Assembly: GCF_014467075.1 (NCBI RefSeq)
Contig: NZ_AP023027.1
Location: 1,015,001-1,079,000 of the forward strand
Reading direction: 5' to 3'
Origin: Anaerostipes caccae L1-92
Lineage (GTDB): Bacteria > Bacillota > Clostridia > Lachnospirales > Lachnospiraceae
Length of the DNA: 64,000 nt
This document shows, piece by piece, positions 1 through 64,000 of this stretch. Made by a program: the position numbers and the translations under genes. Numbering within the stretch: the first letter of the stretch is position 1; the number at the start of each line of letters is the position of its first letter. Under the pieces are notes generated by a model. It was not told the origin of the DNA. It searched no databases and saw only the letters and a program-made list of their open reading frames with translations.

Positions 1-55
1 TGTCCATAGAGACGTGCAATTTTCAGGCAATCGTGATACAATCATTGAGTATGAC

Positions 56-114
56 ATTTTCCACATGATTTCCGTCCGGCTCTTAGAATGCCTCACTCCA
101 ATCATGTGGAAAAT
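56..114. repeat. Hairpin element, type 1, copy A
   Basis: Perfect 15-bp inverted repeat (ATTTTCCACATGATT at 56-70 and its complement at 100-114) around a 29-nt loop at 71-99. The loop, and outer flanks reading TGAC before and GGAC after the arms, recur at 36752-36810 (inverted) and in part at 62897-62955. No ORF covers it convincingly. It belongs to a dispersed non-coding family whose loops are conserved and whose stems vary. Confidence 0.85.
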
Positions 115-171
115 GGACGTGATATCTACTGGATAAGTATCCATCAAACAAATGGAATTGTCCAACGATAG

Positions 172-229
172 TTTTTTAGCACTATTGGAGGAATGCATTT
201 CAAAGCGTGACGGAAATAGTGCTAAAAAA
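172..229. repeat. Hairpin element, type 1, copy B (different stem)
   Basis: Perfect 15-bp inverted repeat TTTTTTAGCACTATT (172-186) and its complement (215-229) around a 28-nt loop starting GGAG and ending ACGGA. The loop aligns with the complement of copy A's loop, but the stem is different apart from the inner ATT/AAT. The left arm and loop recur at the right edge of the window (63963-64000). A 72-aa reading frame across it is a chance frame over the palindrome. Confidence 0.85.
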
Positions 230-253
230 TTCATGACATTTTCCACAGAGCAT

Positions 254-301
254 ACCGTATTTTATACCCTTCGGGTGTGCACGCTTTGTGTGATAAGGTA
301 T
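254..301 (+). repeat. Hairpin element, type 2, single copy
   Basis: A 48-nt sequence starting ACCGTATTTTATACCC and ending GATAAGGTAT. It matches the unit that is tandemly repeated (on the other strand) at 36391-36630 and the copy at 62960-63006. The inner stem is CACGC/GTGTG here and CGCGC/GCGCG in the other copies, so pairing is kept although bases differ. It lies just upstream of the first gene and may be transcribed as part of its leader. Confidence 0.75.
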
Positions 302-335
302 TACATTTTTAAAAACATAGGAGTAACGATGAAGA

Positions 336-1064
336 ATGAGAGAGACTATAAACTCCGCCGTGAGGATTAATAAATTTTTAAGTCAGGCAGGCCTGTGTTC
401 CAGAAGGCAGGCTGATTTTTATGTAGAGCAGGGCAAAGTGACGGTTGACGGAAAAACAGCCGAGCCGGGGACAAAGGTTTGTGAGGGGCAGGAAGTCTGT
501 TTTAATGGAAAGCCGGTCCGGATGGATACTCAGACAGTATATCTTGCATACAATAAACCGAAAGGTATCGTTTGTACATCAAGCAAAGAGGAAGCCAACA
601 ATATTATTGACGCTGTCGGTTATCCCTCTAGAATCTATCCTGTGGGCCGCTTGGACAAAGATTCCCAGGGACTGATCCTGCTGACCAATGACGGGGAAGC
701 CGCCAATGAGATCATGAAAGCCAGGAATTATCATGAAAAGGAATATGAGGTAACGGTCAATAAAAGGATCACCAACGATTTTATCCAGGGGATGAGAAAC
801 GGAGTGCCCCTTTCAGAGCTTGACACAGTGACGAGAAAATGTACTGTGAAGAAAGAGGGGCCCGATAGTTTCCGAATTATTCTCACTCAGGGGTTAAACC
901 GGCAGATCCGCAGAATGTGTGAATATTTTGGATACAGGGTTACCAAACTAAGAAGAGTCCGGGTCATGAATATCAGGCTCGGCAATTTGAAAGAAGGATC
1001 CTACCGGAAGCTTACGCCGGAGGAAATAAAAATGTTAAAAGAGGAACTGATCCGTGAAAGATAA
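336..1064 (+). CDS. rluF: RluF/RsuA-family 23S rRNA pseudouridine synthase
   Basis: Isomerises a uridine of 23S rRNA to pseudouridine during ribosome assembly. An N-terminal S4 RNA-binding domain (about residues 9-60, with RINKFLSQAGLCSRRQAD) is followed by the catalytic domain; the family motif GRLDKDSQG gives Asp107 as the catalytic residue. Length (242 aa) fits RluF/RluB-type enzymes; RluF is my best guess within the family. Start: ATG 336 lies 12 nt after AGGAG (319-323); an out-of-frame ATG at 329 is better spaced and opens a 13-codon frame ending at 370, and GTG 360 would give the usual short N-terminus, so the true start could be 360 by coupling. The gene overlaps ligA by 11 nt, so the two are probably co-transcribed. 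Confidence 0.85.
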   Translation: MRETINSAVRINKFLSQAGLCSRRQADFYVEQGKVTVDGKTAEPGTKVCEGQEVCFNGKPVRMDTQTVYLAYNKPKGIVCTSSKEEANNIIDAVGYPSRIYPVGRLDKDSQGLILLTNDGEAANEIMKARNYHEKEYEVTVNKRITNDFIQGMRNGVPLSELDTVTRKCTVKKEGPDSFRIILTQGLNRQIRRMCEYFGYRVTKLRRVRVMNIRLGNLKEGSYRKLTPEEIKMLKEELIRER

Positions 1065-3009
1065 GTTTGACCGAATGAAAGAGCTGATCCATATCCTGAG
1101 CGAGGCATCCAAAGCCTATTATCAGGAAAATAGAGAGCTCATGAGTAATTTTGAATATGACAAGCTTTATGATGAACTTTTGGAGCTGGAGAAAGAGACA
1201 GATACGGTGCTGGCCGACAGCCCTTCGATTCATGTGGGATATGAACTTCTAACTTCTCTGGAAAAAGAACCCCACTCATCCCCGATGCTTTCTCTGGACA
1301 AGACAAAAGAGGTGGGACAGCTGGAAGAATGGCTGGGAGACCAAAAGGGCCTTTTGTCATGGAAACTGGACGGGCTTACCATTGTTCTTACGTACCAGGA
1401 AGGCGTTCTTTTAAAAGCCGTGACCCGGGGGAACGGGGAAGTGGGCGAAGTCGTCACGAACAATGCAAAGGTATTTGTAAATCTGCCCAAAAAGATCGCG
1501 TATAAAGGAACCCTTGTAATCCGGGGAGAAGCCGTGATTCATTATTCTGATTTTCGGCGGATGAACGAAGAGATGGAAGACCTGGACAGCAGATATAAAA
1601 ACCCGAGGAATCTTTGCAGCGGTTCTGTCAGGCAGCTGAACAATGAAGTGACAGCCAAACGAAACGTCCGCTTTTATGGTTTTTCCGTGGCAGATGTTCC
1701 GGATGTGGATTTTCATAATTCTGTAGAGGAGAAATTCATCTGGGCAAGATCTCTTGGCTTTGATATCGTGGATTACGTGGCGGTGACGAAAGATACGGTG
1801 GCAGAGGAAGTGGAGCGCTTCTCACAGGCCATCGAGAACAATGATCAGCCTTCCGACGGCCTGGTGCTGATCTATGATGATATTGCATACGGCAGGAGTC
1901 TTGGAACGACAGCCAAATTTCCGAGGGATTCCATCGCTTTTAAGTGGGCGGATGAGATCGCGGAGACGACACTGAAAGAGATCGAATGGAGTCCCTCAAG
2001 GACAGGGCTGATCAATCCTGTGGCGATCTTTGATCCTGTGGAATTAGAGGGATCTACGGTCAGCAGGGCCAGTCTCCACAACATCAGCGTGATGGAAGAG
2101 CTGGAACTTGGCGTAGGAGATCAGATTTCTGTATATAAGGCCAATATGATCATTCCGCAGCTGGCAGAAAATCAGACAAGGAGCGGCGATGCACCGATTC
2201 CGGATACCTGTCCGGCCTGCGGAGGAAAGACGGAGATCGAAGAAGAAAACGGAATCCGTACCCTGGTCTGCCCGAATCAATTCTGCAGTGCCAAAAAGAT
2301 TAAGCTGTTTTCGCACTTTGTATCCAGGGATGCCATGAACGTAGACGGACTTTCAGAGGCATCTCTGCATAAGATGATGGACAAGGGGCTTTTAAACGAA
2401 CTGTACGATTTATTTACCCTGAAAGAACACAAGGAAGAAATTATAGAGATGGAAGGCTTCGGGGAGAAGTCCTTTCATAATCTGGCGGATGCCATTGAGA
2501 GGGCAAAAAAAGTGACACTTCCTAAGTTCTTATACAGCCTCGGCATTGCCAATGTAGGTCTGTCTAATGCAAAACTGATCTGCCGGTATTTTGAGGATGA
2601 TTTGGATGCTATCAGAAATGCGGAAGCCGAAGACTTCACAGCGATCGACGGCATTGGACCGATCATCGGTGAGGCGGTCAGCGGATATTTCCGGCTGGAA
2701 AACAATAAACAGACGGTGGACAGACTGCTTCAATATGTAGAGATTGAGAAAAGACAGACGGAAGAGACAGAGAAATTGCTGGACGGCAAGACCTTTGTCA
2801 TCACAGGTTCTCTAGAACACTATGAAAACCGCAAGCAGCTCCAGGAACAGATTGAAATTCTGGGAGGAAAAGCGACCGGCTCCGTGACGAAAAAAACAGA
2901 CTATCTGATCAACAACAATAAAAATTCCGCTTCTTCTAAAAATAAAAAAGCCATGGAACTCTCCATACCGATCATAACAGAAGAGGAATTTATGGACATG
3001 ATAAAGTAA
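1054..3009 (+). CDS. ligA: NAD-dependent DNA ligase
   Basis: Seals nicks in duplex DNA during replication and repair, using NAD+ to adenylate an active-site lysine. Seen: short domain Ia, adenylation domain with KLDG (Lys104), OB fold, four-cysteine zinc finger (CPACGG...CPNQFCSAKK), helix-hairpin-helix region around 440-540, and a C-terminal BRCT domain beginning near LDGKTFVITGSL. At 651 aa it is a normal, complete LigA. The listed start is GTG 1054, overlapping the preceding gene; ATG 1075 is a possible alternative, removing only seven residues. Confidence 0.97.
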   Translation: MKDKFDRMKELIHILSEASKAYYQENRELMSNFEYDKLYDELLELEKETDTVLADSPSIHVGYELLTSLEKEPHSSPMLSLDKTKEVGQLEEWLGDQKGLLSWKLDGLTIVLTYQEGVLLKAVTRGNGEVGEVVTNNAKVFVNLPKKIAYKGTLVIRGEAVIHYSDFRRMNEEMEDLDSRYKNPRNLCSGSVRQLNNEVTAKRNVRFYGFSVADVPDVDFHNSVEEKFIWARSLGFDIVDYVAVTKDTVAEEVERFSQAIENNDQPSDGLVLIYDDIAYGRSLGTTAKFPRDSIAFKWADEIAETTLKEIEWSPSRTGLINPVAIFDPVELEGSTVSRASLHNISVMEELELGVGDQISVYKANMIIPQLAENQTRSGDAPIPDTCPACGGKTEIEEENGIRTLVCPNQFCSAKKIKLFSHFVSRDAMNVDGLSEASLHKMMDKGLLNELYDLFTLKEHKEEIIEMEGFGEKSFHNLADAIERAKKVTLPKFLYSLGIANVGLSNAKLICRYFEDDLDAIRNAEAEDFTAIDGIGPIIGEAVSGYFRLENNKQTVDRLLQYVEIEKRQTEETEKLLDGKTFVITGSLEHYENRKQLQEQIEILGGKATGSVTKKTDYLINNNKNSASSKNKKAMELSIPIITEEEFMDMIK

Positions 3010-3012
3010 GGA

Positions 3013-4392
3013 ATGAAGAATATGAAACGAAGGATAATTTCATGGATGCTGGCGGCAGTGATGGTCATGACATCTGCGGCCGTATGGATGGGAAATGAGA
3101 AACAGGCAGAAGCAGCTGCTTCATTTAAAGTGCATTTCATCGAGGTAGGCACCGGAGACGGTGCCCTGCTTCAGTATGGATCAGGGAAAAGTGCAAAATA
3201 TGCGCTGATCGATGCAGGACCTCAGACAACACAGCTTCTGGGAGGAAAAACCATTGATGTCAGCCGCAGAGTGCATAACTATTTAAAGAAATATAAGATC
3301 CGCAGGCTGGAATTTATCATCATGACGCATCCTCATAAGGACCACATCGGGGGATTTATTTCTATACTGGAGGACAGATCCATCTCTGTGGGAAAGGTCT
3401 ATGCGACTCAGCAGCCGGTTTACAATCATTATTCGGGAGATGATGATTTTTACAGTACAAAAACGTACCGCACCGTAAATGAATTGATCGCGGAGCGGGG
3501 GATACCGGTTGTTGTACCGCGGATGAAGTCATCGGTATATCTTGGAAAAGCAAAGCTAACATTTTACTCACCGGGACGGACCAATTTTAAATATGGGCGG
3601 GAAGTTGACTTTAATTCCCGGCAGGTCAACAAATTTTCTCTTGTATGCAGAATTACTTACGGAAAAAATTCATTTCTGATGACCGGGGATACTCAGCAGG
3701 AGTCTGAGTACGATATGATAAGCCAGAGGCTGAAACTCAAATCCCAGGTTCTGAAGGTGCCGCACCACGGATATGAAGATGTGCGCAATAAGGATGCAAA
3801 AGGGAAGTTTTCATCCAATCACAAGAAGTTTTTTGACAAAGTGCAGCCGGCCATATCGATCATCAGCAATGGATACCGGAATAAGGACAGAGTTCCGTCC
3901 GGTCTGATCACGAGGGAACTTGCCAAGTCGAATATTTATACGACAGGTGACAATGGCAATATTATCGTTACTTCCAATGGAAGCAGGCTGAGTGTCAGCA
4001 CATCCAGAAATAAAAATGAACCGGCCAAGGCCAGCACTTATGTTTCTTCCAAGAAGTCATCACTGCTTCTGAAAAAGATGTCGGTGAAGTCCAACGGGAA
4101 GAAAAAACTGTCTATCGTGTCAGTCAATGCGAAAAACAAGTATAAGATCAAAGAGAAGAAACCTTTGAAAATTTCAATCAAGGCCACGCCCCAGTCATTT
4201 ACTAGGATTAAGAATGTCCAGTATAAGCTGGTGAAAAAGGGGAAGAGCAGTGCCAAATACCGATGGAAGACCGGAAAGAAGGTCAAGGTTAAAAAAGGAT
4301 TTAAAGGACGTCTTTACATAAAATACAATACGACTTCCGGAAGCACGATTGTGAAGACAAAAGGTTTTGTAATTAAAAAGAAGAAAAAGTAG
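3013..4392 (+). CDS. Secreted MBL-fold (ComEC-like) hydrolase with basic C-terminal domain
   Basis: Secreted or cell-surface metallo-beta-lactamase-fold protein. It starts with a signal peptide (basic start, hydrophobic 9-25, AEA/A cleavage near 35). The metal motif THPHKDH (His106, His108, Asp110, His111), GDTQ and VPHHGY match the stand-alone ComEC/Rec2-type MBL family; substrate unknown (nucleotide, phosphodiester or polymer hydrolysis are options). Residues about 330-459 are lysine/serine rich, with a block (VQYKLVKKG... YIKYNT) also found in the paralogue at 21673-23397; it may bind the cell wall or a polyanion. It lies 3 nt after ligA. Confidence 0.75.
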   Translation: MKNMKRRIISWMLAAVMVMTSAAVWMGNEKQAEAAASFKVHFIEVGTGDGALLQYGSGKSAKYALIDAGPQTTQLLGGKTIDVSRRVHNYLKKYKIRRLEFIIMTHPHKDHIGGFISILEDRSISVGKVYATQQPVYNHYSGDDDFYSTKTYRTVNELIAERGIPVVVPRMKSSVYLGKAKLTFYSPGRTNFKYGREVDFNSRQVNKFSLVCRITYGKNSFLMTGDTQQESEYDMISQRLKLKSQVLKVPHHGYEDVRNKDAKGKFSSNHKKFFDKVQPAISIISNGYRNKDRVPSGLITRELAKSNIYTTGDNGNIIVTSNGSRLSVSTSRNKNEPAKASTYVSSKKSSLLLKKMSVKSNGKKKLSIVSVNAKNKYKIKEKKPLKISIKATPQSFTRIKNVQYKLVKKGKSSAKYRWKTGKKVKVKKGFKGRLYIKYNTTSGSTIVKTKGFVIKKKKK

Positions 4393-4413
4393 AGAATAAA
4401 GGAGCGTGTGAAT

Positions 4414-5319
4414 ATGCCGATTAGAATTGATACAGACCTGCCGGCCAGGGCCATCCTGGAGGAGGAAAATGTCTTTGTGATGGATATAGACCGGGCGGTG
4501 ACGCAGGATATCCGGCCGCTTAGGATTGCAATCCTGAATTTGATGCCGAATAAACTGGACACAGAGCTGCATCTGCTCCGGAGTCTCTCCAACACCCCGC
4601 TGCAGATCGACATCACATTTTTAAAGACTGCCTCTTATGAGCCCACACATGTGCCGGAATCCCACATGGAGAAATTTTATGTGTATTTTGATGAGGTGCG
4701 GGACAAAAAATTTGACGGAATGATCATAACCGGTGCTCCCGTGGAGCTGAAAGAATTTGAAGAAGTGGATTACTGGGAGGAAGTGGCGGAGATCATGGAA
4801 TGGACGAAGAAAAATGTCACTTCCACTTTACATATCTGCTGGGCTGCCCAGGCAGGGCTTTACTATCACTATGGGGTTAAGAAAAACGTTCTGGACCAAA
4901 AGATATCCGGTGTGTACCGGCACTATCCGCTTCACAAAAAGACTCTGCTGGTAAGAGGGTTTGACGACTACTTTTTTGTTCCTCATTCCAGAAACACCGG
5001 TGTCGACGGCGAGGCTATCAAACAGTGCAAAGAATTAACTGTAGTGGCAGAGTCAGAGGAAACAGGACCATACCTGATCTTAAATGAGACTGGAAGCCAG
5101 ATATTCGTCACGGGGCATCCCGAGTATGATGTCATGTCCCTCCATCAGGAATATATTAGGGATATGAACCGCGGGTTAAATCCGGAGATTCCAAAGAATT
5201 ATTATCTGGATGACGATCCGAAAAAGGGACCGGTAAAGTCATGGAGATGCCATGCCAATGCGATGTATTATAATTGGCTGAACTACTATGTATACCAGGC
5301 AACTCCTTATGATTTGTAG
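4414..5319 (+). CDS. metA: Homoserine O-acetyltransferase (MetA family)
   Basis: First committed step of methionine synthesis: acylates the hydroxyl of homoserine. Catalytic Cys142 (LHICWAAQAG) and the GHPEYD motif (His235, Glu237) are present. Residue 111 is Glu (GAPVE); published work on this family links Glu111 to acetyl-CoA use and Gly111 to succinyl-CoA use, so I call it an acetyltransferase despite the metA name. Start: ATG 4414 gives the usual MPIRI N-terminus and lies 9 nt after AAAGGAG; an in-frame GTG at 4408 is less likely. Confidence 0.95.
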   Translation: MPIRIDTDLPARAILEEENVFVMDIDRAVTQDIRPLRIAILNLMPNKLDTELHLLRSLSNTPLQIDITFLKTASYEPTHVPESHMEKFYVYFDEVRDKKFDGMIITGAPVELKEFEEVDYWEEVAEIMEWTKKNVTSTLHICWAAQAGLYYHYGVKKNVLDQKISGVYRHYPLHKKTLLVRGFDDYFFVPHSRNTGVDGEAIKQCKELTVVAESEETGPYLILNETGSQIFVTGHPEYDVMSLHQEYIRDMNRGLNPEIPKNYYLDDDPKKGPVKSWRCHANAMYYNWLNYYVYQATPYDL

Positions 5320-5402
5320 GATTTTATGAAAAAACCGAATTTCACATAAAAAATATTTCTTGAATTGATATTATTTTTCGAGTCTGGTTTCTTAATTTGC
5401 CG

Positions 5403-5431
5403 TTGACATTTACAAGGAATTTATGATAGGA
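5403..5431 (+). promoter_or_regulatory. Candidate promoter of the GlpP-type PTS operon
   Basis: TTGACA (5403-5408) is followed after about 17 bp by a weak -10-like ATAGGA; the overlapping TATGAT is closer than usual. It lies about 60 nt upstream of the leader terminator at 5488, so a transcript from here would pass through that hairpin before the first gene. Confidence 0.5.
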
Positions 5432-5487
5432 TGACTACAAGGAATTCCTGAATTAAAACAAAATAATATTGTCGTATAGAGATTTGA

Positions 5488-5537
5488 ATATGACAGAAGA
5501 TTATGGCTTATGCCATGATTTTCTGTCATATTTTTTT
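5488..5537 (+). terminator. Leader terminator (likely attenuator) ahead of the PTS operon
   Basis: A 20-bp stem (5488-5507 with 5512-5531, only two G-T pairs out of Watson-Crick) with a TTAT loop and a run of T is a textbook intrinsic terminator. It lies 170 nt past metA but between a candidate promoter (5403) and the first PTS gene (5653). Since the last gene of this operon is a GlpP-family antiterminator, the natural reading is a conditional terminator bypassed when that protein binds the leader. The alternative is a plain metA terminator. Confidence 0.75.
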
Positions 5538-5652
5538 GTTTTATAGGAAAGTTCTACGATCTTTCCTAATGAAATAAAAACGCTCTGCGGGTTGAGAGTT
5601 GAAGTGGGATTGCCCGCTTAGTTACATAATCTTTTATGGAAAGGTGGTCAGG

Positions 5653-6696
5653 ATGAAAGAGATAAAAATATTATGTGTCTACGATGGATACATAACGAAA
5701 GACATCATGAGCGGAATGAAAGAACTGGAGAAATTTGGAGCCCATATTACTATGATCAATGATGACCAGATAAAAAACGTGGGGGATGTTACCAATCGAA
5801 TGCTGCTGCTGGAGCAAAAAGGTATTGCGGAGGCACCCACGTGCAGAACTTTGCTGGAGAATTGTTCAGACAAAGAGATTTTGGTTGTTCACTGTACATC
5901 AGTCAACAAAGAGATTCTGGAGGCTTGTTCAAAACTTCAGGCAGTGGTTGTTCTTCGCGGCGGCATTGAAAATGTGGACAGCAGTGAGCTTGCCAAGCGG
6001 CAGATTCCTCTGATGAACGCATCTTTAAGAAGTGCGGATGCGGTCTCTGATGCAGCCGTAGGCATGATGATCGCTGAAAATAAAAATATTGCAAGGAGCC
6101 ACCATTATATGAAAGAAGGGAGATGGGTAAAATCATATATCAATCAAAGATACATACGCAATATGAATAAATGTACGGTTGGATTGATAGGCTACGGCGC
6201 TATTGGATCCAGAGTGGCAAAAAAATTAAAGGGATTTGAAAGCCAGATTCTGGTCTATGACCCCTTTGTCAGCAAAGAGCAGATTGAGAAAGATGGTGTG
6301 AAAGTTGTAGAGCTGGACCAGTTATTAGAAACATCCGATTTTGTCTCCGTGCATTTAAGATTGTCTGATAAAACGAAGAAATTTATGGGAAAGCGGGAAT
6401 TTGCACAGATGAAGAAAACAGCTTACTTTATCAATACTGCCCGGGCAGGACTAGTGGATACAGAAGCACTTACAGACGCTTTGAAAAACCGTGAGATCGG
6501 CGGTGCGGCCATCGATGTATTTGATCAGGAACCGCTGCCAAAAGGCCACCCATACTTAAATCTTGAAAATGTAACACTGACTTCTCATCTTGCAGGAACG
6601 TCAAGTGATACTCCGGTTGTAAGCGTAGAGATCGGTGTTCAGAAGCTGAAAGATTACCTCACCAGAATGGCGGAGGAAGACAATGAAGAAGATTAA
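5653..6696 (+). CDS. D-isomer-specific 2-hydroxyacid dehydrogenase
   Basis: NAD(P)-dependent oxidoreductase of the phosphoglycerate dehydrogenase/hydroxypyruvate reductase family, interconverting a 2-hydroxy acid and a 2-keto acid. Nucleotide-binding motif GYGAIG (180-185); family motifs NTARAGLVD, AAIDVFDQEP and SHLAGTS carry the expected Arg, Glu and His. The ATG at 5653 follows AAGGTGG and gives 347 aa; an upstream in-frame ATG (5599) has no good ribosome site. It is the first gene of a PTS operon and overlaps the IIA gene by 14 nt, so it probably acts on an acid made from the imported sugar; substrate unknown. Confidence 0.85.
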   Translation: MKEIKILCVYDGYITKDIMSGMKELEKFGAHITMINDDQIKNVGDVTNRMLLLEQKGIAEAPTCRTLLENCSDKEILVVHCTSVNKEILEACSKLQAVVVLRGGIENVDSSELAKRQIPLMNASLRSADAVSDAAVGMMIAENKNIARSHHYMKEGRWVKSYINQRYIRNMNKCTVGLIGYGAIGSRVAKKLKGFESQILVYDPFVSKEQIEKDGVKVVELDQLLETSDFVSVHLRLSDKTKKFMGKREFAQMKKTAYFINTARAGLVDTEALTDALKNREIGGAAIDVFDQEPLPKGHPYLNLENVTLTSHLAGTSSDTPVVSVEIGVQKLKDYLTRMAEEDNEED

Positions 6697-7156
6697 TCTG
6701 GCAGAAGTTCTGCTCAAAGAGATGGCTGTCTTTGACTGTAAATCATTTGAAAGTAAAGAGGAGATGTTTGACATTGCGGCTCTGAAATTTACGGAAGAAG
6801 GATTTGTCACAAATGCGGAAGCATTTGAAGAAGCTTTGAAGTTCAGGGAAACCCTTGGCCCCACATATATGGGGAATTTGGTTGCTGTACCCCATGGAAA
6901 ATGCAGAGAAGTTTTAAAGCCTGGAATAGCATTTTACAGATGCAAAGAACCTTTTGTTTATGAGTCCGCAGGAGAATCCGGATTTGTAAAATACATTTTT
7001 GTATTAGCTATTTCTGAAAATCAAGAGAACAATTATCATCTGAGAGTACTGGCAGCATTAGCAGGAATGCTGGCACATAAAGAATTTTTAAAGCTTTTGG
7101 AAGAAGCCGCAGACTATGAAGAATTTATTCATGGAATAAATCAATTAAAACTATAA
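6683..7156 (+). CDS. PTS EIIA, fructose/mannitol type
   Basis: Cytoplasmic phosphocarrier that passes phosphate from HPr to the IIB protein encoded downstream. The active-site motif VAVPHGK contains the phosphorylated His71; 157 aa is the normal length of a single-domain IIA of this class. The start overlaps the dehydrogenase gene, indicating translational coupling. Works with the IIC (8075) and IIB (9158) of the same operon. Confidence 0.9.
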   Translation: MKKINLAEVLLKEMAVFDCKSFESKEEMFDIAALKFTEEGFVTNAEAFEEALKFRETLGPTYMGNLVAVPHGKCREVLKPGIAFYRCKEPFVYESAGESGFVKYIFVLAISENQENNYHLRVLAALAGMLAHKEFLKLLEEAADYEEFIHGINQLKL

Positions 7157-7186
7157 AAAGGTATGTACGAAAGGAGGAAATGACTC

Positions 7187-8056
7187 ATGTTAGTCACACT
7201 AAAAGAGATCTGTAAGATCGCGGATGAGAGAGGGATTGGGGTGGGGGCATTTAATGTGCCGAATCTTGAGGCTTTGACCGCTGTCGTAGAGGCAGCGGAA
7301 GAATTGAATGCTCCGGTTATCATTGCCCATGTTGAAATTCATGAAAAATATGTTCCGATTGAAGTCATTGGACCGATCATGATTGAAACTGCAAAAAATG
7401 CGTCTGTCCCAGTCTGTGTTCATTTAGATCATGGTACAAGTCTTAACGAAATAATGAAAGCTCTGCGGATTGGATTTACTTCTGTCATGATTGATGCGTC
7501 TTCTGAGGATTATGATACAAATGTGGAGAGGACAAAAGAGATTGTGAGGATAGCCCATGGTATGGGAGTCTCTGTAGAAGCGGAGCTGGGACACATTTTA
7601 GTCTCTGAAAAAGGAGCTTCTGAGGGTGATGTCACCCCAAATAACGTAAATCCCAAAGATTGTTATACAGATCCTGAGAAGGCAAGGGAGTTTGTCAAGA
7701 ACACAGAAGTGGATGCCCTGGCAATAGCGTTCGGCACTGCACATGGGGTATATGCTGCAAAACCAGTATTAGACCTGCAGCGGATCATGGAAATAAAGAA
7801 AAAAATTGATATTCCGCTGGTAATGCACGGTGGTTCAGGCGTATCAAGCGACGAATTTAAGACTGCGATTCAAAACGGGATAAAAAAGATTAACTATTAT
7901 ACATATATGGCCTTGGCCGGAGCCGATCGAGTGAAAAAATTCTTATATGAAAATAGAGATGATGACAGCGTTCAGTTTCATGATATCGTCATGGCAGGAA
8001 AAGAAGGTATGAAAGAGAATGTCAAAATTGCAATGAACACTTTTTTAATGAAGTGA
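7187..8056 (+). CDS. Class II ketose-(bis)phosphate aldolase
   Basis: Zinc-dependent aldolase of the fructose/tagatose-bisphosphate family (FbaA/GatY/KbaY). Seen: VCVHLDHGT (zinc His), EAELGHI, FGTAHGVY, MHGGSG phosphate-binding loop and KINYYT; 289 aa, as expected. It should cleave the phosphorylated product of the PTS sugar into dihydroxyacetone phosphate (or a relative) and an aldehyde. No kinase making a bisphosphate is present in the operon, so a monophosphate substrate is possible. About 45% similar in feel, motif for motif, to the aldolase at 15764-16639, but clearly a separate gene. Ribosome site AAAGGAGG. Confidence 0.9.
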   Translation: MLVTLKEICKIADERGIGVGAFNVPNLEALTAVVEAAEELNAPVIIAHVEIHEKYVPIEVIGPIMIETAKNASVPVCVHLDHGTSLNEIMKALRIGFTSVMIDASSEDYDTNVERTKEIVRIAHGMGVSVEAELGHILVSEKGASEGDVTPNNVNPKDCYTDPEKAREFVKNTEVDALAIAFGTAHGVYAAKPVLDLQRIMEIKKKIDIPLVMHGGSGVSSDEFKTAIQNGIKKINYYTYMALAGADRVKKFLYENRDDDSVQFHDIVMAGKEGMKENVKIAMNTFLMK

Positions 8057-8074
8057 GAGAAAAGGAGAAGAATA

Positions 8075-9124
8075 TTGAAGGATAATTTATTGGAGTTTAA
8101 AGCCACAGTGATGTCAGCTATTACAACTGGTGTATCCTATATGCTTCCTTTTGTTGTAGCCGGAGGCATATTAGTAGCCATTTCATTTGCAATCGGAGGT
8201 TATGATGTAGGCTCAGCGGTTGAACCGTGCAAAACCTTAGCTTCCACCCTTTATTATCTTGGACAGATTGGGCTTAGTACCCTTATGGTTCCGATTTTAG
8301 GCGCGTTTGTTGCATATTCCATTGCAGATAAACCGGGTATCTGTGTTGGAATGTATGCCGGATGGATTGCGACAGATCCGTGGAGCATTGGATATGCATC
8401 CGGTTTCCTGGGGGCGCTGATCGGCGGCATTATTGCTGGATATCTGGTGGAGGCCCTGAAGAAAATGCCGCTGCCAAGATCCTTAAAATCACTGCTGCCC
8501 ACGTTAATCATTCCTCTGCTTGGATGCGGAATGATAGGACTTTTAATGCACTATGTACTGGGAGGACCGCTGGGAGCCTTAACGACTGCATTAACACATT
8601 TTCTTGACGGTCTTGGGACAGGCAATATCATCATCTTAGGCCTTGTGCAGGGAGCCATGATTGCTTTCGACATGGGCGGGCCATGTAATAAAGTGGCCTA
8701 TGCATTTTCACTGGCCTGCATGGAAACAGGAAACTATCTGCCGATTGCTGCCGTTTTTGTGGCTGCAATGGCACCTCCCATGGCTATGGCCATTGCAATG
8801 ATCGTGAAAAAAGATTATTTTACGAAAGAAGACAGAAGCTCCATTCCTGGGTGCATCGCAGGATGCCTGTGTATGATCACTGAATTTGCCATTCCTCATG
8901 CAGCAAAAGATGTAAGACGCATTCTTTGCTTTTGTGTCGGATCAGCCATCGGTTCTGCCATGTCTTTTGCTCTCGGTGTGACAATGAGGGCACCTCACGG
9001 AGGGTTATTTGTCTTATTTGCAGTCAATAAACCGCTTGTGTTCATAATCTGTCTTGTAACGGCGGTTTTAATTTCAGCAGCATTGATTATATTTATCGGA
9101 CATCCGGTGGAGCAGGAGACATAG
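8075..9124 (+). CDS. PTS EIIC, fructose family
   Basis: Membrane permease of a fructose-type phosphotransferase system; 349 aa with about nine hydrophobic segments and the family motif DMGGPCNKVAYAF. Start codon is TTG at 8075, supported by AAAGGAGAAG just upstream; no ATG is available nearby. IIA, IIB and IIC are three separate polypeptides here. True substrate cannot be read from sequence. Confidence 0.9.
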   Translation: MKDNLLEFKATVMSAITTGVSYMLPFVVAGGILVAISFAIGGYDVGSAVEPCKTLASTLYYLGQIGLSTLMVPILGAFVAYSIADKPGICVGMYAGWIATDPWSIGYASGFLGALIGGIIAGYLVEALKKMPLPRSLKSLLPTLIIPLLGCGMIGLLMHYVLGGPLGALTTALTHFLDGLGTGNIIILGLVQGAMIAFDMGGPCNKVAYAFSLACMETGNYLPIAAVFVAAMAPPMAMAIAMIVKKDYFTKEDRSSIPGCIAGCLCMITEFAIPHAAKDVRRILCFCVGSAIGSAMSFALGVTMRAPHGGLFVLFAVNKPLVFIICLVTAVLISAALIIFIGHPVEQET

Positions 9125-9157
9125 GGAGAAAACACAAATACAGATAAGGAGAAATGT

Positions 9158-9454
9158 ATGAAGGTAATCGGAATCACATCATGTGCAACAGGGATCGCGC
9201 ATACATATATGGCGGCTGATGCAATAGAAAATATATGCAAAGAAAGAGGATATGAATGTAAAGTCGAAAGACAGGGGGCTCTTGGAATAGAAAACAAGCT
9301 AAAAGCAAGAGAGATCAAAGAAGCGGACTTGATCGTTTTTGCCAATGATGTAGGTATTTCGAAGGCGGAACGGTTTAAAGGATCAGAAGATAAGATATTC
9401 CAGACAAAACCTCATGACGTAATAAAAAATCCTGCAATCATTTTTAATAAATGA
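9158..9454 (+). CDS. PTS EIIB, fructose family
   Basis: Small (98 aa) phosphocarrier. The active-site loop SCATGIAHTYMAA carries the phosphorylated Cys9, as in the fructose-specific IIB family. Receives phosphate from the IIA at 6683 and gives it to sugar entering through the IIC at 8075. Confidence 0.92.
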   Translation: MKVIGITSCATGIAHTYMAADAIENICKERGYECKVERQGALGIENKLKAREIKEADLIVFANDVGISKAERFKGSEDKIFQTKPHDVIKNPAIIFNK

Positions 9455-9499
9455 TATGATGAATGAAAAGGAGCAGGAGACTATGGGAGAGGGAGAGCT

Positions 9500-10066
9500 A
9501 TGTTTGATGATGGAAAATTTCATGTGATACCAGCGGTACGCAGTCTGAAGTTTTTTGCAGAAGCGCTGAGAACGGAAGAAGAGTGGATTTTGACCAGCAA
9601 CTGTGCACATATAGGAAATCTGCAGAGCCTGTCTCACAAATGTCATGATGCCAATAAAAAAATTATTGTAAATCATGAGATCGTGGGTGGACTGGGAGTC
9701 GACAAGACTGCGTTTGAGTTTTTAAAGAAGATGTACCATGTAGACTGTGTCATGGGAGTTCACAATATCCGGCTGGGAATGGTCAAGAATGAAGGAATGA
9801 AGACCATTCAGCGCATCACTCTTTCAGACTCTTTTGCTCTGGAACAGGCTGCCAAAAGCTTACAGATTTCAAAGGCAGATGCCATTGAGCTGCGGCCGGC
9901 ATATTATGCAGCAGAGTTTTTGGATTATTTCAAAAAAATCAAAGACTGCTGTTATATTGCCGGCGGATTTATCGACAGTATAGACACGGTTGATATAATG
10001 TACAGGGCAGGATTTAATGGGATTACAACAAGCAATGAGAAGCTATGGAACTATCAAATACGATAA
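9500..10066 (+). CDS. GlpP-family antiterminator
   Basis: 188-aa protein of the glycerol-3-phosphate-responsive antiterminator family, which in Bacillus binds glycerol 3-phosphate and the leader RNA of glp genes to prevent termination. Family features seen: TSNCAHIGNLQSL near residue 35, NHEIVGGLGVDKTAFEFL, MKTIQRITLSDSFAL and the C-terminal AGGFIDSIDTV...GITTSNEKLW. It sits as last gene of a PTS-aldolase operon, not beside glpF/K/D, so its ligand could be a triose phosphate or sugar phosphate made by this pathway. Its likely target is the leader terminator at 5488-5537. Ribosome site GGGAGAG before ATG 9500. Confidence 0.85.
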   Translation: MFDDGKFHVIPAVRSLKFFAEALRTEEEWILTSNCAHIGNLQSLSHKCHDANKKIIVNHEIVGGLGVDKTAFEFLKKMYHVDCVMGVHNIRLGMVKNEGMKTIQRITLSDSFALEQAAKSLQISKADAIELRPAYYAAEFLDYFKKIKDCCYIAGGFIDSIDTVDIMYRAGFNGITTSNEKLWNYQIR

Positions 10067-10088
10067 ACAATAAAAGGACTTATGATCA

Positions 10089-10124
10089 GGGCAGGTACGG
10101 TTTTTAAAGCTGTATCTGCCCTTT
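10089..10124 (+). terminator. Terminator of the PTS/GlpP operon
   Basis: GGGCAGGTAC (10089-10098) pairs with GTATCTGCCC (10112-10121) with one G-T pair, then a short T run. It ends the plus-strand operon ahead of the convergent pseudopilin gene. Confidence 0.65.
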
Positions 10125-10201
10125 ATGAAATGATTTCGGATTGGCACCGCATACGGAGCAGCAGTAGTAACCTTGCTGCCATGTTCTGTTTAAGGAAGTG
10201 T

Positions 10202-11035
10202 TTACTTCATATTCTTAAAGATCTGATAGATCTTTGAATAATTTTTCTTATCATCCTCACTCTGTTTCACTCCGGTGTACTCCGTCCAATCACTGTCGCT
10301 TCTTCCGAGAACGTTATAAGTACGCGGTTTTCCGTCAGAGGAATCGGAAGCAGACAATGTCTCCCTACGTACAGCCACATATCCGGCAGTGTAAGTGCCT
10401 CTCGCAGAATTATAGCGAATGACTTTTACTTTATCACCGGGACTCTTGGAACTGATATCCTCTGTGGTCCAGTAGAAATAATAGCTGCTGCCTTTTCCCT
10501 GAAAAGACCATGTATTGACCCCTGCCTGGCCGGCGTTAAATCCTGCCTGCCCAAGAGCATTCAGAAGATTTTCATAGGCTTTTCCTGTACCGGAAGAGGA
10601 ATCGATATTTTTGTTCATGTAGCCTTCGATCAGTTTTGCGATGTCCGGGTTATTCGCTATGATATAAGACAATGCCTCGTTCATGTTAAAATCGTAATTT
10701 TTATCATGTTTGCCGCACACAATGACGATACTTCCGTCAGATCCGCGGCTGACATCATAGGCCCCGCCCTGCCGGCATTTGTATTCGGATTTTTCGGCAA
10801 GAGATTTCAGGTATGCGGTGTCGTATTTTCCTGACCCTTCCAGTTCATAGATTTCATCGGCTGTGAGATCCCTCAGAAGCCCTGCTTTGCTGACCAGGCA
10901 GGCTTTCTTCTGGGCGCTGGTGATGTAGCCGATCAGGGAAGGAATCAAAAGAGCCAGAAGTATTGCCAGAATCAAGAGAACTACAATGAGTTCTACTAAG
11001 GTAAAACCCTTATTTTTCTTGTATTTGTATGACAT
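10202..11035 (-). CDS. Solitary type IV pseudopilin-like protein
   Basis: Begins with a class III (prepilin) leader: ten mostly polar residues ending KNKG, then FTLVELIVVLLILAILLALL, the hallmark of prepilin peptidase substrates; Glu5 of the mature protein is present. The remaining about 230 residues (WSFQGKGSSYYFYWTTED, GYVAVRRETL) form a soluble domain I do not recognise. No other pilin, ATPase or prepilin peptidase gene is nearby. Start at ATG 11035 (278 aa) or GTG 11038; a longer in-frame ORF to 11206 would overlap the neighbouring gene and is rejected. AAAGGAG lies 11-14 nt upstream. Role unknown. Confidence 0.8.
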   Translation of the reverse strand: MSYKYKKNKGFTLVELIVVLLILAILLALLIPSLIGYITSAQKKACLVSKAGLLRDLTADEIYELEGSGKYDTAYLKSLAEKSEYKCRQGGAYDVSRGSDGSIVIVCGKHDKNYDFNMNEALSYIIANNPDIAKLIEGYMNKNIDSSSGTGKAYENLLNALGQAGFNAGQAGVNTWSFQGKGSSYYFYWTTEDISSKSPGDKVKVIRYNSARGTYTAGYVAVRRETLSASDSSDGKPRTYNVLGRSDSDWTEYTGVKQSEDDKKNYSKIYQIFKNMK

Positions 11036-11115
11036 CACAGTATGGTCAGCTCCTTTCCGAATCTTTCTTTTAGTATAGCATATCTGCCTGGGATCAGATA
11101 CAGAAAAAGAGAAAT

Positions 11116-12846
11116 CTACGACAAAGCCTGAATGCGGGGTTTCTTTCTGTGGGCATTTCTCACTCTTTGACGGCATTTTGGAAGCATATTCTTCAGCTTC
11201 TCCCATTCTTCATCATCTGCATTTTTTGCAAGCTTTTCCTCCAGCAGATGGGACTGGATGATCAGGCTGTAATAGAGCTGTGTATCCGTATCCTCCTGCC
11301 TGCATATCTGTGTCAGCAGCTTTGTAGCTGCTGCATATTTATTCCAAAGCTGTTCTGTTGCAAGTCTCCGGCTGAATGGAAAGACTACAAGGTTGAAGAT
11401 CAGGGAGACCAGAATTCCAGCGATTATATATGCCAGGCGGACTGCCAGCATTTCTCCCACACTGTTCCATCCAAAGACATCGGTAAAGACGGCGGCGCCC
11501 AGAGCACCAATGGTGGAACAGGCGAAAGTGCCGGTATAGTCTGTAAAGTAAAAGGAAAGGTATCCGGATAACATCATAATCGCAGTGCGGCCTGTCATAG
11601 ACGGAACAGCCGCATACAAAAGCAGGCTGAGGAGACCGCCGGCTGCCGTGGCGGCAAACCTTTTCTTTGCCTTTTGTCCGATGTCGTCTGCATACGGCAG
11701 AGAAACAGAAGCGATGGTAAACAGCAGCCATTTTCCGTGAACAAGGTGCATGGACTGGACAAACAGGCATGAACATGCCAGGAGCAGACCGACGCGCAGG
11801 GCATATACGACTCTGACCGGACTGATATCCAGGGCGGCCTTCAGCCGGATGGAAAGAGAGAGCATTGTCTTCCGGTACCGGGTCTTTTTTTCAGGGTCCG
11901 TCATATGGAGGAGATGTTCCTGCAGATAGGTAAGCCCGTCAAATAGTTCCTTTGCCCTGGAATCCTCTTTCTGAGATACAAAGTCAGACTGGAGGAGCGG
12001 AGGGAGTTCTTTGATCTGTCCCTGTACAAACTGCCGGAAGACAGAGAGCTTTTCAGAGACGGAGCAGAGCATTTTCGTCTGGAAAACAGAGAGCGGCTGT
12101 TCCATATCGGAAAGGATCAGAAACAGATGTTCTATCCCCTGTCCGGAATCGATGACCGCAAAATCAGCATCTGAAATGCACAAAATCTTCTTACGGCGGT
12201 CATAAACCATACGGCTTAAGCGGAACAGATTTTTTCTCACGTCTTCCGGTGTGTCAGGGGCCCCTTTTCCGGTGATCATATAATCGATCAGATCGCAGGT
12301 CTCATCAATCATATCAGACAGCGCATCTCTTGTGGTCTCAATAACCCGTTTACGGCCCATAATGAACTGATACAGAATGATGCAGACAGCACCCGTGATC
12401 ATGGCGGCCAGACGCTTTGGCAGCAGATCTGGTGTAATCGGTGAAATAAAGATCAGGAACAGATAGGACAGTATGTATGGGAAGTAAAGGTGGCTGGAAT
12501 GCTCGTAAGTAAAAACATAAAGGATCAGAAAGATCATTCCGAAGTTCAGCGGAAATGAAAACACAGGGGGCAGTGTGTTTACAACACAGGCAGAGACAGC
12601 CATGGCTGCAAGGACAGCAGCCTGGCCTGCCAGATGTTTTACCGGTGAAGCGGTCATATCCTTTAACATAGAAGATGCCATCATAATGGTAAAAATAACA
12701 CCGACGATGGAATTTTCCATGCCAAATACTTTCTGGAATACTGTGACAAAAGTAATAATAAAAATAAAATCCAGAGTGGCAAATCTGAAATTCTTCTTCA
12801 GACTTTCCTGGCAGGAAGCCAGTATCTTTTTAGTCTTATTGTTCAA
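11116..12846 (-). CDS. FUSC-family membrane protein (aromatic acid exporter-like)
   Basis: 576-aa integral membrane protein made of two repeated membrane halves (about residues 20-165 and 355-495), each of five to six hydrophobic segments, separated by a long cytoplasmic helical region. This is the architecture of the fusaric-acid-resistance/YccS/YhfK family, proposed exporters. Substrate unknown. Ribosome site GAAAGGAGG precedes ATG 12846. The short gap to the pseudopilin gene downstream would allow co-transcription. Confidence 0.8.
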   Translation of the reverse strand: MNNKTKKILASCQESLKKNFRFATLDFIFIITFVTVFQKVFGMENSIVGVIFTIMMASSMLKDMTASPVKHLAGQAAVLAAMAVSACVVNTLPPVFSFPLNFGMIFLILYVFTYEHSSHLYFPYILSYLFLIFISPITPDLLPKRLAAMITGAVCIILYQFIMGRKRVIETTRDALSDMIDETCDLIDYMITGKGAPDTPEDVRKNLFRLSRMVYDRRKKILCISDADFAVIDSGQGIEHLFLILSDMEQPLSVFQTKMLCSVSEKLSVFRQFVQGQIKELPPLLQSDFVSQKEDSRAKELFDGLTYLQEHLLHMTDPEKKTRYRKTMLSLSIRLKAALDISPVRVVYALRVGLLLACSCLFVQSMHLVHGKWLLFTIASVSLPYADDIGQKAKKRFAATAAGGLLSLLLYAAVPSMTGRTAIMMLSGYLSFYFTDYTGTFACSTIGALGAAVFTDVFGWNSVGEMLAVRLAYIIAGILVSLIFNLVVFPFSRRLATEQLWNKYAAATKLLTQICRQEDTDTQLYYSLIIQSHLLEEKLAKNADDEEWEKLKNMLPKCRQRVRNAHRKKPRIQALS

Positions 12847-13019
12847 TTAGAATGCCTCCTTTCAGCAATTCATAATGTTATCATGCCAGAGGACCTTGTT
12901 CAAGAACGTCACTTTTGGCTTTTTTTTCGTACACAAACTATATATCCCCATAAATTTTGACAGGATTCATTCATGCCAAGGTTGAATTGCTTGGGCAACT
13001 ATTTGTTCTGAACATCCTT

Positions 13020-13025
13020 TATAAT
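13020..13025 (+). promoter_or_regulatory. Probable -10 box of the mannitol-type PTS operon
   Basis: A perfect TATAAT 47 nt upstream of the IICB gene with no good -35 at 16-18 bp. A weak -35 fits a promoter needing an activator, and the operon encodes a PRD-type (MtlR-like) activator. An imperfect repeat TTGGGCAA lies about 25 bp upstream. Confidence 0.45.
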
Positions 13026-13072
13026 AAAAGCATACCAACAATGCAATCTTTTTAAGAAAGGAGAGAGACATT

Positions 13073-14416
13073 ATGAAACAGCAAGTACAGAAGTTCGGAC
13101 GTTTTTTGAGCGGCATGGTGCTGCCCAACATCAGTGCGCTGATCGCATGGGGATTTTTCACCGCGATCTTCCTGCAGGGAGGGTGGTTCCCAAATGAAAA
13201 GATGGCAGCCGTGATCAGTCCTATGCTTAACTATCTCATTCCGGTCCTGATGGGCTATACCGGAGGAAAGATGGTGTACGGAACAAGAGGAGCAGTCGTC
13301 GGTGCAGTGGCAACCTTCGGCATCATCATCGGAGGCTCCATCCCGATGTTCCTCGGAGCAATGATCGCAGGACCTCTTGGAGGATGGCTTGTGAAAAAGC
13401 TGGACGGTCTGCTGAAAGACAAGATTCCGACAGGTTTTGAGATGCTTTATGACAATTTTTCCGCAGGAATCCTCGGAATGATTCTCGTAATGCTCTGTTT
13501 CTGGATTATGGGGCCGCTCGTAGAGGGAGCCAGCAATGCCCTTGGAAACGGAGTAAAGGCAATCGTAGACGCGGGAATGCTGCCGCTGGCATCTGTTATC
13601 ATTGAGCCGGCAAAAATTTTATTTTTAAATAACGCCATTCAGTATGGCGTGCTGACACCGCTTGGTCTTGCAGACGCGGCTGAAGCCGGAAAATCCATCT
13701 ACTTTCTGCTGGAAGGCAACCTGGGGCCTGGACTCGGAGTACTCCTTGCATGCTGGTTTTTCGGAAAAGGAGAAGCAAAGAGTTCTGCTCCGGGTGCTAT
13801 CATTATTCAATTCTTCGGCGGAATCCATGAACTTTACTTCCCCTATGTACTTATGAAGCCTGCCCTGATCATCGCGGTAATCCTGGGAGGCAGTGCAGGA
13901 ATACTTACCAACTCCTTATTGGGCAGCGGTCTTGTGGCGGCGGCGACACCGGGAAGTATTTTTGCCTATATGGCCATGGCTCCGAAAGGCGGGGCGCTTC
14001 CGGTGCTGGCAGGTATTGCTGCGGCTACGGCAGTATCTTTTATCGCTGCTTCCATTATTTATAAGCGCTCTAAAGATGATGAGGAAGAGGGCAGCTTCCA
14101 GAGTTTTGACCCATTGGATCTGTCTCTGGACGGCGGGGTAAAGAAGATCGTCTTTGCCTGTGATGCGGGAATGGGCTCCAGCGCCATGGCGGCGGCTACT
14201 TTGACGAATAAGCTGAATAAGGCCGGAATCAATATTAAAGTGGCTCACACATCTGTGGATGAGATACCAGAGGACGCAGAGATTATTCTTACTCACACAA
14301 GCCTTGCGGACAGGGCGAAATCTTATAACAGTACGGCACGGATCATTGCGGTTTCCAACTTTGTTGAGGCACCGGAATATGACCGGCTGGTGGAAGAACT
14401 GAAAAAGCAGCAGTAA
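13073..14416 (+). CDS. mtlA: PTS EIICB, mannitol type
   Basis: Membrane permease fused to a IIB domain; phosphorylates a hexitol-like substrate during uptake. IIC part (about 1-335) has family sequences GYTGGKMVYGTRG and the GIHE motif; IIB part (from about 355) has FACDAGMGSSAM with phosphorylated Cys363. IIA is separate (18773). The neighbours (SorE-like dehydrogenase, aldolase) are not mannitol-1-phosphate dehydrogenase, so the substrate may be another polyol or ketose; the symbol marks family only. AAAGGAG precedes ATG 13073; TATAAT at 13020-13025 is a likely -10. Confidence 0.85.
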   Translation: MKQQVQKFGRFLSGMVLPNISALIAWGFFTAIFLQGGWFPNEKMAAVISPMLNYLIPVLMGYTGGKMVYGTRGAVVGAVATFGIIIGGSIPMFLGAMIAGPLGGWLVKKLDGLLKDKIPTGFEMLYDNFSAGILGMILVMLCFWIMGPLVEGASNALGNGVKAIVDAGMLPLASVIIEPAKILFLNNAIQYGVLTPLGLADAAEAGKSIYFLLEGNLGPGLGVLLACWFFGKGEAKSSAPGAIIIQFFGGIHELYFPYVLMKPALIIAVILGGSAGILTNSLLGSGLVAAATPGSIFAYMAMAPKGGALPVLAGIAAATAVSFIAASIIYKRSKDDEEEGSFQSFDPLDLSLDGGVKKIVFACDAGMGSSAMAAATLTNKLNKAGINIKVAHTSVDEIPEDAEIILTHTSLADRAKSYNSTARIIAVSNFVEAPEYDRLVEELKKQQ

Positions 14417-14436
14417 ATGTATGGGGAGGAAATCGT

Positions 14437-15711
14437 ATGCGTGTGAAAATGGCTTCTCTATATGGGAAGAAAGATATCAGGATCAGAGAGACAGAGCTGC
14501 CGGACTTAAGAGACGATGAAATATTGATCAAAGTCATGTCCAACGGGATCTGCTTTTCGACCTACAAAGCAGCCATGAAAGGCGAAGAGCATTTAAGAGT
14601 TCCCGAAAACGTGCATGAGACCCCGGTGGTTACCGGCCATGAAATGGCCGGTATCATTGAAAAAGTAGGAGAAAAATGGAAAGGGCAGTATAAAGAAGGA
14701 ACGTCCTGTTGTTTACAGGCTGGGATTCGGTACAAGGGAAGTGAGGACGCACCGGGTTATTCCTTTGAATTTTTCGGGGGAAATGCGACTTACACGATCA
14801 TTCCGGGAGGCTATATTGAATCCGGATGTCTTCTGACTTATGAAGACGACTATTTTGCTTTTGCTTCCATGGGAGAGCCTGTATCCTGCATCATCAGCGC
14901 GTTTCATACATGTATCCATGATTATATGGAAGATATGTTTGTCTATGACAATATTCATGGAACAAAGGAAGGCGGAAATCTGCTTCTGATGGCATCCTGC
15001 GGACCTATGGGGATCGGAGCCATTGACTATGCGGTACACGGACCTGCAAGGCCAAAGAAACTGGTAGTTACGGAGATCAATGAAGAGCGGCTTAAAAGGG
15101 CAGCACAGCTGATCAGTCCAAAAGAAGCATCGGATTACGGAGTGGAACTTATTTATGTGAATCCTGAGGATTTGGACAATGAAGAACAGGAATTAAGACA
15201 GCTGTCCGGGGGAAAGGGCTATGACGACATCATGGTATTTGCGGCATCAGAACGTCTTGTAGAGCTGGGCAGCAGCCTTCTTGCCGTCAACGGATGCCTG
15301 AACTTTTTTGCCGGCCCGACCGATGAGCAGTTTAAGGCGAGAGTCAATTTCTACGACATTCATTACAGGAGGACCCACTATGTCGGCAACAGCGGCGGAA
15401 ATTTAGACGATATCCGGGAAATGTTCGATTTGTCCAGAGAAGGACTGATCACACCGGAGTATATGATCACGCATGTGACGGGACTTTCAGAGGTGCCGGA
15501 GATCATTTTAAATCTGCCGGATATTCCGGGCGGAAAGAAACTTGTATATCCTCATGTGGATCTGCCCCTTATGGCACTCGCTGATTTTGAAAAGCAGGCA
15601 GATGAAGATCCGGTTTATAAAAAAATTGCGGGCATTTTGAAAGCAAACCACGGGGTGTGGTGCAAAGAAGCCGAGCAGGTATTATTTGCCGAAAAATGGA
15701 TCGGTGATTGA
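14437..15711 (+). CDS. Zinc-type alcohol dehydrogenase, L-sorbose-1-phosphate reductase (SorE)-like
   Basis: 424-aa medium-chain dehydrogenase. Zinc-region features GHEMAGIIEKVG and MGEPVSC, and a Rossmann region MASCGPMGIGAIDYA are visible, in the layout of SorE-type enzymes that interconvert a ketose 1-phosphate and a hexitol phosphate. It follows the PTS gene by 20 nt and precedes an aldolase, so it probably oxidises the imported polyol phosphate to a ketose phosphate. Exact sugar unknown. Confidence 0.75.
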   Translation: MRVKMASLYGKKDIRIRETELPDLRDDEILIKVMSNGICFSTYKAAMKGEEHLRVPENVHETPVVTGHEMAGIIEKVGEKWKGQYKEGTSCCLQAGIRYKGSEDAPGYSFEFFGGNATYTIIPGGYIESGCLLTYEDDYFAFASMGEPVSCIISAFHTCIHDYMEDMFVYDNIHGTKEGGNLLLMASCGPMGIGAIDYAVHGPARPKKLVVTEINEERLKRAAQLISPKEASDYGVELIYVNPEDLDNEEQELRQLSGGKGYDDIMVFAASERLVELGSSLLAVNGCLNFFAGPTDEQFKARVNFYDIHYRRTHYVGNSGGNLDDIREMFDLSREGLITPEYMITHVTGLSEVPEIILNLPDIPGGKKLVYPHVDLPLMALADFEKQADEDPVYKKIAGILKANHGVWCKEAEQVLFAEKWIGD

Positions 15712-15763
15712 AGTATTTTCCAATGCAGCAGTAAAAGATTTCGGGTAAAATGGAGGAAGAGAC

Positions 15764-16639
15764 ATGTTAGTAAATTTACAGAACATATTAAAAGAGGCGG
15801 AAGAAGGAGGGTACGCAGTTCCCTGCTTCAATGTTCCCAACTTTGAGATGGCGAGAGCGGCTGTGGATGCTGCCAGTGAACTTTCTGTGCCGGTGATTAT
15901 CGGCCACGTCCAGGTTCATGACGGTCTGATTCCAATCGAAAATATCGGTCCCCAGACGGTGGAGTATGCAAAAAGGGCATCGGCTCCTGTATGTGTACAT
16001 TTGGATCACGGCATTGACATGAGTTTTGTTATGAGAGGGATTCGGTGCGGATATTCCAGCATCATGTATGACTGCAGTGACCTTCCTTTTGAGGAAAATG
16101 TCACGAGAATCCGGGAATTTACCGAGGCGGCCCACGAGATGGGGCTCTCCGTGGAGGCAGAACTTGGAACCATGAGCAGTACGGCGGAGGATTCCCACGG
16201 CGGGCCGAGACTCCTTGGAAGAGATGAGATTAAAAAGACCTTCACTGACCCGGATATGGCAGCCGAGTTCGCAGAAAGAACCGGTGTGGATGCCCTTGCC
16301 GTATGTTTCGGAACGGTGCACGGAATCTATGCGGAGGAACCGATGCTCGATATTGCGCGGGTGAGAGAAATCCGAAGCAAGATGCCAAAGAGCACAAGGC
16401 TGGTCATGCACGGAGGCTCCGGCGTGGATCAGGAACAAGTGGCTGAAGCAATCAAAGCGGGGATTACAAAGATCAATTACCATTCCTACTGGTCCAAAGC
16501 AGCCTCCATGCATGTTTATGAGAAATTAAAAGAGACACAGGGGGATATGTTTTATCATGAGGTACAGGAGGAAGCGTACCGGAAATTAAAAGAAGATGCA
16601 AAAGAAGTACTTTTGAGGTTCAGGGGCGGAAGAGACTAG
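15764..16639 (+). CDS. Class II ketose-phosphate aldolase (second copy)
   Basis: 291-aa zinc aldolase of the FbaA/GatY family: PVCVHLDHGID, EAELGTMSS, CFGTVHGIYAEEP, MHGGSGVDQEQV and KINYHS give the zinc and phosphate sites. It would split the ketose phosphate made by the upstream dehydrogenase. Differs from the aldolase at 7187 in the segment after EAELG and in the C-terminus, so probably has a different sugar preference. No phosphofructokinase-type gene accompanies it. Confidence 0.88.
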   Translation: MLVNLQNILKEAEEGGYAVPCFNVPNFEMARAAVDAASELSVPVIIGHVQVHDGLIPIENIGPQTVEYAKRASAPVCVHLDHGIDMSFVMRGIRCGYSSIMYDCSDLPFEENVTRIREFTEAAHEMGLSVEAELGTMSSTAEDSHGGPRLLGRDEIKKTFTDPDMAAEFAERTGVDALAVCFGTVHGIYAEEPMLDIARVREIRSKMPKSTRLVMHGGSGVDQEQVAEAIKAGITKINYHSYWSKAASMHVYEKLKETQGDMFYHEVQEEAYRKLKEDAKEVLLRFRGGRD

Positions 16640-16676
16640 AGAACAGAAATTACAAGTCTCCTGAAAAAAGGGTCAG

Positions 16677-18776
16677 GTGAGAGAGATGGATCAAACGTTT
16701 TTTTCTCTTCGGCAGATAAAGCTGTTTCAGATTCTGCTCGGGCAGGATCAGTATCTGCCGATGGATCAGGCAGCAGAGAGACTTGGAGTCAGTACGAGGA
16801 CCCTGTTTCGGGAAATTCAGGGGATCAACCGGGAACTTGGAGGGCTTTCAGTATATCTGGAGACAAAAACAGGAAAAGGAATCCGGCTGTCCGGTGACCG
16901 GGAAAGTTTTGCCGGCTGCCTGGAGGAAATCTCTAAGAGAGATTCTTCTCTGTTTTATTATACAAAAGAACAGCGGCGGGCACTGCTGACCATCGAATTT
17001 TTAAAAAGAAAACATATTGAAAAACTGGGATACTATGCATATAAACTGATGGTATCCGAAGCGACAATCAGCAATGACATCCAGGCTGTCAGGCCCTGGT
17101 TTCAAAAACACAGTCTGGCGCTGGAAAGGAAAGCAGGTCTTGGCATTACCGTGACCGGAGAAGAAGAAAATTTCCGAAGCGCGATCATTGACTTTCTCAA
17201 TGAAAAACTGATGAGGGCAGATGTGGAGCAATTCCAGGACAGCAGAGGAGAATTCCGTGCTCTGGAATATTTCCAAAACCTTGGAAAGAACAGCAATATG
17301 GATCTGCTGAATGAAGAGATTCTTGACAAAGTCATAAAGATACTGAAGAAATGTGAAGATGAGTTTTTGAGCCGGATCACCAGGCACTCCTATATCGGAC
17401 TTGTCATCCATCTGGTCATTGCCATTGAACGGCTCCTCTCCGGCAAAACGATCACGATGGAAGAAGAACTGCTTCGTGCATTAAAGGAAGATCCCTACTA
17501 TAAAAAAGCAAAAGAGCTGACTGCGTATTTTGAAGAAGAGTTTCATATCGAAGTGCCGGAATCGGAGTCGGCCTATGTATTCATGCATTTAAAAGGCGCA
17601 AGAATGAAATATGCGGTGGAAAAGCAGGACGAACTGACGAAGATGCTGGATGAGTATGACTGTATGATCGTAGCAGATGATCTCATCGCAGCATTCGGGC
17701 GCCTGATGGGAGATGATTTCAGCCAGGACAAAGTACTTTACCAGGGACTGGCGTCCCATCTGAGAGCCACACTGCACCGCCTGAATTATCATATGAGGCT
17801 TGAAAATCCTCTTTTAGACCAGATAAAAGAAGACTTCAGGGATATCTTTGCCATATGCAAGTCTGTGTGCAAAGTCATGGAGACAAAATATCATCTGGAA
17901 GTCAATGAAGATGAGATCGCCTATCTGTCCTTTCATTTCGGAGCGGCAATTGAGAGAAAGAAAGCACAGATTAAACAGTCTGTCATTCTGAATGTTGCAG
18001 TCGTCTGTGCCAGCGGGATCGGCATTTCCAGTTTTCTGTCCTCCAGTATTAAGAGCCGTTTTGCGGGGACAGTCAGAGTCAGCCCGCTGTCTGTGGAACA
18101 GGTGGCATTGCGGGAAGCGGAAGGAATGGACATTATCATTTCCACGTTAAAGCTGCCCGACCAGGGAATACCGGTTATGGAAGTCGGGGCTCTGTTAAAA
18201 GAAGAGGACTTCGGCAGAATGCAGGCTTACTTTGAAATACTGAAGGAGCAGAAGATACAAAAGAAGATCCCGGATGTAAAGAATATTCGCAGGGCAGTAT
18301 GCCCGGATATTGTAGAAAATCTCCGGATCTATCCGGCAGATGCATCGGAAGGGAAAGAGGAGGTTTTAAGAAAACTTCTCGGACATACAGACATGGGAGA
18401 GAAGCAAAAAGACCGGTGCCTGGAAGCGGTGATGGAGAGAGAAAAAGACGGACCGGTGGCATTAAAGGACCGTAAATTTCTGATTTTCCACTGTAATATT
18501 CCGGGAAACAATACACCGGTCCTTATGTTTTTTACATTGGATCACAAAAAGGGGACACATCCGGATTTTCAGGACTTTGACAAAGGTGCGCTGATGATCG
18601 TGGATAAAAAACAGGATAAGAAGACAAGAGATACGCTGGCCGTTATTTCTGAAGGGTTTGTCAATGATGAGAGAATTCTTGAATCCCTTGAAAAGAAAGA
18701 TCCAAAAGCACTCAGATGTCAGATCAGGGAGTATTTGGAGCGTGCAAAACAAGAAGGAGATGAGGGATTGTTATGA
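16677..18776 (+). CDS. mtlR: PRD-domain transcriptional activator, MtlR/BglG type
   Basis: 699-aa regulator whose activity is set by PTS phosphorylation. Domains in order: DeoR-type helix-turn-helix at about 15-60 (MDQAAERLGVSTRTLFREI), second HTH-like region, PRD1 (RHSYIGLVIHLVIAIERL), PRD2 (KYHLEVNEDEIAYLSFHFGAA), EIIB-like domain with VVCASGIGISSF, and a C-terminal EIIA-like domain with FHCNI (His about 605). Start may be GTG 16677 or ATG 16686. It sits between the aldolase and IIA genes it presumably controls and overlaps the IIA gene by 4 nt. Confidence 0.88.
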   Translation: MREMDQTFFSLRQIKLFQILLGQDQYLPMDQAAERLGVSTRTLFREIQGINRELGGLSVYLETKTGKGIRLSGDRESFAGCLEEISKRDSSLFYYTKEQRRALLTIEFLKRKHIEKLGYYAYKLMVSEATISNDIQAVRPWFQKHSLALERKAGLGITVTGEEENFRSAIIDFLNEKLMRADVEQFQDSRGEFRALEYFQNLGKNSNMDLLNEEILDKVIKILKKCEDEFLSRITRHSYIGLVIHLVIAIERLLSGKTITMEEELLRALKEDPYYKKAKELTAYFEEEFHIEVPESESAYVFMHLKGARMKYAVEKQDELTKMLDEYDCMIVADDLIAAFGRLMGDDFSQDKVLYQGLASHLRATLHRLNYHMRLENPLLDQIKEDFRDIFAICKSVCKVMETKYHLEVNEDEIAYLSFHFGAAIERKKAQIKQSVILNVAVVCASGIGISSFLSSSIKSRFAGTVRVSPLSVEQVALREAEGMDIIISTLKLPDQGIPVMEVGALLKEEDFGRMQAYFEILKEQKIQKKIPDVKNIRRAVCPDIVENLRIYPADASEGKEEVLRKLLGHTDMGEKQKDRCLEAVMEREKDGPVALKDRKFLIFHCNIPGNNTPVLMFFTLDHKKGTHPDFQDFDKGALMIVDKKQDKKTRDTLAVISEGFVNDERILESLEKKDPKALRCQIREYLERAKQEGDEGLL

Positions 18777-19222
18777 TGCAAAAGGACAAGAGCAGGAAAC
18801 CTGTGCTCATAAAGGAAAATATCGTGCTGGACTGTAAGGCAGTGACGCCGGAGGAAGCCATTATCCATGCCGGAGAACTATTGCTGAGAAGCGGATACAT
18901 AAAGAGCGGGTACATCAGCGGAATGCTTTCACGGGATGAAAATTTTTCTGTTTATCTTGGAAATATGCTTGCGATTGCCCATGGAGAGAAAGGTGTCAGA
19001 GACCAGATTCTTGGAACGGGGATGTCTGTTTTGATCTGTCCGGACGGTATCGACTGGCATGGGAATCTGGTCAAGATCGTTATGGGGCTTGCGGCTATTG
19101 GGGATGAGCATATGGAACTTCTGATGCACTGCGCTAATATTTTCAGTGACAGGGAACGGGTGGAACGGCTGGTGAGATGCCGGGACAGAGAACGGGTTTA
19201 CAGGATGTTCGGAGGAATATAG
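18773..19222 (+). CDS. PTS EIIA, mannitol/fructose type (second operon)
   Basis: 149-aa phosphocarrier with LAIAHGEKG (His70 phosphorylated), partner of the IICB at 13073. Overlaps the regulator gene by 4 nt (ATGA), consistent with one operon 13073-19222. Confidence 0.88.
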   Translation: MMQKDKSRKPVLIKENIVLDCKAVTPEEAIIHAGELLLRSGYIKSGYISGMLSRDENFSVYLGNMLAIAHGEKGVRDQILGTGMSVLICPDGIDWHGNLVKIVMGLAAIGDEHMELLMHCANIFSDRERVERLVRCRDRERVYRMFGGI

Positions 19223-19263
19223 AAAAACTATCGCAGGGCGGCGTTGAATTTAGAGTCTTGATA

Positions 19264-19286
19264 TGATAGCATTAGCTATGGTATCA
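19264..19286. promoter_or_regulatory. Palindrome upstream of HAD genes
   Basis: An imperfect 23-bp dyad with arms TGATAGCAT and ATGGTATCA, 76 nt upstream of the first HAD gene. A candidate operator; no cognate regulator is identified. Confidence 0.4.
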
Positions 19287-19361
19287 GGGCTCTTATATTT
19301 TGCAGAGATTATGAAAGATACCATTTTACAGCGACAACTATTGTTCATAGAAAGGATGCCC

Positions 19362-20156
19362 ATGATTAGACTAATTGCAACAGATATTGACGGAACTCTG
19401 GTAGAAGAAGCAGCTATGAATCTGAATCCTGAATACTTCGATGTGATCCGGGAGTTCAGAAAACGGGGAGTTCTGTTCGTAGCAGCCAGCGGACGTCAGA
19501 GAAATAGCATTGAGCGTTTTTTTGAACCGATCAAAGATGATATTATTTTCCTGTCCGAAAATGGCGCATGTATTACATCCAGAGAATATAAACATGTGGA
19601 TGTGATGGACCCATTTATCGTCAAAAGCATAATGGAGGATGCAATGGAGATTCCCGGATGTACCTGTGCTCTGAACGACGGAGAGACCAGCTATTTTGAC
19701 TCCGAAATGCTTTACCGCCATATGAAGGACGACTATGGATACAATGCGGTGATGGTGGATGATTTATTTAAAGTGGAAGCAGGGGTCTGCAAAGTGTCTG
19801 TGTTCCACAACCGGAATGCGGAAGATGCGGTAGGAAAAGATTTTTATGATAAATGGGGAGGCAGGATCTACGTTGCAAGTGCAGGAGAAAAATGGGTAGA
19901 CTGCATGAACCTTGGAGTAAATAAAGGAAACTCTTTGAAGCGTTTTCAGGAACATTACAATATCTCGGCAGATGAGACGCTGGCTTTCGGCGATAACATC
20001 AATGATATCGAGATGCTGAAACGGGCGGCCCACAGCTTTGCCGTGGCCAATGCCAGGGAAGAGGTAAAAGAAGCCGCAAATTTTGTGACAGATTCTAATA
20101 GAGAAGACGGTGTATTGAAGGTGTTAAAAGCAGTGCTTAGGGGGGAATTATGTTAG
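19362..20156 (+). CDS. Cof-type HAD phosphatase
   Basis: Haloacid-dehalogenase-superfamily hydrolase of the Cof/YbiV type: DIDGT motif (Asp8, Asp10), large type II cap, and the C-terminal motif GDNINDIEML. Family members dephosphorylate sugar phosphates or flavin/pyridoxal phosphates. ATG 19362 follows AAAGG with 6-nt spacing and gives the usual N-terminus (264 aa); an upstream in-frame ATG at 19263 has no ribosome site. Next to a sugar PTS operon, so sugar-phosphate dephosphorylation is plausible. Confidence 0.85.
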   Translation: MIRLIATDIDGTLVEEAAMNLNPEYFDVIREFRKRGVLFVAASGRQRNSIERFFEPIKDDIIFLSENGACITSREYKHVDVMDPFIVKSIMEDAMEIPGCTCALNDGETSYFDSEMLYRHMKDDYGYNAVMVDDLFKVEAGVCKVSVFHNRNAEDAVGKDFYDKWGGRIYVASAGEKWVDCMNLGVNKGNSLKRFQEHYNISADETLAFGDNINDIEMLKRAAHSFAVANAREEVKEAANFVTDSNREDGVLKVLKAVLRGELC

Positions 20157-20806
20157 AAGCAGTTATTTTTGATATGGACGGAGTTATTGTAGATTCTGAA
20201 CCGGGGTACTATAAAGCCCTGCTGAGGCTTCTGGATGAATTTGATGCATATGTAGATGAGGAGTATAATGCACGGTATTTTGGGACTACGATGGAAAAGC
20301 TGTTTACGGATACCATTGAGTATTTGAAACTGGATACGACTGTTGACTATTGTATTCGGCGATTCTTTGAGATTTATGAAGAAGTGGTCAGGGAAGAAGG
20401 ATTTACACCGATCAAAGGGTCATTGGAGCTGATCCGTGCGCTTCATGAGGAGGGAATCCCCACAGCAGTTGCATCATCGTCTCCGATGGATCACATCGTA
20501 CGGATCACTGAGAATTTAGGAGTCATTGACTGCTTTCACGCACTGGTGACAGGGGAAGATTGTGAACACTCTAAACCTGATCCGGAAGTCTTTTTAAAGG
20601 CAGCAGGTCAGCTTGGAATTAATCCAAAACATTGTGCTGTGGTGGAGGATTCCGTCAACGGTGTTTTGGCGGGCAGCCGGGCAGGCATGAAGGTTCTTGG
20701 TTTCAGCAATCCTGAATACGGAAGTCCGGCACACGAAAGGGCACACAAAGTTGTTCGGTCCATGGAAGATGTAGATGTAAGTACTTTGAGAGGATTATTT
20801 CATTAA
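20150..20806 (+). CDS. HAD hydrolase, beta-phosphoglucomutase-like (1)
   Basis: 218-aa HAD subfamily IA protein: FDMDGVIVDSEP (Asp8, Asp10), VASSSP, HSKPDPEVFLKAA and VVEDSVNGVLAG are the four HAD motifs. Acts as sugar-phosphate phosphatase or phosphosugar mutase. It overlaps the preceding HAD gene by 7 nt and is followed by a close paralogue. Confidence 0.88.
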   Translation: MLEAVIFDMDGVIVDSEPGYYKALLRLLDEFDAYVDEEYNARYFGTTMEKLFTDTIEYLKLDTTVDYCIRRFFEIYEEVVREEGFTPIKGSLELIRALHEEGIPTAVASSSPMDHIVRITENLGVIDCFHALVTGEDCEHSKPDPEVFLKAAGQLGINPKHCAVVEDSVNGVLAGSRAGMKVLGFSNPEYGSPAHERAHKVVRSMEDVDVSTLRGLFH

Positions 20807-20831
20807 AATACACAGATGGAGAGGAAATAGA

Positions 20832-21479
20832 GTGGAAGCAGTTATTTTTGACATGGACGGAGTGATCGTAGATACAGAACCCGGCTTTTATATTGTGGCT
20901 AATCAGTTTCTGGAGCGCTATGGAAAAAGTATTACTAAAGAATATTTTGAACAATTTTTCGGCGGCGCATCAGAGTACATGTGGAAGACAACGACTCAAA
21001 TGCTTGGACTGGATGTTCCAGTAGAGGAATGTCTGAAGGGTACACACGAAATCCGGGAACAGCGAATCAGGGAAGAAGGCTATGAGCCTATCGAAGGCAC
21101 ACTGGACTTGATCCGGGAACTCCACAGTCAGGGAATTCCTCTGGCGGTGGCGTCATCTTCTTCCAAGCAGGAAATTGAGAGAGTGATGGATTATTTTGAA
21201 ATCACTCATTGCTTTCAGGCACTGGTCAGCGGAAAAGACTGCGAACATCCCAAACCGGCTCCGGATGTATTTTTAAAGACGGCCCGGAAGCTTTGCATAA
21301 AGCCGGAACAGTGTCTGGTGATTGAGGATTCCAACAATGGAGTCACCGCTGCCAAGAGTGCCGGAATGGGCGTGATTGGATTCCGGAATTTAGAGGTTGC
21401 AAATCAGGAACTGAGACCTGCAGACCATGTGGTGACTTCTATGAAAGACATTACTCTGGAATTGTGCAGAAGTTTTTAA
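20832..21479 (+). CDS. HAD hydrolase, beta-phosphoglucomutase-like (2)
   Basis: 215-aa paralogue of the preceding protein with FDMDGVIVDTEPGFY, VASSSSKQEIERV, HPKPAPDVFLKTA and VIEDSNNGVTAA. The pair shares most motifs and looks like a tandem duplication that has diverged in the cap domain. Starts with GTG at 20832 preceded by GAGAGGAAA. Confidence 0.87.
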   Translation: MEAVIFDMDGVIVDTEPGFYIVANQFLERYGKSITKEYFEQFFGGASEYMWKTTTQMLGLDVPVEECLKGTHEIREQRIREEGYEPIEGTLDLIRELHSQGIPLAVASSSSKQEIERVMDYFEITHCFQALVSGKDCEHPKPAPDVFLKTARKLCIKPEQCLVIEDSNNGVTAAKSAGMGVIGFRNLEVANQELRPADHVVTSMKDITLELCRSF

Positions 21480-21498
21480 AAATTTATATAGGCAAACT

Positions 21499-21534
21499 AA
21501 ATCTCTCCAAAGATGTTTGGGGAGATTTATTTGT
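21499..21534 (+). terminator. Terminator after HAD genes
   Basis: AAATCTCTCC (21499-21508) pairs with GGGGAGATTT (21519-21528) with one G-T pair and is followed by ATTTGTT. Confidence 0.7.
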
Positions 21535-21554
21535 TACAAAATTGTGACAATATA

Positions 21555-21583
21555 TTGAATATATATTAAAAATGTGTTATATT
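21555..21583 (+). promoter_or_regulatory. Promoter of second MBL gene
   Basis: TTGAAT (21555-21560), 17-bp spacer, TATATT (21578-21583), about 90 nt upstream of the coding start, in AT-rich sequence. Confidence 0.55.
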
Positions 21584-21672
21584 AAAACCGAAATAGAGTA
21601 AATTACTTACAAGATATGCTTCAAGGTTCTGGAAGAGTTTACCAGAGAAGACAATAAGAAAAGAGGTTTATT

Positions 21673-23397
21673 ATGAAAGCGGGCATGAAAAAATGTATCA
21701 GTTACTTGCTGACAGCAGTGTTTGTTATCTCGGCTGTATTGTCAGCGGGAGGACTGCAGAAAAAGCAGGTCCGGGCGGCAGAAAAATTTCAGATCCATTT
21801 TATAGATGTGGGTGCAGGGGATGCGGCACTGCTTCAATATGGAGATGGAGACAGTGCAAGGTATGCGTTGATTGATGCAGGACCAGATTATTATACGAGA
21901 ACAAACGGGAGTAAAGTGGACACCAGTGAGCGGGTGCATAAATACCTGACGGATCATAAAGTGACAAAGCTAGAATTTGTACTGCTGACGCACCCGCACA
22001 GAGATCATATCGCAGGCATGATTAATATTTTAGAAGATGAAAATATCAAGATTGATAAAATATACGGAAATAACTTTGATTTAAGCTACTCATCCAGTGG
22101 GAATCAGGATCCGGATGACATTGAAGACACGGAATTCAGCAGTGAAGTTTATGAAGCGGTGAAGGCTGCGATTAATGTAAGAACAGATACAGGAGAGACC
22201 GTATATGAAGTGCCGGCAGCAGGAGATTCTATTAGATTGGGAAATGCAAAGATTACATTCTACGGTCCGCTCAATATGGATTTTACATACGGAAGAAAAG
22301 TTGATCTGAATATTCGGCAGGAAAATAAGTATTCGATTGTCTGTAAAGTTGAGTATGGGAAAAATTCGTTCTTAATGACGGGTGATGCACAGAAGGAGAC
22401 AATACAGCAGATTGTTTCAAAAGGATATGATTTGTCGGCACAAGTACTGAAAGTGCCCCATCACGGAATGCAGGATGTAGTGGAAAGCAACAAAGTAGGA
22501 GACTGGACATCAGACCATAAGTATTTGTTTGACAAGGTGAATGCACCGATTTCTGTGGTAAGCAATGGCTATGATAATAAAAATAAATCACCGAAAGCAA
22601 AGACCCTGAGAGATCTGGAGAAAAGCGATGTCTACCTGACCAGCAACCGCGGTACGATTATTGTGTCCTCTGACGGAACAAACCTGTCTGTTAAGACAGA
22701 AAAAGGAAACAGTGCACCGAGTTACGCAGGCGATTATAACCCGGCAAAGAAAGCATCACCGACGATGAAAAGCGTCAGCGTATCCAGCAACGGAAAGAAC
22801 AAACTGGTGCCGACGACTTACAGTGCGGCCAACAGCTATAAGCTTTACGAAAAGAAAAATGTGACGGTTAAATTTTCAGGGACGCCTCAGCCGTTTACGA
22901 AAGTAAAGAGCGTCCAGTATAAGTTTGTCAAAAAAGGCGTGGACAACCGGACAGTTCCTTACCGCAGCGGAAGTTCTGTGGCAGTAAAGAACGGATCGGT
23001 GGGAAGAATTTATGTAAAATACAATACATGGCTCGGCTCCACCGTCATCAAGCTTCCGGGATTTACGGTCGATACTTCTGCACCTTCCAGTGCAAAGATC
23101 AAAGGCAGCAAGTCAGGCATCAAGACTTATAAGACATCTGCGAAAAACCGCTATAACAAGAAGTATAAGAAGTCTATTAAACTGACATTTTCTGCCTCTT
23201 ACGGGACAAGCGGGAAGTCCAAAGTCCAGTATAAGATCGTCCCCAAGGGCAAGAAAAATACAAAGTATAAATGGAAAACAGGAAACAGTGTGACGTATAA
23301 GAAAAAAAAGAAATGGGTCCGCGTTTATGTGAAGTTTACCGACAAATCAGGAAATACGACTACGAGAAAAACAAACGGATTTTATATTAAAAAATAA
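21673..23397 (+). CDS. Secreted MBL-fold (ComEC-like) hydrolase with repeated basic domains
   Basis: 574-aa paralogue of the 3013-4392 protein. Signal peptide (1-36), MBL metal motif THPHRDH (His107, His109, Asp111, His112), GDAQ, VPHHGM. From about residue 365 it carries repeated blocks of the form VQYKxVxKG...(Y/R)xKTG...GRxYVKYxT, present at least twice here and once in the paralogue; they are lysine rich with predicted pI well above 9. The repeats could anchor the enzyme to wall polymers or extracellular DNA. Function beyond the fold is unknown. It has its own promoter and terminator. Confidence 0.75.
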   Translation: MKAGMKKCISYLLTAVFVISAVLSAGGLQKKQVRAAEKFQIHFIDVGAGDAALLQYGDGDSARYALIDAGPDYYTRTNGSKVDTSERVHKYLTDHKVTKLEFVLLTHPHRDHIAGMINILEDENIKIDKIYGNNFDLSYSSSGNQDPDDIEDTEFSSEVYEAVKAAINVRTDTGETVYEVPAAGDSIRLGNAKITFYGPLNMDFTYGRKVDLNIRQENKYSIVCKVEYGKNSFLMTGDAQKETIQQIVSKGYDLSAQVLKVPHHGMQDVVESNKVGDWTSDHKYLFDKVNAPISVVSNGYDNKNKSPKAKTLRDLEKSDVYLTSNRGTIIVSSDGTNLSVKTEKGNSAPSYAGDYNPAKKASPTMKSVSVSSNGKNKLVPTTYSAANSYKLYEKKNVTVKFSGTPQPFTKVKSVQYKFVKKGVDNRTVPYRSGSSVAVKNGSVGRIYVKYNTWLGSTVIKLPGFTVDTSAPSSAKIKGSKSGIKTYKTSAKNRYNKKYKKSIKLTFSASYGTSGKSKVQYKIVPKGKKNTKYKWKTGNSVTYKKKKKWVRVYVKFTDKSGNTTTRKTNGFYIKK

Positions 23398-23441
23398 TAG
23401 ACAAATGAAAAAAGATGGTAGATAATAGGATAGAAAGAATG

Positions 23442-23472
23442 AATGTCGTCAGTGTAAGCTGACGGCATTTTA
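23442..23472 (+). terminator. Weak terminator after MBL gene
   Basis: ATGTCGTCAG (23443-23452) pairs with CTGACGGCAT (23459-23468), followed by TTTTAAA. Lies between the MBL gene and potD. Confidence 0.5.
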
Positions 23473-23501
23473 AATATGGAAGATTATAAAGGAGAAGTGA
23501 T

Positions 23502-24581
23502 ATGAGAAAAACAAAAGTAACAGTCCTGCTGCTTCTGATGGCACTTACCGTATCTTTGCTGGCCGGATGCGGCGGGAAGGAAGAAGAAAAAACAAAAGAC
23601 GGATATGCAAAGAAATTGTACCTGTATAATTGGACAGAATATATCCCGCAGAGTGTGATGGATGGATTTGAGAAGGAATATGGCATCAAAGTTGTGGAAT
23701 CCACATTTACGTCCAACGAAGAGATGCTTGCCAAGCTGACGGCCGGAGGGACCGGACAGTATGACATGACCATCGCCAGCAATTATGTGATCGATGCCAT
23801 GAAAGAACAGGACCTGATCGAGCCGATCCAAATGGATCAGGTGAAAAATGTGAAGTATCTGGACAAAAGCACGCTGAACCAGCCATTTGATAAGAACAAT
23901 GAATACACGATTCCATATATGACTTCATTTACAGTGCTGTGTGGAAACAAAAAGAAGTTAAAAGAGCTGGGTGTGGATATCAAAAGTTTTAATGATCTGA
24001 CCAACCCGAAACTAAAGAATAATATTGTGCTTGTAGATGATATAAGGGAAATTGCCGCTATGGCGCTGAAAGTTAAAGGATACAGCTCCAGTACCACAAA
24101 GGAAGATGAGATTATGAGCACACTGCCGTGGCTTAAGAAGCTGGCGAAAAATGTGAAGGTCTATGATGCTGATGCACCGAAAAGCGTAATGATCTCCAAT
24201 GACGTGGCAGTCGGTCTCATGTACAGTATGGATGCGGCTATGGCTATTGAAGAGAATAAAGACCTGGACGTGATCTATACAAAAGAGCCTGCCCAGAAAT
24301 GTCTGGACAATTTTGTAATCATCAAGGGGGCAAAGCATGCTAAAGAGGCAAGGCTGTTCATCGATTATGTTTTACGGCCTGAAAACTATAAAAAAGTTCT
24401 GGATGAGTACTATGGCGTATGCATCAATAACGGTACAAAGAAGCTGCTGGATGACCATTATCTGAAAAATCCCGGTGCAAATGTCGATCGGAAAGAGTTA
24501 AAAAGGGCAGAATATATTGATGATGTAAAGGATGCGGCGAGCATCTATGACGATCTGTATACGAAATTAAAAACAGAGTAA
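23502..24581 (+). CDS. potD: Spermidine/putrescine ABC transporter substrate-binding lipoprotein
   Basis: 359-aa extracellular solute-binding protein. Lipobox LLAGC puts the lipidated Cys at 23; then LYLYNWTEYIPQSVMDGFEKEYGIKV, typical of PotD/PotF polyamine binders. It delivers the ligand to PotABC encoded downstream. First gene of the operon 23502-27740; ribosome site AAAGGAGAAG. Confidence 0.92.
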   Translation: MRKTKVTVLLLLMALTVSLLAGCGGKEEEKTKDGYAKKLYLYNWTEYIPQSVMDGFEKEYGIKVVESTFTSNEEMLAKLTAGGTGQYDMTIASNYVIDAMKEQDLIEPIQMDQVKNVKYLDKSTLNQPFDKNNEYTIPYMTSFTVLCGNKKKLKELGVDIKSFNDLTNPKLKNNIVLVDDIREIAAMALKVKGYSSSTTKEDEIMSTLPWLKKLAKNVKVYDADAPKSVMISNDVAVGLMYSMDAAMAIEENKDLDVIYTKEPAQKCLDNFVIIKGAKHAKEARLFIDYVLRPENYKKVLDEYYGVCINNGTKKLLDDHYLKNPGANVDRKELKRAEYIDDVKDAASIYDDLYTKLKTE

Positions 24582-24600
24582 ATAAATGGGAGGAATGAGT

Positions 24601-24948
24601 ATGAAAGCGATGAAACGTCTGGATATTATCATCCGTCCGGAGAAATTAGAAAAGTTAAAAGAGATACTGGAAAAGAAAGACTATTCGGGCATGACCGTAT
24701 TCACGGCAATGGGATGCGGATATCAGGAAGGCTTTATCCCTGAATTTGAGGAGATGAATTTTGAGATCAATCTGCTGCCGAAGGTTGTCGTGATGGTTGT
24801 CGTGTGGGAAGAAGACGTGGAGGATCTGCTGGGAGCGATCCATGAGGAACTGGCCACCGGACAGGTGGGAGACGGAAGGGTCTTTATATCCCCGGTGGAC
24901 GATGTGATGCGCATCCGCACCGGAGAACGGGGCGCTGAAACTTTATAG
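24601..24948 (+). CDS. P-II-family protein in polyamine transporter operon
   Basis: About 115-aa GlnB-fold protein: KRLDIIIRPEKLEKLKEIL (first strand/helix), GCGYQEG (start of T-loop), INLLPKVVVMVVV, ATGQVGDGRVFISPVDDVMRIRTGE (ADP/ATP-binding loop with GDGRVF and RTGE). The T-loop differs from GlnB (no GRQKG...Y uridylylation pattern). Located between potD and potA, so it probably gates the transporter by sensing adenylate state; a P-II subfamily called PotN has been described in Firmicute pot operons and this gene would fit it. ATG 24601 chosen; an in-frame ATG at 24586 is possible. Confidence 0.88.
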   Translation: MKAMKRLDIIIRPEKLEKLKEILEKKDYSGMTVFTAMGCGYQEGFIPEFEEMNFEINLLPKVVVMVVVWEEDVEDLLGAIHEELATGQVGDGRVFISPVDDVMRIRTGERGAETL

Positions 24949-24952
24949 AAGG

Positions 24953-26095
24953 GTGGTGGAAACTTCGTTGAAAAATATCATCGTACGCTTAAGAGACATA
25001 GAAAAAAACTACGGAGGAAAATCTGTCATTGATCATCTGAATCTGGATGTGGCACAGGGTGAATTTTTGACCCTCCTCGGTCCGTCAGGCTGCGGAAAAA
25101 CGACGACGCTTCGGATGATCGGAGGTTTTGAAGATACGGACGGCGGACAAATTTTTCTGGAAGATAAAGACGTGGCCGGCAAAGCGCCGAATCACCGGGA
25201 TGTGAACACGGTGTTTCAGAGCTATGCGCTGTTTCCTCACATGAACGTTTTTGACAATGTGGCTTTTGGCCTTGTGGAAAAAAAGGTGCCGAAAGCGGAA
25301 ATCAAAAAACGGGTGGATGAGATGATTGAATTGGTTCAGCTTCAGGGGATGGAAAAGAGGATGCCGTCTCAGATGTCCGGCGGACAGAAACAGAGAGTTG
25401 CCATCGCCAGAGCGCTGGTGAACCGGCCAAAGGTGCTTCTTCTGGATGAGCCGCTGGGAGCTCTGGATTTAAAATTGAGAAAGCAGATGCAGTTTGAACT
25501 GAAAGAACTGCAGAAAAAGCTGAAGATCACATTCATTTACGTGACACACGACCAGGAAGAAGCACTGACTATGAGCGACCGGATTGCAGTTATGAATGAG
25601 GGAAGGATCGAACAGCTGGGGACTCCGGTCGAGATCTACAATCACCCTAAGACAAAATTTGTAGCTGATTTTATCGGGGAGTCCAATATTTTTGAAGCTT
25701 ACATTGAGGAGAAGAAGGGAAACAGGATTTCTCTCGTGATGGAGTCCGGGAAAGTGGAACTTGACGCTCCGGATTTTGAATACGATGAGATGGTCTATGT
25801 ATGTGTACGGCCGGAGAATATGAAAGCGTCCATGGAACCCAGGGATGGATTTACCCTGAGAGGGACTGTGATGGAACATATTTTTGTTGGTTCCACTATA
25901 AAGACCATCATAGAACTACCCAGCAGTCAGCTGGTCAAGATGACAAATCCTCCGGAAGACGAAGTAATCCCGGTGGGTACCAACGTATATCTTTACTGGC
26001 TTCCCAAAAAAGCTGTGGTTATGCACACACGGGAAGACCGGGTCTATGAGATTATAGAGGGGGCCGGAAATGAAAATGAAAAAGAAGAGCAATAA
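24953..26095 (+). CDS. potA: Polyamine ABC transporter ATPase
   Basis: 380-aa ATP-hydrolysing subunit. Walker A GPSGCGKTT, Q-loop FQSYALFPHM, signature MSGGQKQRVAIARAL, Walker B VLLLDEPLGALD, H-loop THDQEEA and a C-terminal TOBE-type regulatory domain. Start uncertain: GTG 24953 as given, or TTG 24968, which is better spaced from GGGTGGTGG. Coupled to the P-II gene upstream (4-nt gap) and overlapping potB by 26 nt. Confidence 0.95.
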   Translation: MVETSLKNIIVRLRDIEKNYGGKSVIDHLNLDVAQGEFLTLLGPSGCGKTTTLRMIGGFEDTDGGQIFLEDKDVAGKAPNHRDVNTVFQSYALFPHMNVFDNVAFGLVEKKVPKAEIKKRVDEMIELVQLQGMEKRMPSQMSGGQKQRVAIARALVNRPKVLLLDEPLGALDLKLRKQMQFELKELQKKLKITFIYVTHDQEEALTMSDRIAVMNEGRIEQLGTPVEIYNHPKTKFVADFIGESNIFEAYIEEKKGNRISLVMESGKVELDAPDFEYDEMVYVCVRPENMKASMEPRDGFTLRGTVMEHIFVGSTIKTIIELPSSQLVKMTNPPEDEVIPVGTNVYLYWLPKKAVVMHTREDRVYEIIEGAGNENEKEEQ

Positions 26096-26927
26096 GATAC
26101 CGTTTCTGGCAACCGTATCGCCGGCTATTATCTGGCTTATTTTATTTTTGGTGCTGCCGCTTTTGTATATCGTGGGCATCAGCTTCATGAAAAAGGGGCT
26201 TTACGGGGGTGTGATTCAGACCTTTGATCTGACAGCCTATAAGACTATGTTCCAGTCGAAGTATATGAAGATCCTGTTAGACTCACTGTGGCTGTCATTG
26301 AAGACTACCGGGCTCTGCCTGCTGTTTGGCTATCCTTTTGCCTATATCATTTCAAATACAAAGAAAAAATGGAAACCGTTTTGTGTCCTGCTGATCATGC
26401 TGCCTTTCTGGATCAATTCTCTGATCCGAACTTACGGATGGAACAGTATCCTCCGGGAGCAGGGAATATTAAATACACTCCTGATGCAGCTGGGGATCAT
26501 AAAACAGCCGCTTCAGATGCTCTATACAGACGGGGCAGTCCTGCTGGGTATGGTGTATGCGCTGATCCCGTTTACAGTGCTGCCGCTGTATTCTTCCATT
26601 GAAAAGCTTGATCATTCCCTTTTGGAGGCGGCCAGCGATCTGGGAGCATCCAAGGTACATGTGTTCCGAAAAGTCATACTTCCCCTCACGATGCCGGGGA
26701 TTTTCGCGGCATCGGTTCAGACCTTTATTCCGTCTCTGGGATACTTCTTTATCACAGATATGATGGGAGGAGCCACCACGATGAACATTGGAAATGTGAT
26801 CAAGAACCAATTTCTGACTGCGAGAAACTGGCCTCTCGGAGCGGCGCTTGCGATCGCGCTCATCGCAGTTACCATCGTTATTATGAAGCTGTATACACGG
26901 GTCGGAAGCATAGAAGATATGGTATAG
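26070..26927 (+). CDS. potB: Polyamine ABC transporter permease PotB
   Basis: 285-aa inner-membrane permease with six predicted membrane helices and the EAA-type loop EAASDLGASKVHVFRKVILPL that docks PotA. Overlaps potA. Confidence 0.93.
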   Translation: MKMKKKSNKIPFLATVSPAIIWLILFLVLPLLYIVGISFMKKGLYGGVIQTFDLTAYKTMFQSKYMKILLDSLWLSLKTTGLCLLFGYPFAYIISNTKKKWKPFCVLLIMLPFWINSLIRTYGWNSILREQGILNTLLMQLGIIKQPLQMLYTDGAVLLGMVYALIPFTVLPLYSSIEKLDHSLLEAASDLGASKVHVFRKVILPLTMPGIFAASVQTFIPSLGYFFITDMMGGATTMNIGNVIKNQFLTARNWPLGAALAIALIAVTIVIMKLYTRVGSIEDMV

Positions 26928-26939
26928 GAGGAATGAGCA

Positions 26940-27740
26940 ATGAAAAAGAAAAAGATTGGATTCCGCCCTTTGGCACTGTGCTATGCATGTCTTTTCTATC
27001 TGTTTTTATATTTGCCGATCGCTGTGGTCGTTGTATTTTCCTTTAATACATCTCAGCTGAATGTGACCTTTCAGGGTTTTACATTCGAGTGGTATGGAAG
27101 GATGTTTGAAAATGTCCAGCTGATGCAGTCATTTTTCAACACGCTGATCGTAGCGGCTGTCAGCACCCTGCTTTCCGTGATTCTTGGGACACTGTGTGCC
27201 GTAGGTATGTATCGTTTTAAATTCAGAGGAAGGGAGACTGTCAGCAATCTGCTGTATATTCCCATCGTGATTCCGGAGATCGTGCTCGGAATTGCTGTGC
27301 TGGCATTTTTTACATTGGTGAAAATACAGATGAGTATGGCTACCCTGATTATTTCTCATGTGACGTTTTCCATGCCCTTTGTAGTTATCACAGTGCGGTC
27401 GAGGCTTGCGGGCTTTGATCCTTCCGTGGAGGAGGCGGCAAGAGACCTGGGGGCAAATGACTGGAGAATCTTTCGCAGGGTAACGCTGCCGATGATCCTG
27501 CCGGGGGTTTTATCCGGAGCCATGCTGGCGCTCACGATGTCGCTGGATGACGTGGTGGTCAGCTTTTTCACAACCGGGCCGGACAGCATGACACTTCCGA
27601 TCAAGATCCTCGGAATGGTGAGAAAGGGAGTGTCGCCGGACGTCAATGCGCTCTCGACGCTGATGATCCTTGGGACGGTCCTTATTATGCTGGCCGCAAC
27701 ATTTTTTGAGATGAGAATGGAAAAGAAAGAAGAAGCTTGA
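26940..27740 (+). CDS. potC: Polyamine ABC transporter permease PotC
   Basis: 266-aa permease, partner of PotB. Six hydrophobic segments and the EAA loop EEAARDLGANDWRIFRRVTLP are visible. Last gene of the pot operon; only 59 nt separate it from the first feoA, with no terminator seen in between. Confidence 0.93.
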   Translation: MKKKKIGFRPLALCYACLFYLFLYLPIAVVVVFSFNTSQLNVTFQGFTFEWYGRMFENVQLMQSFFNTLIVAAVSTLLSVILGTLCAVGMYRFKFRGRETVSNLLYIPIVIPEIVLGIAVLAFFTLVKIQMSMATLIISHVTFSMPFVVITVRSRLAGFDPSVEEAARDLGANDWRIFRRVTLPMILPGVLSGAMLALTMSLDDVVVSFFTTGPDSMTLPIKILGMVRKGVSPDVNALSTLMILGTVLIMLAATFFEMRMEKKEEA

Positions 27741-27769
27741 CACAGAGCTTTATATGACGTACTATTTTG

Positions 27770-27786
27770 TTGAGAACAATTATCAA
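27770..27786. promoter_or_regulatory. Possible Fur-like box before first feoA
   Basis: TTGAGAACAATTATCAA contains a perfect right half (ATTATCA) and a degenerate left half of a Fur 7-1-7 dyad. It overlaps the region just before the feoA start. Weak evidence on sequence alone. Confidence 0.3.
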
Positions 27787-27799
27787 AATGGAGCGAAAG

Positions 27800-28042
27800 A
27801 TGAGATTAACAGAGACAAATCCAGGTAATCAGTATCTGGTGGAAGAAATCCAGCTGGAACTTGCAACGAAACGCCGTCTGGAATCTCTCGGCATGACGGA
27901 AGGTTCTAAAATTAACGTGATGCGGAAGAAGCGCAACGGGGCTGTGATCATTAAGATCAGAGGGACCCGATTTGCTCTCGGAAGAGAGATTGTTATGGGG
28001 ATCAAGGTCAGGGACCGTGCAGGAAAGAGGGATTTATCATGA
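27800..28042 (+). CDS. feoA: FeoA-type ferrous iron transport protein (locus 1)
   Basis: Small SH3-like cytoplasmic protein (80 aa from ATG 27800, which follows GGAG by 6 nt) needed for FeoB function. The pattern RRLESLGMTEGSKINVMRK...RFALGREI is typical. Overlaps feoB by 4 nt (ATGA). An earlier in-frame TTG at 27767 is not credible. Confidence 0.85.
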   Translation: MRLTETNPGNQYLVEEIQLELATKRRLESLGMTEGSKINVMRKKRNGAVIIKIRGTRFALGREIVMGIKVRDRAGKRDLS

Positions 28043-30018
28043 GTGCAGAGGAATTGCAGGTCGGATTCGTGGGAAATCCGAACTGCGGAAAGACTACGTT
28101 ATTTAACGCCTATACCGGGGCCAAGCTTAAAGTGGCAAACTGGCCTGGTGTCACGGTGGAAAAGAAAGAAGGGGCTTTAAAATACCACAATCACATGTAC
28201 AGGCTGGTGGACCTTCCCGGTATCTACAGCCTGACGTCCTATACAATGGAAGAAAAGCTGTCCAGGGAATATATACTTCAGGATGATGTGGATGTCATCG
28301 TTGATGTGGCAGATGCATCTGCGCTGGAACGCAATCTTTATTTGACTTTATGCCTGATCGAGCTTGGAAAGCCTGTGATTCTGGCTTTAAATATGATGGA
28401 TATTGTCAAGGAGCGGGGAATGGAGCTGGACCTCCACCGTCTTCCTGAGGTGCTGGGGATTCCGGTGGTGCCGGTTTCCGCCCGGAAAAAGACCGGTCTG
28501 GAAGTGCTCATGCATGCGGTAGCCCATCACAAGGTAGAGGGCAATGACCGCCAGGTCTTTGACTATCCTGACAGGATCGAGGAAAAGATTACAAAGATCA
28601 GACTGCGGCTGAAGGAAAAATATCCGGATATGCAGAACAGCCGGTGGTATGCAATAAAACTTCTCGAACAGGACGAGGAAGTCACACAAAAGTACGGAAC
28701 TCTTGTGGAAGGGATTGTGGACAGGTCCTATGAGAATGATATTATCAATGAAAAATATCACTTTATTGAGCGGGTTATGGCTGAAGTTTTGGTTAACAAA
28801 GAAAAGAAGGAAGTATTTACCGATAAGATCGACAATGTCCTGACGCATCCGGTCCTGGGAATTCCTATCTTTCTTGGCATTATGGCCGTGGTATTTTTCC
28901 TGACATTTACGGTCGGAGATTTCTTAAAAGGATATGTCGAGATGATGATCGACTATGTCAGCGGGTACATAATAGGCGGACTTGAAAGTCTGGGAGCGGG
29001 AGCGTGGGTGATCTCCCTCATGAAGGACGGAGTATTTGCCGGAGTGGGAGGCGTACTTTCTTTTGTACCGAATATCTTTATTCTGTTTTTGAGTCTGGGA
29101 CTTCTGGAGGACAGCGGATATATGTCCAGAGTCGCATTTGTCATGGACAGCGTTATGGACAAACTGGGCCTCTCCGGAAGGGCATTTATTCCGATGCTTC
29201 TGGGATTCGGATGCAGCGTGCCGGCAGTCATGGCATCAAGGGCTCTGGAAGATGAAAGGGACCGGGAGAGGACGATCATGCTGATCCCGTTTATGTCATG
29301 CAGTGCAAAGCTTCCTATTTACCTCGTGTTTTCCCAGCTGTTTTTTGGAAAAGCCGCCATGTTAGTGGCTTATTCCATGTATATCCTGGGGCTGGTTCTG
29401 GGGATTTTTGTGGCGTTTGTCCACAGTAAGATGCTCAAAGGAAGTGTAAAACAGCCGCTTCTGATCGAACTGCCGGAATATAAGACGCCAAATAAGCGGA
29501 CGATTGCTATCTATGTGTGGAGCAAGCTGAAAGATTTCCTCTCAAAGGCGGGAACGACGATCTGTGCCGCATCCATCGTCATGTGGGTGCTGCTCAATCT
29601 GAATCATACAGGGCTGGTCAGCGACATGAGTCAGAGTTTTGGGGCTTCTTTTGGAAAATTTTTAGTGCCTCTGCTGGCCCCGGCAGGTCTTGGACTCTGG
29701 CAGATCGTAGTCATGCTGATTTCAGGGCTGGCGGCCAAGGAAGTGGTGGCATCAAGCTTTATGGTCCTGTTTCAGGTATCATCGTCTTCGGACGCAAATA
29801 TTGTGCACATGCTGTCCGGAATGGGCTTCACTTCGCTGAATGCTTACTGCCTGCTGGTGTTCTGCCTTCTGTATACACCTTGTCTTGCAACCGTCATGAC
29901 TATAAGAAAAGAGACAGGGTCCACCCGGTGGACGCTGGGGCTGGTCGCTTTTCAGATGGTGTTTGCATGGGCCGTGACAGTCATTATATTTCAGACAGGC
30001 AGTCTTCTGTTGGGCTGA
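28039..30018 (+). CDS. feoB: FeoB-type Fe(II) transporter (locus 1)
   Basis: 659-aa membrane protein with N-terminal G domain (GNPNCGKTTLF, DLPGIYSL, NMMD) and a transmembrane part with two Gate-like repeats (LSGRAFIPMLLGFGCSVPAVMASR; later GLAAKEVVASSFMVLF). Imports ferrous iron. Shorter than the FeoB of locus 2 and only moderately similar, so the two loci are not a recent duplication. Confidence 0.93.
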   Translation: MSAEELQVGFVGNPNCGKTTLFNAYTGAKLKVANWPGVTVEKKEGALKYHNHMYRLVDLPGIYSLTSYTMEEKLSREYILQDDVDVIVDVADASALERNLYLTLCLIELGKPVILALNMMDIVKERGMELDLHRLPEVLGIPVVPVSARKKTGLEVLMHAVAHHKVEGNDRQVFDYPDRIEEKITKIRLRLKEKYPDMQNSRWYAIKLLEQDEEVTQKYGTLVEGIVDRSYENDIINEKYHFIERVMAEVLVNKEKKEVFTDKIDNVLTHPVLGIPIFLGIMAVVFFLTFTVGDFLKGYVEMMIDYVSGYIIGGLESLGAGAWVISLMKDGVFAGVGGVLSFVPNIFILFLSLGLLEDSGYMSRVAFVMDSVMDKLGLSGRAFIPMLLGFGCSVPAVMASRALEDERDRERTIMLIPFMSCSAKLPIYLVFSQLFFGKAAMLVAYSMYILGLVLGIFVAFVHSKMLKGSVKQPLLIELPEYKTPNKRTIAIYVWSKLKDFLSKAGTTICAASIVMWVLLNLNHTGLVSDMSQSFGASFGKFLVPLLAPAGLGLWQIVVMLISGLAAKEVVASSFMVLFQVSSSSDANIVHMLSGMGFTSLNAYCLLVFCLLYTPCLATVMTIRKETGSTRWTLGLVAFQMVFAWAVTVIIFQTGSLLLG

Positions 30019-30102
30019 CAGGAAAGAATATCCTTTCCAATGGCATGAAATTGTATTAAAATAAATACAAACAAGGAAACCAGCCACGATGGGAGGTATG
30101 CC

Positions 30103-30909
30103 ATGAGAAAGGAATTTACATTTCACACATCTGACGGGACAGGTCTTTATATGGTTCAGGATGTGACAGCACCGCCGAAGGCCGCAGTGATCATTGTTCA
30201 CGGTCTCTGCGAGCATTTAGGAAGGTATGAGTATCTGACGGAACGGCTCTGTGAGCGCAATCTGATGGTCTACCGGTTTGATCACAGGGGACATGGAAAA
30301 TCAGAAGGAAAAAGAGTCTACTATGACCGTTTTGAGACGATCAGCGATGATGTCAATGAAGTGGCGGAGCGTGTAAAAAGCCACAACGAAGGGCTTCCTC
30401 TGTTCATCATAGGGCACAGCATGGGCGGCTATGCGGTTTCCTGTTTCGGGGCTAGATATCCGGGAAAGGCAGACGGGATCATCCTTTCCGGCGCACTGAC
30501 CAGATACAATACCAAATGTGCGGGAGAACTTCCGCTTTCCGTGCCGGGAGACACTTATGTACCCAATGCACTGGGTGACGGGGTGTGCAGCGATCCGGAA
30601 GTCGTGGAGGCATACAACAACGATCCTCTGGTGGAGAAGGAAATTTCTGCGGCGCTTTTAAACAGCATTTATGAAGGAGTGGAATGGCTGAAAGAGAACA
30701 GCGGAAAGTTCACCGATCCTGTACTGATCCTTCACGGGGCCAACGACGGGCTGGTCAGTGAAAAGGATTCCAGGGAACTGTTTGGGGATATTTCCTCTGA
30801 GGATAAGACGCTTAAGATTTATGCGAAACTTTTTCATGAAATTTATAATGAAGTGGAGAAAGAAGAAGTCATCGACGATACGCTGTTTTGGATTGAAAAA
30901 CATTTATAA
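30103..30909 (+). CDS. Alpha/beta hydrolase, monoacylglycerol lipase-like
   Basis: 268-aa cytoplasmic serine hydrolase: VHGLCEHLGRYEYL (oxyanion region), GHSMGG nucleophile Ser106, Asp in LHGANDGLVS, His in KLFHEIYNE. Best fit is the monoglyceride lipase/lysophospholipase group. Own ribosome site (GGGAGG) and terminator. Confidence 0.85.
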   Translation: MRKEFTFHTSDGTGLYMVQDVTAPPKAAVIIVHGLCEHLGRYEYLTERLCERNLMVYRFDHRGHGKSEGKRVYYDRFETISDDVNEVAERVKSHNEGLPLFIIGHSMGGYAVSCFGARYPGKADGIILSGALTRYNTKCAGELPLSVPGDTYVPNALGDGVCSDPEVVEAYNNDPLVEKEISAALLNSIYEGVEWLKENSGKFTDPVLILHGANDGLVSEKDSRELFGDISSEDKTLKIYAKLFHEIYNEVEKEEVIDDTLFWIEKHL

Positions 30910-30922
30910 TTGTGGAAAACCG

Positions 30923-30957
30923 AAAGATCTTTTGTTAAACGCAAAAGATCTTTTTTT
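30923..30957 (+). terminator. Terminator after lipase gene
   Basis: AAAGATCTTTTG (30923-30934) pairs perfectly with CAAAAGATCTTT (30942-30953), followed by a T run. Confidence 0.85.
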
Positions 30958-31095
30958 ACATTCAACGTGTATTTTTTCCAAATCTTTTAAGGAAGTTTAA
31001 CTCTTTGCCGGCTGATGGAGTCTTAAAAACCTTCTACAATGAAAGAGGCTTTTGAGTGCTTTACAGAAAACTGGAGAGAAAAAGGAGATGGAAAC

Positions 31096-34062
31096 ATGTT
31101 AAGAAAAATAAAACGGGCAGCGGCTTGTGCCATGTCAGCAGTGCTTTTGTCGGCAGGAACTTTGGCTCCTGTAAAAGCCGCGTCATGGACAGCACCCCAG
31201 CAGACAGAATGGCAGGAGCTTTCCAGAGACAATGTAAAAGTCCGGTTTGCAGTAGGGAGTGACCTGCACATCGGAAGAAATGAGGATGCATCGGAAAAAT
31301 TAAGAAATGCTTTTGATGCATTTTATCAGACGGACAGCCAGCTGGATGCGGCCATTTTTGTGGGAGATATAACGAATAATGGGGCTGAGGGGGAATATAC
31401 GAAACTCATCGATATTCTCAACAATAAACTGAAAGATCACACGAAGCTAGGAATGATGATGGGGAACCACGAATTCAACACCGCATCCGGAGCTGTAGAC
31501 CGCTATAAGGCGGCAATGTCCAAACTGAAGCAGGGTGTGAACCGGCAGGATACGAATAACAATATCACAGTCGGTGACGGTTACCATATCATTACAATGA
31601 GTGCTAAGAATTATGGGGGAGATTATACAGACAATTATGAATGGCTGAAGCAGCAGCTTGAGGAGGCGGCAGCGGAAGATCCTGAGAAACCTATCTTTTT
31701 GGCTCAGCACCATGGGTTTAAGGATACGGCCTATGTGACTAATGAATGGTATGGAAACTTCGGAGATATTCAGGAACTGTTAAAACAATATCCCCAGGTC
31801 ATCGATTTTTCGGGACATTCCCATGCCACACTGAATGATCCACGTTCGATTAATCAGGATCTTGGGTTTACAGCGATCCAGGACGGGACGATTGGGGCCT
31901 ATTTTGAAAATGAGTCCGGAAAGATGGAAGGGACCAGACCGGCTGACAGTGAAAACGCATCCCAGGCGCTGATGGTGGAAGTTGACGGCGAAAATCAGGT
32001 GACGATCCGCAGAATGGATCTGACCGAAGGAAATTATATAGGGAAATCATGGACCCTGGATATACCTGAACTGGTCAGGCAAAAGTCATTTCCTTACACC
32101 ACAGAGAAAAGGACCGCAGAGAGCGCTGTTCCGACTTTCCCAGAGGGAGCCGAAGTCACGGCTTCAAATGTAAAAGAAGCTTCTGCAGATCTCACTTTTA
32201 CCCAGGGACAAAATGAAGATAAGAATGATGACGGCTGGGTGCATTCTTACAGGATCAAAGCAGTCAACAAAAACACAGGTAAAGCAGATGTGGATAAGCT
32301 GACTTTCTCTGACTATTATATGCCGCCGATGCAGAAAGAACTCACCAAAACAGTCACCGGACTGGCCGATGATACCGAATACCGGATCGAAGTTACAGCG
32401 ATAAATCCGTTTCAAAAAGAAAGTACACAGAAACTTGCGGCTGACATTAAAACAGCACCTCTGCTGACAGAGGAAGAGTTAAAAAAAGAAGCTCCCAAAG
32501 CCGATCTGCTGGATGTGGATTTCATAACCGGCACAGCGGATGACAAGTCAGATGCCGCTCATGAAGCGATCAAAAAAGGGAATCCGGTCATTGCAAAAAA
32601 TTCGGTTCTTGAAAGGAAGGCCGCAAAGTTTGACGGCAGTTCTGCATTTGCCTATTCTTTCAAAACAGAGGAATATACGAAAATGCAGAAAGGTTACACA
32701 ATGGAGTGTATGATGAAACTGGACAGCAAGGGGAATCCATTTTCTGACCAGGAGAGCGCGGGAGCGGGTTTTGAGTTGAATTCAGACGGAAAGACACTGG
32801 AATTCTGGTCCAGACACGGCAGCAGTTATAAAAAACCAACAGCGCAGATTGACACTTCCAAGTGGGTTCATGCGGCGGCAGTCTATGACGGCTCTGTCAT
32901 AAAGCTGTATGTAAACGGAAAATTGAAAGATACGGTTTCTGCCTCTGACCAGTGGGTGATTCCGGCGGATGGCGCCAAATACTTTTTCGTCGGGGCAGAT
33001 ACAAATAAAAACGGAGAAATCCAGAATGCGGTTAGGGGAGAGATTGCCTCTGCAAGGATTTACAGCAGGGCATTGTCCATTGGTGAAATTACGAAACTTT
33101 ACTGGAAAGAAGCAAAAACAAACATTTCCTTTGCCGGAAATGCGTCCTTTACGGCGACCAGGGGAAACTCTTATACCGTTCCTGCGGCATCTGCACAGAT
33201 TGCCGCAACAGGTGATTCTTCAGTTAAAGTGACGGAGGAAGTCAGGGATTCCAAAGGAAACACGGTCGCTCTAAACAACCGTAAATTTACAGTCACAGAC
33301 AACGCCTATACAATTACCTACAAAGCAAATGATACAGAGCTTAAAAAAGAACTGCAGGTCCGGGAACCTGCCGCGCCGTCTGCGGACGGAAAGAAAGTTC
33401 TGGAAGAAAAGCAGGGATTCCGTATTACGATTCATAATAAGGCGGCAAATGCTTCGGTTTCTTACAAGAGCAGCAATCCTTCCGTGGCATCGGTCAGCAC
33501 TTACGGCTATATAACCGCCAAAAAGGCGGGCACGGCAGTGATCACAACAACTGTGACACAAAATCAGAGGACTTATCAATTAAAGACAACCGTGACTGTC
33601 GTGAAAAAGCCTTCTGTATCATCAAAGAAAACGATTTATGCCGGAAAAAGCTGTCGGATTAACATTAACAACAGATATAAGGGAGCAAAAGTTTCTTATA
33701 AAACTTCCAATAAATCCGTGGCATCTGTCAGCTCCTCCGGAAAAGTCACCGGAAAGAAAGCGGGCACAGCCTATATCACAGCTGCAGTCGTTCAGAACGG
33801 AAAAACTTATACCCTGAAGACAAAAGTAACTGTCAAGGCTTACATTAAAGTGACAAGGGCATATAAAACTGTGAAAAAGGGACGTAAAGTAACTTTTAAA
33901 GCAAAAGCATACGGCACCGGAAAATCTGTGAAATGGTCTGTTTCCAACAAGAGAGCTTCTATTTCAAAGAAAGGAAAGTTTAAAGCAAAGAAAAAGGGAA
34001 AAGTTTATGTCATCATGAAGTCCGGAAAGATCACAAAGAAATATCGTGTGAGAATCAAATAA
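31096..34062 (+). CDS. Large secreted metallophosphoesterase with LamG-like and bacterial Ig-like domains
   Basis: 988 aa from ATG 31096 (ribosome site AAAGGAG; in-frame ATG 31039 rejected because it precedes the signal peptide). Signal peptide ending VKAAS. Domains: calcineurin-like phosphoesterase (SDLHIGR, GDITNNG, GNHEF, QHHGF, SGHSHAT; about 45-330), fibronectin-III-like region (about 340-460), LamG/concanavalin-like domain (about 495-670), then bacterial Ig-like repeats (VSYKSSNPSVASVS..., VSYKTSNKSVASVS...) and a lysine-rich tail. Likely wall-associated phosphodiesterase or phosphatase; true substrate unknown. No LPXTG motif seen. Confidence 0.85.
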   Translation: MLRKIKRAAACAMSAVLLSAGTLAPVKAASWTAPQQTEWQELSRDNVKVRFAVGSDLHIGRNEDASEKLRNAFDAFYQTDSQLDAAIFVGDITNNGAEGEYTKLIDILNNKLKDHTKLGMMMGNHEFNTASGAVDRYKAAMSKLKQGVNRQDTNNNITVGDGYHIITMSAKNYGGDYTDNYEWLKQQLEEAAAEDPEKPIFLAQHHGFKDTAYVTNEWYGNFGDIQELLKQYPQVIDFSGHSHATLNDPRSINQDLGFTAIQDGTIGAYFENESGKMEGTRPADSENASQALMVEVDGENQVTIRRMDLTEGNYIGKSWTLDIPELVRQKSFPYTTEKRTAESAVPTFPEGAEVTASNVKEASADLTFTQGQNEDKNDDGWVHSYRIKAVNKNTGKADVDKLTFSDYYMPPMQKELTKTVTGLADDTEYRIEVTAINPFQKESTQKLAADIKTAPLLTEEELKKEAPKADLLDVDFITGTADDKSDAAHEAIKKGNPVIAKNSVLERKAAKFDGSSAFAYSFKTEEYTKMQKGYTMECMMKLDSKGNPFSDQESAGAGFELNSDGKTLEFWSRHGSSYKKPTAQIDTSKWVHAAAVYDGSVIKLYVNGKLKDTVSASDQWVIPADGAKYFFVGADTNKNGEIQNAVRGEIASARIYSRALSIGEITKLYWKEAKTNISFAGNASFTATRGNSYTVPAASAQIAATGDSSVKVTEEVRDSKGNTVALNNRKFTVTDNAYTITYKANDTELKKELQVREPAAPSADGKKVLEEKQGFRITIHNKAANASVSYKSSNPSVASVSTYGYITAKKAGTAVITTTVTQNQRTYQLKTTVTVVKKPSVSSKKTIYAGKSCRININNRYKGAKVSYKTSNKSVASVSSSGKVTGKKAGTAYITAAVVQNGKTYTLKTKVTVKAYIKVTRAYKTVKKGRKVTFKAKAYGTGKSVKWSVSNKRASISKKGKFKAKKKGKVYVIMKSGKITKKYRVRIK

Positions 34063-34090
34063 TAGTAACAGTGTAAAGCTTAAGCCGGCT

Positions 34091-34135
34091 GGCAGCCCGG
34101 AATTCTCTTTGAGATGTTCGGGCTGCCTTTCTTTG
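34091..34135 (+). terminator. Terminator after metallophosphoesterase gene
   Basis: GGCAGCCCGGA (34091-34101) pairs with TTCGGGCTGCC (34117-34127), followed by TTTCTTTG. Confidence 0.8.
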
Positions 34136-34140
34136 TTTTG

Positions 34141-34170
34141 TTGAAAACATATGTTTGGGTGTGTTATAAT
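34141..34170 (+). promoter_or_regulatory. dinB promoter with putative LexA box
   Basis: TTGAAA (34141-34146), 18-bp spacer, TATAAT (34165-34170). The perfect dyad AAACATATGTTT (34145-34156) overlaps the -35 and spacer and resembles the Gram-positive LexA box (CGAAC-N4-GTTCG). This would place the polymerase under SOS control. Confidence 0.6.
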
Positions 34171-34200
34171 TTTTTACAGCGATAAAAAGGAGTGATGATA

Positions 34201-35403
34201 ATGAGTTCCAGGGTGATCTTTCATATTGATGTCAATTCTGCCTATTTGAGCTGGGAAGCAGTCTATGGGATTTCCGTGCGGAAAGATGAGGTGGATCTGA
34301 GGGAAGTACCGTCCATCATTGGCGGAGATGAGTCCAAGCGCCGCGGGATCGTGCTGGCGGCGTCCATACCTGCTAAGAAAAAGGGAATACGCACGGCGGA
34401 GACTGTCCGTGAAGCATTGAATAAATGCCCGGATCTTATCATTCGCCCGCCCTGTCACGGGATGTATGACAAGTTCTCAAAAGCTTTTTTAAAAGAGGCG
34501 CTGAAGTTTTCACCGGTTCTTGAGAAGTTCAGCATCGATGAGGCTTTTTTGGATATGACGGAGACTGTTGGACAGTATAAGAGTCCTTATGAGGCGGCCT
34601 GCCTGCTGAAAGACCGGATTTATGAAAAGCTAGGTTTTACGGTCAATATCGGTGTGGCGCCGAATAAACTGCTGGCTAAGATGGCGTCTGACTTTGAAAA
34701 ACCAAATAAAGTGCATACCTTGTTCCGGGAGGAAGTGCCCAATAAGATGTGGCCTCTGCCTGTAGAAAATCTGCTTTTTGTAGGTCCTGCCACAAAAAAG
34801 AAACTTCATAATCTGGGTATCCGGACGATCGGGGAACTGGCACATATAAATCCGGAATTATTAAAGTCCCACATAGGGAACAAACACGGCATACAGATCT
34901 ATGAATACGCCAATGGAATTGACAGGGCACCGGTAGAAGCCCAGCAGGCTGACAGCAAAGGATACGGCAACAGCATAACACTGCCGTCAGATATTGATTC
35001 ATTAGAGGAAGCGGACACGGTTGTATTATCCCTGGCAGAGACCGTTGCCTCCAGGCTCAGAGCCGACCGGGTCAAAGCTTCCTGCATCACGGTGGAGATC
35101 AAGGACTGCCAATTTCGCCGAAGTTCCCATCAGAAAAAACTTTTTGCACCTACGGATATTACCAATGAGATCGTGCAGGCGGCAAAGGAACTATACAGGG
35201 AGAAATTCCGGGGGACTTCTGTCCGGCTGATCGGTGTGCGTGCCTCGGATATCACAAAAGAAGAGTTTGCACAGATGGATTTCCTGAGTGATAAGAAAAA
35301 AGAAAAACTCAGGATGCTGGATCAGTCCATCGATGCCATCAGAATAAAATATGGAAAGGATGCAGTACAGCGGGCCAGGTTCCTGGGCGGGAAAATAGAC
35401 TGA
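34201..35403 (+). CDS. dinB: DNA polymerase IV (Y family)
   Basis: Error-prone translesion polymerase. Palm motifs HIDVNSAYLSWEAV and FSIDEAFLDMT carry the catalytic acidic residues; finger/thumb with helix-hairpin-helix (LLFVGPATKKKLHNLGIRTIGELA) and little-finger domain follow. 400 aa from ATG 34201, 8 nt after AAGGAG; the in-frame GTG/ATG at 34192/34195 overlap the ribosome site. Confidence 0.93.
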   Translation: MSSRVIFHIDVNSAYLSWEAVYGISVRKDEVDLREVPSIIGGDESKRRGIVLAASIPAKKKGIRTAETVREALNKCPDLIIRPPCHGMYDKFSKAFLKEALKFSPVLEKFSIDEAFLDMTETVGQYKSPYEAACLLKDRIYEKLGFTVNIGVAPNKLLAKMASDFEKPNKVHTLFREEVPNKMWPLPVENLLFVGPATKKKLHNLGIRTIGELAHINPELLKSHIGNKHGIQIYEYANGIDRAPVEAQQADSKGYGNSITLPSDIDSLEEADTVVLSLAETVASRLRADRVKASCITVEIKDCQFRRSSHQKKLFAPTDITNEIVQAAKELYREKFRGTSVRLIGVRASDITKEEFAQMDFLSDKKKEKLRMLDQSIDAIRIKYGKDAVQRARFLGGKID

Positions 35404-35583
35404 TTCATATATGGACGTTTGTCTTGCAAAGACAGCTGTTTGACGATAAAAGACAACGGATCTCGAAGAAATTTCACGAAAATATTACAAAAGTATTAAA
35501 AATAGTACTTGCTTCTTGGAATAAACCTTGTTATACTTCGAATTGTGGGGAAAAATGCGCAAAGAATCGGAGGGAAACAGGGA

Positions 35584-36288
35584 ATGAAGATTCTGAACTT
35601 GAAACGCATCATATGTACACTGATGTGCTGCGTTATGTTGGGCATGCTATTTCAGGTGACAAATGTACCGGCGGCAGAGGGAGACAAAAAAGAACTTAAT
35701 GTAGTTTATTATAATCAGGCGGATTATCCCGGTAAGAAAATCGGGAAGAGCACGATCAAGGCTGCAGGCTGCGGGCCGACCTGCATTGCAGTCTGTTACA
35801 GTTCACTGACGGGGAAGAAAGTCAGTGTGCCGAAGATGTGCAAAATTGCCTATAAAAAAGGCTGGTATATCAACGGACAGGGATGTGTCCATCAGGTGAT
35901 TCCGGGATTGGCAAAAGAATACGGACTGGACTGCAAAGGTCTGGGAACTAATTATGAGGCAATAAAAAAAGCTCTGAAAAACGGGCATCCGGTGGTTGCT
36001 CTGGTAGGACCCGGAGACTTTACAAAAAATGGACACTTTATCGTATTGACCAGGATGGTCGGAAAAGATAAGGTAAAGGTTGCCGATGTAGGAAGCCGTG
36101 CCAATACAGCCGAGACATGGTCGTTAAAGAAGGTTGTAAGCCAGGGAAAAGAAGGCGCAGATGCCGGAGGACCTTTCTGGGAGATCAGCTATACAGAACC
36201 GGAAAAGCAAGTACAGGAAAAAGGAATTGATCACGGTCTGCTGAAGATAGGGAATAAAATTGATCTGAAAAAACATATAGAAAATTAG
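35584..36288 (+). CDS. Secreted C39-like cysteine peptidase
   Basis: 234 aa from ATG 35584 (GGAGGGAAACAGGGA upstream). Signal peptide to about residue 31. The mature part matches the Peptidase_C39_2 pattern: nucleophile in AAGCGPTC (Cys63), NGHFIVL (His) and KVADVGSR (Asp). No membrane anchor seen, so probably released or wall-bound. Substrate unknown. Promoter candidate upstream: TTGCTT (35510) with TTATAC after 16 nt. Confidence 0.75.
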   Translation: MKILNLKRIICTLMCCVMLGMLFQVTNVPAAEGDKKELNVVYYNQADYPGKKIGKSTIKAAGCGPTCIAVCYSSLTGKKVSVPKMCKIAYKKGWYINGQGCVHQVIPGLAKEYGLDCKGLGTNYEAIKKALKNGHPVVALVGPGDFTKNGHFIVLTRMVGKDKVKVADVGSRANTAETWSLKKVVSQGKEGADAGGPFWEISYTEPEKQVQEKGIDHGLLKIGNKIDLKKHIEN

Positions 36289-36294
36289 AAGTAT

Positions 36295-36336
36295 AAAAGC
36301 AGATGCTGTTAAGAATTACGGCATCTGCTTTTTTTC
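36295..36336 (+). terminator. Terminator after C39-like peptidase gene
   Basis: AAAAGCAGATGC (36295-36306) pairs with GCATCTGCTTTT (36321-36332), then more T. Confidence 0.85.
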
Positions 36337-36390
36337 TGGAACAGACGAAGTAAAGATGATAAGATATACACACAAGACATACTGTATTCT

Positions 36391-36630
36391 ATACCTTATC
36401 GCGCAAAGCGCGCCACCCGAAGGGTATGAAATACGGTGTGCCCTATGGGTATACCTTATCGCGCAAAGCGCGCCACCCGAAGGGTATGAAATACGGTGTG
36501 CCCTATGGGTATACCTTATCGCGCAAAGCGCGCCACCCGAAGGGTATGAAATACGGTGTGCCCTATGGGTATACCTTATCGCGCAAAGCGCGCCACCCAA
36601 AGGGTATGAAATACGGTGTGCCCTATGGGT
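36391..36630 (-). repeat. Four 60-bp tandem repeats of hairpin element type 2
   Basis: Units at 36391-36450, 36451-36510, 36511-36570 and 36571-36630 are identical except one base in the last (CACCCAA for CACCCGA). Each contains hairpins CGCGC-AAA-GCGCG and ACCC-GAA-GGGT and, on the minus strand, the 47-nt sequence found singly at 254-301 and 62960-63006. The linker GTGCCCTATGGGT has no counterpart in the single copies except a decayed one at 42769. Reading frames through it are 20-residue repeats and not genes. Confidence 0.95.
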
Positions 36631-36635
36631 ATGAG

Positions 36636-36694
36636 TTTTTCTCCATTATTTCCAGTCGGCTCTGGAAAGACCTCCTTCCAACAATGGAGAAAAA
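36636..36694. repeat. Hairpin element, type 1, copy C (third stem variant)
   Basis: Arms TTTTTCTCCATTATT (36636-36650) and AACAATGGAGAAAAA (36680-36694), one mismatch, around a 29-nt loop that aligns with copy A (TCCAGTCGGCTC... versus TCCGTCCGGCTC...). It directly abuts the tandem repeats. A 7-bp hairpin AGCAGGC/GCCTGCT follows at 36699-36733. Confidence 0.8.
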
Positions 36695-36751
36695 CTATAG
36701 CAGGCGGCAACTTTCATTTCTAAGCAGCCTGCTCCAGGAGATAATATGTCC

Positions 36752-36810
36752 ATTTTCTACACGATTGGAGTGAGTCATTCTAAGAGCCGAACGGAAATCG
36801 CGTGGAAAAT
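36752..36810. repeat. Hairpin element, type 1, copy D (inverted relative to A)
   Basis: Arms ATTTTCTACACGATT (36752-36766) and AATCGCGTGGAAAAT (36796-36810) with 29-nt loop GGAGTGAGTCATTC...ACGGA. Matches copy A over the whole unit and about 7 nt of flank on the opposite strand. Arm differences are wobble-type. Confidence 0.8.
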
Positions 36811-36864
36811 GTCATACTATTTAATGTAACTTTCACATAAGATGACAAGAAAAGGAGGACTAAT

Positions 36865-37629
36865 ATGTGGTGGACAAGAGCTGAATTAAAAGAGAGGGCA
36901 AAAGAATCGATCAGGAGAAACTACTGGATTATGGTGGTAGTAGGGCTGATCGCAGGCATCATTAGCGGACAGATTGGGGGGAATGTATCTTACAATAGTT
37001 TAAAAACCGAGCTGAGGGAATCCGGATGGAATGGGGAAAACATGGATTTCTTCACGAGCACTCAATTTTTGATGATCGTGTCGGCGGCGATTGGAATTCT
37101 TATGGTTCTTTTTATAGGATTTACGCTGCTTAAAATCTTTCTGGGCAATCCTCTTCTGGTAGGATGCAGCCGTTTCTTTCTGGAAAACAGTGACAGAAAA
37201 GCTAGATTTGGATTAGTCGGAACTGTTTTTCAGAGCGGGAATTATCTGAATGTTGTGCTGACAATGTTTCTGAGAAAGTTGTTTACAGTGTTGTGGAGTC
37301 TTCTGCTGCTGATACCGGGACTTGTAAAGTCTTATTCCTATTCAATGATTCCGTATATACTGGCGGAAAATCCTTCGATTTCAAGGAGAAGAGCTTTTGA
37401 GATAAGCAGAAAGATGATGGACGGACAGAAGCTGAACGCTTTCTTTTTAGATTTATCTTTTATCGGATGGATTATTCTCTCCACTCTTACCTGCGGGGTT
37501 TTGGATATATTTTATGTGGTGCCTTACCGGCAGGCAACATGGGCAGAGTTTTATAAAGTTAATCGCCAACAGGCGCTTCAGAACGGGACTGCTACACCGG
37601 AAGAATTGCAGGGCTTTCCATTTTATTAA
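36865..37629 (+). CDS. DUF975-family membrane protein
   Basis: 254-aa membrane protein with about five hydrophobic segments. Family signatures seen: N-terminal WWTRAELKERAKESIRRNYW and ISRRRAFEISRKMMDGQK. DUF975 proteins are common in Lachnospiraceae and of unknown function. Monocistronic, just downstream of the repeat cluster; ribosome site AAAGGAGG. Confidence 0.8.
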   Translation: MWWTRAELKERAKESIRRNYWIMVVVGLIAGIISGQIGGNVSYNSLKTELRESGWNGENMDFFTSTQFLMIVSAAIGILMVLFIGFTLLKIFLGNPLLVGCSRFFLENSDRKARFGLVGTVFQSGNYLNVVLTMFLRKLFTVLWSLLLLIPGLVKSYSYSMIPYILAENPSISRRRAFEISRKMMDGQKLNAFFLDLSFIGWIILSTLTCGVLDIFYVVPYRQATWAEFYKVNRQQALQNGTATPEELQGFPFY

Positions 37630-37740
37630 TATTTCACGAAAGATAAAACAAAATAATTGAGAAAAACATGTCGATTTAGAGAAAATAAATAGTTTTCTTA
37701 ATAGAATGTAAAATTTATTGTTAAAAACGTATAAAAATAA

Positions 37741-37769
37741 TTAACAAATAATTTGTTTTGTGGTACAAT
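37741..37769 (+). promoter_or_regulatory. ppdK promoter
   Basis: TTAACA (37741-37746), 17-bp spacer, TACAAT (37764-37769), about 50 nt upstream of the start codon, in very AT-rich sequence. Confidence 0.65.
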
Positions 37770-37819
37770 TAGTCCAACGACATACACTGTTACAACATAC
37801 TATTTTAGGAGGTATAGAC

Positions 37820-40444
37820 ATGTCAACAAAATGGGTTTATCAATTTAACGAGGGCAATGCAGAAATGAGAAACCTCTTGGGCGGCAAAGGTGCCAACCTG
37901 GCAGAGATGACAGGACTTGGTCTTCCGATTCCTCAGGGGTTTACGGTGACGACAGAAGCATGTACCAATTACTATGACTGCGGTGAAAACATCAGTGATG
38001 AGGTACAGGGACAGATTTTCGATGCGATGAAAGCATTGGAAAATATTCAGGGGAAGGAGTTCGGAGACTTAGAAGACCCGCTGTTGGTTTCTGTACGTTC
38101 CGGGGCCAGAGTATCTATGCCTGGTATGATGGACACGATTTTGAACCTAGGTCTGAATGACGTAGCTGTGGAAGGATTTGCAAAGAAGACCGGCAACCCA
38201 CGGTTTGCTTATGATTCTTACCGCAGATTTATCCAGATGTTCGCAGATGTTGTAAAAGAAGTGGACAAAGCTAAATTTGAAGCGGTCCTTGACGAGATGA
38301 AGGAAGCCAAGGGAGCAAAGTTTGATACAGATTTAACCGCAGATGACCTGAAAGAAGTCATCGTGCGATACAAAGAGATTTATAAGAGTGAGTTAGGGGA
38401 AGATTTCCCGCAGGAGCCCAAAGAACAGCTGTTGGAAGCGATCAAAGCCGTTTTCCGTTCCTGGGATAATCCTCGTGCTATTTATTACAGAAGAATGAAC
38501 GATATCCCTGGAGACTGGGGTACTGCAGTAAATGTGCAGACCATGGTATTCGGAAATATGGGAGATACATCAGGAACTGGTGTAGCATTTACAAGAAATC
38601 CATCCACCGGTGAAAAACAGATCTATGGAGAGTACCTCATCAATGCACAGGGAGAGGACGTAGTGGCAGGTGTGCGTACTCCGCAGCCGATCACCAGACT
38701 GAAAGAAGACCTTCCGGACTGCTATGAGCAGTTTATGCAGATCGCCAAGACTCTGGAAGACCATTACCGCGATATGCAGGATATGGAGTTTACCATTCAG
38801 GAAGGCAAGCTTTATTTCTTACAGACCAGAAACGGTAAGAGAACTGCACCGGCAGCACTTCGTATTGCCTGTGAACTCGTAGATGAAGGTATGATCACAA
38901 AAGAGGAAGCCGTTTCAAGGATTGAGGCAAAAGCCTTGGATCAGCTATTACATCCGCGCTTTGATCCGGAAGCAATCAAAGCTGCCGTTCCGATCGGGGA
39001 AGCACTTCCGGCATCACCGGGAGCTGCAACTGGTAAGGTTTACTTTACTGCCGAGACTGCAAAACTTCATCATGAAGCCGGAGAGAAAGTTATCCTTGTC
39101 CGCTTGGAGACATCACCGGAAGATATCGAAGGTATGCATGCGGCTGAAGGTATCCTGACAGCCCGCGGAGGCATGACATCCCATGCGGCCGTTGTTGCCC
39201 GCGGTATGGGTACAGCCTGCGTAGCAGGATGCGGTGATATTCAGTTAGACGAAGAAAAAGGACTGTTCACCCTGGGAGGAAAGACTGTCCGTGAGGGAGA
39301 TTATATTTCCATCGACGGATCTACCGGTAAAGTTTACTATGGAGAGATCCGCACGATCCCTGCAACCATCAGCGGAAACTTTGACCGCATTATGACATGG
39401 GCAGATGAGATCCGTACATTAAAGGTACGCACCAACGCCGATACACCGGCAGATGCACTGAACGCAGTTAAGTTTGGGGCAGAGGGAATCGGACTTTGCC
39501 GTACAGAGCATATGTTCTTTGATGCAGAGAGAATTCCGAAGATCCGCCGTATGATCTTATCAAGGACTAAAGAGGCGAGAGAGATCGCTCTGAACCAGCT
39601 GATTCCATATCAGAAGAAAGACTTCAAAGAACTCTACGAGGTTATGGAAGGAAAACCGGTTACTATCCGTTTCTTAGATCCGCCTCTGCATGAGTTCCTG
39701 CCTACGACACTGGAAGAGATTTCAGCACTGGCAAAAGATATGAATGTAACAGTAGAAGAGATCAATATGACACGTGCATCTTTGCATGAGTTTAATCCTA
39801 TGATGGGACACCGCGGATGCCGTCTGGCTGTCACCTATCCTGAAATCGCCAAGATGCAGACAAGAGCGGTTATGGAAGCTGCCATCGAAGTAAAACAGGA
39901 AAAAGGATTCGACATTGTTCCTGAGATCATGATTCCTCTCGTAGGAGAGAAGAAAGAGCTCCAGTTTGTCAAAAATGTTGTTGTTGAGACAGCAGAGAAA
40001 GTAAAAGCTTATTATGAGTCAGATATCAATTACCACATTGGTACAATGATTGAAATACCTCGTGCAGCTCTTCTGGCAAATGAAATCGCAGAAGAAGCCG
40101 AGTTCTTCTCCTTCGGTACCAATGACCTGACACAGATGACTTTCGGATTCTCACGTGATGACGCAGGTAAGTTCCTGGAAGCTTACTACGACAACAAGAT
40201 CTACGAGTCAGATCCGTTTGCGAAACTGGATCAGGACGGAGTCGGACAGCTGATCGCTATGGCAGCTGAGAAGGGCAGATCAACCCGTCCGGATATCAAA
40301 CTTGGTATCTGCGGAGAGCACGGAGGAGATCCTGCATCCGTTGAATTCTGCCACAGGGTTGGATTAAATTATGTATCATGCAGCCCATACCGTGTGCCGA
40401 TCGCAAGACTTGCAGCAGCACAGGCAGCACTGAATGATAAATAA
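37820..40444 (+). CDS. ppdK: Pyruvate, phosphate dikinase
   Basis: Interconverts pyruvate + ATP + Pi and PEP + AMP + PPi; in anaerobes often runs in the glycolytic direction. 874 aa from ATG 37820, preceded by TTAGGAGG; the in-frame extension to 37760 lies in the promoter. N-terminal ATP-grasp (LLGGKGANLAEMT), swivelling His domain (GGMTSHAAVVARGMG, His about 455) and C-terminal PEP-binding barrel with ICGEHGGDP. Codon use is strongly biased, as for a highly expressed gene. Confidence 0.97.
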   Translation: MSTKWVYQFNEGNAEMRNLLGGKGANLAEMTGLGLPIPQGFTVTTEACTNYYDCGENISDEVQGQIFDAMKALENIQGKEFGDLEDPLLVSVRSGARVSMPGMMDTILNLGLNDVAVEGFAKKTGNPRFAYDSYRRFIQMFADVVKEVDKAKFEAVLDEMKEAKGAKFDTDLTADDLKEVIVRYKEIYKSELGEDFPQEPKEQLLEAIKAVFRSWDNPRAIYYRRMNDIPGDWGTAVNVQTMVFGNMGDTSGTGVAFTRNPSTGEKQIYGEYLINAQGEDVVAGVRTPQPITRLKEDLPDCYEQFMQIAKTLEDHYRDMQDMEFTIQEGKLYFLQTRNGKRTAPAALRIACELVDEGMITKEEAVSRIEAKALDQLLHPRFDPEAIKAAVPIGEALPASPGAATGKVYFTAETAKLHHEAGEKVILVRLETSPEDIEGMHAAEGILTARGGMTSHAAVVARGMGTACVAGCGDIQLDEEKGLFTLGGKTVREGDYISIDGSTGKVYYGEIRTIPATISGNFDRIMTWADEIRTLKVRTNADTPADALNAVKFGAEGIGLCRTEHMFFDAERIPKIRRMILSRTKEAREIALNQLIPYQKKDFKELYEVMEGKPVTIRFLDPPLHEFLPTTLEEISALAKDMNVTVEEINMTRASLHEFNPMMGHRGCRLAVTYPEIAKMQTRAVMEAAIEVKQEKGFDIVPEIMIPLVGEKKELQFVKNVVVETAEKVKAYYESDINYHIGTMIEIPRAALLANEIAEEAEFFSFGTNDLTQMTFGFSRDDAGKFLEAYYDNKIYESDPFAKLDQDGVGQLIAMAAEKGRSTRPDIKLGICGEHGGDPASVEFCHRVGLNYVSCSPYRVPIARLAAAQAALNDK

Positions 40445-40464
40445 AATTACCAGATAAAATAAAA

Positions 40465-40497
40465 ATTCCTTGAGCAAACGCTCAAGGAATTTTTTTA
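40465..40497. terminator. Bidirectional terminator between ppdK and M23 gene
   Basis: ATTCCTTGAGC (40465-40475) pairs perfectly with GCTCAAGGAAT (40480-40490), loop AAAC. A T run follows on the plus strand and an A run precedes it, so it can stop both converging genes. Confidence 0.9.
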
Positions 40498-40499
40498 CG

Positions 40500-41264
40500 T
40501 TAAATATTTTTTACTAACAGTCCCCTATGTATACAGCCTTCTCTCAGATCCTCTTTTTTAGGCAGAGGCCGTGTATCCATTAGACTGTATTTCGAATAAA
40601 ATTTAGTCTGAATATGAGAAAAACGAAGAGGCAGACCAAGGCAGGAATAGAAACCAGCAGTGGATTGTATCTGAAAATGAACGTGAGGTTCTGTCGTATT
40701 GCCGGAGTTGCCGCACTTGGCAATAACATTACCTCTTTTTACCGTTTGTCCTTTCTGTACTTTTATACTCCCAGGCATAAGATGACAGATTGCACTGTAT
40801 TCATTTGGAGAATGTTTTAAAATAATCCGGTTGCCGCCAATATCAGTAGTATCCGGATCCGTCTGCCCAGTGTCCATGATGCGGCAGTCAGGGAAGTTGT
40901 TTTTTGTTGAAACAACGATACCGTCCGCAGGAGCAAGTATATTTTTTCCGTAGCAGTAATAACTGTGCAGATCCTTTTTGTTTCCGCAGAAGCTTTCACT
41001 TTTATCATCTACAATAATAAAATCATAGGCGAACCGCTGTGGAAGAATTTCCCATGAATGAGAAGTGTCTTTGGTAACACCGCCATTTGCGGTGTACCAT
41101 TCACCGTCAAAGGGCAGGGAATACTTTATTCCGGAAACATAATCATCAATGTGTTCAATATTTTTGTTTCTGTATTTTACTGTAGCATAAATTAACCCGG
41201 TTACTTGCAGTACAATCTGACTCAGAAAACGTATATTCATGTAATTTTCTCCGTTATATTTCAT
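40500..41264 (-). CDS. M23-family metallopeptidase-like protein
   Basis: 254 aa. C-terminal M23 (LytM) core: APADGIVVSTKNN, GNRIILKHSPNEYSAICHL, KGQTVKRGNVIAKCGNSG and the zinc motif HVHFQ. The first zinc-ligand region (normally HxxxD) reads RFAYD here, so one ligand looks replaced, a feature of some family subgroups. Usual role is cutting cross-bridges in peptidoglycan. A short hydrophobic stretch near the N-terminus (FLSQIVLQVTGLIYA) may be a weak anchor. Confidence 0.75.
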   Translation of the reverse strand: MKYNGENYMNIRFLSQIVLQVTGLIYATVKYRNKNIEHIDDYVSGIKYSLPFDGEWYTANGGVTKDTSHSWEILPQRFAYDFIIVDDKSESFCGNKKDLHSYYCYGKNILAPADGIVVSTKNNFPDCRIMDTGQTDPDTTDIGGNRIILKHSPNEYSAICHLMPGSIKVQKGQTVKRGNVIAKCGNSGNTTEPHVHFQIQSTAGFYSCLGLPLRFSHIQTKFYSKYSLMDTRPLPKKEDLREGCIHRGLLVKNI

Positions 41265-41445
41265 TGATGTGTGTCTGAAGATTTTTAGAAGAATCTTTCA
41301 CTCCACACCTGAATACTAAAAGTTCAGCAATTATAAAATTCACAGCACTGGCTCCTTTCATTGGCTTTATACCACTTAAAATAAGTATATCAGAGTAAGT
41401 GTCAAAAAGGAACCGCTGCTTCAGTGTTTCCATTTCACTGGGATA

Positions 41446-42714
41446 TCAGTGCTTCTCTCTCCAGGAAGGACACCCCTCATTTGTACAGCGCTTTTTCCAG
41501 CCGACAGTTATGCAGACGGCGGCAAAGACCAGCAGGCAGATCATTCCTATGAGGACTGTCCGGTAGCTGCCGGAAAGATCATAGATAAATCCGTAGGCAG
41601 GGACCAGCACAATGGAGGCAATCGGGGCGCCCATAGAAATTTTGGCAAATATCTTTTCATAATCGGTCTGCCCATAAAATTTGAGGGTAAGGATTGGAGC
41701 CAAGACCATGATGCCGGAAGTCACCAGACCGTGGAGAAAGGTTGAAACGGCAAAGACCGCAAAGCTCTGCTGGCTGAACAAAAATCCAGTCTCTGCTGCG
41801 AGTCCGACTGCGATCATTCCATAGCAGGTTTTCAGACTGCCGATCCGGTCACTTATCATTCCGATGGCAATGGAGCCGATGGCACTTCCGATGGAGGCAT
41901 AGGCAAGCGCTGCCCCGGTTTTTCTGACACTATAACCGAGCATGGAACCATAGGTAGGAATATGCTGGGTAAAGACGCCGATCCCGGTAATAGCAATCAT
42001 AAAGAACAGCAGCAGATAAAAAGACGCCGAGCGCAGAGCCGCAGCTTCGGATATCTCAAGCTGGTCTTTTTTTATTTGGCCGGGAGCAGTATCTTCTGAC
42101 GCAGATTCAGCACCTAACGGAAGAAGGTGTTTGTCTCCAGGTTTATTTTTCAGGAGGACCAGAGAAGTGATGACAACGACAGCAAATGTGATGCCTCCGA
42201 TAAAAAAATATCCGGTTCTCCAGCCGTACTGTGTAATGATATCGGACGTGACCGGCTGCAGTACTGCCCCGAAAAGTCCTACGAATGCCATCTGGATTCC
42301 GAGCATAGTTCCTGCATTTTTTGCAAACCATCTGTTTATAAGAATTGGACCTAAAAGATTTACTAAGATTGTGGCGCCCATGGCATGGGGAATGGCTAAA
42401 AGATACCAGCCGTAAACGCTGTTCAGAAAACCAAAAGAGGCAAAAGAGAGTGTTTGGAGCACTGCCCCTGCCAGGGCCATGAGTCGGATATCATATTTAT
42501 TGATCAGCCGGCCTGCTGTGGGAAGCCATAAGACCATAACGACAGAAGTTATGCTCAAATAGATAGACAGACTTCCGATTCCCACGCCGATTTCTTTTGA
42601 GACCGGAGACAGGAAAAGTCCGGAAGTCATGTTGATGCCGCCGCCTGCAAAGCCCCTGATTAAAATAACAGCTGCTAATATAAACCATGCATAGTGCCAT
42701 CTTGATTTTCTCAT
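41446..42714 (-). CDS. Major facilitator transporter, oxalate/formate antiporter-like
   Basis: 422-aa transporter with 12 predicted membrane helices. RLINKYDIRLMALAGAVLQTL after helix 2 and GMISDRIGSLKTCYGMIAVG after helix 8 match the family loops of the monocarboxylate/OFA branch of MFS. Substrate unknown, likely a small carboxylate. Single gene on the minus strand. Confidence 0.82.
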   Translation of the reverse strand: MRKSRWHYAWFILAAVILIRGFAGGGINMTSGLFLSPVSKEIGVGIGSLSIYLSITSVVMVLWLPTAGRLINKYDIRLMALAGAVLQTLSFASFGFLNSVYGWYLLAIPHAMGATILVNLLGPILINRWFAKNAGTMLGIQMAFVGLFGAVLQPVTSDIITQYGWRTGYFFIGGITFAVVVITSLVLLKNKPGDKHLLPLGAESASEDTAPGQIKKDQLEISEAAALRSASFYLLLFFMIAITGIGVFTQHIPTYGSMLGYSVRKTGAALAYASIGSAIGSIAIGMISDRIGSLKTCYGMIAVGLAAETGFLFSQQSFAVFAVSTFLHGLVTSGIMVLAPILTLKFYGQTDYEKIFAKISMGAPIASIVLVPAYGFIYDLSGSYRTVLIGMICLLVFAAVCITVGWKKRCTNEGCPSWREKH

Positions 42715-42768
42715 GTTAATTCCGTCCTTTTTTGTATTTAGTATTTATCAGAGCCATCTTTTTTATGC

Positions 42769-42816
42769 ATACCCACGGGCACACTGCATTTCATACCCTT
42801 CGTGTGGAAAATGTCC
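42769..42816 (+). repeat. Decayed hybrid of hairpin elements types 1 and 2
   Basis: ATACCCACGGGCACACTGC then ATTTCATACCCTTCG matches the linker and left half of the tandem unit at 36391-36630 (minus strand); it then switches to GTGGAAAATGTCC, the right arm and flank of the type 1 hairpin. It lies in the intergenic region between the MFS gene and enolase. Confidence 0.6.
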
Positions 42817-42860
42817 TATTGAGAATTATTCTGCTGTTTTAATCTTGAGTAATTGATAAT

Positions 42861-42896
42861 AGTTTGATAAACTGATTTTGGTTAGTTCATACTAAC
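42861..42896. promoter_or_regulatory. Two dyads upstream of enolase, one like the feo dyad
   Basis: AGTTTGATAAACT (42861-42873) and GTTAGTTCATACTAAC (42881-42896), the second with perfect 6-bp arms. The second shares the form TTAGT-N4-ACTAA with the dyad before feoB at 49461-49476. Possible regulator sites. Confidence 0.5.
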
Positions 42897-42903
42897 TGAA
42901 TAA

Positions 42904-44232
<1,329 letters not shown>

Positions 44233-44250
44233 ATAAAGTAGAATCATGGA

Positions 44251-44295
44251 AAGCAGAAAGAACATGCCTTTTAAGGTGATTTCTTTCTGCTTTTT
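44251..44295 (+). terminator. Terminator after enolase
   Basis: AAGCAGAAAGAA (44251-44262) pairs with TTCTTTCTGCTT (44281-44292), then TTTA. Confidence 0.85.
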
Positions 44296-44382
44296 AGTGC
44301 ATAAAACCGTGTTTTTTAGGAAAGTTTAAGCAGTAAGAACAGAACCTGGGATAAAGCAATCAAATTAAAGGAGGACAATAAA

Positions 44383-44946
44383 ATGTCATTAATAGGTCAG
44401 GAAGTAACAGATTTTAAAGTACAGTCTTATCAGGGAAATGAATTTAAAGAGGTAACAAAAGAAGATATTCTTGGAAAATGGTCTGTGTTCTTTTTCTATC
44501 CTGCAGATTTTACATTTGTATGCCCGACGGAACTGGAAGACTTGGCGAATAAATATGAAGATTTTAAAAAAGTGGGATGTGAAATTTACTCTGTGTCATG
44601 TGATACACATTTCGTACACAAGGCATGGCATGATGTGTCTAAGACAATTCAGAAGATCCAGTATCCGATGCTGGCGGACCCGACCGGATTGCTCGCAAGA
44701 GACTTTGATGTGATGATCGAAGAAAGCGGACTGGCAGAGAGGGGAAGCTTCATTGTGAATCCGGAAGGCAAAATCGTGGCTTATGAAGTCATTGCCGGTA
44801 ATGTCGGAAGAAATGCAGAAGAGCTTTTTAGAAGAGTACAGGCATCCCAATTCGTAGCAGAACATGGAGATGAGGTTTGTCCAGCAAAATGGCAGCCGGG
44901 AGCAGAAACTTTAAAACCGAGTCTTGATCTGGTAGGTTTGATCTAA
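44383..44946 (+). CDS. ahpC: Alkyl hydroperoxide reductase subunit C (peroxiredoxin)
   Basis: 187-aa typical 2-Cys peroxiredoxin reducing H2O2 and organic peroxides. Peroxidatic Cys47 in DFTFVCPTE; resolving Cys166 in EVCPAKW. Downstream gene encodes its reductase. Ribosome site AAAGGAGG. Confidence 0.97.
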   Translation: MSLIGQEVTDFKVQSYQGNEFKEVTKEDILGKWSVFFFYPADFTFVCPTELEDLANKYEDFKKVGCEIYSVSCDTHFVHKAWHDVSKTIQKIQYPMLADPTGLLARDFDVMIEESGLAERGSFIVNPEGKIVAYEVIAGNVGRNAEELFRRVQASQFVAEHGDEVCPAKWQPGAETLKPSLDLVGLI

Positions 44947-44973
44947 GAACAGATGTAAATGGAAGGTGATACG

Positions 44974-46617
44974 TTGAACGGAATTGATATGAAAAAACTC
45001 TATGACGGCATCATTATAGGCGGAGGTCCGGCAGGGCTTTCCGCCGCCATTTATCTTGCTAGGGCAAAATACCGTGTGCTGGTCATAGAAAAAGAAAAGA
45101 TGGGCGGACAGATCACGATCACGTCGGAGGTGGTCAATTATCCGGGGGTTCCTGAAACTGACGGCAAAAGGCTTACGGAAAACATGAGACAGCAGGCCGA
45201 GTTTTTTGGTGCGGAATTTATGATGGCAGAAGTCAAAGAACTGAATCCGGACGGAGATATCAAAAAGGTTGTCACAGATAAGGGAAACTTTGAGACACTG
45301 GGAATCGTGCTGGCCACCGGCGCCAGTCCCAGAAAGATTGGATTTGAGGGAGAAATTAAATACCAGGGACGGGGTGTTGCCTATTGTGCCACCTGTGACG
45401 GAGAATTTTTTACGGGACTGGACGTGTTTGTCTTGGGAGGAGGCTTTGCCGCGGCAGAAGAGTCTGTATTCCTTACAAAGTACGCAAATAAAGTCACGGT
45501 CATCGTCAGAGAAGAGGATTTTACTTGTGCAGCAGCCGTAGCGGACCAGGTCAAAAATCATCCTGGGATTGAAGTGCACTATCAGACTGAGATCGTAGAG
45601 GCAGGAGGCGAGAGCACCCTTCAATATGCCGTGTTCCGAAACAATGAAACCGGGGAAACATGGAAATATGAGCCGCCGGCAGGAAAAAGTTTCGGTATTT
45701 TTGTCTTTGCAGGATATGCACCAGCCACAGGACTTTTTAAAGATTTTCTGGAACTGAGCGAAGACGGTTATCTGGTGACCGATATGAACCAGAAAACAAG
45801 CAAAGACGGTATCTATGGCGCTGGAGATATCTGCGTGAAAAATTTAAGGCAGGTAGTGACTGCCGTATCTGATGGGGCAGTGGCCGCCACTTCACAGGAA
45901 AAATATTTATCCGGGATGTACGAAAAACTGAAACTCCCCGAACGTGAGATCTCTACACCGGAGAGAAGAAAACCGACGGATGTGCCGAAAGAGGAAATTC
46001 CGGAAACCGACGGATTTTTGACAGCAGAAATGAAACAGCAGCTGGCACCGGTATTTGAGAGACTTGAAAAAGACGTGGTGCTGAAATTTTATACCGATGA
46101 CAGCCCGATTTCCAGGGAAGTGGAAGAGTTTGCCGGAGAGATGAAAGACCTGTCTCCTCATATCCGCTGTGAAGTGAGCCCGGAAGGGGGAGAAAATATC
46201 GAACTCCCTGCAATCTGTATCTGCAGAGGCGACGGAACGTATCTTGGCACTGCATTCCACGGAGTTCCGGGAGGACATGAATTCAATTCTTTTATCATAG
46301 CGATTTATAATGCCGCCGGTCCCGGACAGGCTATCGATGAGGGACTGCTGGAACGTATTCGGAATATCAGCAGGAAGATCAGGATTCAGACTGTTGTGTC
46401 TCTGTCCTGTACGATGTGCCCGGAACTGGTCATGGCTGTACAGAGGATTGCACTGGAAAATCCCGATGTCGAGGCAGATATTTACGATATGGCATATTTT
46501 CCATATCTGAAAGATAAGTATCAGATCATGAGCGTGCCGTGTATGATTGTGAATGAAAAAGATGTGTATTTCGGAAAGAAAAGTGTGGAAGAGATTCTTG
46601 GACTTTTGGAGAAGTAA
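44974..46617 (+). CDS. ahpF: AhpF-like peroxiredoxin reductase with permuted domain order
   Basis: FAD/NAD(P)H reductase that regenerates AhpC. The N-terminal part (to about residue 310) is thioredoxin-reductase-like: GGGPAGLSAAIYLA, redox motif CATC (138/141 from this start) and GAGDICV. The C-terminal part (about 340-547) is a double thioredoxin-like domain with CTMC (479/482), corresponding to the N-terminal domain of E. coli AhpF, so the order is swapped. Start: TTG 44974 fits the ribosome site AAGGTGA; the in-frame ATG at 44959 has none, and ATG 44989 is also possible. Follows ahpC by a short gap. Confidence 0.88.
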   Translation: MNGIDMKKLYDGIIIGGGPAGLSAAIYLARAKYRVLVIEKEKMGGQITITSEVVNYPGVPETDGKRLTENMRQQAEFFGAEFMMAEVKELNPDGDIKKVVTDKGNFETLGIVLATGASPRKIGFEGEIKYQGRGVAYCATCDGEFFTGLDVFVLGGGFAAAEESVFLTKYANKVTVIVREEDFTCAAAVADQVKNHPGIEVHYQTEIVEAGGESTLQYAVFRNNETGETWKYEPPAGKSFGIFVFAGYAPATGLFKDFLELSEDGYLVTDMNQKTSKDGIYGAGDICVKNLRQVVTAVSDGAVAATSQEKYLSGMYEKLKLPEREISTPERRKPTDVPKEEIPETDGFLTAEMKQQLAPVFERLEKDVVLKFYTDDSPISREVEEFAGEMKDLSPHIRCEVSPEGGENIELPAICICRGDGTYLGTAFHGVPGGHEFNSFIIAIYNAAGPGQAIDEGLLERIRNISRKIRIQTVVSLSCTMCPELVMAVQRIALENPDVEADIYDMAYFPYLKDKYQIMSVPCMIVNEKDVYFGKKSVEEILGLLEK

Positions 46618-46650
46618 AGGAATATACAATGAGGTGATACTTTGTACTTG

Positions 46651-46677
46651 AGGCCGGCGCAAGCTGGCCTTTTTTCT
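46651..46677 (+). terminator. Terminator after ahpF
   Basis: AGGCCGGC (46651-46658), loop GCAA, GCTGGCCT (46663-46670), then six T. Confidence 0.85.
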
Positions 46678-46727
46678 ATGCATATGATAAAATCAATTTA
46701 AAAATAAAGAGTGGGAGGGATATACAG

Positions 46728-48407
46728 ATGAAAGAAAAAACAAGAAATTACAGTTTTGCGTTTCTTGTCATTTTATCCCTCATTACGGCACTGGGAACCT
46801 TTGTGTATGGTATGAAGAATTATCACACAGACAATATCAGCATTAATCAAAGGCAGGAGATAACATCCCTTTCAGAAGGCTGGTATTATATAGAAGAAGG
46901 GAAGAAGGCAGAAATTTCAAGTCTTCCGGTGAAGATTAAGGACAGCGGGAGAAAAAGTCTGACCATTTACCTGGATCTGTCAAAACCAGCGGCGGAAGAC
47001 GCAGTGCTCTGCATGGAAAATTTTCATCAGGCTGTGGAAGTTTTTGCGGGAGATCGAAAGCTGTACTCTTACGGGGCAGGAAATAAAGGTCCCGCAGGCT
47101 GGATCCTGGGGAACATTTGGAATATTATCGATCTGCCGGAGGGTGTTCATGGAAAAACCATTGCTGTAAAAATCACTTCCCCGAACACACCCGGACGATG
47201 GAAGATCCCCGAAATAAAATATGGAAACCGCAGTGCAGTGATGCAGATGATCAGCGAAAACTGTATCGGAATCGCTGTATTCGCTATTCTGTCTGGTGTG
47301 CTGGGTTCGGGTTTCCTTCTTGTTTTCTGTCTGCTTCGCTGGAAAGGACTGGATTATAACAGCAAAGATTTTGTGTATATCGGTCTGTTTATCGTCATTT
47401 CCACGCTGTGGATCATTACAGATTCAAAAATTCCTCAATTTTTAACCAAACGACTGACTCCCATATATATATTGTCATTTTTACTGTTTACACTGATGCC
47501 TGTACCATATTTAATGTTTCTGCGTCAGATCTGCCGGCATGGCAAAGGGGCTCTGGACTGTCTGAGCATTCTTTTTCTTCTTCAGACGATTTTTTGCGCG
47601 GTACTTTATATCACAGGAACTGTTGACCTGATAATGTCACTGCCCGTGACCCATTTTTTAATCATCTGTACAGTTGCGGCCAGTATTTTCCTTTGTCTGA
47701 GAGAATTGCTTCATTACCACAACAAAGACACATTTTTTGTACTGATCGGTATTTGCATACTGGCAGCCGGGGCAATGCTTTCTCTGGCTGCATTTCTCCC
47801 TCAAAAGATCAGTGATAATTCGTTGTTTTTCCGCATTGGCTTGATTGGATTTTACCTTTCTCTCTGTTATGTCAGTCTCAGGAGGGGGATGGGGCTGCTC
47901 AGGACCAGTATGGAGGCGGAAACATACCGCCGTTTGGCATACAAAGACGCTATGACGGGGATTGGAAACAGGGCAGCGTTTGATCGGGATGCAGGGATTC
48001 TTCACGCAAAGAGGGACACAAACACTTTTGCGGTCGCAGTATTCGACGTCAACAATCTCAAGTATACAAACGATACATATGGTCATGCGGCAGGAGACAG
48101 ACTGATCAAGGATACTGCAGATTCTGTGAAAGATGCATTTTCAGCGATTGGGAGATGCTATCGTATCGGCGGAGATGAATTCGCAGTCATTATGGAACAT
48201 ATACCGGATGAAAGCATTGAAGAGGCGTTCTGCAGTTTTAGAGAGAACATTCGGAAGTACGGAAAGGGAAATCCGGAAGGCCTGGATGCGGCAGGAGGCT
48301 GGGTTAAGGGAGAAAACACAGGGACAGATTTTATTTACCGGCTGTTCCATCAGGCGGATACGAAAATGTATGAAAGTAAAGAGAAGGCGAAACATGCAGA
48401 AAAATAG
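46728..48407 (+). CDS. Membrane diguanylate cyclase (7TMR-DISM-like sensor plus GGDEF)
   Basis: 559 aa. One N-terminal membrane helix (10-28), an extracellular jelly-roll-like sensor region to about 180 (DISM_2-like: LYSYGAGNKGPAGWILGNIW), about seven membrane helices to 390, and a C-terminal GGDEF domain with intact GGDEF at 481-485, so synthesis of cyclic di-GMP is expected. No RxxD inhibitory site precedes it. No EAL or PilZ gene is in the window. Confidence 0.85.
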   Translation: MKEKTRNYSFAFLVILSLITALGTFVYGMKNYHTDNISINQRQEITSLSEGWYYIEEGKKAEISSLPVKIKDSGRKSLTIYLDLSKPAAEDAVLCMENFHQAVEVFAGDRKLYSYGAGNKGPAGWILGNIWNIIDLPEGVHGKTIAVKITSPNTPGRWKIPEIKYGNRSAVMQMISENCIGIAVFAILSGVLGSGFLLVFCLLRWKGLDYNSKDFVYIGLFIVISTLWIITDSKIPQFLTKRLTPIYILSFLLFTLMPVPYLMFLRQICRHGKGALDCLSILFLLQTIFCAVLYITGTVDLIMSLPVTHFLIICTVAASIFLCLRELLHYHNKDTFFVLIGICILAAGAMLSLAAFLPQKISDNSLFFRIGLIGFYLSLCYVSLRRGMGLLRTSMEAETYRRLAYKDAMTGIGNRAAFDRDAGILHAKRDTNTFAVAVFDVNNLKYTNDTYGHAAGDRLIKDTADSVKDAFSAIGRCYRIGGDEFAVIMEHIPDESIEEAFCSFRENIRKYGKGNPEGLDAAGGWVKGENTGTDFIYRLFHQADTKMYESKEKAKHAEK

Positions 48408-48434
48408 AGACGCCAATACAACTTGGCATCTCTG

Positions 48435-48794
48435 TTATTTTACGTGTTTTTTTATAGCTTCAAAACTCTCTTTGCTGATGACGTGCTCGATCCGGCAGGC
48501 ATCTTCGGCTGCAATATCTTTGTCAACACCCAGCGCCGTAAGCCAGGATGAAAGAAGTTTGTGCCGCTCATAGATCATCTCCGCAATCTCCTTTCCGGTG
48601 ACTGTGAGATAAATATATCCTTCCGGCGAAACAGTAATATGTTCGTTCTGGCGGAGCTTTTTCATAGCTACGCTGACACTGGACTTTTTAAACCCTAACT
48701 CTGTCGCTACATCTACGGAACGGACAACAGGACGGGATTTGCTCAGGACTAAGATCGTTTCTAAATAATTTTCAGCAGATTCATTTAAACTCAT
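48435..48794 (-). CDS. DtxR-family metalloregulator
   Basis: 119-aa repressor with N-terminal winged helix (VRSVDVATELGFKKSSVSVAMKKL) and metal-binding/dimerisation domain (HKLLSSWLTALGV, AEDACRIEHVIS). The SH3-like third domain is absent, as in MntR-type members. Divergent from the feoAAB operon, which it probably represses when Fe(II) or Mn(II) is plentiful. Confidence 0.88.
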   Translation of the reverse strand: MSLNESAENYLETILVLSKSRPVVRSVDVATELGFKKSSVSVAMKKLRQNEHITVSPEGYIYLTVTGKEIAEMIYERHKLLSSWLTALGVDKDIAAEDACRIEHVISKESFEAIKKHVK

Positions 48795-48881
48795 GAATTT
48801 ACCTCATTTCTAATGATATATATTTTTATGTAAAGCATTACAAAGTATATCATATCTCATCCTATACTTCAAACATTTGGC

Positions 48882-48904
48882 TTATTGATAAAAAGAATCA
48901 ATAA
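48882..48904. promoter_or_regulatory. Inverted repeat in the dtxR/feoA intergenic region
   Basis: TTATTGAT (48882-48889) and ATCAATAA (48897-48904), perfect 8-bp arms, just upstream of the feoA promoter. Possible second operator. Confidence 0.4.
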
Positions 48905-48910
48905 GAGATA

Positions 48911-48939
48911 TTGACTGCTAACATATGTTAGAATATACT
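48911..48939 (+). promoter_or_regulatory. feo promoter with embedded operator
   Basis: TTGACT (48911-48916), 17-bp spacer, TATACT (48934-48939). The spacer holds the perfect 14-bp palindrome CTAACATATGTTAG (48918-48931), well placed for repression by the divergent DtxR protein. Confidence 0.75.
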
Positions 48940-48988
48940 AATTAATGAGTGGAAATGATAATCAATACCAATTAAGAAAGAAGGGATC

Positions 48989-49204
48989 ATGATGCCTTTA
49001 ACAATGGTAAGAGAAGGGGAAGAAAATATCATCTGTAAAGTCGGCGGCAGGGGAGAAACGAAAAGATTTCTTGAAAATCTCGGATTTACTGTTGGCGGGA
49101 TGGTGACTGTCGTATCTGTCATCGGCGGAAATGTCATTGTAAATGTCAAAGATTCCAGAGTGGCGATCGGCAAAGATATGGCAAATAAGATTATGGTGAA
49201 CTAA
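48989..49204 (+). CDS. feoA: FeoA-type protein (locus 2, first)
   Basis: 71-aa SH3-like protein, TKRFLENLGFTVGGMVTVVSVIGGNVIVNVKDSRVAIGKDMANKI. ATG 48989 or 48992. First of two FeoA genes in the DtxR-controlled operon. Confidence 0.85.
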   Translation: MMPLTMVREGEENIICKVGGRGETKRFLENLGFTVGGMVTVVSVIGGNVIVNVKDSRVAIGKDMANKIMVN

Positions 49205-49216
49205 AAAGGAGAGAAA

Positions 49217-49438
49217 ATGAAGACATTAAAAGAAGTAGCCTGCGGAGAGACTGCAAAAGTTAAGAAGCTGAATGGAGAAGGACCTGTAAAACGCCGTATC
49301 ATGGATATGGGAATCACAAAAGGAGTAGATGTTTTTGTAAGGAAGGTAGCGCCTCTGGGTGATCCGGTGGAAATTACAGTGCGGGGATATGAACTGTCTG
49401 TGAGAAAAGCGGATGCGGAAATGATTTTAGTAGAATAG
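49217..49438 (+). CDS. feoA: FeoA-type protein (locus 2, second)
   Basis: 73-aa FeoA protein, VKRRIMDMGITKGVDVFVRKVAPLGDPVEITVRGYELSVRKADAEMI. More canonical than the preceding one. Followed by a 92-nt gap before feoB that contains a dyad. Confidence 0.88.
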   Translation: MKTLKEVACGETAKVKKLNGEGPVKRRIMDMGITKGVDVFVRKVAPLGDPVEITVRGYELSVRKADAEMILVE

Positions 49439-49460
49439 CTTTTTCTTTTTTTGTATAAGA

Positions 49461-49476
49461 GTTAGTCGAAACTAAT
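49461..49476. promoter_or_regulatory. Dyad before feoB (locus 2)
   Basis: GTTAGTCGAAACTAAT, core TTAGT-N4-ACTAA. Similar to the dyad upstream of enolase (42881-42896). Possible DtxR-family site giving internal control of feoB. Confidence 0.45.
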
Positions 49477-49530
49477 ATAAATAAGTATAAACAAACAAGA
49501 GTGTATGAAAAGAAAAGAGGTAAATGCAGA

Positions 49531-51714
49531 ATGTCAATTAAGATTGCTTTAGCTGGAAACCCTAACAGCGGTAAAACAACGTTGTTTAACGCTTTGACGG
49601 GATCCAATCAATTTGTGGGCAACTGGCCCGGTGTCACGGTGGAAAAGAAGGAAGGAAAGCTGAAGGGGTACAAGGATGTCACCATTATGGACCTTCCGGG
49701 AATCTATTCCCTTTCACCGTATACATTGGAAGAAGTTGTTGCCAGAAACTATCTGATCGGGGAACGGCCGGATGCTATTTTAAACATCGTAGACGGTACA
49801 AATATCGAGAGAAACCTTTATTTGTCCACGCAGCTGATGGAGCTTGGGATTCCGGTCATCATGGCAGTCAACATGATGGATGTCTTAGAAAAGAGCGGAG
49901 ACCAGATCCATATCAAACAGCTGAGTGAAAAGCTTGGATGTGAAGTGACAGAGATTTCTGCACTGAAAGGAACGGGGATCAAAAAAGCGGCTGAGAAAGC
50001 GGTGGCTCTTGCAAATGACAGAAAAGCAGCACCGCCGGTACATACGTTTGACCCTCAGGTAGAAGAAGTTCTGAATTCCATAGAATCAAAGCTGGGCAGT
50101 GAAGTCCCGGCAGAACAGAAGCGCTTCTTTGCCATCAAGATGCTGGAGAAAGACGATAAGATTCAGGAACAGATGAAACTGGTTCCGGATGTTTCTGATG
50201 AAATCAAGAAGATTGAAGAGATCATGGATGATGATACAGAAAGCATTATCACCAATGAACGTTATACCTATATTTCTTCCATCATTGAACAGTGTTTTAC
50301 GAGAAACCGAAAAGAAACGATGACGACATCTGACAAGATCGACCGTATTGTCACAAACAGATTTCTTGCACTTCCGATCTTCGCGGCGGTGATGTTTGTT
50401 GTCTATTATGTCTCTGTCAGCACGATAGGAACATGGGCGACAGACTGGGCAAACGACGGAGTGTTCGGCGACGGATGGAGCCTTTTCGGACTCAGCATAC
50501 CGAGTATCCCTTCTGTGATTGAAGCCGGACTGAATGCAGTCGGATGTGCCGGATGGCTGCAGGGACTGATTCTCGACGGTATGGTTGCCGGTGTAGGTGC
50601 GGTATTAGGGTTCGTGCCGCAGATGCTGGTGCTGTTTATTTTCCTTGCGTTCCTGGAGTCCTGCGGATATATGGCAAGAGTAGCGTTTATTATGGACCGA
50701 ATTTTCCGCAAGTTTGGACTTTCCGGAAAATCCTTCATACCGATGCTGATCGGAAGCGGATGCGGTGTGCCGGGTATCATGGCATCACGGACGATAGAGA
50801 ATGACCGGGACCGTAAAATGACAATCATGACAACGACATTCATTCCGTGCGGGGCAAAGCTGCCGATCATTGCGCTGATCGCAGGAGCTCTGTTCCACGG
50901 TGCATGGTGGGTGGCCCCGAGTGCTTATTTTGTGGGAATCGCAGCCATTATCTGTTCTGGAATTATTTTGAAGAAAACAAAGATGTTTGCAGGAGATCCG
51001 GCGCCGTTTGTCATGGAACTTCCTGCATATCATATGCCGACGGTTTCCAATGTACTGAGAAGTATGTGGGAGCGCGGATGGTCCTTCATTAAAAAGGCGG
51101 GAACTATCATCCTTCTGTCAACCATTTTTGTGTGGTTTACAACTTACTTCGGATGGGTCGACGGACAGTTCAGAATGCTTACCGACATGGAACTTGATCA
51201 CAGTATTCTTGCCGCCATCGGAAACGGCGTCGCGTGGATTTTTGCACCGCTTGGCTGGGGCAACTGGAAATCGGCTGTTGCTGCGATCACCGGATTAGTA
51301 GCAAAAGAAAATGTTGTAGGTACCTTTGGGATTCTGTTTGGATTTGCGGAAGTGGCAGAAGACGGTGCTGAGATTTGGGGAACCCTTGCCGGAAGCATGA
51401 CTGCGGCGGCAGCATATTCCTTCCTCGTATTTAATCTGCTGTGTGCACCATGCTTTGCAGCAATGGGAGCTATTAAGCGAGAAATGAACAACAAAAAATG
51501 GTTTTGGTTTGCCGTCGGATATCAGACAGGGCTTGCGTATGTGGTTTCCCTCTGTGTATATCAGATCGGAACATTGATTACTACTGGGACCTTTGGAATC
51601 GGCACAGCTGCTGCTTTCCTTCTGATTATTGGATTTATCTATCTGCTGGTGAGACCATACAGAGAGAGCAAGACGTTAAAGGCCGATTTGAAGGAGATAA
51701 CCGGAACAAGATAA
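49531..51714 (+). CDS. feoB: FeoB-type Fe(II) transporter (locus 2)
   Basis: 727 aa from ATG 49531 (MSIKIALAGNPNSGKTTLFNAL; ribosome site AGAGGT); the in-frame ORF begins ten codons earlier. G domain, Gate repeats (LSGKSFIPMLIGSGCGVPGIMASR; GLVAKENVVGTFGILF) and a C-terminal extension absent from locus 1. High-affinity Fe(II) uptake. Confidence 0.95.
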   Translation: MSIKIALAGNPNSGKTTLFNALTGSNQFVGNWPGVTVEKKEGKLKGYKDVTIMDLPGIYSLSPYTLEEVVARNYLIGERPDAILNIVDGTNIERNLYLSTQLMELGIPVIMAVNMMDVLEKSGDQIHIKQLSEKLGCEVTEISALKGTGIKKAAEKAVALANDRKAAPPVHTFDPQVEEVLNSIESKLGSEVPAEQKRFFAIKMLEKDDKIQEQMKLVPDVSDEIKKIEEIMDDDTESIITNERYTYISSIIEQCFTRNRKETMTTSDKIDRIVTNRFLALPIFAAVMFVVYYVSVSTIGTWATDWANDGVFGDGWSLFGLSIPSIPSVIEAGLNAVGCAGWLQGLILDGMVAGVGAVLGFVPQMLVLFIFLAFLESCGYMARVAFIMDRIFRKFGLSGKSFIPMLIGSGCGVPGIMASRTIENDRDRKMTIMTTTFIPCGAKLPIIALIAGALFHGAWWVAPSAYFVGIAAIICSGIILKKTKMFAGDPAPFVMELPAYHMPTVSNVLRSMWERGWSFIKKAGTIILLSTIFVWFTTYFGWVDGQFRMLTDMELDHSILAAIGNGVAWIFAPLGWGNWKSAVAAITGLVAKENVVGTFGILFGFAEVAEDGAEIWGTLAGSMTAAAAYSFLVFNLLCAPCFAAMGAIKREMNNKKWFWFAVGYQTGLAYVVSLCVYQIGTLITTGTFGIGTAAAFLLIIGFIYLLVRPYRESKTLKADLKEITGTR

Positions 51715-51728
51715 TATTGGAAATAGAG

Positions 51729-51753
51729 AGGTCTGCACCTGGTGTGCAGACCT
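51729..51753 (+). promoter_or_regulatory. Hairpin between feoB and the small Cys-rich gene
   Basis: AGGTCTGCAC (51729-51738) pairs perfectly with GTGCAGACCT (51744-51753), loop CTGGT. No T run follows, so it may stabilise or process the mRNA and not stop transcription. Confidence 0.5.
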
Positions 51754-51773
51754 GCATTAGAAAGGAGATTTCT

Positions 51774-51914
51774 ATGGGAACAATAGCAGTAGGTTTGGCT
51801 GTCTTTGGCATTGTCAGTTTGATCGTCAGAAGTATGATGAAGGATAAGAGACAGGGAAAGTCGATCCAGTGCGGGAATGACTGCAAACATTGCGGCGGGC
51901 ACTGCGGTCATTGA
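51774..51914 (+). CDS. FeoB-associated Cys-rich membrane protein
   Basis: 46-aa protein: one N-terminal membrane helix (AVGLAVFGIVSLIVRSMM), basic stretch, and a C-terminal Cys/His cluster CGNDCKHCGGHCGH. Such proteins are regularly encoded after feoB in Firmicutes; role probably in handling Fe(II) at the membrane. Strong ribosome site AAAGGAG before ATG 51774. Too short for most ORF calls. Confidence 0.8.
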   Translation: MGTIAVGLAVFGIVSLIVRSMMKDKRQGKSIQCGNDCKHCGGHCGH

Positions 51915-51968
51915 GAAATGGAGAGTTGTCTCAGCTGACTGCATTGAGGCTGGTTGATCATGATTGAG

Positions 51969-52142
51969 TTTCCCAACCACAAATATTTAAACAGCATGGC
52001 AAACCCCCAGAAAATGGCGGTTTACAGACGATTTGAAAGAAAAAACAGGAAAAATGAAGGTGGTTGGGAAAAAATAAAGGAAACGTTGATTTTATCGGGA
52101 AAACTGGCTATAATAAAAAATAGAAATGGCTTAAAAACGAGG
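51969..52142 (+). promoter_or_regulatory. CRISPR leader, copy 1 (relic locus)
   Basis: Matches the leader at 63012-63184 over its length, most strongly in the last 80 nt (for example AAACGTTGATTTTATC, GGAAAACTGG, AATGGCTTAAAA). It holds a promoter TTGATT (52086-52091), 17 bp, TATAAT (52109-52114), and an inverted repeat TTTCCCAACCAC (51969-51980)/GTGGTTGGGAAA (52060-52071) with 79 nt in between. Confidence 0.85.
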
Positions 52143-52238
52143 GATAAACAGTAACAAGAGTTGTATTGAAAATGGGTAGTGTGCTGGTCTATGGCAGTAA
52201 AGTTCTCAGATAAACATTAACAAAAGTTGTATTGTATA
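52143..52238 (+). CRISPR. Relic CRISPR array: two repeats, one spacer
   Basis: Repeat 52143-52172 matches the 30-nt consensus of the main array except its last base; a 36-nt spacer follows (52173-52208); the second repeat 52209-52238 is degenerate (CATTAACAAAAG for CAGTAACAAGAG, altered 3' end), as is usual for the leader-distal repeat. No cas genes flank it. Confidence 0.85.
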
Positions 52239-52376
52239 AAGATCTTCTTTCTATGTCCAGGAGACAGAAATTATAATTTCTGCCTTCTTTTTTTGCCTTT
52301 TGTTTACCCAGCTGCACCAGTCCACAAGCTGCCGTTTTTATGTTATGATAAAAGAGCAAAACACAAAGGAGGAGCT

Positions 52377-53738
52377 ATGAGATTTGGTTACGATATCCCG
52401 GATTCTTTTTGGAGCCTGTTCCGTTCTGTAAACCGGGATCATTACATAGAAGCGCTGCTGAAAATCAGTGAAGAATATGAATATAACAACTATTTTCTGA
52501 GCCGGGAGGTCTGTATTCAGGTCCTAAGCGACTGGAATGCGGACAAGCGCATCTGGCTTCAGCGGGAAGAGTTTGAATCAGAACTGGACGTACTGGAGAC
52601 TCCCCCAAACCGGATACTAAACTGGCTGATCCGGACCGGATGGCTGAAAAAACTGGATGACTTTTCTACGCTGACATCCAACATTGTCATTCCTGATTAC
52701 GCGGCAGTTTTCCTGGATGCTTTTGAACAGCTCGTGAATCCGCAGATGGAAGACACGGAGATTTATATCCAAAATGTATATGCAACACTGTTCTCCTTTC
52801 AAAACGATAAAAGAATCAACCTAGGGATGCTGAAAACAGCCCTGATCAATACAAAAAAACTGAACAAGGCACTTCAGGATCTGCTCCACAACATGGACAA
52901 ATTTTTCGGACGCCTGCTGAAACAGCAGTCTTACGGCGATGTCCTGGCGGAACATTTAGAAGGATATGTGGAAGAGATCGTCAAGAAAAAGTACCATATG
53001 CTAAAGACCAACGACAATTTCTATCTCTACAAAATGGATATTAAAAAATGTCTTCAGGAAATGTGGGAGGACGCAGAGTGGATCGAGAGAGTCCGGGCCA
53101 AGGCAAGAGCAGAGGGCAGGGATGAAAAGGAAGATGTGCTTGATATTCTGGATGCCATCGAGAGAGGTTTTGACGACATCGAGCACCGGATCGCTAACAT
53201 GGACAAAGAACATTCCAAATATGTGCGCGCCACAGTCACAAGGCTCAACTACATGCTCAGCGGCGAGGCAGATATGAAAGGAATGGTAGTCAGTCTTTTA
53301 AAGCACTTAGAAATCGACGAAAAGAGGGAAGAACGGCTTTCAAAAGTGGCGGAAAAAATGAACCTGTCACGTCTGGAAGTCCTGTCGGAAAAATCTCTTT
53401 ACAGAAGAAAGAAAAGGAGAGACTTTATCAGCCGGTTAGAGCCGGATGAAGATGTGCGGGAACTTACCAGGGAAGAAGTATTGAGACTCAATAAGATCCA
53501 TACACGTTACAGTAAAAAAGAAATCGAGGAGTTTCTGGAAAGCCATATGGAAGACGGATCCATGGAAATGAGAGATGTCAATATCGGCGACGATGAGTCG
53601 TTTGAAAAGCTGATCCTGGCCTATGACTACTGTACCAGGAAAAACAGCCGGTATCAGGTGATCGAGAGGGAAAATAAGATGCTGGAAAATGGAAAATACC
53701 GTTATCCGGATCTGTTGTTTGTGAGGAGAAAGTCATGA
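52377..53738 (+). CDS. jetA: Wadjet subunit JetA-like (MukF-like kleisin)
   Basis: 453 aa from ATG 52377 with ribosome site AAAGGAGGAG; the in-frame upstream part to 52227 is the CRISPR relic's flank. It starts FGYDIPDSFWSLFRSVNRDHYIEALLKI and is helical with a long charged central part and a C-terminal segment (SKKEIEEFLESHMEDGSMEMRDV). This matches the JetA of Wadjet systems carrying DUF5716-like proteins (I believe type III). In Wadjet, JetA bridges the JetC heads with JetB. First gene of a four-gene operon with overlapping stops and starts. Confidence 0.82.
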   Translation: MRFGYDIPDSFWSLFRSVNRDHYIEALLKISEEYEYNNYFLSREVCIQVLSDWNADKRIWLQREEFESELDVLETPPNRILNWLIRTGWLKKLDDFSTLTSNIVIPDYAAVFLDAFEQLVNPQMEDTEIYIQNVYATLFSFQNDKRINLGMLKTALINTKKLNKALQDLLHNMDKFFGRLLKQQSYGDVLAEHLEGYVEEIVKKKYHMLKTNDNFYLYKMDIKKCLQEMWEDAEWIERVRAKARAEGRDEKEDVLDILDAIERGFDDIEHRIANMDKEHSKYVRATVTRLNYMLSGEADMKGMVVSLLKHLEIDEKREERLSKVAEKMNLSRLEVLSEKSLYRRKKRRDFISRLEPDEDVRELTREEVLRLNKIHTRYSKKEIEEFLESHMEDGSMEMRDVNIGDDESFEKLILAYDYCTRKNSRYQVIERENKMLENGKYRYPDLLFVRRKS

Positions 53739-54391
53739 TTGAATACTATGAACAGCTGAGCGATGAGGAGAAGGATGATGTAAAGCGTGTCATCCAGATT
53801 TTGTTCCGGCAGACCTTTGTGCTGGAACGGAAATACGAAAAGAGGACCGGAAGATTTGCTTTCCAGAAGGATTACAGGATCTTAAATCAGCACCTGGAAT
53901 TTTTAAGGGAGTATTTTTCGATTGCCGGGCTGGAACTTCGGGATAACAGTCATATGGGAGTTTTTTATATCCAGGGGGAGACCGTCCTGGGAGAAAAGCT
54001 GCCCAGACTGGCTACTATTTATCTGCTGATCTTAAAGCTGATCTACGATGAGCAGATGGAAACAGCGTCTGCAAGCAGCTATGTGTATACGTCGCTGGGA
54101 GAAATCAATGAAAAGATCGGAGATTTTGCCTTGCTTAAGAACCTGTCTTCTGCGACAGAGATGAGGAAGACGATTTCTCTGCTCAAAAAATACCAGATTA
54201 TCGAGCCGATGGACGTACTCGAAGACCTTAATGAGGAGAGCCGCATGGTGGTGTATCCGTGTATCAACGCGGTTCTTCTCGGTGCTGATGTACAGAAATT
54301 GATAGAAACATTTACGGAGGAGGACGAACGTGGAGAAGAAGACGGAGAGCAAACAGGCATTCAAAGCACTATCGAAGATCTGTCTGAATAA
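53735..54391 (+). CDS. jetB: Wadjet subunit JetB (MukE-like, DUF4194)
   Basis: 218 aa, overlapping jetA by 4 nt. Tandem winged-helix protein, FQKDYRILNQHLEFLREYFSIAGLEL and LATIYLLILKLIYDEQ, with an acidic C-terminus. Binds the JetA kleisin. It overlaps jetC by 62 nt, an unusually long overlap. Confidence 0.85.
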   Translation: MIEYYEQLSDEEKDDVKRVIQILFRQTFVLERKYEKRTGRFAFQKDYRILNQHLEFLREYFSIAGLELRDNSHMGVFYIQGETVLGEKLPRLATIYLLILKLIYDEQMETASASSYVYTSLGEINEKIGDFALLKNLSSATEMRKTISLLKKYQIIEPMDVLEDLNEESRMVVYPCINAVLLGADVQKLIETFTEEDERGEEDGEQTGIQSTIEDLSE

Positions 54392-57300
54392 CTGGCATTA
54401 TATTGAACGGAAAGTGCTTTCTTTCAGTGAAGGGATCAATTTCTTTACCGGACATTCCGGCAGCGGAAAATCTACGGTCATCGACGCCCTTCAGATCGTT
54501 CTGTACGCCAACACGGACGGAAGGGGATTTTTCAACAAGGCGGCGGCCGATGACTCGGACCGGAGCCTGATCGAATATTTGAGAGGCATGATTTCGGTGG
54601 GAGACAATAATGAGGGAAAATATATCAGAAACCGAAATTTTTCTACAACGATCGTGCTGGAACTTGAGCAGACGGTTACCGGAGCAAAGGAGTGTGTCGG
54701 AGTCGTTTTTGACGTGGAGACTGCCACCAATGAGATTTCCAGGCTGTTTTTCTGGCATAAAGGAGGAATCCTTGAAAACCGCTACCGAAAAGAAGACCGT
54801 GCCATGGCAACAACAGAGGTGAGAGATTACATAAAGGAACATTTTCCGAAAGAAGAATTTTATTTCGGTTCCAGCAATGAGAGGTTTCGGAGGCAGCTCT
54901 ACGACATCTATCTGGGAGGACTGGACGCGGAGAAATTTCCGAGACTTTTCAAGCGGGCGATCCCGTTTAAAATGAATATTAAGCTGGAAGATTTTGTGCG
55001 GGAATACATCTGTATGGAACAGGATATCCAGATCGAAGATATGCAGGAAAGTGTTCTTCAGTACGGCAGGATGCGCAGGAAGATCGAAGATACGCTGAAG
55101 GAGATCGGCAGTTTAAAGCAGATAGGAACCGGTTACGACCGGTTTTCCAGGGCAGAGCAGGAGGTTCGGGTCTGTCAGTACCTGATGGAAAAGCTCGTAA
55201 TGCTCCAGCTGAAAGAACAGATCAGAGACCTGCACGAAAAAATAGAGAAGGCAGGGGAAGATAAGAAGACCCAGGAGAAGAACAGAAAGGAACTGTCTGG
55301 CCAGCTTGCAGATCTCGCAGAGGAATATGACCGTCTGGTAAAGCAGATCGCAAATAGCGGCTACGAGAATTTAAAAACAGAACTGCAGGGTGTCAATGAA
55401 CTCTTGGATCAGCTGCAAAAAAGCAGGGCCGCATGGCAGCAGACGTCCACAGGGCTGAGCCGGTGGGCAGAACTGGACGTGACACCGAATCAGACCATAT
55501 GGGATATTGAAAGCTTTTCCAAGGGAGATATCAGTCTCGGAGAACTGCGCAGACTCCGGCACAGTTTAAAGGAAATCCGGGAAGAAGTGGAAAACGACCG
55601 GCAGGATGCGGCCTCAGAACTGAGAAGGCTCAAGAAGCGGGAAAAGGAAATCGACGGGGAGCTGAAAGAACTGAAAAAAGGGAATAAGGCTTATCCCAGA
55701 GAACTGGAAAATGCCCGGTATGAGCTTCAGAACCGTTTGAGTTCTAAGTTCCAAGTAGCGGTAAAGGTACATATTCTCTCAGATCTTCTGGACATGAAGT
55801 CGGAGACATGGCATAAAGCCGTGGAAGGGTATTTAGGATCAAATAAACTTTCGCTGGTCGTGGAGCCGGATTATGCCAAGGCGGCCATGGAGATCTATGG
55901 GGAAATGGATGAAAAGCAGTTTTTCAGAGCCTCCATTTTAGACACAGAAAAGATCCTGAAAGAAAAGCCGTCCGTCATGGATCACGCACTGGCAGAGGAA
56001 GTGATTGCCAAGGAGCCGTATGTCAGAAATTTCGTGGACCTGCTTCTCGGAAGGGTGATCAAATGCCAAACCATTGAAGAACTGAGGAATCAGAGGACCG
56101 GAGTGACTCCTGACTGTCTGCTCTACAAGAATTTTCAGCTGAAACGGCTGAATCCGGCGGATTATACGAAGCGTTCCTATATCGGTGAGAGCAGTGTGAA
56201 ACAGAGAATCAGAGATCTGAAGGAAGAGTTCAAACAGCTTTCGGCCAAAAAAGAACCGTTTGCCAGGATGCTGGCAGAAGCGGAAGATATTTTGAGACTG
56301 GAAGCTCTGGGGCGTTCTGAGGAAGAATATATAGAACAGCAGGAAGCCTTAAAGAAAATAAGAGAGAAAACGGCGCTTAAAAGAGATCTTCAGGATCAGA
56401 TGATGAAGATGAAGGAAGAATCCATCGGTGAACTGGAAGAAAGACAGAGAGAGAATAAGAGGCTTCAGGCACAGAAACAGGAACTGTTAAATGAAGTTTC
56501 AAGAGCCGTCTGGAACAGGGAAAAACAGATCGAGGACTGGCAGAGGCTCTATGTTTCCGCAAACAGTGAGCTGACGGAACAGGAGAGAAGTTTTTGTCGC
56601 AGCGAAGAACTGGAAAAAGCCTTTGATGACTATATGCAGGGGCGGATGCCGTCAAATCTTGAAAGCCTTAAAAACGGGACATTCAGGAAGATCAAACAGG
56701 CGGAGAACAGCAGGGAAGAAGCTTACAGATCACTTGTAGAACTGCGCTCCGAATATTTGAGGGAGTATCCGAACCGGACATTCTCGCCGGCCATTGAGAC
56801 CAATGAGCCATATGAAGAGCTGCTGCAGAAGCTTGAATGTGACCATCTTGCGGATTATCAGGAGAGGGCAAGAGAACAGGCAAGGTCAGCGGCCGAGCAT
56901 TTTAAGGACGATTTTATATCCAAGATCAGGTATGCCATATTGGAAGCATATCAGAGAAGGGACGAATTAAACCGGATCATCAGCCGGCTGGACTTCGGAA
57001 AAGATAAGTATCAGTTCCGCATCACGAAAAACAAGGGCCCTGATGGTGTTTACTATCCGATGTTTATGGATGAATCGCTTCAGATCGATCCGTCCACTCT
57101 GGATGCATCCATGGATCACCAGATGAATCTGTTTTCCATGGAGCATGAAAACCGCTACGGAGAGGTCATGAGTGACCTGATCGATATTTTCATACCTCCG
57201 GAGAATGCATCCCCGGAAGAACTGGAAGAGGCCAAGCGGAACATGGAAAAATACGCGGATTACAGGACCTATCTGTCTTTCGATATGGAACAGATCGTGG

Positions 57301-57713
57301 AGGGGGAAGAAAAGCTGACCATCGGTCTTGGCAGGATGATCAAGAAAAATTCGGGAGGGGAAGGGCAGAATCCCCTCTATGTAGCCCTTTTGGCGAGCTT
57401 TGCCCAGGCCTACCGGATCAATCTGTCGCCAAAGTTAAGGAGAAGCCCTACGATCCGGCTGGTTGTCCTTGACGAAGCCTTTTCCAAGATGGATGCGGAG
57501 AAGGTAGCCAGCTGTATTGAACTGATCCGTGGACTCGGATTCCAGGCTATCATAAGCGCCACCAATGATAAGATACAGAATTATTTGGAAAACGTAGACA
57601 AGACCTTTGTCTATGCCAATCCGAATAAAAAAAGTATTTCTATACAGGAGTTTGAAAAACGGGAATTTGATCATCTGATGGAGGAAGCAGAGGATGAAGA
57701 AGGAACTGCTTAA
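54330..57713 (+). CDS. jetC: Wadjet SMC-like ATPase JetC
   Basis: 1127-aa SMC/MukB-like ATPase. Walker A GHSGSGKST (41-49), long coiled coils (about 275-345, 405-470, 625-770) broken by a hinge-like region, ABC signature SGGEG (1008-1012), Walker B VVLDEAF (Asp1048, Glu1049). The JetABC motor extrudes circular plasmid DNA until JetD cuts it. Starts with GTG 54330 behind GGAGGAGGA, inside jetB. Confidence 0.93.
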   Translation: MEKKTESKQAFKALSKICLNNWHYIERKVLSFSEGINFFTGHSGSGKSTVIDALQIVLYANTDGRGFFNKAAADDSDRSLIEYLRGMISVGDNNEGKYIRNRNFSTTIVLELEQTVTGAKECVGVVFDVETATNEISRLFFWHKGGILENRYRKEDRAMATTEVRDYIKEHFPKEEFYFGSSNERFRRQLYDIYLGGLDAEKFPRLFKRAIPFKMNIKLEDFVREYICMEQDIQIEDMQESVLQYGRMRRKIEDTLKEIGSLKQIGTGYDRFSRAEQEVRVCQYLMEKLVMLQLKEQIRDLHEKIEKAGEDKKTQEKNRKELSGQLADLAEEYDRLVKQIANSGYENLKTELQGVNELLDQLQKSRAAWQQTSTGLSRWAELDVTPNQTIWDIESFSKGDISLGELRRLRHSLKEIREEVENDRQDAASELRRLKKREKEIDGELKELKKGNKAYPRELENARYELQNRLSSKFQVAVKVHILSDLLDMKSETWHKAVEGYLGSNKLSLVVEPDYAKAAMEIYGEMDEKQFFRASILDTEKILKEKPSVMDHALAEEVIAKEPYVRNFVDLLLGRVIKCQTIEELRNQRTGVTPDCLLYKNFQLKRLNPADYTKRSYIGESSVKQRIRDLKEEFKQLSAKKEPFARMLAEAEDILRLEALGRSEEEYIEQQEALKKIREKTALKRDLQDQMMKMKEESIGELEERQRENKRLQAQKQELLNEVSRAVWNREKQIEDWQRLYVSANSELTEQERSFCRSEELEKAFDDYMQGRMPSNLESLKNGTFRKIKQAENSREEAYRSLVELRSEYLREYPNRTFSPAIETNEPYEELLQKLECDHLADYQERAREQARSAAEHFKDDFISKIRYAILEAYQRRDELNRIISRLDFGKDKYQFRITKNKGPDGVYYPMFMDESLQIDPSTLDASMDHQMNLFSMEHENRYGEVMSDLIDIFIPPENASPEELEEAKRNMEKYADYRTYLSFDMEQIVEGEEKLTIGLGRMIKKNSGGEGQNPLYVALLASFAQAYRINLSPKLRRSPTIRLVVLDEAFSKMDAEKVASCIELIRGLGFQAIISATNDKIQNYLENVDKTFVYANPNKKSISIQEFEKREFDHLMEEAEDEEGTA

Positions 57714-58905
57714 AATGATCATCGAAAAGACTGAGAAGTCTGCATCGGACTGGAAGAAGGGAGCGGAAGGAAACCGTTCCTTTCTGGTTCACCAGGAACT
57801 ATATGATCAGATCGGAAAAACAGAGTTTATAAATGCAGCCAGAGAACTTGAGTGTCAGGGCCTGTTGAAAATTGAGTGGGAAGCCGTAGGGGTGGATATA
57901 CGAAGGATACGCTATTCTTTAAAGGATCTTGCGCTCATATATGAAATGTCCGGTATCCGGCCGAAGTTTCAGGTGATGGAAGAAAATATGGCGGCTGTTG
58001 AAAACCTTCTTCATTCGGTCAAAGGACTGTGGATAAAAGATTATTTAAGGGACTGTATGAAACGGTTAGAGCAGGGCAAAATCCCGTCAGAATTTTCAAA
58101 ACGGGAAGAGCTGTTTCGATGTCTTAAAGGGATCGATGGATTGAAGGAGCCGCTGTATAAAAGGGTTTTCAGCAAATATTGTCTGGGCGATTCCAAGCTT
58201 TTTGAGAAAAAACTGGAAAGCACTGTGCTATCTATAGCCAGAAAATATCATACAGATATAGAGGAAGGTATGGATCATACGCAGGTCCTTTCCCAGCTTT
58301 TCATTGAAGAATATTCACAGGAGCTTGCGTTAAAAGGGCCGCTGCGAATTTCAGTGGACGGACAGGAAATAAATTTGGGACAATTTCGTTACGGCGCAGT
58401 CTTAAATTCACAGATGCTGGTCCATGCAAAACCCCAGTCGGGTCAAAACATAAAGAGAATCCTGACCATAGAAAATAAAGCAAACTATATGGCAGCACCC
58501 TATGATGAAGAAGCCGTCATCATTTACAGCCATGGGTTTTTTACACCGAAAGAAAGGGAGTTTCTCATCAATCTGCGGGAGAGTCTTTGTGCAGAGACAG
58601 AATGCTTCCATTCTGGAGATTTGGATTACGGAGGTATCCTGATCTACCGGTATATCAAACAAAAAATATTTCCGGATCTCATGCCCTGTCAAATGGATGA
58701 GGAAATCTATCATAAATATGAAAAGTATGCGGTGGAAATGGAACCTGAGACTTTAAAAAAATTAAAAAAGTTGAGGATGGACGAAATTCCTGAACTAATG
58801 GAGATGAAAGAACTTTTGGTCAGAGAAGGAAAAGGTCTGGAACAGGAAAGTTTTTTACTGGCATCCGGTGAACCACAGGAAAATGCGGAACTTAGATGCC
58901 GGTAA
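57694..58905 (+). CDS. jetD: Wadjet nuclease JetD (DUF2220, TOPRIM)
   Basis: 403 aa. N-terminal winged-helix/arm part and C-terminal TOPRIM domain: IENKAN (Glu260) and GDLDYGG (Asp309, Asp311) supply the metal-binding acidic residues of topoisomerase VI-like cleavage. Cuts plasmids trapped by JetABC. Overlaps jetC by 20 nt. All four active-site sets in the operon are intact, so the system should be functional. Confidence 0.9.
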   Translation: MKKELLKMIIEKTEKSASDWKKGAEGNRSFLVHQELYDQIGKTEFINAARELECQGLLKIEWEAVGVDIRRIRYSLKDLALIYEMSGIRPKFQVMEENMAAVENLLHSVKGLWIKDYLRDCMKRLEQGKIPSEFSKREELFRCLKGIDGLKEPLYKRVFSKYCLGDSKLFEKKLESTVLSIARKYHTDIEEGMDHTQVLSQLFIEEYSQELALKGPLRISVDGQEINLGQFRYGAVLNSQMLVHAKPQSGQNIKRILTIENKANYMAAPYDEEAVIIYSHGFFTPKEREFLINLRESLCAETECFHSGDLDYGGILIYRYIKQKIFPDLMPCQMDEEIYHKYEKYAVEMEPETLKKLKKLRMDEIPELMEMKELLVREGKGLEQESFLLASGEPQENAELRCR

Positions 58906-58928
58906 ATATAAGAAACCGATCTTAGCCC

Positions 58929-59342
58929 TTAGCCGGATATTCCGAAAATAAGAGAATAGAGACTTGCTTCTTTGAGTTCCTTTTCTATGGCTGCTTCCAG
59001 TTGTAATAGGCCTTCTTTGATATGGCACGGTTCATCGCAGAGAGGCGTTCTGGTACACTCATATCCTTCTTCAAAACAGGCATTGATGCCAAAGCCGCTG
59101 CCAAGACCCTGCATCAGCTGAAAGAGGCTTATGTCGTGCAGATCTGCCGTCAGGCGGCATCCGCCTTCTGCTCCTCTGGTGATGATGATCCATCCGGCTG
59201 TCTCCAGTTTTTTAATAATGCGGTAAGCAAACTGTTTCGGTGTCGCTTCCAGAGAGCATATTTCTTCTATTGAGCGTTTCTTTCCGTCGCTTAAAGCCCT
59301 TAAAATACGCAGGGCATAATCGGTTTCTCTTGAAATCAGCAT
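58929..59342 (-). CDS. Rrf2-family regulator with C-terminal cysteines
   Basis: 137 aa: winged helix with DYALRILRALSDG and TPKQFAYRIIKKLETAGWI, then cysteines 89, 96, 102 and 106 (CFEEGYECTRTPLCDEPC), enough to hold a redox-sensing Fe-S cluster as in IscR/NsrR relatives. Lies downstream of, and on the same strand as, a flavodiiron/acyl-CoA dehydrogenase pair it may control. Promoter on the minus strand: TTGACA, 17 bp, TATATT. Confidence 0.85.
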   Translation of the reverse strand: MLISRETDYALRILRALSDGKKRSIEEICSLEATPKQFAYRIIKKLETAGWIIITRGAEGGCRLTADLHDISLFQLMQGLGSGFGINACFEEGYECTRTPLCDEPCHIKEGLLQLEAAIEKELKEASLYSLIFGISG

Positions 59343-59368
59343 GTGTCTCTCCCTCCTTATCTTAGTGA

Positions 59369-59398
59369 AAATATACCAAACTAAAAAATACCTGTCAA
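59369..59398 (-). promoter_or_regulatory. Promoter of rrf2 gene
   Basis: On the minus strand TTGACA, a 17-bp spacer GGTATTTTTTAGTTTGG, and TATATT, about 30 nt upstream of the start codon. The spacer repeats GGTAT, which could be part of an autoregulatory site. Confidence 0.6.
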
Positions 59399-59421
59399 TG
59401 GAACCCGGAAAATTCTTTCAG

Positions 59422-59460
59422 AGAAAAACCAGGCCCGCCAATATTAAGTGCGGACCTGGC
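59422..59460 (-). terminator. Terminator of flavodiiron operon
   Basis: On the minus strand GCCAGGTCCGC pairs with GCGGGCCTGG and is followed by TTTTTCTC. Separates the flavodiiron gene from the rrf2 gene. Confidence 0.8.
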
Positions 59461-59480
59461 TTCTTTGGGTTAGAACATTT

Positions 59481-60683
59481 TTACTGTTTCATGGATTCTA
59501 TGAGACCGTCAGCTAATGTATCCATATCGGAACCGTTGTCTTCTGTCATAGAAGACATCAGTGTTACCTGCTCATCCAGGATATCCATCTCTCTCATATC
59601 ATCAATAAATTCTCTCATCAGTGAACCGGATTTGCAGGCCCAGGAACCATTTTCAATGATGGCAAAAGTTCTTTTCTGGAGATTCAGTGCCTTCATATCC
59701 ATCAGATAATTATGCATTAATGGATAGATGCCCAAATTATAAGTGACAGAAGCCAGAACGATGTGGCTTAAACGGAATGTCTCGGAGATCAGCTGGGATA
59801 CATGGGTATTTGACACATCGTATAAGACTACATTTGTCATACCCTTTTCACACAGTTTTGCAGCCAGATTCTGTGCAGCGGCTTCGGTGTTGCCGTACAT
59901 GGAAGCGTAGACGATCATCACGCCCTGTTCTTCCGGCTCATACCGGCTCCATTTATTATATTTATCAAGGAAATAACCAAGGTCTGTGCGCCATACCGGA
60001 CCATGCAGAGGACAGATCGTTTTGATATCTATGGTTCCTGCTTTCTTTAACAGGGATTGTACATGAGGACCATATTTGCCAACGATATTTGTATAATATC
60101 TTCTGGCATCATCAATCCAGTCTCTGTCAAAGTTTACTTCATCATTGAACAGTTTGCCGTCCAGGGCGCCGAAGGAACCAAATGCATCGGCGGCAAAAAG
60201 AGTGCCGTCCGTTATGTCAAAGGATACCATGGCTTCCGGCCAATGAACCATTGGAGCATAGACAAAGGTTACTTCATGTTTTCCGAAAGACTGTACGTCT
60301 CCTTCCTCAACCTCGATCATATGTCCGTCCACATCGAATCCAAACTGGCGCATGAGCATAAAGGCCTTTTCTGTACTGATGATCTGTACTTCCGGGTGGC
60401 GCAGAAGCACTTCTTCAATAGAAGCCCCGTGGTCCGGTTCCATGTGGTTGATCACCATATAGTCCAAGGGTCTCCCGTCCAGAACATATTCGATATTCTC
60501 TAGGAACTGCCGTCCGATGGACCAGTCGACCGTGTCAAATAATACGGTCTTTTCATCCAGAAGCAGATAGGAGTTATAGGAAACCCCTCTCGGAATCGGA
60601 TGGATATTTTCAAACAGGGCCAGGCGGTGGTCATTGCCGCCAACCCAATATAAATCTTCGGTTACTTTTCTAACACAATGCAT
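59481..60683 (-). CDS. fprA: Flavodiiron protein (FprA)
   Basis: 400-aa class A flavodiiron protein reducing O2 (and/or NO) to protect anaerobes. MBL-like diiron domain: H80-M-E82-P-D84-H85, then VHWPEAM, DAFGSFG and CPLHGPVW complete the diiron ligands. Flavodoxin domain from about 255 (MIVYASMYGNTEAAAQNLA). No fused rubredoxin; its donor is probably the rubredoxin domain of the upstream gene, 42 nt away. Ribosome site AAAGGAGG. Confidence 0.95.
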   Translation of the reverse strand: MHCVRKVTEDLYWVGGNDHRLALFENIHPIPRGVSYNSYLLLDEKTVLFDTVDWSIGRQFLENIEYVLDGRPLDYMVINHMEPDHGASIEEVLLRHPEVQIISTEKAFMLMRQFGFDVDGHMIEVEEGDVQSFGKHEVTFVYAPMVHWPEAMVSFDITDGTLFAADAFGSFGALDGKLFNDEVNFDRDWIDDARRYYTNIVGKYGPHVQSLLKKAGTIDIKTICPLHGPVWRTDLGYFLDKYNKWSRYEPEEQGVMIVYASMYGNTEAAAQNLAAKLCEKGMTNVVLYDVSNTHVSQLISETFRLSHIVLASVTYNLGIYPLMHNYLMDMKALNLQKRTFAIIENGSWACKSGSLMREFIDDMREMDILDEQVTLMSSMTEDNGSDMDTLADGLIESMKQ

Positions 60684-60725
60684 GGATCATACCTCCTTTA
60701 ATCAGTTGTCCAAATGCAGGAACGT

Positions 60726-62624
60726 TTAAACTTCAATAAACATATCTTTTGCTTCGCCGCAGTCTGGACAGATCCATTCTTCCGGCAGTTTTTCAAACAG
60801 GGTTCCAGGATCAATCTCTCCTTCGGGATCTCCGTTCGCCGGGTCGTATTCGTATCCGCATCCGTTGCAGACATAACGTTTCCAGGTCGGTACGGTCTTT
60901 TTTGGTTTTGCACGTTTCATCTTTTTCATCGGCGGAGCCGGTTGTTTTGGTTCTCCGTTATCAAGCGCTTGGGTCAGCAGAGGAAGAATTTCTTCCACAT
61001 CTCCGACAATGCCGTAGTCTGCATTTTTAAAGATCGGAGCATTTGCATTTGTATTAATTGCTACGATGGTTGTGGCGTCTTTGATTCCTTTTAAATGCTG
61101 TCCTGCCCCGGAAATGCCGCAGGCGATGTACAGGTTTCCGTTAAATTTCTGTCCGGACATTCCCACATACCGGTTGATTGGCACATATTTTAAAGTTTCT
61201 GCTACCGGACGGGAAGAACCGATGGCAGCTCCTGCCTGAACGGCTAAATCTTCAATCAGTTTCATATTTTCTTTCGGACCGATGCCTTTTCCTGCGCTGA
61301 CGACTCTGTCTGCTTTTGAAATCGGGGTGTCTAAGTCAATGCCGACCGTAAAATCATATCCGTCTTTTTTGAGGGCTTCTACAACAGCGTCCACTCGTTC
61401 TTCGGCGGAACCGTCTTTTAAGATCATTTTTTTGCGGACACCGGTCTCAGCACCTTTTTTTCTGGCTGGCTGATTTTTCGGCATCTTTCCAATGATATGA
61501 GAAGCGATGACGACTCTCTGGATTTCATTGGTGCCCTCATAGATGGTACAGATTTTTGCATCTCTGTAGGCACGTTCCACATCCATGCCTTTTAAGTAGC
61601 CGGTTCCACCAAAGATCTGAAGTGCATCGTTGACAACTTCCAGACAGATATCGGAAGTATACTGTTTTGCCATGGCAGATTCCAGACCGTATGGCTCATG
61701 ATTTTCTTTCAGATCAGCGGCGCTGTACACGAGCAGGCGGGCAGTTCTCAATTTGGTCGCCATATCCGCAAGCTTAAATGCGATAGCCTGCTGCTGGCAG
61801 ATCGGACGACCGAACTGTTCTCTTTCTTTGGAGTATTCCAGAGCATTTTCATATGCACCCTGCGCAATGCCGAGAGCCTGTGCAGCGATGCCGATTCGTC
61901 CTCCGTCCAATGTGGACATGGCGATTTTAAAGCCTTCTCCTTCTTTTCCGAGAAGATTTTCTTTCGGTACTTTTACGTCATTGAAGATCAGTTCGGCAGT
62001 GGAAGAAGAACGGATTCCCATTTTGTCGTAATGGTCGCCGAAGGTGAAGCCTTCCCAGCCCTTTTCAACGATAAATGCGCTGATGCCATGAGTTCCGATA
62101 TCCGGGGTAGTGACTGCAAACACTACATAAGTATCCGCCTTGTCGGCATTGGTGATAAAGATCTTGCCTCCGTTTAACACATAATGGTCGCCTTCAAGGA
62201 CCGCGGTGGTCTCAGTGCCTCCCGCATCGCTGCCTGCATTTTGTTCCGTAAGGCCAAATGCACCGAGCTTTTCACCGGAAGCAAGAGGAACGAGATATTT
62301 TTGTTTTTGCTCTTCAGTTCCGAAAGCGAAGATCGGATAACTTCCGAGAGAGACGTGTGCAGATAAAATAACGCCTGTGCCGCCGTCAACTCTGGAAAGT
62401 TCCTCTACAGCAATGGCATAGCTCAAGACATCTGATCCTGCGCCTCCGTATTCTTTCGGATAAGGCAGTCCCATCATGCCCATTTTGGCAAACTTTTCAA
62501 TGGCTTCGGTCGGAAATTCATTTTCTTTGTCCAAGAGGAAGGTGAGTGGTTTTACTTCGGTTTCTGCAAATTCCCTGACTTTCGCACGCAGGGCTTCATG
62601 AGCTTCGGTTGTTTGAAATAACAT
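60726..62624 (-). CDS. Acyl-CoA dehydrogenase-EtfA(C-terminal)-rubredoxin fusion
   Basis: 632 aa from ATG 62624 (AAAGGAGG upstream); an in-frame extension to 62711 is not used. Residues 1-380: acyl-CoA dehydrogenase with catalytic Glu in [10 protein letters not shown]. About 395-560: FAD-binding domain of electron-transfer-flavoprotein alpha ([31 protein letters not shown]). Residues 581-632: rubredoxin with paired CxxC motifs (VCNGCG, ICPDCG). A short-circuit electron path acyl-CoA to FAD to rubredoxin to the flavodiiron protein is inferred. The EtfA N-terminal and EtfB parts are missing, so it is not a standard Bcd-Etf. Confidence 0.92.
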
Positions 62625-62751
62625 ATAGAGCCTCCTTTGATTTAAATTTTTGTGAGGAAAACACCGTAATGAATGCCTTGCTGAAAGGCTCTTTAAAGAG
62701 TGTGATCTCACGATAAGGTATTTAGAATACTATGATTGAAATATAAAAAAT

Positions 62752-62780
62752 ATAAACTTGATTAAGTTGGTAAAGTATAA
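62752..62780. repeat. 29-bp direct repeat 1 with dyad (possible operator)
   Basis: ATAAACTTGATTAAGTT then GGTAAAGTATAA. Repeated at 62829-62857 with 27 of 29 bases the same, 77 bp apart. Contains the dyad AACTT-N4-AAGTT. Located 130-230 bp upstream of the acyl-CoA dehydrogenase fusion gene; candidate binding site for the nearby Rrf2 regulator. Confidence 0.75.
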
Positions 62781-62828
62781 GTTGTTTCCAGTATATACCT
62801 GAGATTGGCAGAAGTAAATAGGGTTGGG

Positions 62829-62857
62829 ATAAACTTGATTAAGTTTGTGAAGTATAA
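62829..62857. repeat. 29-bp direct repeat 2 with dyad
   Basis: Second copy of the 62752-62780 repeat (differences at two positions). Same dyad AACTT-N4-AAGTT. Confidence 0.75.
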
Positions 62858-62896
62858 CGAAAAAAAGAGAAAATAACTGTGAGTATTGACAGTAGC

Positions 62897-62955
62897 ATTT
62901 TCTGCATGATTTCCGTTCGGCTCTTAGAATGCCTCACTCCAATCATGCAGAAAAA
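62897..62955. repeat. Hairpin element, type 1, copy E
   Basis: Arms ATTTTCTGCATGATT (62897-62911) and AATCATGCAGAAAAA (62941-62955), 14 of 15 paired, loop of 29 nt almost identical to copy A. Compared with copy A the stem has matched changes (ACAT to GCAT region with the complement changed too). Followed directly by a type 2 element. Confidence 0.85.
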
Positions 62956-62959
62956 CTAC

Positions 62960-63006
62960 ACCGTATTTCATACCCTTCGGGTGGCGCGCTCTGCGCGATA
63001 AGGTAT
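62960..63006 (+). repeat. Hairpin element, type 2, single copy
   Basis: 47-nt copy ACCGTATTTCATACCC...GATAAGGTAT; CGCGC-TCT-GCGCG and ACCC-TTC-GGGT hairpins. It ends 5 nt before the CRISPR leader's inverted repeat, so the element and the array adjoin. Confidence 0.85.
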
Positions 63007-63011
63007 ACTGA

Positions 63012-63184
63012 TTTTCCAACCGATAAAATTGATAATTACATACAAACCGCAGAGGATAGCCATTTGAAGGGGTATTGGAGAAAAATGTGAAAAAATTGAT
63101 GACGGTTGGGAAATATTTAGAGAAACGTTGATTTTATCAGGAAAACTGGATATAATGAAATGGAAGAATGGCTTAAAAGCGTTG
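63012..63184 (+). promoter_or_regulatory. CRISPR leader, copy 2 (active array)
   Basis: Contains inverted repeat TTTTCCAACCG (63012-63022)/CGGTTGGGAAA (63103-63113), 80 nt apart, and a promoter TTGATT (63128-63133), 17 bp, TATAAT (63151-63156). All these landmarks are found at the same spacing in the relic leader at 51969-52142. Confidence 0.88.
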
Positions 63185-63782
63185 GATAAACAGTAACAAG
63201 AGTTGTATTGAAATTCTGAATTAACGGTGGCCACGTTGGTAACATCCTGATAAACAGTAACAAGAGTTGTATTGAAATTCCAAACCGCCGTCGTCCATCC
63301 GTGACGCACCATGATAAACAGTAACAAGAGTTGTATTGAAATTTCGAGGAGTCACTTTTTTCCCCGTAAGAGTAGAAAGATAAACAGTAACAAGAGTTGT
63401 ATTGAAATTTTTTGGAGTAATTGAAATCTTGGCCAGCCACAGCGATAAACAGTAACAAGAGTTGTATTGAAATTCTGAACCCGGAATCTTTATTTCCCCT
63501 GTGAGAGTAGATAAACAGTAACAAGAGTTGTATTGAAATTCACTTTAGAGATTTAGTTAAAAAAGGAGTATAAGATAAACAGTAACAAGAGTTGTATTGA
63601 AATATTAAGCCATCAATCCAATACTGCGGCTGAACGCCGGATAAACAGTAACAAGAGTTGTATTGAAATAATTGGATTTGTTTTGCCCAAGATATTTGTT
63701 TTTCGATAAACAGTAACAAGAGTTGTATTGAAATTTGATTGCAAGATCAAACCGTTTCATTACAGCCAGATAAACAGTAACA
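63185..63782 (+). CRISPR. CRISPR array, nine full repeats plus a truncated one, nine spacers
   Basis: 30-nt repeat beginning GATAAACAGTAACAAG and ending GTATTGAAAT. Full repeats start at 63185, 63249, 63313, 63379, 63444, 63510, 63574, 63640 and 63705; a truncated repeat of 14 nt is at 63769-63782. Spacers are 34-36 nt. The nine full repeats are identical. Repeat length, sequence ending and spacer size fit a clostridial type I-B system (inference). Leader is on the left. No cas gene is present in the window. Confidence 0.97.
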
Positions 63783-63793
63783 GAAATAAGATA

Positions 63794-63849
63794 TACCCTG
63801 ATAGTTAGGCAAAGAAAAGGAGTCAATGTCTAACTGCCAGGGTATTTTT
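63794..63849 (+). terminator. Terminator after CRISPR array
   Basis: TACCCTG (63794-63800) and AGTTAG pair with CTAACT and CAGGGTA (63838-63844) across a 21-nt loop, followed by TTTTTC. It would end the pre-crRNA transcript shortly after the truncated last repeat. Nothing further is recognisable from 63850 to 63960. Confidence 0.65.
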
Positions 63850-63962
63850 CTGTATGTCATGACATTTTGACCAGTTTTACGACTTGCTGCCTCAGAGATG
63901 TAAGATTTTCTAACATTCAGCAAAGTCTCTGCGGCGGCCCATTTGGAACTATCTAACGATAG

Positions 63963-64000
63963 TTTTTTAGCACTATTGGAGGAACGCATTTCAAAGCGTG
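63963..64000. repeat. Hairpin element, type 1, copy F (cut by the window edge)
   Basis: Left arm TTTTTTAGCACTATT and 23 nt of loop, the same stem variant as copy B (172-229) with one loop difference; also shares upstream ACGATAG. The right arm lies past the window end. Confidence 0.8.

Follow-up and report, generated by a model that had tools for sequence, protein, structure and literature searches.

An inverted repeat in the type I-B CRISPR leaders of Anaerostipes caccae accompanies one Cas1b clade and is a candidate docking site for the spacer integrase

The window analysed here, a 64,000-nt stretch of the Anaerostipes caccae L1-92 genome, carries two CRISPR leaders and their arrays, all on the + strand. 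In leader 1, an inverted-repeat search identified a distal arm (51969-51980, TTTCCCAACCAC, core TTTCCCA) and a proximal arm (52060-52071, GTGGTTGGGAAA) whose TGG lies at -78 relative to the first repeat; the arms are 12 nt each, 100% complementary and have 79 nt between them. The same search found in leader 2 a distal arm (63011-63022, ATTTTCCAACCG, core TTTTCCA) and a proximal arm (63103-63114, CGGTTGGGAAAT), also with TGG at -78, which are 12 nt each, 80 nt apart and 92% complementary because of one T-G mismatch. A promoter-like TTGATT-17-TATAAT could be read from the sequence 3' of both arms in leader 1 (52086-52114, boxes at 52086-52091 and 52109-52114) and likewise in leader 2 (63128-63156, boxes at 63128-63133 and 63151-63156). 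Array 1 (52143-52238) is a two-repeat degenerate relic, consisting of a repeat with one change (52143-52172), a single spacer and a degenerate repeat (52209-52238), and array 2 (63185-63782) is a regularly spaced repeat-spacer array of nine full 30-nt repeats GATAAACAGTAACAAGAGTTGTATTGAAAT (63185-63734) with a truncated repeat at the far end. An earlier note on this DNA had described the inverted repeat with its spacings of 79 and 80 nt, the promoter common to both leaders, and arm flanks of CCAC/GTGG in leader 1 and CCG/CGG in leader 2; all three descriptions are confirmed.

Using a leader-finding model that contained neither arm, we obtained 24 leaders from three genomes of the genus. Arm 1 and arm 2 are each present as exact copies in 21 of the 24, with both exact in 18, and when a 10-mer with at most one mismatch is accepted, arm 1 is found in 24/24 and arm 2 in 23/24. 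The 3.59-Mb genome of A. caccae L1-92 contributes ten leaders, which are paralogues and include the window pair. In this genome the arm sequence GGTTGGGAAA has 19 matches, 16 inside leaders and 3 outside, and its backward control has 2. The upstream arm, on whose retention in related leaders the earlier note had staked its reading, is mostly kept; the array at 2961.8-2962.0 kb of A. caccae L1-92 has no leader of the arm-bearing type. One leader, L045, is decayed and has lost its array, yet it was still found. In a contig scan with a 17-base pattern, many unrelated organisms were among the matches listed, and two contigs of Anaerostipes hominis were recognised by it. An arm-to-arm hairpin (AACCGC...GCGGTT) is visible by eye in some A. 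caccae L1-92 leaders and absent from others, and this candidate was dropped. Mobilization of defence cargo by paired leaders is unsupported: when ORF lists are inspected by eye, the gene content of the intervals is for the most part shared in genomes G005 and G006. Pieces of two spacers gave no exact match in viral contigs.

The cas locus of A. caccae L1-92 lies at about 2.63-2.64 Mb, where the type I-B cas genes adjoin an array (2641612-2642037) that shares its repeat class with the window arrays. Cas6, Cas5b, Cas3, Cas4, Cas1b and Cas2 scored above the NCBIfam cut-off and a Cas7-like protein below it, while the gene assigned as cas8b by position had no match. An IHF pair was not found in this genome, each IHF model hitting the same single HU-family gene below its cut-off.

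We then compared leaders beside different Cas1b proteins. From the places with Cas1 above the curated cut-off, 77 were taken, with the two of A. caccae L1-92 and those of G591 and G612 left out, and 85 arrays were oriented, each with a 260-nt upstream stretch. Thirty of these arrays have the same repeat class as the window arrays, all beside a Cas1 of one Clostridia clade; removal of three with long N runs left 27, and removal of four whose upstream stretch was itself array left 23. The same filters reduced the other arrays from 55 to 49. The inverted pair TTTNCCA...TGGNAAA occurs in 22 of the 23 leaders beside the clade's Cas1b as compared with 0 of the 49 beside other Cas1b, and none of those 49 has TGGNA at -77 to -79. 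In the clade sample, L290-14636, a second array, is without arms, and no leader was obtained for members L286 and L289. The arms are retained among Cas1 genes with identities as low as 54%. An unguided inverted-repeat search found few single leaders that beat their own shuffles, and at the arm positions in the clade only L258, L261 and one of L285 reached p of 0.05 or less; the strength of the motif lies in its shared position.

The earlier note had offered the differing arm flanks of the two window leaders as proof of co-variation, and this part of its argument does not hold. Leaving out the decayed L045, 23 leaders of the genus remain; in these, shuffling predicts complementarity of the first flanking pair in 7.6 and of the second in 5.2, and the observed counts are 9 and 4. 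In G005, the presumed orthologues of the window leaders have changed on one side only (L038, CCAC with TTGG; L031, CCG with TGG), and paralogue L021 combines CCT with CGG. The N of TTTNCCA/TGGNAAA behaves differently from these flanks. It is complementary in 22 of 22 clade leaders (12 T-A, 7 A-T and 3 C-G), also when the arms are picked by position alone; shuffling gave a mean of 9.2, with none of 200000 permutations as high, a result that is inflated by the relatedness of the sequences. Counted over the starred branches of the Cas1 tree, at least 3 changes are forced for C-G and 3 for A-T, the latter figure being possibly raised by the treatment of two leaderless rows as a separate label. No excess of pairing was seen at core position 1 or at positions 9, 10 and 13. 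Paired change in the arms is present at N and between lineages, instead of at the flanks. The N is non-complementary in 3 of 7 leaders from other Lachnospiraceae genera (L187, in which the search rule also matches a second place inside the array that we took as chance, L189 and L192) and in 3 of the 24 genus leaders, including window leader 2 and a decayed one, which indicates that matching arms are favoured but not required. Of the earlier note's overall claim, we therefore retain that the conserved long-range inverted repeat is very likely functional, most likely in adaptation, and set aside the bases on which it had argued co-variation.

We consider it reasonably probable that the arms are inverted DNA half-sites at which the spacer integrase of the type I-B system docks on the leader. 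If the leader is folded, either by an HU-type protein or by the integrase itself, the distal arm (about -174) would come to lie beside the proximal arm; an HU-type folder is proposed because no IHF pair was found. A two-fold-symmetric Cas1-Cas2 complex, together with Cas4, could then contact one arm with each of its halves, and the docked complex would bring the junction between leader and repeat into the first Cas1 active site. A shift in the specificity of the integrase surface would change both arms together, because the same surface meets both. Such an arm pair would also let one cas locus use leaders scattered over the A. caccae L1-92 chromosome. It should be noted that the arms could be read by a Cas protein other than Cas1, since a shared history may extend over the whole cas locus.

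We regard it as unlikely that both arms are bound instead by a host protein distinct from the integrase, one that bends DNA or shapes its architecture and replaces IHF in Firmicutes, and that the integrase reads the bent shape alone. The failure to find an IHF pair in A. caccae L1-92 would fit such a protein, as would the Sulfolobus distal leader motif, which is bound by Csa3a and promotes acquisition (PMC9456107). However, a host protein should serve every array in the cell, and in A. caccae L1-92 the motif is absent from both sides of the two arrays (361.4 and 370.9 kb) that lie close to a second cas1. Similarly, in genome G508 the leader L254 carries TTTTCCA/TGGAAAA, and L272, whose neighbouring Cas1 belongs to another clade, carries a different pair with one mismatch around TTTGCA/TGCAAA. 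The rarity of the motif outside the A. caccae L1-92 leaders (3 of 19 matches) also speaks against a general architectural protein and is in keeping with docking of the integrase.

The position of the arms bears on a further alternative, that they bind a transcription regulator of array expression, for example by looping over the promoter. Regulators typically have paired inverted sites, and the sigma-70-like promoter downstream of both arms would suit such a role. However, in the 22 clade leaders TGG falls between -77 and -79 relative to the repeat, with a mean of -78.6 and an sd of 0.64 within an allowed range of -86 to -72, while the best -10 box, found with a score of 5 or more in 18 of the 22 by a crude search over -55 to -20, has an sd of 8.1. 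This difference indicates that the reference point of the arm is the repeat, rather than the promoter. In addition, the ORF list contains no extra gene between cas6 and cas2 of the operon, and we judge a regulator to be improbable. The spacings between arms cluster at 52-53, 77-80, 88-91, 97 and 100-102 nt. Helical phasing of these spacings was considered and is at most suggestive (Rayleigh p of about 0.17-0.48 over 5-6 presumed independent shifts); the 52-53 nt spacing is about half a turn out of phase.

Complementary arms and a paired N change between lineages could also be expected of an RNA stem or of a DNA cruciform whose loop spans 80 nt, both of which the earlier note had entertained. 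We find this very unlikely, since the arms are 5' of the promoter, 3 of the 7 leaders from other genera have an unpaired N and the distance of the proximal arm to the repeat is fixed. The sequence 5' of the distal arm is, by eye, unconserved except among near duplicates, and so suggests no promoter for a transcript spanning both arms. The flanks do not co-vary within the genus, the window has no match to Rfam families at the gathering threshold, and a 10-bp stem around an 80-90 nt loop makes a poor cruciform. That the inverted repeat is a mere inherited likeness of duplicated leaders, without function, is scarcely credible: the ten A. caccae L1-92 leaders are indeed paralogous, but the arms persist down to 54% Cas1 identity and both have changed jointly several times.

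In bacteria without IHF, it is still mostly an open question how integrases locate the end of an array that adjoins the leader. A dyad that follows one Cas1 clade and keeps a constant spacing to the site of insertion, and at which the integrase probably docks, provides a concrete candidate site in an IHF-less type I-B system. As a practical rule, TTTNCCA...TGGNAAA with TGG at about -78 finds and orients the leaders of the clade, even the array-less L045, and the motif offers a means of assigning orphan arrays to an adaptation module. More tentatively, and with some doubt, we speculate that the dyad may form a specificity code linking integrase to array. The integrase itself would read it without IHF, its sequence would evolve with Cas1 through matched changes in the two arms, and, in a cell with several systems, it would determine from which adaptation module each array takes up spacers. 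In the present case, ten scattered leaders, including one next to type III-B genes and an orphaned one, would be assigned to a single type I-B module.

Leader motifs specific to subtype and taxon, and the phase of those motifs, have reportedly been described by Santiago-Frangos in 2021 and Buyukyoruk in 2025. We recovered 60 distinct upstream stretches using a repeat that we take to be that of Clostridioides difficile, and TTGCAGTG/CACTGCAA or close variants occur in 30 of them, 91 nt apart in 30/30. The earlier note did not recognise the leader architecture; however, inverted repeat motifs have already been reported for type I-F leaders (PMC12259127) and for C. difficile type I-B, where the report mentions 'two conserved inverted repeat motifs' 5' of every array (PMC8406132). 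We assume that the C. difficile arms found here are the motifs of Fig. S6 in that report (PMC8406132). The two systems share type I-B, dispersed arrays and a long-range inverted repeat. They differ in that the arm sequences are unrelated (TTTGCAGTG/CACTGCAAA in the C. difficile type, TTTCCCAACC/GGTTGGGAAA in our clade) and the C. difficile-type proximal 8-mer lies at -61 to -63; L276, L283 and L304, with repeats similar to those of C. difficile, fall outside our Cas1 clade. In Sulfolobus type I-A, a leader-distal motif (-143 to -94) bound by Csa3a promotes acquisition, and, unlike here, the accessible portion of the report describes a single distal motif as the target of Csa3a, with no inverted pair (PMC9456107). 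In type I-F, IHF folds the leader, and the C2-symmetric integrase meets the inverted repeat motifs of that leader via Cas2 (PMC12259127). That subtype is a different one, and no IHF pair was found in A. caccae L1-92, its HU-family gene falling below both IHF cut-offs. The likeness to type I-F lies in inverted leader motifs at a fixed place, which here too may meet a two-fold-symmetric integrase on a folded leader, and is a comparison of how the two may work. Overall, the arms are probably a docking site of the insertion machinery, much like the known sites of other CRISPR systems.

The A. caccae L1-92 genome (G000) is a single contig of 3.59 Mb, of which the window covers positions 1015001-1079000. 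An inverted-repeat search placed the distal and proximal arms of the first window leader at 51969-51980 and 52060-52071, and those of the second at 63011-63022 and 63103-63114, respectively. Downstream of the arms, both leaders carry TTGATT-17-TATAAT and the 30-nt repeat GATAAACAGTAACAAGAGTTGTATTGAAAT, the first array being a relic of two degenerate repeats and the second comprising nine full repeats and one truncated repeat. Flanking stretches upstream (before 63011) and downstream (after 63782) of leader 2 are shared with the flanks of the L013 leader of the same genome (C1, 2180.6 kb), so the duplicated unit is larger than the leader. A complete type I Wadjet set, JetA-JetB-JetC-JetD, was identified by PADLOC between the two window leaders (52377-58905), and Jet genes were also seen by eye, in ORF lists, between paired leaders in two other genomes of the genus (G005 and G006). 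The cas operon lies away from the window, at ~2.63-2.64 Mb, where it is accompanied by a same-class array and adjoins type III-B genes. Its Cas6, Cas5b, Cas3, Cas4, Cas1b and Cas2 each exceed an NCBIfam cut-off, Cas7 matches below cut-off, and the presumed cas8b, which has no match, is named from its position.

A leader model that begins just downstream of the proximal arm and runs through the first repeat, and so includes neither arm, matched 3 of 11 genomes of the genus and yielded 24 leaders (10 in G000 and 7 each in G005 and G006). The exact distal arm, TTTCCCAACC, is present in 21 of these, with one mismatch in each of the others; the exact proximal arm, GGTTGGGAAA, is likewise found in 21, two further leaders having one mismatch and one (L045) being decayed, so that both arms are exact in 18/24. 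Counted from the first repeat of the array, the proximal arm starts at -81 in every genus leader except L039 (-82), and the distal arm between -173 and -176, with a single leader at -182; upstream of the distal arm no conservation is visible by eye, near duplicates excepted. Many of these leaders also contain GAATGGC. L045 (G000:C1:3057073-3057260) is an orphan: its distal arm is intact, its proximal arm is decayed and only a truncated repeat is left. A short array with same-class repeats at G000:C1:2961843-2962002 has neither such a leader nor arms upstream, giving only partial matches to the model. The ten G000 leaders are dispersed, five on the plus strand (0.95-1.61 Mb) and five on the minus strand (2.18-3.06 Mb), with dnaA at base 125; all are co-directional with replication if the terminus falls within the 1.61-2.18 Mb interval. 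G006, with five plus-strand leaders at 0.89-1.04 Mb and two on the minus strand at 0.26 and 3.04 Mb, may be an exception to such a rule. Among 397 Lachnospiraceae genomes the model matched four, including G000, and all seven matches from three other genera of the family contain TTTNCCA...TGGNAAA, six by rule and L190 by eye.

Across a class-wide sample of 393 genomes, a TIGR03641 Cas1 match was found at E <=1e-40 in 125 and above the cut-off in 72; regions around 77 above-cut-off cas1 genes were taken, and their arrays were located by script and oriented by repeat end. Cas1 proteins split cleanly, with 23 others sharing 54-78% identity with the type I-B Cas1 of G000 and the remainder no more than 46%. 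This Cas1b clade, supported 100/100 against six chosen outgroups, comprises 24 rows spanning 12 families of the class. The motif is present in 22/23 filtered leaders beside Cas1 genes of this clade (the exception being L290-14636) and in 0/49 leaders beside other Cas1, none of which has TGGNA at -77 to -79 either. In the 22 class leaders TGG sits at -79 to -77 (s.d. 0.64), while the best -10 box varies more in position (s.d. 8.1, 18 leaders). At about -19, 9/22 retain seven or eight of the eight letters of GAATGGCT. Core-to-core spacing is 88-90 (23 leaders) or 97 (one) within the genus, and 52-53 (3), 77-80 (3), 88-91 (13) or 100-102 (3) across the class. These spacings look like helical-turn steps; a test over presumed independent spacing shifts was not significant, and 52-53 does not fit.

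The inverted repeat described in the earlier note is a genuine dyad, present clade-wide, with weak p-values in single leaders. The co-variation proposed there for its flanks (CCAC/GTGG versus CCG/CGG) is not borne out within the genus, where the first pair is complementary in 9/23 leaders against a shuffled mean of 7.6, and the second in 4/23 against 5.2. The core is almost invariant within the genus. In the class leaders its N position is complementary in 22/22 and shows three pair types, whereas position 2 is complementary in 20/22 and shows two; N was again complementary in 22/22 when arms were picked by position alone, which left a single candidate pair in 20 leaders. T-A, A-T and C-G types are intermingled across the Cas1 tree, on which the starred branches force at least three changes each for A-T and C-G (two leaderless rows carrying a separate label). 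N is non-complementary in 3/6 measured leaders of other Lachnospiraceae genera (A-G, C-T, A-G; the pair in L190 is A-T) and in 3/24 genus leaders, window leader 2 and L045 (decayed) among them. Pooling the 22 class leaders with 6 of other genera and 3 selected within the genus gives 28/31 complementary at N, against a shuffled mean of 10.7. In this pooled set pairing is likewise in excess at positions 2, 8, 11 and 12 (p 0.001-0.025) but not at 1, 9, 10 and 13, and positions 3, 5, 6 and 7 are invariant. As the rows are related, the shuffled comparisons err on the favourable side, and the tree counts are a better guide. The mismatches at N speak against strict pairing, and we infer that the arms tend to match as two sites of one reader, rather than from a need to pair with each other.

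Within G000, GGTTGGGAAA occurs 19 times, 16 of them inside leaders, and does not occur, allowing one mismatch, within 260 nt either side of two arrays near a second cas1 (369.5 kb). Arrays in the class genome G508 (L254 and L272) likewise differ in both Cas1 and motif within one cell. L048 (G000:C1:2631977-2632180), the leader of an array next to the type III-B genes, combines a different repeat with the same arms, and G005 has a similar array that does so too (L041); a single adaptation module may serve arrays of both kinds. The arms are conserved, fixed in place, restricted in our sample to one Cas1 clade and changed in matched fashion. Their constant distance from the insertion site, the clade restriction, the contrast within a single cell between arrays that go with different Cas1 genes, and the inverted order point to docking sites of a two-fold-symmetric integrase. 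The leader would then fold, Cas1-Cas2 would contact the arms, and the arms would be required for acquisition.

For comparison, we collected 60 distinct upstream stretches from viral contigs carrying what we take to be the C. difficile repeat. Half of these (30/60) contain TTGCAGTG/CACTGCAA or closely similar arms at a constant separation of 91 nt, with the proximal 8-mer at -61 to -63; by pattern search, 29 of the others have neither arm and one the distal arm only, and most of these other stretches are presumed to be non-leader or decayed contexts. In most of these contigs (L200-L253) ACTGCAAA starts at about -60, one base after the proximal 8-mer, and in relatives (L272, L276, L283, L304 and L317) at -82 to -85, a shift of ~22-25 nt that is close to two helical turns. 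Every C. difficile I-B array is reported to be preceded by a conserved pair of inverted repeat motifs in its leader (PMC8406132), and the architecture is therefore already known in kind. The arm sequence, clade rule and matched changes did not come up in searches of open-licence full texts, using queries without motif letters. In type I-F, the C2-symmetric Cas1-2/3 is reported to engage, through its Cas2 part, inverted repeat motifs in an IHF-folded leader (PMC12259127). Both IHF models recovered one HU-family gene in G000, below both cut-offs, so that if the leader folds, IHF is unlikely to be responsible.
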